Positions 1 through 39,747 of a stretch of DNA of 39,747 bases are shown here, piece after piece; positions within the stretch are counted from its first letter, which is position 1; the number at the start of each line of letters is the position of its first letter. Made by a program: the position numbers and the translations under genes. Origin of the DNA: Methanothermococcus sp. SCGC AD-155-E23. GTDB lineage: Archaea; AGJL01; Methanococci; Methanococcales; Methanococcaceae. A model generated the notes under the pieces. That model did not search any database. It had not been told where the DNA came from and worked only from the letters and a program-made list of their open reading frames with translations. Where the stretch lies: the NCBI GenBank assembly GCA_019561615.1, contig JAHEQA010000047.1, positions 1-39,747 on the forward strand, in the 5' to 3' direction.

Positions 1-63
1 ACTGGCCCTAGGTGGAGAGACCTACAAGATGAAGTTTGGACATAGGGTGGAAATCAGCCTGTG
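1..63 (+). repeat. Inverted repeat, left copy, at breakpoint of the carA/pepQ inversion
   Basis: Bases 1-63 match the reverse complement of 1036-1099 completely except for one missing G in the run near 44-48. Immediately inward of both copies the sequences diverge: carA codons follow this copy and pepQ codons follow the other. The true left end cannot be seen because the window starts inside or at the repeat. Confidence 0.95.
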
Positions 64-312
64 AAGGATCTAGACAGGGATAAGGTATACATTACCTCTC
101 AAAACCACGGCTATGCTGTAAGGGGTGAAACACTACCTAAGGATATCTCGGTGTGGAATATCAATTTAAACGACAACACAGTGGAGGGGTTGATATCCAG
201 GGAGAAGGGTATCCTCTGTGTCCAGTACCATCCTGAGGGTGGTCCAGGTCCTCATGATGCAAGACATATCTTTGACGAGATGATAAAGTTAGGTCTGGAG
301 AGGGAGCTATAA
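1..312 (+). pseudogene. carA: carA 3' part (carbamoyl-phosphate synthase small subunit), detached and frameshifted
   Basis: This is the end of the glutaminase subunit of carbamoyl-phosphate synthase. It carries the second half of the class I amidotransferase site, the His and Glu of the QYHPEGGPGPHD motif. The in-frame part (61-312) continues directly from where the minus-strand carA ORF leaves off: 275 codons there plus 82 here would give a 357-residue CarA, normal for the family. Bases 1-63 repeat carA sequence also present at 1036-1099 in opposite orientation. One G is missing from the run at about 44-48, so the first 20 codons are out of frame with the rest and hit a stop at 62-64. The stop codon at 310-312 overlaps the convergent pepQ stop by 6 bp, which looks like a natural gene junction. 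As written this fragment cannot be expressed as CarA. Confidence 0.88.
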
Positions 313-1035
313 TCTTTTAAATCCCTCTTTTTTTATAAGGTAGAGATCCTCTATCCTAACACCGAAATCCTCCAGGTATATACCTGGCTCAAGGGTTATC
401 ACCATATTCTCCTTCAAGGTTACATCCTCCTTAGTTCTAGAACTTATGGAGGGTTCCTCGTGGACACTTACCCCTACACCATGTCCAAGGGAGTGTATAA
501 AGTATCTCTTATATTCCCCCATCAAATCCCTTGCCAACCTATCCAACTCCTTTACAGGGACACCCTCTCTAAGGTGATCCTCCAACTCTCCTTTTACCTC
601 ACTTATTAATTCATAGACCTCCCTGTACCTCCTATCCTCCTTTAGTATTACCGTCCTTGTAATATCTGAACAGTATCCCCTGTAGACTGCACCGATGTCA
701 ATAACCACTATATTTTTAATTACATCTTCAGAGGGTAACCCATGGGGAAGTGCAGTCTTTCTATCTGATATTACTATGGAGTCAAAGGCTGGCTTTATAC
801 TGCCCATCTTCCTCATCATATACTCTATCTCCCCTGCCAACTCCATCTCTGTAATGTTCCCCCTACTTAGACACTCTATCCCATACTCCATAGCCCTCCT
901 ACTTATACGGGATGCCCTCCTGATAAGCTCTATCTCCCTCCCCCTCTTTACACTCCTCATCTCCAACAACTTCTTAGATACCACCTTGTAGTCCCTTGAC
1001 AGGTATTTAAGGTATTTCAATGGGAAGGTCTCCTC
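307..1035 (-). pseudogene. pepQ: pepQ 3' part (Xaa-Pro dipeptidase, M24 family), lacking its N-terminal domain
   Basis: The 242 codons encode the pita-bread catalytic domain of an Xaa-Pro dipeptidase. All five metal ligands can be seen: Asp in VVIDIG, Asp in YCSDITR, His in HSLGHGVG, Glu in TLEPGIY and Glu in GVRIEDLY. The creatinase-like N-terminal domain of about 100 residues found in the usual 340-350 residue enzyme is absent, and CarA sequence stands in its place. If the 64-1035 segment is inverted relative to the ancestral order, the missing pepQ 5' end should lie just beyond the left edge of the window. The metal site is intact, so some hydrolase activity is possible, but that is inference. 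Confidence 0.8.
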
Positions 1036-1860
1036 CACAGGCTGATTTCCACCCCTATGTCCAAACTTCATCTTGTAGGTCTCTCCACCTAGGGCCAGTG
1101 TAATAATCTGATGACCTAGACAGATACCTGTAAGGGGAACCTTCCCTATAAGGGACCTTACAGTCTCTACAGCCTCCTTAACTCTTACAGGATCTCCAGG
1201 ACCGTTAGATACCAGTACAAAGTGAGGTTTGTACTTCAGTATCTCCTCTGGAGGTGTGTTGTAGGGCACCTGGATAACAGTACATCCCCTCTCAAGGAGA
1301 CATCTGATAATACTCCTCTTAACCCCACAGTCTATAAGGACACACCTGGCAACCTCATTCTCGGCCCTGTGGATAATCACCTCCCCTGTAGATACCAGGG
1401 GTACAAGGTCCATCTCCGAGAGGTCTCTATGCCCCCTGGCCAACTCAACATACTTCTTAATCTCCTTCTCATCTATAGGTTCAGAGGATGTTTTCAGGAA
1501 GGCCTTTACAACACCTCCTGATCTAATCTTTCTAGTTATAAACCTAGTGTCTACGTAGTAGATGCCAGGGATATCGTACTCCTTTAAAAATCTATCTAAC
1601 TCCTCCCTAGTTAGATCCTTTATAACAAAACCCTCCACCTTAATACCATCTGATTCATACCACTTCTCCTCTACCCCATAGTTTCCTATAAGGGGATAGG
1701 TCATGGTAACAATCTGCCCCTTGTAGGAGGGATCTGTAAGTACCTCAACATATCCTGTCATACTGGTGTTAAATACAAGTTCCCCTAAAACCTCCTTTTC
1801 AGCGCCAAATCCTTTACCCTTTAATACAGTTCCATCCTCTAAAACCAGTATGCCATGCAA
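307..1860 (-). CDS. carA: Chimeric ORF: CarA residues 1-275 fused in frame to PepQ catalytic domain
   Basis: The open frame is 517 codons. Residues 1-275 are CarA: the N-terminal small-subunit domain, then the glutaminase domain with the nucleophile Cys247 in GICLGHQ. From residue 276 the protein becomes the C-terminal 242 residues of an M24 Xaa-Pro peptidase. The CarA part lacks the His/Glu half of its glutaminase triad, which lies on the plus strand at 64-312. The start is a TTG at 1860, four bases after a GGTGA ribosome binding site, and 4 bases separate it from the pyrB stop, so pyrB and carA form an operon. The product as written should not supply ammonia to CarB. I read this as a rearrangement or assembly chimera rather than a designed fusion, because both halves are separately complete genes in relatives and the matching other half of carA is present nearby. 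Confidence 0.85.
1036..1099 (-). repeat. Inverted repeat, right copy, at breakpoint of the carA/pepQ inversion
   Basis: This 64-base stretch is carA codons 255-275 read on the minus strand and ends exactly at the switch from CarA to PepQ sequence. It has the full G run (four G) that keeps the carA frame open, so it is the more intact copy. It pairs with bases 1-63. Confidence 0.95.
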
Positions 1861-1864
1861 GTTC

Positions 1865-2839
<975 letters not shown>

Positions 2840-2845
2840 TCAAAA

Positions 2846-3640
2846 ATGCAGTACCTTAGGGTGAATACCTTAAAGATATCTCCCCAGAATTTAAGGGATA
2901 GACTTGAGAGTAAGGGGATGGTGTTGGAGGACACCTATCTAGACTACATGTTTAAAATAGTGGAGTCCCCCTTCTCCCCAGGATGTACCCCAGAATACCT
3001 CTTTGGATACTACTATCTACAGACTGTATCCTCTACTGTACCTCCTATTGTCCTAGACCCCTCCAGTGAAGATATGGTTTTGGACATGTGTGCAGCACCT
3101 GGGGGAAAAACTACCCACATGGCCCAGTTGATGGATAACCAGGGTATTATCGTGGCCAACGATATAAGGAGGGAGAGGTTGAGAAGTTTATCCTCCAACA
3201 TCCATAGACTTGGTATTAAAAATGTTTTAATCCTAAATATGGATGCCCTCAAGTTAGATAGACTTCAGGTACACTATGACAAGATACTCCTAGACGCCCC
3301 CTGTACAGGAAATCCAGTAAAGGGTAGAAGTAGGGAGATTACAAAGGAGGATATAGAGTACTGTTCAAGGAGACAGAAGGGTATGTTAGATGTAGGTCTC
3401 AACATCCTCAAGGTGGGAGGGGAGCTGGTCTACAGTACATGTTCCCAGGAGGTGGAGGAGAACGAGGAGGTGGTTCAGTACATACTGGATAGGAGGGAAG
3501 ATGTTCAACTTGTTGATATCACCTACTTTATAGAGGTGGCGAAAGGTGTAAATATAAGGGAAGGTGGGGTAAAGGGAACCCTAAGGATACATCCTCCAGA
3601 TGAGCCCTTCTTCATTGCAAAGTTTAAAAAGGTGAAGTAG
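2846..3640 (+). CDS. tRNA (cytosine-5-)-methyltransferase, Trm4/NSUN-like
   Basis: This is an S-adenosylmethionine-dependent RNA m5C methyltransferase of the NOL1/NOP2/Sun family. It has the SAM-binding CAAPGGK (residues 82-88), the motif IV Cys153 in DAPCTG and the catalytic motif VI Cys199 in STCS. At 264 residues without a PUA domain it matches the short archaeal Trm4 type known from Methanocaldococcus jannaschii (MJ0026), which methylates tRNA. The open frame extends 14 codons further upstream, but the start at 2846 has an AGGGGT ribosome binding site at suitable spacing and gives the family N-terminus MQYLRVNTLK. The next gene begins 10 bases after the stop and may be cotranscribed. The tRNA position modified is not visible from sequence. 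Confidence 0.9.
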   Translation: MQYLRVNTLKISPQNLRDRLESKGMVLEDTYLDYMFKIVESPFSPGCTPEYLFGYYYLQTVSSTVPPIVLDPSSEDMVLDMCAAPGGKTTHMAQLMDNQGIIVANDIRRERLRSLSSNIHRLGIKNVLILNMDALKLDRLQVHYDKILLDAPCTGNPVKGRSREITKEDIEYCSRRQKGMLDVGLNILKVGGELVYSTCSQEVEENEEVVQYILDRREDVQLVDITYFIEVAKGVNIREGGVKGTLRIHPPDEPFFIAKFKKVK

Positions 3641-3650
3641 ACGTGGAAGT

Positions 3651-4412
3651 ATGAAAATCGGAGTATCCTGTAGTGTATTTCTAGACTCTAAAATAAGTCT
3701 TTCCAGTGCTTTAGACTTTTTAGAGGAGAGGGTGAAGTACGTTGAGTTACTATGTGACGGCAGTATGGACGTTATGAGGGAGGGAAATATAGAGGTGGTG
3801 GACTCCTATAACTTAGAGTATACCTTGCACTGCCCACTGACAGATCTAAATCTCTCCTCCTTTAGGGAGAGGATAAGGGTGGCAAGTTTAGATCTAGTTA
3901 GGGATATACTAGAGGTTGCCAGTAGGATAGACAGTAGTATCCTAGTACTTCATCCAGGTTACTGTGTCTTCGAGGATGACTACAACCTAGCCCTCCAATC
4001 CCTTATAAAGACCTTGGAGGAGTTAAATAGAATCCAGGAGGAGTACAGTACCAGGATCACCATTGAGAATATGCCCTCCTACAACATGTTTATGTTTAGG
4101 GAACCTAGTAGGGAGGTCCTGGAACATCTAGAGGAGATAGGGATAACCTTCGATATAGGTCACGCCTTCTTAAATAGAAATATTGAGGATTTCCTGGACA
4201 GGGAGGTCCTAGATAAAATAGTCCATCTCCATATCCATGACAACTGTGGAGAACTAGATGAACACCTGTGTATAGGGAGGGGGAAAATACCCTTTAAGGA
4301 GTACAGGGATAGGTTGAGGAGGATAGAGGGTATAAAGATGATAGAGATGAAGAGGGAGGGTATTGGGGATATAGACAGGTGTATAGAGTCTCTGAAGGAT
4401 CTGCTAGAATAG
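3651..4412 (+). CDS. Sugar phosphate isomerase/epimerase-like TIM barrel protein
   Basis: The 253-residue protein belongs to the xylose isomerase-like / AP endonuclease 2 TIM barrel superfamily. Metal-ligand motifs appear in barrel order: LVLHPGYC, TIENMPS, FDIGHAF and HLHIHDNCGE, followed by LCIGRGKIPF, a typical layout of His, Glu, Asp-x-Gly-His and His ligands for divalent metals. Members act as sugar isomerases, epimerases or endonuclease IV; the substrate here cannot be told. It has no signal peptide and should be cytoplasmic. It lies 10 bases after the tRNA methyltransferase gene and 97 bases before nrdD. Confidence 0.8.
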   Translation: MKIGVSCSVFLDSKISLSSALDFLEERVKYVELLCDGSMDVMREGNIEVVDSYNLEYTLHCPLTDLNLSSFRERIRVASLDLVRDILEVASRIDSSILVLHPGYCVFEDDYNLALQSLIKTLEELNRIQEEYSTRITIENMPSYNMFMFREPSREVLEHLEEIGITFDIGHAFLNRNIEDFLDREVLDKIVHLHIHDNCGELDEHLCIGRGKIPFKEYRDRLRRIEGIKMIEMKREGIGDIDRCIESLKDLLE

Positions 4413-4509
4413 TTGTAAATCTTCTAATATTTAGAAATGGGAATTAAAAAAGTATTAATAAGATTTGGGGGTACTGTTATTTGACACTTTTTTGCCCCTG
4501 GTGATATTA

Positions 4510-6816
4510 ATGATAAGTAGTAAGTACCCTGGCGATTGGAAGATCTACGTTGTTAAGAAGAATGGGGTTAGGGAGTTATTCGATGTTAACAAGTTGATTA
4601 AATCCCTTTTAAACTCTCAAGTTGATTACAGGCATATAAATACAATCCTCGCCGCACTTCCCTCCAAGTTATACGACGGTATAACTACCGAGGAGATAAA
4701 GGAGGCTGTATGTGAGTTACTTAGAGAGATAGACAGGAAAAATGGAACTAACTATCTAGAGCGGTATAGGGAGGAGAGTAACCTAGTTGTTAGAACCTCT
4801 AACAACGAGATTCAACCCTTTGACAGGAACAAGATTATAAGGAAACTTATAGATGAAACTGGTCTTGACAGGGAAACCGCAGAGAAGATAGGGAACGAGA
4901 TTGAGAAGTCTTTGAAGAGACTTAACCTCAAGTATATAACAGCCCCTATGATAAGGGAGCTGGTAAATGCCAAGTTGATAGAGTACGGGCTGGAGGAGTA
5001 CAGGATAAGACATACAAGGTTAGGTATCCCCATATACGACATTAAAAAACTTATAAATGAGGGATGTAGGGAGAACGCCAACCTTATGCACAACCCAGAG
5101 TCTATACATAAGTGGGTTGCAGACGAAACTATGAAGCAGTACGCCCTCCTGGAGATATTTCCCAAGGATATTGCAGATGCACATATGAGGGGGGATATCC
5201 ACCTTCACGACTTGGAATACGCTGCAATAAGACCTGTCTGCTGCCAACATGATCTAAGGAACTTCTTCATGTATGGGTTAAAGGTTGATGGTACTGGAAG
5301 ACATACAAGTGTTTCAAAACCTGCTAAACATCCAGAGGTAGCAATACAACATGCAGCTAAGGTACTAAGTGCAGCCCAGTGTGAGATGAGTGGGGGTCAG
5401 TCCATTGACGAGTTCAACATATGGTTAGCACCCTATATGAGGGGGTTGTCCTACAGGAGGATAAAACAACTTATGCAGATGTTCATCTACGAGATGAATC
5501 AGATGTACGTTGCAAGAGGAGGGCAGACAGTCTTCAGTAGTATAAATCTAGAGTTGGAGGTACCAGAGTACCTAAGGGATAAGGAGGCTGTTGTTGCAGG
5601 GGGTGTAAGAGGTACCTACGAGGAGTACGAGGAGGAGGCTCAACTTATCCTAGAGGCCCTCATAGATGTGATGATGGAGGGGGATGCAGTAGGGAAACCC
5701 TTCCTCTTCCCAAACTTCATTGTGAAGTTAAGGGAGGGGGCGTTTAAGGATGAAAATAGGGACCTTATGATAAAGCTTCACGAACTTAGTAGTAAGTGGG
5801 GGATACCTTACTTTATAAACATGTATCCTGAATGGCAGGTGGAGAACACCAACGCCATGGGTTGTAGGACAAGGTTAAGTGGAGACTGGAAAGGTGACGT
5901 GGAGATAGACACCTTAAGAACTGGGAATATGCAGTGGTACACCCTTAACCTTCCAAGGATAGGTTATGAGGCCAGAGGTGATGACGACAGGTTATTTGAG
6001 ATACTCCATGAGAGGTTGGAGTTACTTAAGAGGGCGTTGTACATAAAACACCAGGTAACAGAGAGGGTACTTAAGTGTGGAATACTACCCTTCCTAACAC
6101 AGAAGTTTAACGGGGAGCAGTACTACAGATATGAGAATACTACTAAAACCTTTGGTTTCGTTGGATTAAATGAACTTCTAAAGTACCATATTGGAGAGGA
6201 GCTCCACGAGTCCAGGTACGCCCTTAAGTTCGGGGAGAAGGTAATTGGATACATGAGGGAGTATGCAGATAATTTAAGGAGGGAGACAGGTCTAAGGTGG
6301 AGTGTAACTCAGACCCCGGCAGAGAGTACTGCAGGTAGGTTTGCCAGGTTAGATTACAGGTACTACAGGGAAGAGTGTAAGTCTGTGGTAAGAGGTGATC
6401 TATCTAAGGTAGATACCCTCTACTATACAAACTCCTCACATGTTAGGGTAGATGCCCCAGTATCTGTAGGGGAGAAGGTAAGGATAGAGGAGAGGTTCCA
6501 TCCACTTTGTAACGGAGGGCATATTACCCACTTCTGGAATATAGAGGCCTACGCAGATCCTGAGGTACTTATGGACATAACTAGAAAGATAGCAGAGAAG
6601 TCCAATATAGGGTTCTGGACCTATACCAAGAACTTAAGTATATGTGAGGGATGTGGTAGGACGATGGCAGGTCTCAAGGACAGATGTACCTACTGTGGTA
6701 GCAACAGTATCCAGAAGTACAGCAGGATAACAGGTTATCTACAGAATGTCTCCAACTGGAACGATGCAAAGAGAAGGGAGTTGCTAGATAGGAGGAGTAA
6801 CATCCCCAGGATTTAA
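4510..6816 (+). CDS. nrdD: Anaerobic ribonucleoside-triphosphate reductase (class III)
   Basis: NrdD reduces ribonucleotides to deoxyribonucleotides with a glycyl radical in anaerobes. Two ATP-cone regulatory domains stand at the N-terminus (about residues 10-88 and 92-172), followed by the ten-stranded barrel with an active-site Cys in NAMGCRT. At the C-terminus are a four-Cys zinc site (Cys712, 715, 726, 729) and the glycyl radical Gly742 in RITGYL. The frame stays open from a TTG at 4465, but GGTGAT at 4499-4504 places the start at the ATG at 4510 (768 residues). No intein interrupts it, whereas the M. jannaschii homologue MJ0832 carries two. The activase gene nrdG is not in the window. 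A T-rich terminator follows the stop. Confidence 0.96.
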   Translation: MISSKYPGDWKIYVVKKNGVRELFDVNKLIKSLLNSQVDYRHINTILAALPSKLYDGITTEEIKEAVCELLREIDRKNGTNYLERYREESNLVVRTSNNEIQPFDRNKIIRKLIDETGLDRETAEKIGNEIEKSLKRLNLKYITAPMIRELVNAKLIEYGLEEYRIRHTRLGIPIYDIKKLINEGCRENANLMHNPESIHKWVADETMKQYALLEIFPKDIADAHMRGDIHLHDLEYAAIRPVCCQHDLRNFFMYGLKVDGTGRHTSVSKPAKHPEVAIQHAAKVLSAAQCEMSGGQSIDEFNIWLAPYMRGLSYRRIKQLMQMFIYEMNQMYVARGGQTVFSSINLELEVPEYLRDKEAVVAGGVRGTYEEYEEEAQLILEALIDVMMEGDAVGKPFLFPNFIVKLREGAFKDENRDLMIKLHELSSKWGIPYFINMYPEWQVENTNAMGCRTRLSGDWKGDVEIDTLRTGNMQWYTLNLPRIGYEARGDDDRLFEILHERLELLKRALYIKHQVTERVLKCGILPFLTQKFNGEQYYRYENTTKTFGFVGLNELLKYHIGEELHESRYALKFGEKVIGYMREYADNLRRETGLRWSVTQTPAESTAGRFARLDYRYYREECKSVVRGDLSKVDTLYYTNSSHVRVDAPVSVGEKVRIEERFHPLCNGGHITHFWNIEAYADPEVLMDITRKIAEKSNIGFWTYTKNLSICEGCGRTMAGLKDRCTYCGSNSIQKYSRITGYLQNVSNWNDAKRRELLDRRSNIPRI

Positions 6817-6819
6817 CTA

Positions 6820-6832
6820 CTATTTTTTTCTT
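6820..6832 (+). terminator. Oligo-T terminator after nrdD
   Basis: A run of seven T (6823-6829) follows the nrdD stop by six bases, as in typical archaeal oligo-T termination. The same 15-base string that includes this T run recurs at 7148-7162. Confidence 0.5.
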
Positions 6833-6937
6833 ATAATAAAAAGTTGAACCCCCGGTGCGAAATCCGCACCCCCTCAAAGATTTTCCCCGGGCTTTTTCTC
6901 ACCCACCTTCCCAAAATCCCAATTCCATATATATACC

Positions 6938-6969
6938 TGCGTCCCAGGGTATATATACCCCAGGACGCA
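6938..6969. repeat. 32-bp near-perfect palindrome
   Basis: The arms TGCGTCC (6938-6944) and GGACGCA (6963-6969) flank a perfect 14-base palindrome GGGTATATATACCC (6947-6960), each separated from it by CA. Only the two CA pairs break the symmetry, so 28 of 32 bases are self-complementary. A competing hairpin pairs TATATATACC (6928-6937) with GGTATATATA (6948-6957). This suits a dimeric DNA-binding protein or cruciform extrusion; function unknown. Confidence 0.85.
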
Positions 6970-7030
6970 TTCCGCACCCCCTCTCCCATTTTCTTATAGT
7001 GAATACTTTCCCCCCGGTGCGGAATGCGTC
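6964..7030. repeat. Perfect 15-bp inverted repeat of the GC-rich box
   Basis: GACGCATTCCGCACC at 6964-6978 is the exact reverse complement of GGTGCGGAATGCGTC at 7016-7030, with 37 bases between. The two are the best-matching pair among the five boxes in this interval. Transcribed in either direction they could form a long stem enclosing a T-rich loop. Confidence 0.85.
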
Positions 7031-7198
7031 ACAAAATCCCTCTTAAGGTGCGGATTTCGTCCACCTACGAAGGTCAACCTCGAGATTTTCCCGGGACTCT
7101 TCCTTGACAACTGCCGCATTTCGCACCCCCCCTCCAAGACCCCACAATTTTTTCTTATAATATAAACCTCATTTCTTATAGTGAAACCTAAAAAATAG

Positions 7199-8818
7199 TT
7201 AATTACCCTCAAAGGAGGACCTTATAAACCTTATTCCCTCTCTAGATACCACTAGATTACCCCTCCACTCCTCCCTAGTCTCTGGATAATCTGACCTGTA
7301 GTGAGCACCTCTACTTTCCCTCCTCTCCAAGGCACATCTAGTTACAAGTTCTGCAACTGTCAGCATACTTTTAAACTCAAAGTATCTCTGGACCTCAAAT
7401 ACCCCTCTTAACCTCACCTTCTCCAGATGCTCTTTTAAAAGATCTATCTTAGAGAGGGCACTTCTTAAACCCCTCTCCTCCCTAACTATAGAAACCTTAT
7501 CCCACATTGTACTTTTAAGATCCCTTATAAGGGAGTGTATTGAATACCCCCTCTCTCTCCCTAACTTCTCCCTCAAATCCCTTTTAATCCTACTAATTAT
7601 ACCTCCTACATCCACTGGATCTCTAAGGGTTCCCATATCCTCTACAAACTCCCCTGCACTCCTCCCAGCAATTGCCCCAAACACCTGGGTATCTGCAAGG
7701 GCGTTACCCCCTAGTCTATTTGCCCCATGAATACCCCCTGTCACCTCTCCACAGGCAAATAGACCTTCAATGTTTGTTTCACATCTTTCATTTATCCTCA
7801 CACCTCCCATAAAGTGATGGGCAGTAGGTGCCACTATCATAGGTTCCCTCCTAATATCCACCCCAATATCTAGGAACTGTCTAAGGGTGGTCTCCAACCT
7901 CTCCTCTATAATCTCATCACCTAGATGGGAGACGTCGAGATAGACACCTCCCTTAATACCTCTTCCCTCCTTTATCTCTCTGTATATAGCCCTGGCAACA
8001 ACGTCCCTCGTGGATAACTCCATCCTCTCCCTGTCGTATTTTGCCATAAACCTCTCTCCATACCGGTTGTAGAGTATACCTCCCTCCCCCCTCACAGCCT
8101 CAGTTACAAGGATACCTGAATTTACCATACCAGTGGGATGGAATTGTACCATCTCCATATCTATTAACTCCACACCCTCCCAGTAGGCTAATGCAAAACC
8201 ATCCCCTACCTTCTGGAGAGGGTTGGTAGTTATAGGATAAATCTGTCCAGCACCCCCTGTGGCAAGTACTGTAGATGTGGCATATATGGGAAATAACCTC
8301 CCCTCTACAAGATCTAGAAAGATAGCTCCGTAACACCTGTTCTCCTTCACTATTAACTTTACAGCCATAACATCCTCAAGTACAGTAACATTCTCCAACT
8401 TAGAGGTGTACTCCATAAGGGATGTCATTATCTCATGTCCTGTCCTATCTCCACTGTAACATGTCCTACTGAAACTCTGCCCTCCAAAAGGTCTCTGAGC
8501 TATACTTCCATCCTCCCTCCTATCAAAGAGAGCTCCAAATCTCTCTAGATTTCTTAGTTCCTTAGGTGCATTTTCTACCAGTATCTTCACCAGCTTTGGA
8601 TTGTTTATATAGCAACCTCCCTTTAAGGTGTCTCTAAAGTGCTTTTCAAAGTCATCCCTAGGGTCCAGTACAGCGTTATAGCCTCCTTCAGCCATTACAG
8701 TACATCCACTTTTACCAAACAATCCCTTAACTGCCATTACAACCCTCTTATCACTACACTCTATTGCACATCTAGCTCCAGCCCCTCCCCCTCCAATTAC
8801 TAGGATATCAGTTATCAA
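7199..8818 (-). CDS. tfrA: Thiol:fumarate reductase subunit A (CoM/CoB-dependent)
   Basis: A 539-residue flavoprotein of the succinate dehydrogenase/fumarate reductase A family. In methanogens TfrA with TfrB reduces fumarate using coenzymes M and B and regenerates the heterodisulfide; it feeds the incomplete reductive citrate cycle in the cytoplasm. Visible features are the FAD-binding ILVIGGGGAGARC near residue 5, the substrate-binding FHPTG and RGEGG, and the AHHFMGG motif in the capping/active-site region. The start is a TTG at 8818 with GGTGAT three bases ahead. A TATA-like ATTTTTATAG (minus strand, 8861-8870) suggests its own promoter, separate from the pst genes upstream. The iron-sulfur subunit gene tfrB is not adjacent. 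L-aspartate oxidase is a less likely alternative. Confidence 0.85.
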   Translation of the reverse strand: MITDILVIGGGGAGARCAIECSDKRVVMAVKGLFGKSGCTVMAEGGYNAVLDPRDDFEKHFRDTLKGGCYINNPKLVKILVENAPKELRNLERFGALFDRREDGSIAQRPFGGQSFSRTCYSGDRTGHEIMTSLMEYTSKLENVTVLEDVMAVKLIVKENRCYGAIFLDLVEGRLFPIYATSTVLATGGAGQIYPITTNPLQKVGDGFALAYWEGVELIDMEMVQFHPTGMVNSGILVTEAVRGEGGILYNRYGERFMAKYDRERMELSTRDVVARAIYREIKEGRGIKGGVYLDVSHLGDEIIEERLETTLRQFLDIGVDIRREPMIVAPTAHHFMGGVRINERCETNIEGLFACGEVTGGIHGANRLGGNALADTQVFGAIAGRSAGEFVEDMGTLRDPVDVGGIISRIKRDLREKLGRERGYSIHSLIRDLKSTMWDKVSIVREERGLRSALSKIDLLKEHLEKVRLRGVFEVQRYFEFKSMLTVAELVTRCALERRESRGAHYRSDYPETREEWRGNLVVSREGIRFIRSSFEGN

Positions 8819-8860
8819 AGTATCACCGGAGAAATACTCTCTAAAAAAATAGTCCCCTTA

Positions 8861-8870
8861 CTATAAAAAT
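8861..8870 (-). promoter_or_regulatory. TATA box candidate for tfrA
   Basis: Minus-strand ATTTTTATAG lies about 45 bases ahead of the tfrA TTG start, in the 70-base gap after pstA. A start of transcription about 25 bases downstream would leave a short leader containing the GGTGAT ribosome binding site. Confidence 0.4.
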
Positions 8871-8888
8871 TGTTTTTAAAAAAAGAGT

Positions 8889-9737
8889 TTAGAGTCTTAT
8901 GGTGTCCTTCTTCAGGAAGTACCTTATAGGTACAAATAGAGCCAGGAATAGGACCAACATAACTAGGGCTGCTCCCCAGGCCATCTTGTGGTCCTCTGGA
9001 GAGGGGCTTTGAACTAGGTTGTAGATTAGAAGGGGAAGTGCTCCAATAGGTTCAAGTAAACTACTTGGATAGGACTCGTAAAGACCTCCAGCTGTATAGA
9101 GTAGAGGGGCAGTTTCCCCGGCAACCTTTGCCATACCTATTAATACTCCAGTAAGTATTCCTGCCTTGGCCATCTTTGTAATGATCTTAAAGATAACCTG
9201 GGCCCTTGTACATCCCAGGGCGTATCCCCCCTCCTTGTAGATCTTGGGAACCTCTGACATAGCCTCCTCTGTATAGACTGCAACATAGGGCATAAGGATA
9301 ATTGCCAGGGCCAGGGCCCCAGCTAAGGCAGAGTATGTCCCCATGGGGAATACAACAACCCCAGCTATAAAGGTACCTACAAGGATGGTGGGAAACTCCA
9401 ACATTATCTGAAGTAGAACCTTTGTAGCCTTACCTATGAAGCTATCTGGGAATTCATAGGCGTAGGCCCCAGCGAGGAATGCCAGAGGTACTCCAATTAC
9501 AGTTGCCGTGATGGTGAGGATAATGGTACCTACTATGGCAGGTCCAATACCCCCGTTACTGAAGGTCTCAGTTAGAAAGGGTAAGCCCCTCTCTGCAATA
9601 ACTGGGGCGCCCTTGAGAAATATAGATATGATAATGTGAAAGAGGGGAAGTATTGCCAGGAATGTTAGGGCTCCAATGGTAAATACAAATATCTTGTCCT
9701 TTAACATCCTTAACTTCTTGTAATCAATGTGAAACAT
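8889..9737 (-). CDS. pstA: Phosphate ABC transporter permease PstA
   Basis: One of the two membrane permease subunits of the high-affinity phosphate importer. The 282 residues hold about six hydrophobic helices and the conserved cytoplasmic EAA-type loop around EAMSEVPKIYKEGGYALGCTRAQ. The start at 9737 has a GGAGGTGG ribosome binding site and overlaps the end of pstC by 14 bases, so the two are translationally coupled. The ATPase gene pstB, which normally follows pstA, is missing here; tfrA follows instead after 70 bases. The complex therefore needs a PstB encoded elsewhere. Confidence 0.93.
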   Translation of the reverse strand: MFHIDYKKLRMLKDKIFVFTIGALTFLAILPLFHIIISIFLKGAPVIAERGLPFLTETFSNGGIGPAIVGTIILTITATVIGVPLAFLAGAYAYEFPDSFIGKATKVLLQIMLEFPTILVGTFIAGVVVFPMGTYSALAGALALAIILMPYVAVYTEEAMSEVPKIYKEGGYALGCTRAQVIFKIITKMAKAGILTGVLIGMAKVAGETAPLLYTAGGLYESYPSSLLEPIGALPLLIYNLVQSPSPEDHKMAWGAALVMLVLFLALFVPIRYFLKKDTIRL

Positions 9738-10662
9738 GGGCTCTCCACCTCCTGAGATAGTACAGCCCTATTAAATTCACAACAAGTCCTATAAGGAAGA
9801 GTACCAACCCTCCTGCATAGAGTGCAGAGGTCATGTACTTGTAGATGGGTGCATTTCCAAATTGATTTGCTATCAGGGAGGAGATAGTATATCCAGGGGC
9901 GAACAACTTGTAGGTTAAGTTGAAGGCGTTACCTATAACCAGGGATACTGCAACTGTCTCACCAAGAGCCCTACCAAATGCCAGTATAAACCCTGAGAGG
10001 ATTGCAGGTTTAATATACCCCAGTAGTACCTTTGTGGCCTCGTATCTCGTAGCCCCCAAGGCGTATAGGCCCTCCTTGTATACCGTAGGTATCATGGCGT
10101 AGGCCTCCCTTATAATGGCAGAGGCAAAGGGTATAACCATGATCCCTAGAAGTATACCTGCAGAGAGATAACAGAACCCTGTTAGAGGTGGGTAATCGAA
10201 GAGGGGTATAAAAGAGAAGTACTCGTAGAGGAACTTCATAATGTAGTCCCTGAGTATGGGGACAAGTATAAGTGCCCCCCATATACCGTATATAATAGTT
10301 GGTAATCCAGCCATGATATCTGATATAATGATAAGGGGGTACTTCAACGGTTTTGGGGCGTAGTCGTTTACATAGATGGCGTAGGCTATGGAGATGGGAA
10401 GTGCAAAGAGTATGGCTATCACTGCAGTATATATACTACCCCATATTGGGGCTGCCAAACCATATACCTCCTTACTAGCCTCCTCAGCTGCTATCCACAC
10501 ATTTTTTATAAAGAGGTCTATACCGTATCTCTCAATTGCTGGATAGGAGGATACAAAGTAGAAGACCAGCATAGAAACAAACAGTAAAAATACCACTATA
10601 ACTGCAGGCATTGTTATTATCTTGAACTCGTCAATCTTTCTTAAAATCTTCTTCAGGTCCAT
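9724..10662 (-). CDS. pstC: Phosphate ABC transporter permease PstC
   Basis: The partner permease of PstA. It has a single N-terminal helix, then a transport domain with the EAA-type loop EAYAMIPTVYKEGLYALGATRYEA. I use the ATG at 10662 (312 residues) because GGTTGAT lies a few bases ahead; a GTG four codons upstream at 10674 has no ribosome binding site. It follows pstS after about 50 bases, a stretch that holds an oligo-T tract likely to reduce read-through from pstS. Confidence 0.92.
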   Translation of the reverse strand: MDLKKILRKIDEFKIITMPAVIVVFLLFVSMLVFYFVSSYPAIERYGIDLFIKNVWIAAEEASKEVYGLAAPIWGSIYTAVIAILFALPISIAYAIYVNDYAPKPLKYPLIIISDIMAGLPTIIYGIWGALILVPILRDYIMKFLYEYFSFIPLFDYPPLTGFCYLSAGILLGIMVIPFASAIIREAYAMIPTVYKEGLYALGATRYEATKVLLGYIKPAILSGFILAFGRALGETVAVSLVIGNAFNLTYKLFAPGYTISSLIANQFGNAPIYKYMTSALYAGGLVLFLIGLVVNLIGLYYLRRWRAHVSH

Positions 10663-10686
10663 GGTATCAACCACTTAGAAATTAAT

Positions 10687-10702
10687 ATAAAAAATAAAAA
10701 AA
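10687..10702 (-). terminator. Oligo-T tract between pstS and pstC
   Basis: On the minus strand the 3' flank of pstS has a run of seven T, then A and five or more T. Partial termination here would let the binding protein be made in excess over the permease, as is usual for ABC importers. The AT-rich stretch could also hold a weak internal TATA box. Confidence 0.4.
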
Positions 10703-10711
10703 GAGGAAGAA

Positions 10712-11875
10712 TTAATCTTTTATCATATCAACAGCCTTCAATCCAATCTGTGCAACCTCCTCTGGCAATCCTACATAACCCTCTGCCAGGTGCTCTGGTT
10801 TCTGTCCCTCAGTTAATACCCATCTCAGGAAGTCCTTGATAGCCTTAGCCTCCTCTGGAGTGTAGTGCTTGTAGTTTTTGTTCTCCCATACAAGGAAGTG
10901 TGTAAATGCCACAATTGGATAGGCCTTTTCACCTGGAGCGTCTAACAGCTGTTTTATATCCTCCTTGTAACCCTCTGTAGGATCTGGTATGTTGGTCTTA
11001 ACACCTGCAACAGCTGCCTGGATTGTCTCTGTTGTAGGCTCAACAAACTTACCCTCTCTGTTCTCTATAGCTGCAGTTGGTAGGTCGTTCTTAATGGTGT
11101 AGGACAACTCTGTGTATGCTATACTATAGGGGGTTTTTTTCAATGTGTTAATTACTCCAGGGTTACCCTTTCCTCCAACTCCTCTACCTATCTTATCAAC
11201 TGGCCAGTCAACAAGTTTTCCACTTCCTACCTTCTCAGCCCACTCCTTGCTTACCATACTTAGGAAGGTTGTGAATATGGCAGTGGTACCACTACTGTCA
11301 CTTCTGTGTACAACTATTATCTTCTCATGGGGCAATTTGTCGGCAACCTCAGGGTTCAACTTCTTTATCCTCTCGTCGTCCCAGTACTCGATCTTCCCTA
11401 GGAATATGTCTGCAAGTACATCCCTACTTAACTTTAAGGTATGCTTTCCAATCTCTGGAACGTTGTAGGTTATTACTACAGCTCCAACGATCTCAGGGAA
11501 CTGTAATGGCTGATCTCCAGTTTCTAAGAACTTCTTCCACATATCCTCCTTTACAGGTGGGTCAGTTCTTCCAATGTGTGTAAGTCCCATCAAGAAGTCC
11601 TTCTGCCCCTTTCCACTTCCTCCTCCCTCATACTCTATCTTTACATGTGGATTGATCTTCTGGTAGTCTGCTATCCACTTCTGTATCTGGTACTTTGGGA
11701 AGGTTGCTCCAGAGGTTCTAATTGTAACAGTCTTAGGAGGAGTGCTAGGTTGAACTTCTGGCTTAGTAGGAGTCTCTTGAGGCTGAGCCTTCTCCTGGGT
11801 GCCCATACATCCACTTAGGGATACTACAGGGACCAGGAGAAGTACCCCTAAAAGTAGAGCTACTATCTTCTTCAA
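10712..11875 (-). CDS. pstS: Phosphate ABC transporter substrate-binding lipoprotein PstS
   Basis: The extracytoplasmic phosphate-binding protein that delivers phosphate to PstCA. The phosphate-site signatures GSGKG, HRSDSSGTT and GVGGKGNPGV are visible. The N-terminus from a TTG at 11875 reads as a short lipoprotein signal: two Lys, a hydrophobic core, then lipobox LSGC with Cys23, followed by a Pro/Thr/Gln-rich linker. AGGTGG lies five bases ahead of the TTG. An in-frame ATG at 11902 would add nine residues before the signal and would lie right at the predicted transcription start. The first 144 bases counted from that ATG are 142/144 identical to the carbonic anhydrase gene upstream, and the promoter is similar too. 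Confidence 0.95.
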   Translation of the reverse strand: MKKIVALLLGVLLLVPVVSLSGCMGTQEKAQPQETPTKPEVQPSTPPKTVTIRTSGATFPKYQIQKWIADYQKINPHVKIEYEGGGSGKGQKDFLMGLTHIGRTDPPVKEDMWKKFLETGDQPLQFPEIVGAVVITYNVPEIGKHTLKLSRDVLADIFLGKIEYWDDERIKKLNPEVADKLPHEKIIVVHRSDSSGTTAIFTTFLSMVSKEWAEKVGSGKLVDWPVDKIGRGVGGKGNPGVINTLKKTPYSIAYTELSYTIKNDLPTAAIENREGKFVEPTTETIQAAVAGVKTNIPDPTEGYKEDIKQLLDAPGEKAYPIVAFTHFLVWENKNYKHYTPEEAKAIKDFLRWVLTEGQKPEHLAEGYVGLPEEVAQIGLKAVDMIKD

Positions 11876-11902
11876 AATACCACCTATTTGCCCTTTTAAC
11901 AT
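11759..11902 (-). repeat. Lipoprotein leader duplication, pstS copy
   Basis: These 144 bases encode the signal peptide, lipobox and linker of PstS. They match 12684-12827 at 142 of 144 positions without gaps. The differences are one silent change in the linker and ATG versus GTG at the upstream in-frame start. Weaker similarity continues upstream through the TATA box. Confidence 0.97.
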
Positions 11903-11923
11903 TTAGCTATTTGGACATAAAAT

Positions 11924-11940
11924 TCTATATAAAATTTTCT
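11924..11940 (-). promoter_or_regulatory. TATA-box promoter of pstS
   Basis: Minus-strand TTTTATATA (11926-11934) lies about 51 bases ahead of the TTG start. Just upstream, TTTCA (11955-11959) and TGAAA (11967-11971) form a short inverted repeat that could be a phosphate-responsive operator; that role is a guess. Confidence 0.55.
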
Positions 11941-11979
11941 ATTAGTGAACATTATTTCATAAAATGTGAAATACTACAT

Positions 11980-11991
11980 ATAAAAAAAATA
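11980..11991 (-). terminator. Oligo-T terminator after the carbonic anhydrase gene
   Basis: Eight T on the minus strand begin a few bases after the carbonic anhydrase stop codon. With a separate promoter for pstS this makes the carbonic anhydrase gene a single-gene transcript. Confidence 0.55.
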
Positions 11992-11996
11992 GGGGA

Positions 11997-12800
11997 TTAA
12001 CCCTTGTATTGCTCCAAGGGGATAAAAGTATCCTTCTCCTGGTCGTAATATTCAATCTCTCCAGTCCTTATATTGAAGTACCATCCATGTATAGAGAGCT
12101 CCCCATTTTCTACCCTTCTCTTTACCCCTGGATATGTCATAAGGTTTTTAATCTGGAACTTTATGGAGGTCTTCTCAGTAAGTTCTGCAAGTTTCTCTTT
12201 ATCCACTGTCTTATTCCCGATCTCCTTTAAAACATACTCCTTAACTGGTTCTGCCACTTTTAACCACTTTTTTATAGCCATCATTTCAGGATCCTCTGGG
12301 ATATCTTGGTAGAGTGCTTTACAGGCTCCACACTGTGAGTGACCACAGACTATGATATGCTCCACTTCTAACACAGAAACTGCATACTCTATTGCCGATG
12401 CAACACCACTGTACTCTAGGGCAGATTCATGAGGTGGCACAAAGTTCCCTATAACTCTCAGAACAAAAAGATCCCCAGGATCACTTTTTGTTATTATACT
12501 TGGGACAACCCGTGAGTCACTACATGTGATGAAGAATACCTTTGGTTTTTGACCCTCTTCAGCCAACTTGGCGAATAACTCTTTATTTTTTTCATAGTAG
12601 TCCTTTCTATACTCCATATAGTTTTTTATTAGTGTTTTCAGATCTTTACCTTCCACGTTTACAACCTCTTCTTTATTTTTAGTTGGCTTAGTAGGGGTCT
12701 CTTGAGGCTGAGCCTTCTCCTGGGTGCCCATACATCCACTTAGGGATACTACAGGGACCAGGAGAAGTACCCCTAAAAGTAGAGCTACTATCTTCTTCAA
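11997..12800 (-). CDS. Surface-exposed beta-class carbonic anhydrase with PstS-derived lipoprotein leader
   Basis: Interconverts CO2 and bicarbonate with a zinc site. The beta-class ligands are present: Cys and Asp of ITCSDSR, and His and Cys of CGHSQCG. The catalytic domain resembles bacterial beta enzymes of the Helicobacter/vent Campylobacterota type. The N-terminus is the same signal peptide, lipobox LSGC (Cys23) and linker as PstS, so the enzyme should be lipid-anchored outside the membrane, whereas methanogen beta enzymes such as Cab are cytoplasmic. I use the TTG at 12800, which has AGGTGG five bases ahead and starts the signal cleanly; an in-frame GTG at 12827 is the alternative. It has its own TATA box and terminator. 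Transfer of a bacterial gene followed by capture of the pstS leader is my inference. Confidence 0.92.
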   Translation of the reverse strand: MKKIVALLLGVLLLVPVVSLSGCMGTQEKAQPQETPTKPTKNKEEVVNVEGKDLKTLIKNYMEYRKDYYEKNKELFAKLAEEGQKPKVFFITCSDSRVVPSIITKSDPGDLFVLRVIGNFVPPHESALEYSGVASAIEYAVSVLEVEHIIVCGHSQCGACKALYQDIPEDPEMMAIKKWLKVAEPVKEYVLKEIGNKTVDKEKLAELTEKTSIKFQIKNLMTYPGVKRRVENGELSIHGWYFNIRTGEIEYYDQEKDTFIPLEQYKG

Positions 12801-12827
12801 AATACCACCTATTTGCCCTTTTAACAC
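12684..12827 (-). repeat. Lipoprotein leader duplication, carbonic anhydrase copy
   Basis: Partner of 11759-11902, 142 of 144 bases identical. The identity ends abruptly after the codons for Thr-Lys-Pro; PstS continues with Glu-Val-Gln and this gene with Thr-Lys-Asn, which marks the junction with the carbonic anhydrase body. Confidence 0.97.
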
Positions 12828-12848
12828 TTATCTATTTGGTCATGATTG

Positions 12849-12891
12849 TATATAAAGTTTTCCACAGGAATAATATTATTCGTGGCGAATA
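12849..12891 (-). promoter_or_regulatory. Promoter and operator-like palindrome of the carbonic anhydrase gene
   Basis: Minus-strand CTTTATATA (12849-12857) stands 49 bases ahead of the TTG start, the same spacing as in pstS. Upstream, TATTCG (12877-12882) and CGAATA (12886-12891) form a perfect palindrome around three bases, which is not present before pstS. It lies between this gene and the divergent htpX and could control either. Confidence 0.55.
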
Positions 12892-12964
12892 GTTCATTAA
12901 ATATGTAAATTTAAAATAAATAATAAGAGAGAAACCATAAAAAAGGCATATAGGAGGGATAGGG

Positions 12965-13822
12965 ATGATAGCCACCTTAAAAGTACTACTGTTGATGGCT
13001 CTACTGACGGGAATACTCTATGGAGCATGTTTGCTATTTAACATCCATCCTCTAATAGCTCTAATAATAGCACTGATACCTAACCTTATTGCCTACTTCT
13101 TCAGTGACAAGATAGTACTTATGAGTTATGGGGCAAGGATAGTAGATGAGAGGGAGGCACCTTATCTCCACAGGATTGTGGAGAGGGTGGCAAGGAGGGC
13201 AGGTATTCCAAAACCTAAGGTAGCTATAATAGATACACCTACTCCAAACGCCTTCGCAACAGGTAGAAGTCCAAAACATGGGGTGGTGGCAGTTACCACA
13301 GGTATTATGAACCTCCTTAACTCCCAGGAGTTGGAGGGAGTAATTGCCCATGAGATAAGCCATATAAAAAATAGAGATATCCTAATAGGTACCATAGTGG
13401 CTGTACTTGCAGGGGCTATCGTCTACCTTGCAGAGATGCTCCAGTGGGGACTGTTATTTGGATTTAGTAGGGAAGATGAAGATAACCCCCTGGAGTTCAT
13501 AGGTTCCATACTCTTTATGATATTTGCACCTATTGCTGCAACCCTGATACAGTTTGCCATCTCTAGGCAGATGGAGTTCCGTGCAGATGAGGGTGGAGCT
13601 AGATACTCCCATCCCCTCTATCTAGCAAATGCCCTGGTTAAACTTGAAAAAGGAGTAAGTATGTACCCCCTAGAGAAGGGTAATCCAGCAACTGCACATC
13701 TCTTTATAGTAAATCCCTTTAGAGATGAGACTATAATGAAACTCTTCTCCACACATCCACCTACAGAGGAGAGAGTAAGAAGACTCCTTGAGATGGCAAA
13801 AAATCTAGGATACAGGAGATAG
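12965..13822 (+). CDS. htpX: HtpX-like membrane zinc metalloprotease
   Basis: A 285-residue M48 family protease for membrane protein quality control. Two hydrophobic helices lie at the N-terminus (about residues 5-47), the zinc motif HEISH sits near residue 130, two more helices follow, and the third ligand is the Glu of MEFRADEGG. The start has GGAGGG upstream in TAGGAGGGATAGGG. It is divergent from the carbonic anhydrase gene. The length and layout are normal for archaeal HtpX. Confidence 0.93.
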
Positions 13823-13860
13823 GGTGTTAATCCCCTGTGTAATACCTCTATTTCCGAAAA

Positions 13861-13872
13861 ATTTATATATAT
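13861..13872 (+). promoter_or_regulatory. BRE/TATA promoter of the histone gene
   Basis: CCGAAAA (13854-13860) followed by ATTTATATATAT is a textbook archaeal BRE and TATA box, 43-54 bases ahead of the histone ATG. The leader ends in the strong ribosome binding site GAGGTGAT (13904-13911). Confidence 0.75.
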
Positions 13873-13914
13873 CCTTTTTAAGACTTAAAAATATAAAGTA
13901 AAAGAGGTGATGGA

Positions 13915-14136
13915 ATGGCAAAGCTTCCAGTTGCACCAGTGGCAAGGATATTAAAGGAGGCAGGTGCAGAGAGGGTAAGTGAAAAGGCTGCCAAGGCATT
14001 AGTGGAGGCACTCGAGGAAATAGCAATGGAGATTGCTAAGGGGGCTGTAGAGTTGGCAAAACATGCCAACAGGAAGACAGTTAAAGAGGAAGATGTAAGA
14101 ATGGCCCTAAAGATGATAGTAAACAAGGGCGAATAA
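13915..14136 (+). CDS. Archaeal histone
   Basis: A 73-residue single histone fold protein of the HMf/HFX type that wraps DNA as dimers and longer oligomers. The three-helix fold is clear: [19 protein letters not shown], a central amphipathic helix [19 protein letters not shown], then [17 protein letters not shown]. It has no tails. A strong promoter and ribosome binding site fit an abundant protein. An oligo-T run at 14143-14149 follows, and the gene converges on reverse gyrase. Confidence 0.96.
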
Positions 14137-14140
14137 CTCT

Positions 14141-14152
14141 TCTTTTTTTATA
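14141..14152 (+). terminator. Oligo-T terminator after histone gene
   Basis: Seven T (14143-14149) begin seven bases after the histone stop; further T-rich sequence follows before the convergent reverse gyrase end. Confidence 0.5.
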
Positions 14153-14213
14153 AGTTTCCATTTTTACAATATAGTCAAACTTCTATATAAAGATACCTCA
14201 GGGTAGTGTTATA

Positions 14214-17200
14214 TTATATCCTATCACATATAGCTTTTAGGGAGTGTAACACCTGGATATAATCCATCTCTCCCCTCTCTATTTTATCCATAACCTCCTC
14301 CAGTTCCCTTGTTTTCTCCTCGGATATAAGATGTGGATAGTGTGTAATAAGGTAGTTGTAAACCTCTATTCCCAACTTTGTAGGTATCAACTTACCTTTG
14401 TTCTTACTCTTTATCACGTAACCCCTATCTAACAACTTCTTTATTATCTGGGCATAGGTGGAGGGTCTTCCTATACCCCTCTCCTTCATAAGTTTTACAA
14501 CCTCTCCCTCGTCGTAAAGTGGCACCTTGTTTACCTTCCTTATACGGTACTCTAAAACCTTCAATCTATTCTTCTCAATCCTTGGGAGTTTTCTCAACTT
14601 CAAGTTGTAGATCCTACTCCAACCGTCAAACTCCACATCTACATAACCTTCTATCCTCTCCTCCACATCCTTTATATACAACTCCTGATAGAGTAAGATA
14701 GCCTCCTTCATCTGGGAGGCCATAAACCTTCTAAATATAAGGTCGTATACCCTTATGTGGTTTCTACTTAGGCTTATGTTGTTCTCCTTGATGAACTCTA
14801 TAAGTTCTCCAGTATCCATAGGTTTTGTGGGCCTTATACACTCATGTGGCCCCTCCATGTAAAACTCCCTGTTCTTCAGGTAATCCTCCAAGTTGGATAA
14901 CTTTAGATACTCCCTTGCAACCCTCATACCATCTAGGGATACCCTTGTGGAGGAGGTTCTATGGTAGGTAGTTAATCCCAGTTCAAAGAGGTCCTGAGCT
15001 ATCTTCATAACCTCTTCTGTACTTAAGTAGAACTTCTTTGTAGCCTCCTCCAGAAGGGTATCTGTGGTGAAGGGAGGTAGTGGGGGAACCTCTTTCTTAT
15101 AGAGTTTTACCTCAACCTCTACTTCATCCCCTTTGAAGTCACCCTCCCACACCTTCCCAAGGTATATATCGTACTCCAGTCTTAGGGAGAGGTAAGGTAC
15201 CTTCTTCTTATGTTCCTTATACCTCTCTATTATCCAGCCTAGAACTGGTGTCTGCACCCTACCTGCAGAGAGGTAGTTCTTCTTGAAGACCTCCCACAGC
15301 TTCTGACTAAGTTTAAACCCTATCCACCTATCCTCTATCCTTCTAACTAACTGACTCTTCACCTTGTTCTCATCTAACTTTAACTCCTCACCTCTTCTGT
15401 ATGCCTCCACAGCCCTTAAAATTGCCCTTCTAGTTATCTCGTTAAACCCTATCCTGTAGATGTTTTTGTTAAAGGGTAGTACATTTAGACCTATGTCATA
15501 TCCTATCTTCTCCCCCTCAGTATCGATATCTGTGGCTATAAATATTCCATCTACCTCATCTGCAATCTCCCTTATGGTCTCGATGTTATCCCTACAGTTT
15601 ATCAGGTTTACCCTCTCTCCCCTCTCCATCAACTCCTTAATTATCTCCTCTATATCTTTCTGATCAGTTATCTGCTCCCCATTTATCTTCCTTAGAGCCA
15701 TATAGATGGGGATATAGAGGTTATCCTCTATCTTTACCCCGTAGTATCCCTCCTTGGTAACCAGGTCAAAGATATGACCGCCACTGGCAGTTATTATTAG
15801 GTTTATATCTCCCATACACACCTCGTAAACATTTATACCTCTGATCTTTCTCCTTGAGGGTCTTCCAAAGAAACTTGCTATTGTCCTAGCCTTGTTTGGA
15901 CTCTCTACAACCATGAGGATGGACTTCAATAGATCAGGTACCTTACCCCTCTTCATACCTAGCTTAATCCTCTCCCTGTCCTCCTCTATCTTCTTTATCA
16001 ACTCCTCAAAGTTAACCTCTTTAGCACTTTTAAATTCACTTTCGTAGTTAAACAGCATATACTTTTTAACACTTTCAAACAACTTCCAGTCATCTACCAG
16101 TAGTATGGAGGCTCCCTTTGTTAGACCAAACTCTGTCATTCTGGAGGTTCTACCAGAGGCCTGGATATAGGTTTTTATATCTGGTATAAGTAGGTAGATC
16201 TCATCCTCTTCAACCCTTAGAGAGAAGTTCTTCAACTTTAAATTCCTCTTTAGAATCTCCTCTATCTCCTCTAGGGACTTCCCCTCTATCTTAACCTCTA
16301 TCCCTCTACTCTCCCTTACCTTCTCCAGGTACTCCCTCAGTTTAAACTTCATCTTTGGAATGCCGTAGAATAGGGCGTATCTCACCCTCTCAGGCATATC
16401 CAATCCTCTAACTAGAACCCCGTAGTAGGATGCAACCCCTATAAGTACATCTATCTTACCCTCCCTGAACTCCTCAAAGCCCTCCTTATCCTTTGAATGG
16501 ATAAGCTTGACCTTTATGTTGTGCTCCCTTAAAAGGTTTTCAATATCCCTTGCCATCTCCAAGCCGTAATCCTGGGATACAAATACAAGGCCACCTGTAC
16601 CTAAGAGTTTAACGTACTCTAAAACCTTCTCCATACCTATCTCGTCGTATATATCAACAACGTCTCTCAACTTGTTTATACCGTATCCAACTTCAAAGTC
16701 CAACAACTCCCTGTATAACTTTACCCTGTCTCCATAACTCTTTCCAGTTGCAGATGCAATAACTATACATCCATGTTTAATACCCTCTATCTTCTTTTTC
16801 AACTTCTCCCTAAGTTCTAGGGCCTCCTCGAATCTCTTCCTCCTCATAAGTAGTATAATCCTGTAGGCCTCCTCTATCAACTCCTTACTGAAACCTAGAA
16901 GTATTAAAGTTCTATCTATATTCCTGGAGGATTTTAAAAGGGCGTCCACGTCATCTACGAATATAAAGTCAAAGGTTGTATTGGGCATATTCCTGGTGAG
17001 ATAGTTGGAGGTTGTAATGAGCACCTGAAAGTCCCCCTTCTCTATCCTCTCCTTAACCTCCCTCTTCTCCCTCTCACTTAACTCTGAGTGATAACATACC
17101 ACCTTGATTTTATCCCCTACAAGGGATATTGCCCTCTCGTAGGTCTGTTTAACTAGGAGGGTAGTGGGGAGGATTATATAGCACCTCTTCCCCCTACTTG

Positions 17201-17552
17201 CCAGGTAGAGGCTCATAATTACTCCGAAGAAACTCTTACCAACACCAGTGGGTGCAACGATGGAGAAACTTTTATTCTTCAAAACCCTCTTGGCCCACAT
17301 CTTCTGAATACTTAGAAGCTCATAACCTAACTCTTTACAGAATTTCTCAAAATTCTTAAACTCATTCCAAACCTTACAGTAATCCTTTAGCTTATCCAAC
17401 TTATTTTCCTCTCGTAGTTTCCTACAGAGATCCAACTTGGAGTACTCTCCCTCCTCCTCCAGGCATCTCTCACATACCCCTACCTCCAACCTACTACTGT
17501 AGATCTCTTCAAAGCAGTTGGGACACATCTCCTTGTATATAATAGGTATCAT
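14214..17552 (-). CDS. rgy: Reverse gyrase
   Basis: Fusion of a helicase-like ATPase and a type IA topoisomerase that introduces positive supercoils, the hallmark enzyme of hyperthermophiles. The N-terminal zinc finger has Cys10, 13, 27 and 30; Walker A APTGVGKS is at about residues 100-107 with FVDDVDALL as the DEAD-box equivalent. The topoisomerase half begins near VVESPNKARTIASFFG, has the Toprim acidic motif DIDTEGE, SAGRVQTP, and the active Tyr in TTYHRTSS. A second zinc finger is not evident. At 1112 residues it lacks the intein found in M. jannaschii reverse gyrase. Start: ATG at 17552 with AGGTG ahead; a GTG three codons upstream abuts the preceding stop. Co-directional with the PP-loop and truD genes. 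Confidence 0.97.
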   Translation of the reverse strand: MIPIIYKEMCPNCFEEIYSSRLEVGVCERCLEEEGEYSKLDLCRKLREENKLDKLKDYCKVWNEFKNFEKFCKELGYELLSIQKMWAKRVLKNKSFSIVAPTGVGKSFFGVIMSLYLASRGKRCYIILPTTLLVKQTYERAISLVGDKIKVVCYHSELSEREKREVKERIEKGDFQVLITTSNYLTRNMPNTTFDFIFVDDVDALLKSSRNIDRTLILLGFSKELIEEAYRIILLMRRKRFEEALELREKLKKKIEGIKHGCIVIASATGKSYGDRVKLYRELLDFEVGYGINKLRDVVDIYDEIGMEKVLEYVKLLGTGGLVFVSQDYGLEMARDIENLLREHNIKVKLIHSKDKEGFEEFREGKIDVLIGVASYYGVLVRGLDMPERVRYALFYGIPKMKFKLREYLEKVRESRGIEVKIEGKSLEEIEEILKRNLKLKNFSLRVEEDEIYLLIPDIKTYIQASGRTSRMTEFGLTKGASILLVDDWKLFESVKKYMLFNYESEFKSAKEVNFEELIKKIEEDRERIKLGMKRGKVPDLLKSILMVVESPNKARTIASFFGRPSRRKIRGINVYEVCMGDINLIITASGGHIFDLVTKEGYYGVKIEDNLYIPIYMALRKINGEQITDQKDIEEIIKELMERGERVNLINCRDNIETIREIADEVDGIFIATDIDTEGEKIGYDIGLNVLPFNKNIYRIGFNEITRRAILRAVEAYRRGEELKLDENKVKSQLVRRIEDRWIGFKLSQKLWEVFKKNYLSAGRVQTPVLGWIIERYKEHKKKVPYLSLRLEYDIYLGKVWEGDFKGDEVEVEVKLYKKEVPPLPPFTTDTLLEEATKKFYLSTEEVMKIAQDLFELGLTTYHRTSSTRVSLDGMRVAREYLKLSNLEDYLKNREFYMEGPHECIRPTKPMDTGELIEFIKENNISLSRNHIRVYDLIFRRFMASQMKEAILLYQELYIKDVEERIEGYVDVEFDGWSRIYNLKLRKLPRIEKNRLKVLEYRIRKVNKVPLYDEGEVVKLMKERGIGRPSTYAQIIKKLLDRGYVIKSKNKGKLIPTKLGIEVYNYLITHYPHLISEEKTRELEEVMDKIERGEMDYIQVLHSLKAICDRI

Positions 17553-17561
17553 GGATAACAC

Positions 17562-18455
17562 CTATAACTTTTCTAAAACCTCTCCCAGTTTCTTTATAAA
17601 TTCTTCCTTCTCCTTCTCTCCCACGTCATCTCTAACAGGGATAACTATAATTTCCTTGGAGGGGAGCCTTATAGAGGCCCTAAATCTACCGTCTTTCCTG
17701 GCCACTTCTGTAATCCTCTCATTGTATATATATAGTTTGTCTAGAAGGTCCTCTGTTACCAGGGCATCGTTGTCACAGTACTGTAGTGGACATCCCTCCC
17801 TCCAGAACCCCCATCTATCTCCAGCCTCATGCACCCTCCTAACCTCTATCTTGTAGTACTCTACAAGTTTCAGTATGTCCTCGTATCCACATCTTATAAG
17901 GGGTCTGAAAAAGAGAAAGTTATACCTCTTAGGTACTGGTGTTAACTCCATCTTCTCAAACCTTACCTCCCCATATTTCTCCTTTAGATACTGCATAATA
18001 GGACCTGAGATCTTCTCTACAGAGGTATCCCCAGTCATTATCACCTTAGCCCCCTCCTTCCTAGCTATCCTTACAGCCTTTGTCTTCATTATACTCTTGC
18101 AGATACGACATATACTTCTACCCTTTGCCCCCTTAGTCCTCCTCTTTAGATCCTCTGTAATGTCGTAAAACTTTATGGGAACCTGGAACCTCTCTGCTAT
18201 TCTCTTAGCCTCCTCCCTGGAGAGCTGCCAACTCCACCTATGGGTAAAGTGGATAGCCAGGGAGACGTTAAGACCTAGATCCTTGGCCAACGCCAGGGCT
18301 GTAGCACTGTCCTTTCCCCCACTGAGCATACACACTATCTTCTCATCTAAAACTCCCCACTCCTGGAAATTCCTTATAATGTCCTCCTTCAACTGCTTTA
18401 AATCCCTTAACTTCCTGTAATTTCTCGTCCACTCTGAAAATAGGATGTTCTCCAT
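17562..18455 (-). CDS. PP-loop superfamily ATPase, probably RNA- or sulfur-modifying
   Basis: A 297-residue protein with the PP-loop SGGKDSA at about residues 45-51, used to adenylate a substrate. Cysteine pairs Cys116/Cys119 (CRICK) and those of the GCPLQYCDND region may bind zinc or an iron-sulfur cluster, as in tRNA thiolases of the TtcA/TtuA group and in related N-type ATP pyrophosphatases. The exact substrate cannot be read from the sequence. The stop abuts the reverse gyrase start region and truD lies 28 bases upstream, so the genes probably share a transcript; the truD neighbour favours a role in tRNA modification, but weakly. Confidence 0.75.
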   Translation of the reverse strand: MENILFSEWTRNYRKLRDLKQLKEDIIRNFQEWGVLDEKIVCMLSGGKDSATALALAKDLGLNVSLAIHFTHRWSWQLSREEAKRIAERFQVPIKFYDITEDLKRRTKGAKGRSICRICKSIMKTKAVRIARKEGAKVIMTGDTSVEKISGPIMQYLKEKYGEVRFEKMELTPVPKRYNFLFFRPLIRCGYEDILKLVEYYKIEVRRVHEAGDRWGFWREGCPLQYCDNDALVTEDLLDKLYIYNERITEVARKDGRFRASIRLPSKEIIVIPVRDDVGEKEKEEFIKKLGEVLEKL

Positions 18456-18483
18456 ATTCCCACATCAACAATTTTAAAAAAGT

Positions 18484-19680
18484 TTAAAGGGTCACCCTCT
18501 TTACCACCATTGTGGCGTAGCAACCCTTCCTCAGCTGGAACTCCAGGGTAATCTTATACCTGCCCCTATTTAACTCGTCCTCTAGAAACTCCCCATATTT
18601 CACATTCTCTGGGATGGAGAGTATTCGCCTCTCGGTATAGGAGGGTTTTGAAAGATCTAGAAGTCTGTTGAAGTCCTCTATTTTTAAACCTTCCCTCTTT
18701 AACACATCCTCTATAATTTTCCAGTACTCCTCTTTCACATCCTTTGTATCTAGGTCATGGGTTATTGTGGGAAAGGTCTCATCCCTTAAGGTGTTAAGGA
18801 CATCCTCCCCTATGTCCCTGTAGAATAGAAAGGTCCCACAGCTATAGTCTATATACACCCTATCTTCCTTGGGGATATAACCCTTTAAGAGGGTCTTCAC
18901 AGATTCATTCCAGAGGTAACTCTGATAGGCGGAGACAAACAACTTCTTCAACCTTATATCCACATACTTGAAGGCCTCCTTAAACCTCTCCTCCTCATCC
19001 CCACCTTGGAGATAGGTGAGGATATTGTGGAACATCCTGTCCCTTATCCCCCTCTCCCTCATATACCTTAGGATGGATTCCCAGTCTCCCCAGTGACTAC
19101 TTATATACCTCTTTAGATCTTTTACCAACTTACTTTCACTTTTCTTATACCTGGTAAGTATTATCTTCAGGGCCTTCTCGTAGTTTCCCATCATGTACTC
19201 CTTGGCTATGAATTCCCCACTTCTATATACACTTCCAAATCTCTGGGTATCGTAGTAGTTGGGAACCCCTAGATGTAACTTTTTTAGATTCTCCTCAACC
19301 CTTGGAAGGTACTCCTTTTTAAGGTATCTTATAGTGATTTTAAATTTATTTCCTGCCAACTGCCCCAGTTTTAGAGGACTTCCCACTTTCCTTAGATACT
19401 TTAACTCTAGGTTCTTCTCCTTCAGTGACAGTATCCCGTACCTTGCAGGGATAGTGATATGTTGGATTGTAACGGCGTGCCTATCCTTTAAGCCACAGTA
19501 ACCTATCTCCTTTAAAGGTATCTTGAACTTCTTGGATATGTAGGACAGGGTTCTTAAATTCTCCATGTTTACCTTCTTTAACAGATAGAGGTTGTAGGCA
19601 TCCCCCTCTTTCAGGGCCTTTTCATCGAGTATCTCCTCCACTATAAAGTCCTCTGGAAGCTGTCTAATTTTCACCTTCAT
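18484..19680 (-). CDS. truD: tRNA pseudouridine(13) synthase TruD
   Basis: Isomerises a uridine in tRNA to pseudouridine. The TruD signature YCGLKDRHAVTIQ is at residues 61-73 with catalytic Asp66, and the N-terminal substrate-binding segment LPEDFIVEE and the later NYYDTQRFG motif are present. The 398 residues include the extra TRUD insertion domain. The start at 19680 has AGGTAG ahead and overlaps the 3' end of the upstream secreted-protein gene by 17 bases, implying coupled translation. Confidence 0.93.
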   Translation of the reverse strand: MKVKIRQLPEDFIVEEILDEKALKEGDAYNLYLLKKVNMENLRTLSYISKKFKIPLKEIGYCGLKDRHAVTIQHITIPARYGILSLKEKNLELKYLRKVGSPLKLGQLAGNKFKITIRYLKKEYLPRVEENLKKLHLGVPNYYDTQRFGSVYRSGEFIAKEYMMGNYEKALKIILTRYKKSESKLVKDLKRYISSHWGDWESILRYMRERGIRDRMFHNILTYLQGGDEEERFKEAFKYVDIRLKKLFVSAYQSYLWNESVKTLLKGYIPKEDRVYIDYSCGTFLFYRDIGEDVLNTLRDETFPTITHDLDTKDVKEEYWKIIEDVLKREGLKIEDFNRLLDLSKPSYTERRILSIPENVKYGEFLEDELNRGRYKITLEFQLRKGCYATMVVKRVTL

Positions 19681-20314
19681 AATTTCTACCTGTAGGTTGT
19701 AAACTCTCTATGTACTCGTTCCACCTTAGCCACATCTCCCTGACAAATTCATCCTCCCTGTCAAATCCCATGATAATATGATACCTTCCAACCTCCCTGT
19801 AGTAGCAGTAGTCTACAGAGGTGTTGTTCCCGTACTGGCAGATGTACTTATAGCTGTAGTAGATACCGTACCTGAAGGGTCTCCTCTCCTTCAGGACCTT
19901 GAGATATCTAGGGTTGTCCAGGTTAGGTTTGTAATCCCTAACGTCGAAATTTATTACCCTCCCATTTTTCTCATAGACCTTTATAATACCCTTCCCATCT
20001 CCTTCAGATACCCTTATAACTCTAGAGTAGGGAAGATCTAAAAAAAGGTCCTCAAGGGAGATATTTCTTACAGGGTGTTTCTCCTCCCTAGGTAGGGTGG
20101 CGTTATAAACTTTAGTGTTGTTTACCTCTGGTTTCATCTCCACTGCATCAGTGCTCTCCATCTCAGCAAGGTTACTGGAATTATCTATCTCCTCTAAACT
20201 GCTATTTAAAAAATTATTCTTAGAATTATCACTTTTAGATACCATGTGAAAAACAAGAAGTATCTGGCTAAAAAGAAGTATTAAGATAATAACATCCTTG
20301 TAGGACAGCCTCAT
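19664..20314 (-). CDS. Unrecognised membrane-anchored, outward-facing protein
   Basis: I do not recognise the family. The 216 residues start with a short basic end and one hydrophobic helix (about residues 8-24), then a low-complexity Asn/Ser/Glu stretch to about residue 80, then a folded-looking domain rich in Tyr and Arg with two Cys (YICQYG and DYCYYR) that could pair. At least seven Asn-X-Ser/Thr sequons (NSS, NNT, NAT, NIS, NTS among them) fit N-glycosylation outside the membrane. GAGGT precedes the ATG. Its end overlaps truD by 17 bases. A pseudopilin-like or S-layer-associated role is possible but unsupported. Confidence 0.6.
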   Translation of the reverse strand: MRLSYKDVIILILLFSQILLVFHMVSKSDNSKNNFLNSSLEEIDNSSNLAEMESTDAVEMKPEVNNTKVYNATLPREEKHPVRNISLEDLFLDLPYSRVIRVSEGDGKGIIKVYEKNGRVINFDVRDYKPNLDNPRYLKVLKERRPFRYGIYYSYKYICQYGNNTSVDYCYYREVGRYHIIMGFDREDEFVREMWLRWNEYIESLQPTGRNYEGEN

Positions 20315-20337
20315 AATCTACCTCGGAGGATAAAAAG

Positions 20338-21435
20338 TTATTCTACAAATCTTACAAGGTCCTCTGGTCTATGTAACTCTCCACCTATCTTGGTACAGGG
20401 TATTACCTCTGCCCTACTGTACTTCATCACCTCCTCTACAATCTGGCCCAGGTTCATCTCTGGTACTATAATCCTGGAGGCCTTTAAATTCCTTACCACC
20501 TTGTCAGGGAAGGGATGGACAGTTATCAGTCTAAGGTATCCTACGTCGTAACCCTCCTTCCTAAGTATCTCAACTGTATACTTTACAGTTCTTGAGGGTG
20601 TCCCATAGCATAGGAAGATAGTATCACTGTCCAGGTACTTCCCCTCATACCTTATAATCTTATCCTTGTTCTTCCTTATCTTGTTACATATCCTTCTCAC
20701 TAACTTGTCATGGGTCTCAGGTGAGACATCTGGGTAACCTCTCTCGTCATGGGTAAGTCCTGTAACATGTACGTTGTAGCCCCTTCCAAATACTGGCATC
20801 TCTGCAACATCTTTATCAAAGGGGAAAGGTTTCTTACAGGGTTTTTCCTCAGGGAGAGTCCTCTCCACCACTGGAATGTTGTCGTGAAGCACTACCTTCT
20901 CCCTCATATGTCCCACAATCTCATCTGCCATGACAAACACTGGTATCCTGTACATCTCGGCGTAGTTAAATGCCATAATTGTAAAGTCGTACATCTCCTG
21001 TACCGAGGAGGGTGCAAGAGCTATAGGTTCATAGTCTCCATGGGCACCCCATTTCACCTGCATTATATCTCCCTGGCTGGCGTAGGTGGGCTGCCCCGTA
21101 GAGGGACCTCCCCTCTGTACATCTACTATTACACAGGGAGCCTCTGTCATATAGGCGTATCCTACCTGTTCTATCATTAGGCTAAGTCCAGGACCTGAAG
21201 TTGCCGTCATGGCCTTTAAACCACTCCAACTTGCACCTATTACACTTGCCATGGCTCCTATCTCATCCTCCATCTGAATGAAGTAGCCACCTACCTTTGG
21301 AAGTATCCTTGCCATCTCCTCTGCTACCTCTGTAGAGGGGGTTATAGGATATCCTCCAAAGAATCTGCAACCTGCCTTAATTGCCCCCCTTGCACATGCT
21401 ATATTACCCTGGATAAAGTCTACCTTTTCACTCAA
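20338..21435 (-). CDS. korA: 2-oxoglutarate:ferredoxin oxidoreductase alpha subunit
   Basis: Subunit of the enzyme that carboxylates succinyl-CoA to 2-oxoglutarate with reduced ferredoxin, the last step of the incomplete reductive citrate cycle in methanogens. It shows GGYPITPSTEVAEEMA, MEDEIGAMASVIGASWSG and GPSTGQPT, followed by the second transketolase-like domain, over the normal 365 residues. The start is TTG at 21435 with GGTGAT three bases ahead. The other subunit genes are not adjacent, as in M. jannaschii, where korA is also separate. Its pathway neighbour tfrA is in the same window. Confidence 0.9.
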   Translation of the reverse strand: MSEKVDFIQGNIACARGAIKAGCRFFGGYPITPSTEVAEEMARILPKVGGYFIQMEDEIGAMASVIGASWSGLKAMTATSGPGLSLMIEQVGYAYMTEAPCVIVDVQRGGPSTGQPTYASQGDIMQVKWGAHGDYEPIALAPSSVQEMYDFTIMAFNYAEMYRIPVFVMADEIVGHMREKVVLHDNIPVVERTLPEEKPCKKPFPFDKDVAEMPVFGRGYNVHVTGLTHDERGYPDVSPETHDKLVRRICNKIRKNKDKIIRYEGKYLDSDTIFLCYGTPSRTVKYTVEILRKEGYDVGYLRLITVHPFPDKVVRNLKASRIIVPEMNLGQIVEEVMKYSRAEVIPCTKIGGELHRPEDLVRFVE

Positions 21436-21444
21436 ATTATCACC

Positions 21445-21888
21445 TTACTTCTTTTTCCTCATCTTTACAAGTAGTACTGGACACTGGGCCTTTCTACTAA
21501 CCTTCTCCGCCACACTACCTAGTAGTAGTCTATCTATTCCACTTTTCCCAGAGGTCCCCATAACTATAAGGTCTATACCTTTCCTCTCAGCGTACTCCAC
21601 TATCTCCCTGGCAGGACTACCCTCTAGAATCTCGGTAGTGATATCAACACCTATTTCTTTAGCCATCTTTTCTATCTTCTTAAAGGCCTCCCTACCCTCC
21701 TCCTCTAAAACCTCCCTCATGGTCTCCCAAAAGCCCTCTGTAGGTAGCCCTACAAAGGGCATAATATCTACCACGTATATAACATATACCTTGGAGTTCA
21801 TCAGCCTTGCTATCTCCAAACCATGTCTTGCAGCCTCTATAGATACTTCAGAGTTATCTGTTGGTATCAGTATCTTTTTGTAGAGCAT
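21445..21888 (-). CDS. Universal stress protein UspA family
   Basis: A 147-residue single-domain Usp protein. It has the N-terminal KKILIPTDNSE strand-loop and the ATP-binding signature GTSGKSGIDRLLLGS with the following VAEKV helix, so it probably binds ATP. The frame is open 20 codons further up, but the ATG at 21888 has GAGGGAT ahead and matches the family start. korA follows after 9 bases and the UPF0201 gene precedes it closely. Confidence 0.9.
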   Translation of the reverse strand: MLYKKILIPTDNSEVSIEAARHGLEIARLMNSKVYVIYVVDIMPFVGLPTEGFWETMREVLEEEGREAFKKIEKMAKEIGVDITTEILEGSPAREIVEYAERKGIDLIVMGTSGKSGIDRLLLGSVAEKVSRKAQCPVLLVKMRKKK

Positions 21889-21901
21889 CCTAATCCCTCT
21901 C

Positions 21902-22330
21902 TTATTCATATGAGAAGTTGTCACCTTCGAGGATTTCCTCCTCCTCAACTATCTTACCATCCCTTGTCCTTGGTGCTATATCTTTAACTATGGCCCTTAT
22001 GTCCTCCCCCTCCTCTGCAATAACCTTAACATCTATACCTCCATGGACGTCCCTGTCAAAATTTACAACTCTACAGTAGGCAGCCTGCTTATTTAACACA
22101 AACCTTGTGGAGTTTCCCGAAATACCCTTCTCTAAAATCATCCTGGCAGCATCCAATATAGCCTGTTTTCTAATAAGTTCCTTAAGTTTCTTTAAGCTTT
22201 TAGTCTCTCCAGTTACTATGTTATCCTCGTCTACCTCAATCTCTGCATCCCTGAATATATTCTTCACAGCCCTGATAACCTTCTCTCTGTCCTCAGTAGG
22301 TTTAATCCTCGTTTTAATTTTTACAATCAT
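21902..22330 (-). CDS. UPF0201 family protein
   Basis: A 142-residue archaeal protein of the UPF0201 family (MJ1564-like), with an N-terminal VKIKTRIKPTEDREKV segment and a central helix-rich part. Family structures suggest an RNA-binding-like fold, but no function is established. The ATG at 22330 shares its A with the stop codon of the aminotransferase gene, and GGAGGGG lies just ahead, so the two are translationally coupled. Confidence 0.82.
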   Translation of the reverse strand: MIVKIKTRIKPTEDREKVIRAVKNIFRDAEIEVDEDNIVTGETKSLKKLKELIRKQAILDAARMILEKGISGNSTRFVLNKQAAYCRVVNFDRDVHGGIDVKVIAEEGEDIRAIVKDIAPRTRDGKIVEEEEILEGDNFSYE

Positions 22331-23466
22331 CAACACCCCTCCAGGAAGGTCTCCCTTATTATCTCTACAGCCCTCTCGATGTACTGGTACTTGGTGGCAT
22401 AGGAGAGTCTAATATAATATCTACCTTCCTCTCCAAAGGCTATCCCAGGAACTGCCAGTATCCCCCTCTCCATCAGCCTCTTAACAACCTCCTCTCCACT
22501 TCCGTACTCCTCTGTATTGGGAAAGATATAGAAGGTACCCTCAGGTGGATATACCTTAAACACATCCCTTAAACCCTTAACAATCAGATCCCTTCTCCTC
22601 CTGAACTCCTCCACCATCTTATATACACAACTTTGATCCCCTCTCAAGGCGGCAAGTGCACCGTACTGGGCAAAGGATGTTGCACATGCAAAGGAGTACT
22701 GATGTATCTTTATCATATGATCTATAATATTAAACCTACTGTTTAAACCTTTGCTTACGTAGAGGTAACCTATCCTCCATCCAGTCATGGCGTAGGTTTT
22801 GGAAAATCCATTGACAACTATACAGTTCTCCGTGTATCTCATGGGGGAGTAGTGTCTCCCCTGGTAGAGGATCTTGTCATAGACCTCATCTGAAATAATT
22901 ATCAAGTTGTAGTCCTCTGCAATATCTGAGAGCCCCTTTATCTCCTCCTTACTCATCACCTTTCCAGTAGGGTTTGCAGGTGTATTTATCACAATACATT
23001 TGGTTTTATCTGTTATACTCTCCTTCACCTTCTCCAGGTCTAGGGAAAAATCCTCCTCAAGTTTTACAGGTACTGGTCTACCCTCACAGAGGTGGATGAG
23101 ATTCCTGTAGGATAGAAAGGCAGGATCTGTAACTATCACCTCATCTCCCCTATCTACTAGGGACATAAGGGATAGCATCAAACCCTCTGAGGCTCCACAG
23201 GTGATGATAACATTCTCTGGATGTATATCCAAGTTGTAGTCCACCTTCACCCTCTTACATATCTCCTCCCTAAGTTCATAGATACCGTTGTTAGGAGTGT
23301 AATGGGTTTTTCCCTCGTCAAGGGCTCTCTTTGCAGCCTCTACTATATGCCTAGGTGTGGTAAAGTCTGGCTCCCCAATACCTAGGTTGATAGTTCCCTC
23401 TGAGGGGGTATTAAATATCTCCCTGATGTCAGAGGATGCTAGCTTAAGACATCTCCTAGAGATCAA
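22330..23466 (-). CDS. Class I/II aminotransferase, probably aspartate aminotransferase
   Basis: A pyridoxal-phosphate enzyme of fold type I. It shows the N-terminal INLGIGEPDF, NTPANPTG, ISDEVYD and the Schiff-base Lys in GFSKTYAMTGWRIGY. It resembles MJ0684-type aminotransferases; the preferred substrate (aspartate, alanine or an aromatic acid) is uncertain. The TTG at 23466 has GGTGAT four bases ahead and gives the expected MISRRCLKL start; the upstream in-frame GTG lies within that ribosome binding site. It overlaps the preceding gene by 11 bases. Confidence 0.88.
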   Translation of the reverse strand: MISRRCLKLASSDIREIFNTPSEGTINLGIGEPDFTTPRHIVEAAKRALDEGKTHYTPNNGIYELREEICKRVKVDYNLDIHPENVIITCGASEGLMLSLMSLVDRGDEVIVTDPAFLSYRNLIHLCEGRPVPVKLEEDFSLDLEKVKESITDKTKCIVINTPANPTGKVMSKEEIKGLSDIAEDYNLIIISDEVYDKILYQGRHYSPMRYTENCIVVNGFSKTYAMTGWRIGYLYVSKGLNSRFNIIDHMIKIHQYSFACATSFAQYGALAALRGDQSCVYKMVEEFRRRRDLIVKGLRDVFKVYPPEGTFYIFPNTEEYGSGEEVVKRLMERGILAVPGIAFGEEGRYYIRLSYATKYQYIERAVEIIRETFLEGC

Positions 23467-24019
23467 GGTTATCACCGGAAAAGGAGTTCAACAAGTTTAT
23501 AAGGGAGAGGTATCTATCTTCCACCCTTTCAAGGGTATTTAAGTGGTACTTGTGGGTTTTTAAAATAAATACCCTCTTCCCCCTATATCTATCTGCCATA
23601 TAGTCAGGTACCAGGGGAATACCTTCCCTGGATACAGGGATGTTAAGATCTAACACCACCTTCTCTAGAAAGTGAGACAGGGGATTTACCTCAACATTCC
23701 TGTTTACATCTAGGGATTTGATATAATTCTTCCTCTCCTCTATAGTGAGGAGGTACCTCTCTATCTTCTCAGGGGAGCCTAAATTCAATCTAGCCAGACC
23801 CTTTACACTGTTTATTAAATCGTCAAAGGTTGCAGAGGAGATCTCAAAGATAGGGAAGGGATTCAACCTCTTAACCCTCTCCCTGTATCCTCTGGAGATA
23901 ATAAGTAGGGAGTACTCATTCTTCAACCTGGTGTTGTAGGGATCTACCACTGAATAGTTCTCTATTCCTATCTCCTCTGCAACATCCCTATACATTCTTG
24001 TGACTCCCACCTTTATCAT
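23456..24019 (-). CDS. Unrecognised protein coupled to hcgA
   Basis: I do not recognise this 187-residue soluble protein. It begins MIKVGVTRMYRDVAEEIG, has alternating strands and helices in the first 70 residues suggestive of an alpha/beta fold, and ends with a basic region GKRVFILKTHKYHLN. No Cys is present. The start ATG at 24019 has GAGGA ahead and lies 32 bases inside hcgA, a long overlap that implies coupled translation. The position suggests a part in the iron-guanylylpyridinol cofactor pathway or in radical SAM partner function, but this rests on context only. Confidence 0.6.
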   Translation of the reverse strand: MIKVGVTRMYRDVAEEIGIENYSVVDPYNTRLKNEYSLLIISRGYRERVKRLNPFPIFEISSATFDDLINSVKGLARLNLGSPEKIERYLLTIEERKNYIKSLDVNRNVEVNPLSHFLEKVVLDLNIPVSREGIPLVPDYMADRYRGKRVFILKTHKYHLNTLERVEDRYLSLINLLNSFSGDNLDL

Positions 24020-25049
24020 AGCTATTCCTCAACTTCGGTTTCAATCCCAACTCCCTTATCATCCTAACAACTTCTCTAAGGTTTCCAGTTTTAGGATTTC
24101 CCACACCCTTCACATCTAGGGGATAGTTTTCAGGTATTACAGTTGCTACATTACTTGCCCCTGCAAGGAGTGCAATCTGTACAAGTTCAGGTCCTATAGT
24201 AGGGGTTGGAGAGGTTATTCTGATATTGGGGAACATCAACCTTGCTATTGCTATAGTCTTTCCCTGTTCCAGGGAGGAGCACCTTGGATAATTCTCCATA
24301 GGGGTGCCTGGATAGGGGTTGAAACCCATAACAGGTATCTCATCTACATCTAACTCCTTGAGGAAGAGTAGATGATCTACCCTGTCCCTGTAACTCTCTC
24401 CAATCCCTATTAACAATCCAGAGGATAACTCGATATTGTACTTTTTAACAAGTTTACAGATCTCTATCCTCCTATCTAAACTCTCCCCAGGCTTCAACCT
24501 TGCAAAGAGTTCCCTGTTTATAGTCTCTAAGTTACAACATATGGTGTCCACCCTGTACTTCTTCAACTCCCTTATACTCTCCTCAGTTAGATCCCCCCCT
24601 GCATTTACTAAGACCTCTAAGTTGGTATTTTCCTTAACTATCTTTAAGGCCCTAATAACCTCCTTCCCCTGATAGCCATGTCCAGAGGAGCAACTTACCC
24701 TGCATATACCACTTCTCTCTATGGCAATGGCACATCTTTTTATATCCTCATCTGATAGTCTAAAGGGTTTGTAGTAACCTGCCTTAGAGGTACCTGCTGC
24801 AAAACCACAGTAGAGACACTTTGGAGTTATTTTACATATGTTTGTAACATGGATGGTAGATGTTATCTCGATCTCCTCTATAAAGTAGTCCCTTACCTGG
24901 GAGGCTAGGTTAAAGAGTTTTAGGTAATCCTGCCATCTGGAGATTTTGAAAAGCTCTAGGGCATCTTCCCTGGATATTAGACCTTCTTTAGGTGTAATTT
25001 CACCCTCTTTTAACCTTTGAAAATTCTCCTCAATTTTAGAGAAATCCAT
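23988..25049 (-). CDS. hcgA: HcgA/HmdB radical SAM enzyme for the [Fe]-hydrogenase cofactor
   Basis: A 353-residue BioB-like radical SAM protein. The cluster-binding cysteines have the unusual CX5CX2C spacing (ICKITPKCLYCGF, about residues 72-83), which is the signature of HmdB/HcgA, associated with making the iron-guanylylpyridinol cofactor of Hmd hydrogenase. BioB-like motifs follow: SCSSGHGYQG, NLETINRELF and GFNPYPGTPM. The start has GGTGAT three bases ahead. No hmd gene or other hcg genes are in the window, so in this genome the pathway appears scattered. Overlaps the next gene by 32 bases. Confidence 0.87.
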   Translation of the reverse strand: MDFSKIEENFQRLKEGEITPKEGLISREDALELFKISRWQDYLKLFNLASQVRDYFIEEIEITSTIHVTNICKITPKCLYCGFAAGTSKAGYYKPFRLSDEDIKRCAIAIERSGICRVSCSSGHGYQGKEVIRALKIVKENTNLEVLVNAGGDLTEESIRELKKYRVDTICCNLETINRELFARLKPGESLDRRIEICKLVKKYNIELSSGLLIGIGESYRDRVDHLLFLKELDVDEIPVMGFNPYPGTPMENYPRCSSLEQGKTIAIARLMFPNIRITSPTPTIGPELVQIALLAGASNVATVIPENYPLDVKGVGNPKTGNLREVVRMIRELGLKPKLRNSYDKGGSHKNV

Positions 25050-25118
25050 TAAATCACCGTTGATCCCTCTAAAATAGAATATAGTTAAACTTTGATAAAA
25101 ATTATTCTAAAAATAGTC

Positions 25119-26024
25119 TTAATTTTTTTCCAAAACCTGAACTCCAGGACCTACATTGGTGTGATATACAGGGCATCCCCATACCTCATCAAGTACCTCC
25201 TCTATCTGGGAGACCTTATCCTCCTTAGGTAGGATTATCACTGCAGGTCCAGATCCACTTATAGTTATACCGTATACTAGATCCCTTACCCTCTCCTTCA
25301 CCTCTAGGTATCCTGGGATTAACTTGGATCTGTAGGGTTCAACAACTACATCCCCCATCATACACCTTCCAAAGAGTTCAAGGTCTTTCTTAAATAGGCT
25401 GTAGACCATACCACAGGCCTTTCCTACGTTATTCACCATGGATCTAAGTGGGATGCTATTTGGTAGTATCTCCCTAGCCTTCTTTGTGGATACCTCTACA
25501 TCTGGAAGGGCTACAAGTACCTTAAAGTCTACAGGTATGTGTAAAATCTCCAGGGGGTTGTAGTTGATCACCATGGTGAAGCCGCCATATATTGCAGGTG
25601 CAACGTTGTCTGCATGGGGAAACCCTGCAGAGATTACCTCACCTAGGGATGCATATTTAACAAGTTCCAACTTTGAGAGGTTTAAATTGAAGAGTTCATT
25701 CATGGCAAAGGCTACCCCTGCAGAGGATGCTGCACTACTACCTAAACCACTACCTGGCCTAATCCCCTTTTCAATCTCTATCTTAACCCCTTCTTCAATG
25801 TTGAAGTCTTTGATCATCTCCCTGGCAACAACTCCAGCGGTGTTTCTATCAACATCTTCAGGTATCCTATCTGCACCCTCTCCCCTCAGGGATATACTTA
25901 TACCTTCTTCAGACTTAGAGAGGGTTATGGTATCGTAGGGTTCAGAGAGTGCCAATCCAAAGATGTCATAACCTGGACCTAGGTTTGCAGAGGTTGCAGG
26001 TGAGATTACCTTAATCCTCTCCAT
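25119..26024 (-). CDS. thrB: Homoserine kinase
   Basis: A GHMP-family kinase that phosphorylates homoserine for threonine synthesis. It has the N-terminal [19 protein letters not shown] and the ATP loop [14 protein letters not shown] near residues 90-103, and the normal length of 301 residues. It starts six bases after the atpD stop, so it is probably transcribed at the end of the ATP synthase operon. AT-rich sequence with T runs follows its stop. Confidence 0.94.
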
Positions 26025-26029
26025 ATTAC

Positions 26030-26668
26030 TTAACCCTCTTCCCTGGCACTTATTCTCTTCTTAATAAGTTTTAACCTGAAGAAGTTCTCTCTCTCCATTT
26101 CATCCAATCTCATGGCGATATACTTCTTCATCTCCTCCAACCTGGGGATTATCACGTACTCCAGGGCATTTACCCTTCTCTTTGTAGTGATGATCTCCTC
26201 TGCAAGTAGTTTTATGGAGGTCTCAATCTCCGCCAGCTCTACAATAAGTTCCAGGGCTTCCTCAAAGGCCCTTGCAGCATCATCTACCTTGGAGGAGACA
26301 CCGTAGGGTCCATAGCCCCTGGAGGATACATCCCTCCTTACATTCTCTACCTCCATTACAGGTACAGTAACACCCATTATATTCCTTGAGTCTATCTCCA
26401 ACTTTATGTTAGGGTTTTTTGAGGCAAGGGATACCTCCTTCACTGCCAGGGTACCCATTACCGCCTGGGCCATTACTAGATTTCTATAGGCCTCAGCTAG
26501 GGCCTTATTTACCTTCTCCCTTAACCCTGAGGCCTGGTGGATAATATCGAAAAACTCCATTACAAGGGCATCCCTCTTCTGTTTTAGGAGTTTATGCCCC
26601 TTCTGAGCAAGTTTGATCTTGTTTTTAAGTTTTAACAACTCCATCCTTGTGGGGTTAACCTGGGCCAT
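26030..26668 (-). CDS. atpD: A-type ATP synthase subunit D (central stalk)
   Basis: The coiled-coil shaft subunit, 212 residues, with the conserved start [33 protein letters not shown] and a long C-terminal helix ending in the basic IKKRISARE. It turns inside the AB hexamer and contacts F and C. AGGTG precedes the ATG. Last of the nine atp genes; thrB follows. Confidence 0.96.
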
Positions 26669-26695
26669 GTTAACACCTAAAAAAATAGAGGAGTA

Positions 26696-28084
26696 TTACT
26701 TCTTAGGTAGGTACTTCTCAATTAACTCCTCAGGTATCCTCTTCAACTCCTCCCTTGGTAGTATAGTTAACAACTCCCAGGCAAGGTCCAACGTCTCCTC
26801 TATACTTCTATCTTCATCCTTACCCTGGCTTACAAACCTTCTCTCAAATTCATCTGCAAACCTTAGGTAGGCCCTGTCCCTCTCTGTAAGTGCCTCCTCT
26901 CCAACAACTGCAACAAGATCCCTTAAGCTTCTACCCTCTGCATAGGCTGCATAGATCTGACTCATAACCTTTGGGTGATCCTCCCTAGTTTTCCCCTTAC
27001 CCTGTCCCTTTGAGGCAAGTCTTGAAAGTGATGGAAGTATATCAATAGGTGGATAGATACCCTTCCTGTGCAACTCCCTTGAGAGCACTATCTGCCCCTC
27101 TGTAATATAACCTGTTAAGTCAGGTATTGGGTGGGTAATATCGTCGTGGGGCATGGTAAGTATTGGTATCTGGGTAATAGTCCCCTTCTTACCCTTTACC
27201 CTTCCTGCCCTCTCGTATATGGTAGCCAGGTCTGTATACATGTATCCTGGATATCCCCTTCTACCAGGCACCTCGTTCCTTGCTGCAGCAATCTCCCTTA
27301 GGGCCTCACAGTAGTTGGTCATATCTGTGAGTATAACTAGGACGTGCATGTCCTTTTCATAGGCTAGATACTCTGCAGTAGTTAGTGCAATCCTTGGGGT
27401 GAGGATCCTCTCAATTGCAGGGTCATCTGCAAGGTTTATAAATACTACAGCCTTCTCAAGGGCACCTGTCTTTTTGAATTCCTCCATGAAGAAGTTTGCC
27501 TCTTCAGAGGTGATACCCATAGCTGCAAATACTACTGCAAATCTCTCCCCCTCTCCCCTAACCTTAGCCTGTCTTGCAATCTGTACTGCCAACTGGTTAT
27601 GTGGAAGACCTGAACCTGAGAATATAGGTAACTTCTGACCTCTAACTAGGGTATTTGGACCGTCTATTGCAGAGATACCTGTTTGGATAAAGTCGTCAGG
27701 TGTCCTTCTAGATACAGGGTTTAAGGGGTAACCGTTGATATCCATCTTCTTCTCAGGTATGATCTCAGGTCCCCCGTCTATTGGTTTTCCTGTCCCATCG
27801 AATATCCTACCTAACATCTCTAAGGAGACTCCAATCTTTGCAGTCTCACCGGTGAACCTTACCCTAGTCCTATCTGTACTTAAACCAGTGGTACCTTCAA
27901 ATACCTGGACTACGGCAATGTCCTCCCTTACCTCCAATACCTGCCCTGTCCTCTTCTCCCCACTTGGAGTTATTATCTCTACTATCTCACCGTATGCAAC
28001 ACCTTTAACACCCTCCACTATCAACAGCGGTCCTGCAATACTTGATACCGAGGTGTACTCTACGTACTTGTCCACAGCCTCCAT
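26696..28084 (-). CDS. atpB: A-type ATP synthase subunit B
   Basis: The regulatory non-catalytic partner of subunit A in the hexamer, 462 residues. It has the family N-terminus [18 protein letters not shown] and the nucleotide-fold region, but the P-loop is degenerate (GSGLPHNQL instead of GxxxxGKT), as expected for subunit B. GAGGAGG precedes the ATG. It follows atpA after about 33 bases. Confidence 0.97.
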
Positions 28085-28117
28085 ATCTAACCCTCCTCTT
28101 TTTTTATAATAATTATT

Positions 28118-29887
28118 TTAAGGATTTTCAACAAGAGCCTCTAACTCCTTCTCAATTCTCTCCAGGAGTGCTGGGGCAACTTCCTCGAGGAATTTATCCT
28201 CAGGTATGAACTTCATCCTTGCAATGTCCCTCTTAACAGGTACCTTTGCTATCTTTCCAGGGTCTACCCCCTTCTCAACTACCTCTAAGGCCTTTCTATA
28301 GAAGGTCATGATAATCTTCAACATCATGTACTGTTTCATTGGAGGACAGTAGGTATCTACCTCGTCAAATGCATCCTGTTGTAGGAAGTCCTCTCTAAGC
28401 ATCCTTGCAACTTCCAGGATTACCCTCTCCCTATCTGGAAGGGCATCTGGACCTACAAGTTGGACTATCTCCTGTAGCTCAGCCTCCTTCTGGAGTAGTC
28501 TCATGGCCTCGTCCCTTAACTCCCTCCAATCTGGACCTGTGTTCTCCTGCCACCAGGGGGTTACATCGTCTATATAGAGGGAGTAACTCTGTAACCAGTT
28601 TATCGCTGGGAAGTGTCTCCTCCTTGCAAGGTTTGCATCAAGTGCCCAGAATACCTTAACTATCCTCAGGGTGTTAGATGTAACAGGTTCTGAGAAGTCT
28701 CCTCCTGGTGGGGAAACAGCCCCTACAATACATACGAAGCCCTCCTTCTCCTCACTACCTACACACTTTACCCTACCTGCCCTCTCGTAGAATTGTGCAA
28801 GTCTAGAGGCGAGGTAGGCTGGATACCCCTCCTCCCCTGGCATCTCCTCCAATCTACCTGCTATCTCCCTCATCGCCTCTGCCCATCTAGAGGTTGAATC
28901 TGCAGTTAGTAGTACCCCATAACCCATATCTCTGAAGTACTCCGCTATGGTAACCCCTGTATATATGGAGGCCTCCCTAGCTGCTACTGGCATATTTGAG
29001 GTGTTTGCTATAAGTATAGTTCTATCTATTAACTTATTCCCTGTCCTTCTGTCCTCCAGGTGGGGGAACTCCTCGATAACCTCTGTCATCTCGTTACCTC
29101 TCTCCCCACATCCAATGTATATTACCACATCTGCATCTGACCACTTTGCAAGTTGCTGCTGTGTTACAGTCTTACCACTTCCAAAGGGTCCTGGGATTGC
29201 TGCAGTCCCTCCCTTTGCAAGGCTAAAGAATGTGTCTATAATCCTCTCACCAGTTATCAGTGGGATAGTAGGTGGTAACTTCTCCTTATAGGGTCTTGGT
29301 TTTCTTACAGGCCACTTCTGCATCATCTTAATCTCTTTCTCCTCCCCATCCTCGGTCTCCACCACTGCAACAGTATCCTCAACTGTAAACTTTCCAGACC
29401 TTATCTCCTTTATCTTCCCCTTTATTCCAACAGGAAGTAGTACCTTATGTACTATGGACTTTGTCTCCTCAACTGTACCTATAACATCCCCACCCTCTAC
29501 GTAATCCCCTTCATTTACAGTGGGTACAAAGTCCCACTTAACATCCCTTGGTAGTGCAGGTACAGAGACCCCCCTTGGTATAAATATACTTCCAGTTACA
29601 GCCTCTATTGCAGTTAAAGGTCTCTGGATACCGTCGTATATAGACTTCAAGAGACCTGGTCCCAACTCTACAGAGAGAGGGGCTCCAGTACCCTCAACAG
29701 GTTCCCCAGGTCTTATACCTGTAGTTTCCTCGTATACCTGGATAACAGCCCTGTCCCCCCTTAACTGGATGATCTCCCCAGTTAACTTCTCCTCACCTAC
29801 CTTAACTACCTCGTACATCTGGGACCCCTTCATACCATCTGCTACTACAACAGGTCCTGCTATCTTGAGGATCTTACCTACTACCAT
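28118..29887 (-). CDS. atpA: A-type ATP synthase catalytic subunit A
   Basis: The catalytic subunit, 589 residues, with the archaeal/vacuolar insertion domain (about residues 110-190), the P-loop GPFGSGKT near residue 233 and the catalytic Glu region in GCGERGNEM. The RWAEAMREI and [13 protein letters not shown] motifs are complete. There is no intein. AGGTGA precedes the start. Confidence 0.98.
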
Positions 29888-29901
29888 AACTTAATCACCT
29901 C

Positions 29902-30204
29902 TTATTTCTTCAATTCTATACCTACTGCCTTTCTTACAAGTTCCCTTATAGGATCACGTTCTCTAGCAATGGGCCCTTCCTTGTCAGGCACCTCTACAAT
30001 ATAGGTCTCTACCTTGGAGAGTTTGTCCCTTAGGGCATCCCCAAGTTTTTCAGAGATAATTATCAAACCTATGTCCTCCCTCCTGTCCAACTCCTCGATA
30101 ATTTTTAGGGCTTCCTCGGGATCTTCAACCTGATAAACATCGGTAAGACCTGCCAACCTGAAACCTACAGCCATGTGAAGGTCTCCAACTACACCAATCT
30201 TCAT
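29902..30204 (-). CDS. atpF: A-type ATP synthase subunit F (central stalk)
   Basis: The small 100-residue stalk subunit with a Rossmann-like fold: MKIGVVGDLHMAVGFRLAGL followed by GLIIISEKLGD. It binds D and senses the rotary state. AGGAGG precedes the ATG, and atpA follows after about 15 bases. Confidence 0.95.
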   Translation of the reverse strand: MKIGVVGDLHMAVGFRLAGLTDVYQVEDPEEALKIIEELDRREDIGLIIISEKLGDALRDKLSKVETYIVEVPDKEGPIARERDPIRELVRKAVGIELKK

Positions 30205-30216
30205 AATATCCTCCTA

Positions 30217-31371
30217 TTAATTTGTAATCAACTCCCTTATATCCCTTGGTGATAGTCCCTCCATCTTCCCATTTATAATTGCCCTCAACTTTCTTACCTC
30301 CATCTCCTTGGAGGTGATAAACCCTATAACAGGTCCAACTCCAAAGGGCTGTCTCAGGGATAACTTTTTACCAACCTCTACAAGGTAGTTGTCCAGGACC
30401 TTCTCAAATACATAGGCACTTCTACATCTCTCGTACTCCTCTAGACACTCTGAGATTATATTGCCATACTCTGTACCTTCAAGTGAACTTATTACCCCCT
30501 CTATAGACTCTGCCTCTGCCAACTCCTTCAACTTCCATGGAGGTAACTCATACCCCACACCTAAGAGGTAGTTTGAAATAAGGTCAGAGGGTACACCATC
30601 CCTCTTACATCTCAGGATGACCTTAAGGTTTTCAATATCTATCATCCTTCCAACGAACTCTTTGAAGAGATCCTCTCTAGAACCCTCGATACCTACAGCC
30701 CTCCAGAGACCCTGATAGATATACTTGTCCAGGGCCAACTCTAGGGGTATTAGATTGCCATATTCCTCGTAGAGGGAAAGTTGCTCAGAGAGTATCCTTC
30801 CATACTCGGTACCTTCCAACCCACTTACAACCTCTTCAACAGTTCTAGCCTCACAGAGTTCCCTTAACTTACTCTCAGGTATTCTACCTAGGGGTATTAA
30901 CATCTTGAAGGTACTCTCACTGTCCAACCTGGCGTACTTGGCCCTTAGGATGGTCTTGATGTTCCTGATATCGTACCTCTTTTCAAATAACTCCAGTACC
31001 CTCTTACATCTCTCTGGGGATATCTCTGCCAAGGTTTTATAGATATGGGCCAGATGCATGTCAAGGCTCCTCTCTATAGAGAAGATATCCCTGGAGGTTG
31101 TTGGGATAAATTGACTGTATACAGTATCCTCCAGGAGACCTATAACCTCCACCAGACTCCCAGCCTCTATAAGTTCATTTAACTTGTGGTCATCTAGGAG
31201 TTTAGCCTCCATACCTCTAATCCTTGCATTGAGGTATGCATAGGGGGTAACCTCTATGAGATACTTAATCAGATATACGATAACAGCCAGGAGTATCACT
31301 ACCCCTGTAAGTATCAACAGTGTAACGAATATATCGTAGGACATCCATGAAATTACCTCCTCCACTCCCAT
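30217..31371 (-). CDS. atpC: A-type ATP synthase subunit C with N-terminal membrane helix
   Basis: Subunit C links the rotor ring to the central stalk. The main body consists of helical repeats typical of the family, including LEGTEYGRILSE and LEGTEYGNIISE. Unlike the common soluble form of about 350 residues, this 384-residue protein has a strongly hydrophobic segment at about residues 14-36 and thus one predicted membrane helix, an extension I believe is shared by Methanococcales. The start has GGTGAT ahead; a second Met at residue 10 would still keep the helix. Confidence 0.93.
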   Translation of the reverse strand: MGVEEVISWMSYDIFVTLLILTGVVILLAVIVYLIKYLIEVTPYAYLNARIRGMEAKLLDDHKLNELIEAGSLVEVIGLLEDTVYSQFIPTTSRDIFSIERSLDMHLAHIYKTLAEISPERCKRVLELFEKRYDIRNIKTILRAKYARLDSESTFKMLIPLGRIPESKLRELCEARTVEEVVSGLEGTEYGRILSEQLSLYEEYGNLIPLELALDKYIYQGLWRAVGIEGSREDLFKEFVGRMIDIENLKVILRCKRDGVPSDLISNYLLGVGYELPPWKLKELAEAESIEGVISSLEGTEYGNIISECLEEYERCRSAYVFEKVLDNYLVEVGKKLSLRQPFGVGPVIGFITSKEMEVRKLRAIINGKMEGLSPRDIRELITN

Positions 31372-31382
31372 TCCATCACCTT

Positions 31383-31994
31383 TTAAAACAGTACCTGGGC
31401 AATTTTCGCCCTAATATGCTCTAGGTTCCTCTCAAATATAGCCTCCAAACTGTTATCACAGATCTTGGAACCACTTCTATCTTTTACAATGGCGCCACCA
31501 ACTATATCAACAGTACTACCCCTTCTAACTATAACTGATCTGTTGGTTAACCTCTCTATCTCCTTCTCTATCTCCCAGAGGGTTTTAATATCCAACATCT
31601 CGTAGTCCCTCTTGTTGAGATCTACAACAACCTCCTCACTACCTACTGCAACTGCCCCGTCAACAATGAGCTTTATAAGTAGATCCCTGTAGTTCTCCCT
31701 TTCAGGTAGTTTCATCAACTCCTCCCTTAACTTCTTTATAGCCATCTCAATTAACTCCTCCTTTTTCCTAAGCATCTTTTTTCTAACTTCCAATTTTGCC
31801 TCTGAAATAATCCTGTTTTTAATCATCTCTGCCTCTTTCTCCCCTTTCTTAAGTATTTCACTTTTCCTCCTCTCTGCCTCCTTTTTTGCCTCCTCCAGTA
31901 TCTTCTCAGCTTCCATCTGGGCCTTCTTTATTATCTCCTCAGCCTCCTTGTTGGCATCCTCCAGTATCTTAGAGACGATCTCCTCTACTCCCAT
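31383..31994 (-). CDS. atpE: A-type ATP synthase subunit E (peripheral stalk)
   Basis: A 203-residue peripheral stalk subunit. The first half is a charged coiled coil rich in Glu, Lys and Ala (to about residue 100) that pairs with subunit H; the C-terminal globular part, with VGGAIVKDRSGSKICDNSLEA, caps the AB head. GGTGA lies ahead of the ATG. Confidence 0.95.
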   Translation of the reverse strand: MGVEEIVSKILEDANKEAEEIIKKAQMEAEKILEEAKKEAERRKSEILKKGEKEAEMIKNRIISEAKLEVRKKMLRKKEELIEMAIKKLREELMKLPERENYRDLLIKLIVDGAVAVGSEEVVVDLNKRDYEMLDIKTLWEIEKEIERLTNRSVIVRRGSTVDIVGGAIVKDRSGSKICDNSLEAIFERNLEHIRAKIAQVLF

Positions 31995-32033
31995 TTTTTC
32001 ACCTATAAAAATAAAAATAAGAATTTTTAGGTT

Positions 32034-32705
32034 TTAGAACATTATTCCAAGCATTATCAGTATGGCTATCAGTAGACCGAAGATAGCGAAGGTCTCTGGC
32101 ATAACTGCCAAGACAAGACCCTTACCCATGGCATCTGGATCTCTGGCAGTTGCTCCAATGGCACCTGCAGCTGTAATACCCTGTCCAATACCTGAGAGAC
32201 CTGCAAACCCTACAGCTAAACCTGCACCTAGGGCTGCTATTGTAGTTGCTCCAGGGCTCTTTCCAAAGACACCTACTAGGAGGAGTATAGCCACTAACAA
32301 ACCATAAATTGCCTGGGTTTCAGGGAGTACTGAGAAGACCATAGCCTTACCAAATATCTTCTCATCCTCTGCCACTGCACCTAAACCTGCCGAGGAGGCT
32401 ATCCCCTGACCAATTGCAGAGAGACCTGCTAAACCTGTGGCAATCCCTGCACCTACCATGGCCCACTCAGGGGCACTTTGGAATACAAAGAGTATAAGGA
32501 TGGCAACGAGGAATCCATATAGACCCTGGGTTTGAGGTAGGGCCTGGAATACTATGGCTGTACCAAACTTTGAGGGATCCTCTGCAATTACCCCTGCACC
32601 ACTTGCCCCAGCAATACCTGCTCCAACTCCTGAACCAAATCCTGCAATACCTACTGCTAAACCAGCACCTATGGCTCCAAGTAGTAATGGGTTGTCAAAT
32701 ACCAT
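32034..32705 (-). CDS. atpK: A-type ATP synthase rotor subunit K, triple hairpin
   Basis: The membrane rotor subunit, 223 residues with six membrane helices forming three hairpins rather than one, as known for M. jannaschii. The ion-binding carboxylate is present in hairpins 2 (VLPETQAIY) and 3 (VMPETFAIF), each with a Gln in the partner helix (IGQGI), a pattern of sodium-binding rings. Hairpin 1 has Gln in place of Glu (ALPQTQGLY), so only two ion sites exist per three hairpins. Start: ATG at 32705 with GGTGAT ahead; the upstream GTG overlaps that site. Confidence 0.96.
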   Translation of the reverse strand: MVFDNPLLLGAIGAGLAVGIAGFGSGVGAGIAGASGAGVIAEDPSKFGTAIVFQALPQTQGLYGFLVAILILFVFQSAPEWAMVGAGIATGLAGLSAIGQGIASSAGLGAVAEDEKIFGKAMVFSVLPETQAIYGLLVAILLLVGVFGKSPGATTIAALGAGLAVGFAGLSGIGQGITAAGAIGATARDPDAMGKGLVLAVMPETFAIFGLLIAILIMLGIMF

Positions 32706-32726
32706 TGCTATCACCTTACTTACTTT

Positions 32727-34790
32727 TTAATTAACTGTGGTATACTCCCTTCTGGCCTTGAAGGGTTGGAACTTCTTACCTCCACCCTCGTAGAACTGCC
32801 CAAAGAACTCTACGTAGTGCAACCTCAGGGAGTGTATAAAGGCACCGAGACCGTTCATCACAAAGTTAAAGGTGTGCCCTATCAGTAGTACTATTAGTGC
32901 CAGTAGTATTCCAATTACAGGGACACTGTCTCCAATTAACTTGGCCATTATATTTACAGCCATTGCAAGACCTCCAGTAGCTAGACACAGGGCCAGAAGC
33001 CTTGCATAGGAGAGTACGTTACCTAGGAACCCTGTAATATCCATAACCCCTAGCATGGCATCAAGTATCCCTCCCTTCATATAACCTCTGACTATACATA
33101 GTAGCACTACAAGTGCTACCGTAGCAAGGATGATAGAGGGCATATTGGTGACAAGACCTAGAGCTAACCCTATTATTAAAAGGAGCCATATACCCTGATT
33201 TAAAAAGGCCTCCTTAAACCCCTTCTTCTCAAGGTTCTCCTTAAACCCTACAACAAGTCCTATGAAGAGGTGCAGTATCCCCACAAGTATGGAGAAGAGG
33301 AGTATTGCAATGGGACCGTTATCTACAGATATACTTCCAAGTTTTAAGAGGGGTCTAAGTTCGTTTATGTAGAAGCTCTCCCCCAGTGGATTTACCAGGG
33401 CAAAGGGAGTCTTGTATATGTCAAACCCTAAGAACTCCTTCAGGAAATCTCCAAGATATCCTCCAGTTATAATACCTGCAATAACTGTGGCAATACCAGC
33501 CAGTGTAAGTATATACCCTATATTACGTGCCCCCTCACTTACCTTACCAAGTTTCTTCCAGACAAAGAGACCAATTAAGGTCAACAACAACCCGTATACA
33601 GCATCTGTGAGCATAATACCGTAGAATATTAGGAAACCAGGGACTATCAGTAGGGTGGGATCTATCTCGTTGTACTTTGGAGGTGCAAACATCTCTGTTA
33701 ACATCTCAAAGGGCTTTACAGGTTTTGGGTTGTCAAGCATTACAGGTATCTTCTCCTCAGGTTCATCTGGTTCCCTAACCTCTACAACTCCACAACCCTC
33801 AGAGGCCCTCTCTATGGTATTCTTGACCCTATCTACGTACTTCTCAGGTACCCAGCCCTCTAACATATAGGTTCTCTCAGTTCTACCGTAGTAGGTGTAG
33901 GACTCTGCCCTCTCCTTCTCGATCTCCAGTAACTCATGGAGTACTAAAAGTTTCCTGTACCACTTCTTGGCCAACTCCCTCAACTTATTTAAGATATCCT
34001 CCCTCTCCTTCTCACACTCCCTTATCTCCTTCTCTATCCTCTCCAGGTTTTCCCCTGGAGTACCCTTTAAGTTGGAGACCTCTATCCTCTCAAATCCACT
34101 TCTCCTTAACTCCCCACTGACCTTATCTTTGTACTCCTTCAACGTTACAACTACAACAGGGACCTTTCTCTCCCTCTCACCTGTAACAACAGGTTTTCCC
34201 TCTACAACTTCCGAGAGGTTATCTGTAATGGAGGATACCTTCTCCTTTAACTGGGATACCCTCTCCTCAGGTATTAGACCTACTACTACGTAGGTGTAGG
34301 GTCCACTTTTAAGGTACTCTAGATCCACCTCGAAATCTTTAAGGTAATTTAGATAACTTTTCAACTGTTGAAGGTAGTTGATCCTGTTTTCCAGGTGATT
34401 TAGTCTATCTGCCAACTCCTTTACCTCTCCTTCAACCTCCTCCAAAAGAGATCTACCGTAGGCTATTACCTCATCTGCAGAAGAGAAGTTAACCTTTTCC
34501 TTGGGTGGTAGGGTTGGATTTAGTAACTCCTTCAATCCTCCCTTCTCCTCCTCTTTAACACTGTCAAAGAGATCTAAAAACCTGTTAGTTTTAATTAACA
34601 ACGCTGAAACATCCCTTATATAAGGTGCTGGTGAGGAGGGGGAGAGTAAACCTGCCCACTCTGGATCCTCCAACTTGGAAGCTAGATCACAGAGTTCCAC
34701 CAACCCCTCTTCATGGAGCTCTCTTACAACCTTGTCCATCTTCTCATCTAGAATCACCGCCCTCAATTTCTTCATCCTTGCAGGCCTCAC
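32727..34790 (-). CDS. atpI: A-type ATP synthase membrane subunit I (a)
   Basis: The stator subunit carrying the ion half-channels, 687 residues. A cytoplasmic N-terminal half with coiled coils reaches to about residue 340, then come seven or eight membrane helices. The essential Arg is in LSYARLLALCLATGG. The GTG at 34790 has AAGGTGGT ahead and gives the family start (M)RPARMKKL; an upstream in-frame start at 34829 would overlap atpH and lacks this signal. Confidence 0.95.
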   Translation of the reverse strand: MRPARMKKLRAVILDEKMDKVVRELHEEGLVELCDLASKLEDPEWAGLLSPSSPAPYIRDVSALLIKTNRFLDLFDSVKEEEKGGLKELLNPTLPPKEKVNFSSADEVIAYGRSLLEEVEGEVKELADRLNHLENRINYLQQLKSYLNYLKDFEVDLEYLKSGPYTYVVVGLIPEERVSQLKEKVSSITDNLSEVVEGKPVVTGERERKVPVVVVTLKEYKDKVSGELRRSGFERIEVSNLKGTPGENLERIEKEIRECEKEREDILNKLRELAKKWYRKLLVLHELLEIEKERAESYTYYGRTERTYMLEGWVPEKYVDRVKNTIERASEGCGVVEVREPDEPEEKIPVMLDNPKPVKPFEMLTEMFAPPKYNEIDPTLLIVPGFLIFYGIMLTDAVYGLLLTLIGLFVWKKLGKVSEGARNIGYILTLAGIATVIAGIITGGYLGDFLKEFLGFDIYKTPFALVNPLGESFYINELRPLLKLGSISVDNGPIAILLFSILVGILHLFIGLVVGFKENLEKKGFKEAFLNQGIWLLLIIGLALGLVTNMPSIILATVALVVLLCIVRGYMKGGILDAMLGVMDITGFLGNVLSYARLLALCLATGGLAMAVNIMAKLIGDSVPVIGILLALIVLLIGHTFNFVMNGLGAFIHSLRLHYVEFFGQFYEGGGKKFQPFKARREYTTVN

Positions 34791-34803
34791 TAAAACCACC
34801 TTT

Positions 34804-35121
34804 CTAAACTTTGAAGATATCCAGTACATCCTCCAACTTCAGTGAACGTAGCTTTATCTTGGCAACTGCCTCCATCTGCTCTATCTCACTCTCTCCAGTT
34901 GCTATAATATCCTCGGCCTCCTTTCTAGCTATCTCTTCACTTTTCCGAATTAACTCCTCCACCATCTTACGGGCCTCTTCCTCAGCCTCCTCTATAATCT
35001 TTTTACCCTTCTCCATAGCCTCTAACTTTATCCTCTCAGCTTCTTTTTTCGCATTCTCTACTATTTCCACAGCTTCCTTCTCTGCCTCTTTTATTCTCTT
35101 AACAGCTTCTACTGCCGACAC
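34804..35121 (-). CDS. atpH: A-type ATP synthase subunit H (peripheral stalk)
   Basis: A 105-residue coiled-coil protein, nearly all Glu, Lys, Ala, Ile heptads, that pairs with subunit E in the peripheral stalks. First gene of the operon. The start is GTG with GGGGGTAAT ahead. The TATA box at 35165-35179 fits a leader of roughly 25 bases. Confidence 0.92.
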   Translation of the reverse strand: MSAVEAVKRIKEAEKEAVEIVENAKKEAERIKLEAMEKGKKIIEEAEEEARKMVEELIRKSEEIARKEAEDIIATGESEIEQMEAVAKIKLRSLKLEDVLDIFKV

Positions 35122-35163
35122 AGGATTACCCCCTTAACTTTTAAAAAACTTTAGAAATCTATC

Positions 35164-35697
35164 CTATATATATAATTTTCTTTGATTTCTGCTAAATACC
35201 TCCACATAGGTGCTTATTACAGCAGGTATTATCCCTATAGCGGTGCAGGTCTCTAAGGAGATTCTCTTCTTAGTTATATCCAGGTGGTACCTAGAGAAGT
35301 CAAATATCTCCTTTGGCAGCCCCCGTCTCCCAAGACCTATAAACAATCCACAGGGTTTTTTAAATAGTAGTTGTGCCACCTCCTCAGGAGTTATAGACTT
35401 TTTCTCATCAGGTTTCGATGTAGTGGCAATAGGTATTCCAAACTGGGGTTGGTAACTGTCCACTATACTGAACCTGTTACTCTCTATCAACCTCCTAAGG
35501 TACTCTCCAGCATCCCCTATGGTGGTCTCTATAGACATTATATCCTCCCTGGTGCAGGGGAAGTCCATAATTGCAAGGTTGCAGTTGAAGGCGTAGCATA
35601 CAGGTGCCGCCCTGGCTATAGCCCTCTTATGGGCCTCGTGCCATCTCCTCTTATCGTAGGAGTTGTAGAGTATCAGTGTCATCCTCTTTAGGGTCAT
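35164..35697 (-). CDS. DUF531 family protein, possible SPOUT-type RNA methyltransferase
   Basis: A 177-residue archaeal protein of the DUF531 type: [24 protein letters not shown] at the start, then [11 protein letters not shown], and near the end [13 protein letters not shown] and [15 protein letters not shown]. The Gly-rich loop followed by a hydrophobic strand recalls the knotted SAM-binding site of SPOUT methyltransferases, but activity is unproven. The start is either the Met at 35697 or the Met five codons later; neither has a clear ribosome binding site. It reads into the atp promoter. Confidence 0.78.
35165..35179 (-). promoter_or_regulatory. TATA-box promoter of the atp operon
   Basis: Minus-strand AAAATTATATATATA lies 44-58 bases ahead of atpH and overlaps the last codons of the DUF531 gene. 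No other strong promoter-like sequence was seen within the operon, whose genes are spaced by 11 to 40 bases or overlap. Confidence 0.6.
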
Positions 35698-35725
35698 AGG
35701 TTATCCCTTCAACAGTTCACCGAAA

Positions 35726-35753
35726 GATTTAAATACTTTGGATCTTTATCCAA
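35726..35753. promoter_or_regulatory. rps2 promoter with overlapping palindrome
   Basis: GATTTAAATAC (35726-35736) is a TATA-like element. Right after it TTGGAT (35738-35743) and ATCCAA (35748-35753) form a perfect palindrome around four bases, placed where a repressor could block transcription start. It lies between the divergent DUF531 and rps2 genes. Confidence 0.5.
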
Positions 35754-35760
35754 GATAGTA

Positions 35761-35823
35761 AAAACCACTCTTTTTATAAAAAAATCTTTTTTAAAAGAGT
35801 TTAAAAATAAAAACCACTCTTTT
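35761..35823 (+). repeat. Direct repeat AAAACCACTCTTTT in the rps2 leader
   Basis: The 14-base string occurs at 35761-35774 and 35810-35823, 49 bases apart, and the second copy runs into the rps2 ribosome binding site TTGGAGGTT. Possible leader-regulation site or simple duplication. Confidence 0.6.
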
Positions 35824-35835
35824 GGAGGTTATACT

Positions 35836-36501
35836 ATGACAGAGGAAAATATGCTTGTAACACTGGATACCTATTTAGCTGCAGGGGTACATATAGGTAC
35901 CATGCAGAAAACAGAGGATATGAAGAAATTCATCTACAGGGTTAGATCAGATGGACTTTACGTACTAGATGTAAGAAAGACCGACGAGAGGATAAGACTG
36001 GCAAGTAAGTTCCTCTCAAGGTATGAACCTGAGGAGATCCTGGCTGTCTCAAGGAGGATATACTCCATGGGTCCTCTAAAGAAGTTTGGGGAGGTAACAG
36101 GTATAACAACAGTTGCAGGGAGGTTTATACCAGGTACTTTAACCAACCCTGTAACTAAGAGCTTCATGGAACCTGAGGTGTTGTTCCTCAGCGATCCAAG
36201 GGTGGATAGACAGGCACTGAAGGAGGCCATAGAGATAGGTATCCCTATTGTAGGTATGTGTGATACAGAGCATCTAACATCCTTTATCGACTTTGTCATC
36301 CCAACGAACAACAAAGGTAGAAAGGCAGTTGCCCTGATATACTACCTTATGGCAAGGGAGTACTTGAAAAACAGGGGGGTAATTGGAGAGGATGTACCAT
36401 TTACCTACGAGGAGTTCCTGGAGAGGGCTATGAACGTCCAGGTAAGGATTATACCACAGCAGTTCCAGAAGGGTAGGAGAAGGAAGAGAAAGAAGAAGTA
36501 A
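35836..36501 (+). CDS. rps2: 30S ribosomal protein S2 (uS2)
   Basis: Small-subunit ribosomal protein, 221 residues, archaeal form: [41 protein letters not shown] near the start, the [14 protein letters not shown] segment, and a strongly basic tail [16 protein letters not shown] precedes the ATG. First gene of a plus-strand cluster with other translation genes. Confidence 0.97.
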
Positions 36502-36514
36502 CTAGGATGGGAAA

Positions 36515-37126
36515 ATGGAGGAGGAGACCCTCTCCCTGGAGTGTCCTGTATGTGGGGATGTTACCCCCCATACTGTTGTAAAGAGACAGGAGTCCAAGAG
36601 ACATCTAAAGTTAAAGGTAAAGTGTTTGGAATGTGGACATATATGGGAGATAGAGAGGAGTGTTAGGCTCAAGGATGTAAAGGTGATAATCAGTAGGTAT
36701 GGAAGTTCTGAGAAGAAGGTTATCCAGATACCTACTGAGGAGGTTTTGAAGGTTGGAGATGTAATCAACGTAGAGGGGGAGGAGCTGGAGATAACAGGTA
36801 TAGAGGGGGTTAAGAGGACCCACTCCTCAAAGGTGGAGGACATTGGGACTATATGGACAAAATCTTTAAGTATTCCTAAAAAAGTTGGAATATCCATTAA
36901 CGACGGAAGGAGGACCTACTCTGTAAATGTACTTGTCCCCCGGGACTACGTATTTGACAGCAGGCACATCTATCGAGTTGGAGATGGCTACTTTAGGATA
37001 AAGATGATAAAGACAGAGAAGGGTACCACTACTAAGAGGGAGGTTGCCAAAAATATAAAGAGGATATACGCCCAACCTGCAAAACCCTTTAAGGACTACA
37101 TAGATCTAACTGAATACCTGTTATAA
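36515..37126 (+). CDS. HVO_0476-family zinc-finger protein
   Basis: A 203-residue archaeal protein with one zinc ribbon at the N-terminus (Cys10, Cys13, Cys37, Cys40) followed by a beta-rich region. It matches the HVO_0476 family, whose function is not established. It sits 13 bases after rps2 and 21 before rps3ae, so it is likely cotranscribed with ribosomal genes and may act on RNA or ribosomes; that is inference. Confidence 0.82.
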   Translation: MEEETLSLECPVCGDVTPHTVVKRQESKRHLKLKVKCLECGHIWEIERSVRLKDVKVIISRYGSSEKKVIQIPTEEVLKVGDVINVEGEELEITGIEGVKRTHSSKVEDIGTIWTKSLSIPKKVGISINDGRRTYSVNVLVPRDYVFDSRHIYRVGDGYFRIKMIKTEKGTTTKREVAKNIKRIYAQPAKPFKDYIDLTEYLL

Positions 37127-37147
37127 ATTTTAATGGAGGTGTAAAGT

Positions 37148-37789
37148 ATGGCTAAGATGAGGGCTAGAACTACTGCCAAGGGGAAAAAGGTTGCCAGGGA
37201 TACCTGGAAGACTAAAGTATGGTATAACATCTATACCCCTCAGGCCTTTGGAGGTGTTCTCATAGGGGAGACCCCTGCAAATGACCCTGCCAGGATTATT
37301 GGAAGGGTGGCAGAGGTTAGTCTACAGGATCTTATAAACGACCCTGCCAAGCATATGATAAGGATGTACTTCAAGATAAACGGGGTCAGTGGTAACAACG
37401 CCACCACACAGTTCATAGGCCACGACACAACAAGGGAGTATATAAAATCCCTGATAAGGAGGAGGATGAGTAAGATAACAAGTATTGTAGATGTGAAGAC
37501 AAAGGACAACTACAAGATAAGGGTAAAGGCCATGGTACTAACTGCTTACAGGGCAAGGGATTGCCACAAGACAGATATTAGGAAGAAAACAGAGGAGATA
37601 ATTAGGGAAACTGCAGAGAATTCCACATTCCCAGAGTTTGTCCAGGCCATGCTCCTAGATGAGTTAAGTACAAAGATATACGAGGAGTGTAAGAAGATAT
37701 TCCCACTTAAAAAAGTGGAGATCTACAAGTCTGAGGTTTTAGAGTTTGGTAAACCCTTGGAGACTCCTGAGGAGAAAGGTGAGGAGTAA
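37148..37789 (+). CDS. rps3ae: 30S ribosomal protein S3Ae (eS1)
   Basis: Archaeal/eukaryal-specific small-subunit protein of 213 residues. Family sequence is clear in RDTWKTKVWYNIYTPQAFGG, IGRVAEVSLQDL and FIGHDTTREYIKSLIRRR. GGAGGTG precedes the ATG. An oligo-T run around 37793-37808 after the stop could terminate some transcripts before pscS. Confidence 0.97.
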   Translation: MAKMRARTTAKGKKVARDTWKTKVWYNIYTPQAFGGVLIGETPANDPARIIGRVAEVSLQDLINDPAKHMIRMYFKINGVSGNNATTQFIGHDTTREYIKSLIRRRMSKITSIVDVKTKDNYKIRVKAMVLTAYRARDCHKTDIRKKTEEIIRETAENSTFPEFVQAMLLDELSTKIYEECKKIFPLKKVEIYKSEVLEFGKPLETPEEKGEE

Positions 37790-37818
37790 ATCTCTTTTTA
37801 TTTTTTTAAGGTGGTTTA

Positions 37819-38976
37819 ATGGAGATAAACCTGGATAGGTATAGAAACCTCACCAGGCACCTTGGGAGGGAGTATATAAATTTAAACCCTATTCAGAGGG
37901 GAGGGGTTCTACCTGTAGAGGCTAAGAAGGCTATCTACGAGTACTGGGATGGTTACAGTGTATGTGACTACTGTGGAGGACGGCTAGATGAGATAAAGAC
38001 ACCTCCAGTATGTGAGTTTTTAGAGGATCTCTCTAAGTTTCTCGACATGGATATCTCTAGACCTACCCATGGGGCCAGGGAGAGTAAGTTTATAGTTATG
38101 CACTCCATATGCAAGGAGGGGGACTACGTAGTACTAGATGAAAATGCCCACTATACCTCTTACGTGGCAATAGAGAGGGCTAGACTGAACTATACCACCG
38201 TGAAGAACGATGGCTATCCCACCTACAGGATAGAGCCTGAGGGATACAAGGAAGTTATAGACAATTTAGAGGATAAGGGAAAGAGTATAGGTCTTATACT
38301 ACTTACCCATGTAGATGGATCCTACGGTAATCTAAGTGATGCCGAGAAGGTTGGGAAGATTGCTAAGAAAAAGGGATATCCCTTCCTACTTAACTGTGCC
38401 TATACAGTTGGTAGGATGCCTGTTAAGGGGAAAAAGTTAAAGGCGGACTTCTTAGCCTGTTCTGGACATAAGAGTATGGCGGCATCTGGTCCCATAGGTA
38501 TACTCTCTATGAGGGAGGAGTTTGCAGAGGAGGTACTTAGAAGGTCTAAGAGTTATCCAAAGAAGGAGGTAGAACTTCTAGGGTGTACAAGTAGGGGGGT
38601 ACCTCTGATCACCCTTATGGCAAGTTTTCCATATGTGGTAGAGAGGGTTAAGAGATGGGGAGAGGAGTTAGAGAAGACAAGGTATGTAGTGGAGCAATTG
38701 GAGGAGGTAGGTTTTAAACAGCTAGGTGTGAAACCTAAGGAGCATGACCTTATCAAGTTTGAAACACCTGTACTTGAGGAGATAGCTAAGAGGGATAAGA
38801 GGAGGGGTTACTTCTTTTACGATGAGTTAAAGAAAAGGGGTATTGGAGGTATAGTGCCAGGGGTTACTAAGGAGATAAAGATGAGTGTCTACGGTCTAAC
38901 CTGGGAGCAGGTGGAGTATGTAGTTAAGGCTATAAGGGAGATAGTGGAGATGGGATCTAAAAAGGTGTTGACATGA
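37819..38976 (+). CDS. pscS: Sep-tRNA:Cys-tRNA synthase (SepCysS)
   Basis: Converts phosphoserine on tRNA-Cys to cysteine, the tRNA-dependent cysteine route of methanogens. Pyridoxal-phosphate fold with the Schiff-base Lys in ACSGHKSMAASG and the conserved Cys49 and Cys52 (SVCDYCGG) plus a third in LLGCTSRG, all required for sulfur transfer. It has 385 residues, close to the family. GGTGGT precedes the ATG. The sulfur donor partner and SepRS are not in the window. Confidence 0.95.
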   Translation: MEINLDRYRNLTRHLGREYINLNPIQRGGVLPVEAKKAIYEYWDGYSVCDYCGGRLDEIKTPPVCEFLEDLSKFLDMDISRPTHGARESKFIVMHSICKEGDYVVLDENAHYTSYVAIERARLNYTTVKNDGYPTYRIEPEGYKEVIDNLEDKGKSIGLILLTHVDGSYGNLSDAEKVGKIAKKKGYPFLLNCAYTVGRMPVKGKKLKADFLACSGHKSMAASGPIGILSMREEFAEEVLRRSKSYPKKEVELLGCTSRGVPLITLMASFPYVVERVKRWGEELEKTRYVVEQLEEVGFKQLGVKPKEHDLIKFETPVLEEIAKRDKRRGYFFYDELKKRGIGGIVPGVTKEIKMSVYGLTWEQVEYVVKAIREIVEMGSKKVLT

Positions 38977-39747
38977 TAGATTCTAAAACTAAACTCTTAG
39001 GGCTTATTGGGCATCCTGTGGAGCACTCCCTCTCCCCCCTTATGCACAACAGTGCCCTGAGGGATAAGGACTTAAACTATGTATACCTAGCCTTCGATGT
39101 CCATCCTGATAAATTGAGGTATGTAGTAGATGGGGCAAAGGCCCTTGGAACCTTTAGAGGTTTCAACGTTACAGTACCTCATAAGGTGGAGATTATAAAA
39201 TACCTGGATAAGTTGGATAGGGAGGCTCAACTTATTGGGGCTGTCAACACCGTGAAAATAGAGGGGGATATGGCACTTGGATACAACACAGATGGTCTAG
39301 GAGCACGTATGGCACTTGAGGAGGAGATAGGGAAGGTAAGGGGAAGGGATATACTTGTAATAGGTGCAGGTGGTGCTGCAAGGGCTGTGGCCTTTGAAAT
39401 GGCAAAGGATAACAAGGTCACCATAGTAAATAGAACACCTGAGAAGGCAAAACTTTTAGCGGAGGAGATCTCTAGAAAGTTAAATAGAGAGGTAGGTTAT
39501 GGAGATCTAAGTGTAGATGTGGGAAGGTATGAGATAGTTATCCATGCCACCCCAGTGGGTATGTATCCCCATGTAGATGTAAAGCCTGTAATAGATGTGG
39601 AGAGGATACACAGTGGTATGGTGGTGATGGACCTTATATACAATCCAAGGGAGACCGTCCTACTTAGAGAGGCTAAAAAGAGAGGTGCAAAAACTATCAA
39701 CGGTATTGGGATGTTGGTCTATCAGGGTGCCTTAGCCTTTGAGATAT
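38973..39747 (+). CDS. aroE: Shikimate dehydrogenase, 3' end cut by the window
   Basis: Reduces 3-dehydroshikimate in aromatic amino acid synthesis. About 258 codons are visible: substrate motif HSLSPLMHN, catalytic Lys in NVTVPHK, GAVNTV and NTDGLGA, then the NADP fold GAGGAARA. The ATG overlaps the pscS stop as ATGA, so translation is coupled. Some 15-25 residues are missing beyond the right edge; no frameshift is seen. Confidence 0.95.
   Translation, partial: MIDSKTKLLGLIGHPVEHSLSPLMHNSALRDKDLNYVYLAFDVHPDKLRYVVDGAKALGTFRGFNVTVPHKVEIIKYLDKLDREAQLIGAVNTVKIEGDMALGYNTDGLGARMALEEEIGKVRGRDILVIGAGGAARAVAFEMAKDNKVTIVNRTPEKAKLLAEEISRKLNREVGYGDLSVDVGRYEIVIHATPVGMYPHVDVKPVIDVERIHSGMVVMDLIYNPRETVLLREAKKRGAKTINGIGMLVYQGALAFEI

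Follow-up and report, generated by a model that had tools for sequence, protein, structure and literature searches.

In the window, that is, the whole stretch of 39,747 nucleotides analyzed here (one contig of a 51-contig draft of Methanothermococcus sp. SCGC AD-155-E23), a beta-carbonic anhydrase gene (bCA) and the neighbouring phosphate-binding lipoprotein gene pstS start with almost the same leader. This is very probably explained, taken as a whole, by an old fusion, recurrent conversion of the leaders and export of a lipid-anchored carbonic anhydrase. In an ancestor of the present clade within the Methanococcales, a bacterial-type bCA would have come to sit between htpX and pstS, its reading frame joined to a duplicate of the first part of pstS (core promoter, 5'UTR, lipoprotein signal peptide and linker). 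Gene conversion between the two leaders, about 0.9 kb apart on the same strand, would then have rewritten them again and again, while upstream operator and body stayed specific to each gene; the copying seen in the window would have run from pstS to bCA, later than the divergence from the closest sister, genome G012. The product would be exported by the Sec route, cleaved at the lipobox and lipid-anchored, and would equilibrate CO2 with bicarbonate at the cell surface.

The duplication described in the first-pass annotation (144 bases comprising signal peptide, lipobox Cys and linker) was confirmed by alignment: the 5' ends of pstS (11759-11902) and bCA (12684-12827), both on the minus strand, were identical at 142 of 144 positions. 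Numbered on the pstS side, the copies disagree only at 11902 (A/G) and 11771 (T/C), and between these positions lies the longest exact match, of 130 nt (11772-11901). The likeness reached upstream to 11929/12854 (95% over 171 nt), and therefore the 5'UTR and the TATA region belong to the shared segment, which covers the core promoter, 5'UTR, signal peptide, lipobox Cys and linker. The duplicated unit thus contains the coding leader originally proposed, but is not limited to it. The bodies of the two proteins are unrelated, as had also been claimed, since they belong to separate families, Pro_CA (PF00484) and PstS (PF12849 / TIGR00975). Two copies of the leader, and no third, were found in the window genome, which is 86% complete; the search across the genus returned only weak matches outside pstS and bCA. 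The possibility that many unrelated lipoproteins of this genome share the leader was rejected on these grounds.

The leader peptide, read from an internal TTG preceded by AGGTGGT, is MKKIVALLLGVLLLVPVVSLSGC-MGTQEKAQPQETPTKP. This TTG is most likely the start codon of both genes, and the upstream ATG/GTG first assumed is an unlikely start, because in G015 a stop closes the upstream frame. The coordinates are collected in Table 1. Downstream of the window pstS lie pstC and then pstA, completing a pstS-pstC-pstA set. At the end of the contig, positions 1-47 and 1053-1099 form a perfect 47-nt inverted repeat; by eye, from the translations, a 517-aa open reading frame (307-1860, minus strand) looks like a carA start fused to a pepQ-like end, and a carA-like end lies at 61-312 (plus strand). 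A misassembly or an inversion is possible there.

Table 1. Features of the bCA/pstS locus (window positions unless a locus is named).
Feature	Position	Strand	Evidence or remark
bCA with PstS-type lipoprotein leader	11997..12827	-	PF00484 1.3e-50; PDB 5swc 4e-47
bCA likely start, TTG	12800		
bCA lipobox Cys codon	12732-12734		
bCA zinc ligands; dyad	C93, H154, C157; D95/R97		numbered from TTG 12800; invariant in alignment
pstS, phosphate-binding lipoprotein	10712..11902	-	TIGR00975 3e-124; likely start TTG at 11875
Converted tract, bCA side (5'UTR, signal peptide, lipobox, linker)	12684..12843	-	
Converted tract, pstS side (probable donor)	11759..11918	-	groups with G012 pstS leader
TATA box region of bCA, AAAACTTTATATA	12849..12861	-	sequence
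TATA box region of pstS, AAAATTTTATATA	11926..11938	-	sequence
pstS palindrome TTCACATTTTATGAA, candidate phosphate operator	11956..11970	-	no copy at bCA
Further sites of the pstS palindrome	L079 1501-1515; L078 1501-1515; many loci among L086-L113		
bCA-specific palindrome ATTCGCCACGAATAATA	12874..12890	-	exact pattern match in G015 solely at the orthologous site
htpX-like M48 protease, divergent neighbour, synteny anchor	12965..13822	+	PF01435 1.7e-38; conserved beside bCA/pstS

Among the 12 genomes of the genus, the bCA family was detected in the window genome, G012, G015 (two copies) and G018, with a damaged copy in G013, and it was not found in the remaining Methanococcales of the 36 genomes searched. 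The gene order htpX / bCA / pstS / pstC / pstA is common to the window, G012, G015 and G018, and a leadered bCA occupies the same htpX-pstS site in G015 (body dS to the window 0.32) and G018 (dS 1.26). Most of these genomes are drafts, the only complete contig with a leadered bCA being that of G015. In G011, one contig ends with htpX and a leader and another begins with a leader and pstS, the two overlapping exactly by 95 nt; the simplest reading of this break is a repeat with the bCA contig missing in between. In G008 and G014, htpX adjoins pstS and bCA is absent; a loss by crossover between the leaders was not supported, because the upstream DNA is of the pstS type. A tree of PstS, PstC, PstA and HtpX, with two weakly supported deeper nodes, placed the window genome (G000) and G012 as sisters, followed by G011, then G015 with G014/G008, and then G018/G013. 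From this distribution, the leadered fusion would most simply be ancestral and lost in G008 and G014.

The leader is not fixed in the family. The bCA of G012 has lost it, short remnants of the promoter and leader region persisting there, and it is absent from the second bCA of G015 (C1 1029369-1030067, L037), which is synonymously closest to the G018 gene (dS 0.79) and whose N-terminus, MKLKYSEEGQKTETTESG, resembles the leader linker minus the signal peptide. Both the remnants and this linker-like N-terminus point to loss. The catalytic residues are intact in the two leaderless proteins. The decayed bCA of G013, which adjoins htpX (L041 4180-5185), has a degraded lipobox (SLNRC), lacks an internal part and is interrupted by a stop; a second leader lies at the end of its contig.

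The window bCA is complete and matches its family profile with 172 bits (cut-off 25.7). The zinc-binding Cys-His-Cys and the Asp-Arg dyad are present as CSDSR and CGHSQC; these key residues are invariant in six aligned sequences and align with those of 5swc and 1ekj. The dN/dS values of the body (0.06-0.18) indicate purifying selection. The closest solved structure was 5swc, a CcaA-type bCA. Close similarity to the short archaeal Cab (1g5c, about 160-170 aa) was not found, this match being far weaker (1.5e-4), and Cab-size Pro_CA proteins were found separately in G009, G010 and G016. The closest relative in the plasmid collection was the bCA of a Sulfurovum mangrovi plasmid (49% identity). Unlike the window protein, it has no leader, its chain opening directly with the enzyme body, and the match to 5swc also begins near the chain start. 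The body is of bacterial type and probably came from bacteria by transfer.

By inspection, MKKIVALLLGVLLLVPVVSLSGC shows the features of an archaeal lipoprotein, with a charged n-region, a hydrophobic core and a lipobox. Both the core and LSGC are intact in the window, G015 and G018, and export with lipid anchoring is the best reading of these three sequences. The product would most likely be exported by Sec, cleaved at the lipobox and anchored outside the cytoplasmic membrane where, by analogy, it could plausibly balance CO2 and bicarbonate for a CO2-consuming methanogen. The earlier proposal of an exported, lipid-anchored bCA keeps its basis, a leader of Sec lipoprotein appearance (lipobox LSGC) taken from one gene onto an unrelated body. 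Since G012 and the second G015 copy have no leader, the enzyme does not depend on export in every relative. It is unlikely that the leader is unused for export and that the enzyme stays in the cytoplasm for bicarbonate supply. The leaderless proteins, whose bodies are still constrained, agree with that role, but the signal is preserved in all three leadered genes and its lipobox is degraded solely in the G013 pseudogene.

The history of the leader was read from its relation to the flanking segments. Over the 69 nt of signal-peptide DNA, bCA and pstS of the same genome were 100% identical in the window, 90% in G015 and 94% in G018, and the window bCA shared 86% with the bCA of G015 and 67% with that of G018. 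Each bCA leader therefore resembles the pstS leader of its own genome, whereas the operators and the bodies group with their orthologues. Between the window and G015, the informative sites of the upstream block grouped by gene at 13 positions and by genome at 3, and those of the 5'UTR, signal peptide and linker grouped by genome at 17 and by gene at 1. Topology tests gave opposite results in the two regions: grouping by gene was rejected in the leader (dlnL 67.7) and grouping by genome was not, and in the operator region grouping by genome was rejected (dlnL 40.9) and grouping by gene was not; with only about 120 coding nt in the leader, the p-values are imprecise. This is the pattern of concerted evolution: at a locus of conserved position, the paralogous leader segments cluster by genome and their flanks with the orthologues. 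These opposite results indicate that the fusion is old and that repeated gene conversion keeps the leaders nearly identical.

Moreover, a 29-nt insertion in the 5'UTR was present in both G018 copies and in none of the other aligned genomes. The 5'UTR of the window bCA (GGGCAAATAGG) is of the G012 pstS type, and the 5'UTRs at the bCA position in G011 and G015 are GAACTGTAGG, which gives the direction of conversion in the window as pstS to bCA. Over 117 nt, the leaders of bCA and pstS within the window differ at a single position and the pstS leaders of the window and G012 at 11; the last conversion is therefore later than the split of these two lineages. The dS values between the window and G015 rose from the bCA body (0.32) to pstS (0.62) and pstC (1.20). 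The low value of bCA makes its transfer between lineages possible; besides such an exchange, conversion over a greater length and codon bias are possible explanations.

A series of separate captures, in which an ancestral leaderless bCA took the leader of the neighbouring pstS anew in each lineage, would also make the leaders group by genome and would account for the leaderless genes of G012 and G015. In practice, this is hard to tell apart from conversion of the whole leader. It is nevertheless quite improbable, since the same in-frame junction would have had to arise at least three times and the leaderless genes carry the signs of loss described above. Additionally, the linker of the G018 bCA keeps TEENAQ, as the G015 bCA leader does, and this motif is missing from the differing linker of the G018 pstS, which argues for one old capture.

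The first-pass annotation had read the near-identity as a clear recent domain capture, the pstS leader having been duplicated onto bCA in the window lineage only. The 142 identical bases and the presence of only two copies in the genome suit that view, which has nonetheless become very improbable. Comparison with the pstS and carbonic anhydrase loci of sister species, suggested there for dating the event, revealed leadered orthologues at the same site in G015 and G018, the pseudogene in G013 and, by its contig break, G011, and thus an old fusion. The bCA operators are orthologous across genomes and old linker residues are shared; conversion after the split from G012 explains the near-identity instead. 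Finally, an artefact of k-mer collapse, creating the near-identity or the bCA leader itself, is hardly credible: the window comes from a draft, repeats of about 130 nt are close to short-read length and G011 breaks at this place, but the complete genome G015 has the same arrangement, and a simple assembly bubble does not fit two copies with distinct flanks and distinct upstream DNA.

The region above the converted tract was also compared. The pstS palindrome TTCAYATTTTATGAA was found in its relaxed form TTCAYATWWTRTGAA in 29 of the 36 Methanococcales genomes, with one to a few matches per genome and very few control matches. At many of the inspected loci this relaxed pattern stands before pstS; at others it precedes genes for PhoU-domain proteins, alkaline phosphatase, a winged-helix PhoU protein and a Na/Pi cotransporter that has a PhoU domain, and some matches stand before other genes. 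These positions make it a candidate phosphate operator for Methanococcales, with the HTH-PhoU protein L092:1529-2371 as candidate regulator. At the corresponding place, bCA carries a different palindrome, ATTCGYNRCGAATAATA; since a palindrome of the form 5-3-5 arises in 23% of shuffles and is not rare by chance, the weight of this one rests on its conservation. Membership of bCA in the phosphate regulon was not supported, because its upstream region lacks the palindrome found before pstS and the alkaline phosphatase gene. Therefore, conversion shares the leader and the core promoter, and the operators stay separate.

Gene conversion of mtrA has been published for the same order, Methanococcales (PMC4632066). 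There, too, neighbouring genes combine one homologous and one unrelated segment, and the homologous one was repeatedly converted per species; it is, however, the MtrA domain that was converted, and here only the core promoter, 5'UTR and export leader of genes with unrelated bodies. An extracellular carbonic anhydrase is also reported for another methanogen of the order, Methanococcus maripaludis OS7, whose MMOS7_11640 has a Sec signal and proteomics support; its gene lies on an unstable genomic island and its role is called unclear by its authors (PMC6181927). That enzyme is of the gamma class, and the passages of the report devoted to it do not mention a link to a PstS leader. Bacterial beta-carbonic anhydrases that combine the beta class with an N-terminal export signal are described in PMC5746736; in the sections dealing with them, the signal peptides are only predicted, and neither a lipobox nor a leader shared with a neighbour is named. 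A periplasmic alpha-carbonic anhydrase is stated to help CO2 supply in Rhodopseudomonas (cited in PMC10880623). Archaeal lipoproteins are real, AliA and AliB being needed for lipidation in Haloferax (PMC12186497).

The locus represents a compact natural case in which an export leader and a core promoter, with no functional domain, are kept alike between unrelated neighbours, and it cautions against dating domain capture by near-identity in archaea, where genes undergo active conversion. As a by-product it provides the candidate phosphate operator, and it yields testable predictions on an external bCA of a heat-loving methanogen. More tentatively, the pstS leader might be a standing recombination cassette that has provided an unrelated enzyme with a functional export signal ever since the clade arose, its loss giving a cytoplasmic enzyme, as in G012 and the second G015 copy. 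If so, the localization of carbonic anhydrase would be toggled by conversion or decay of a borrowed leader, and independently of regulation, because conversion stops below the operators.
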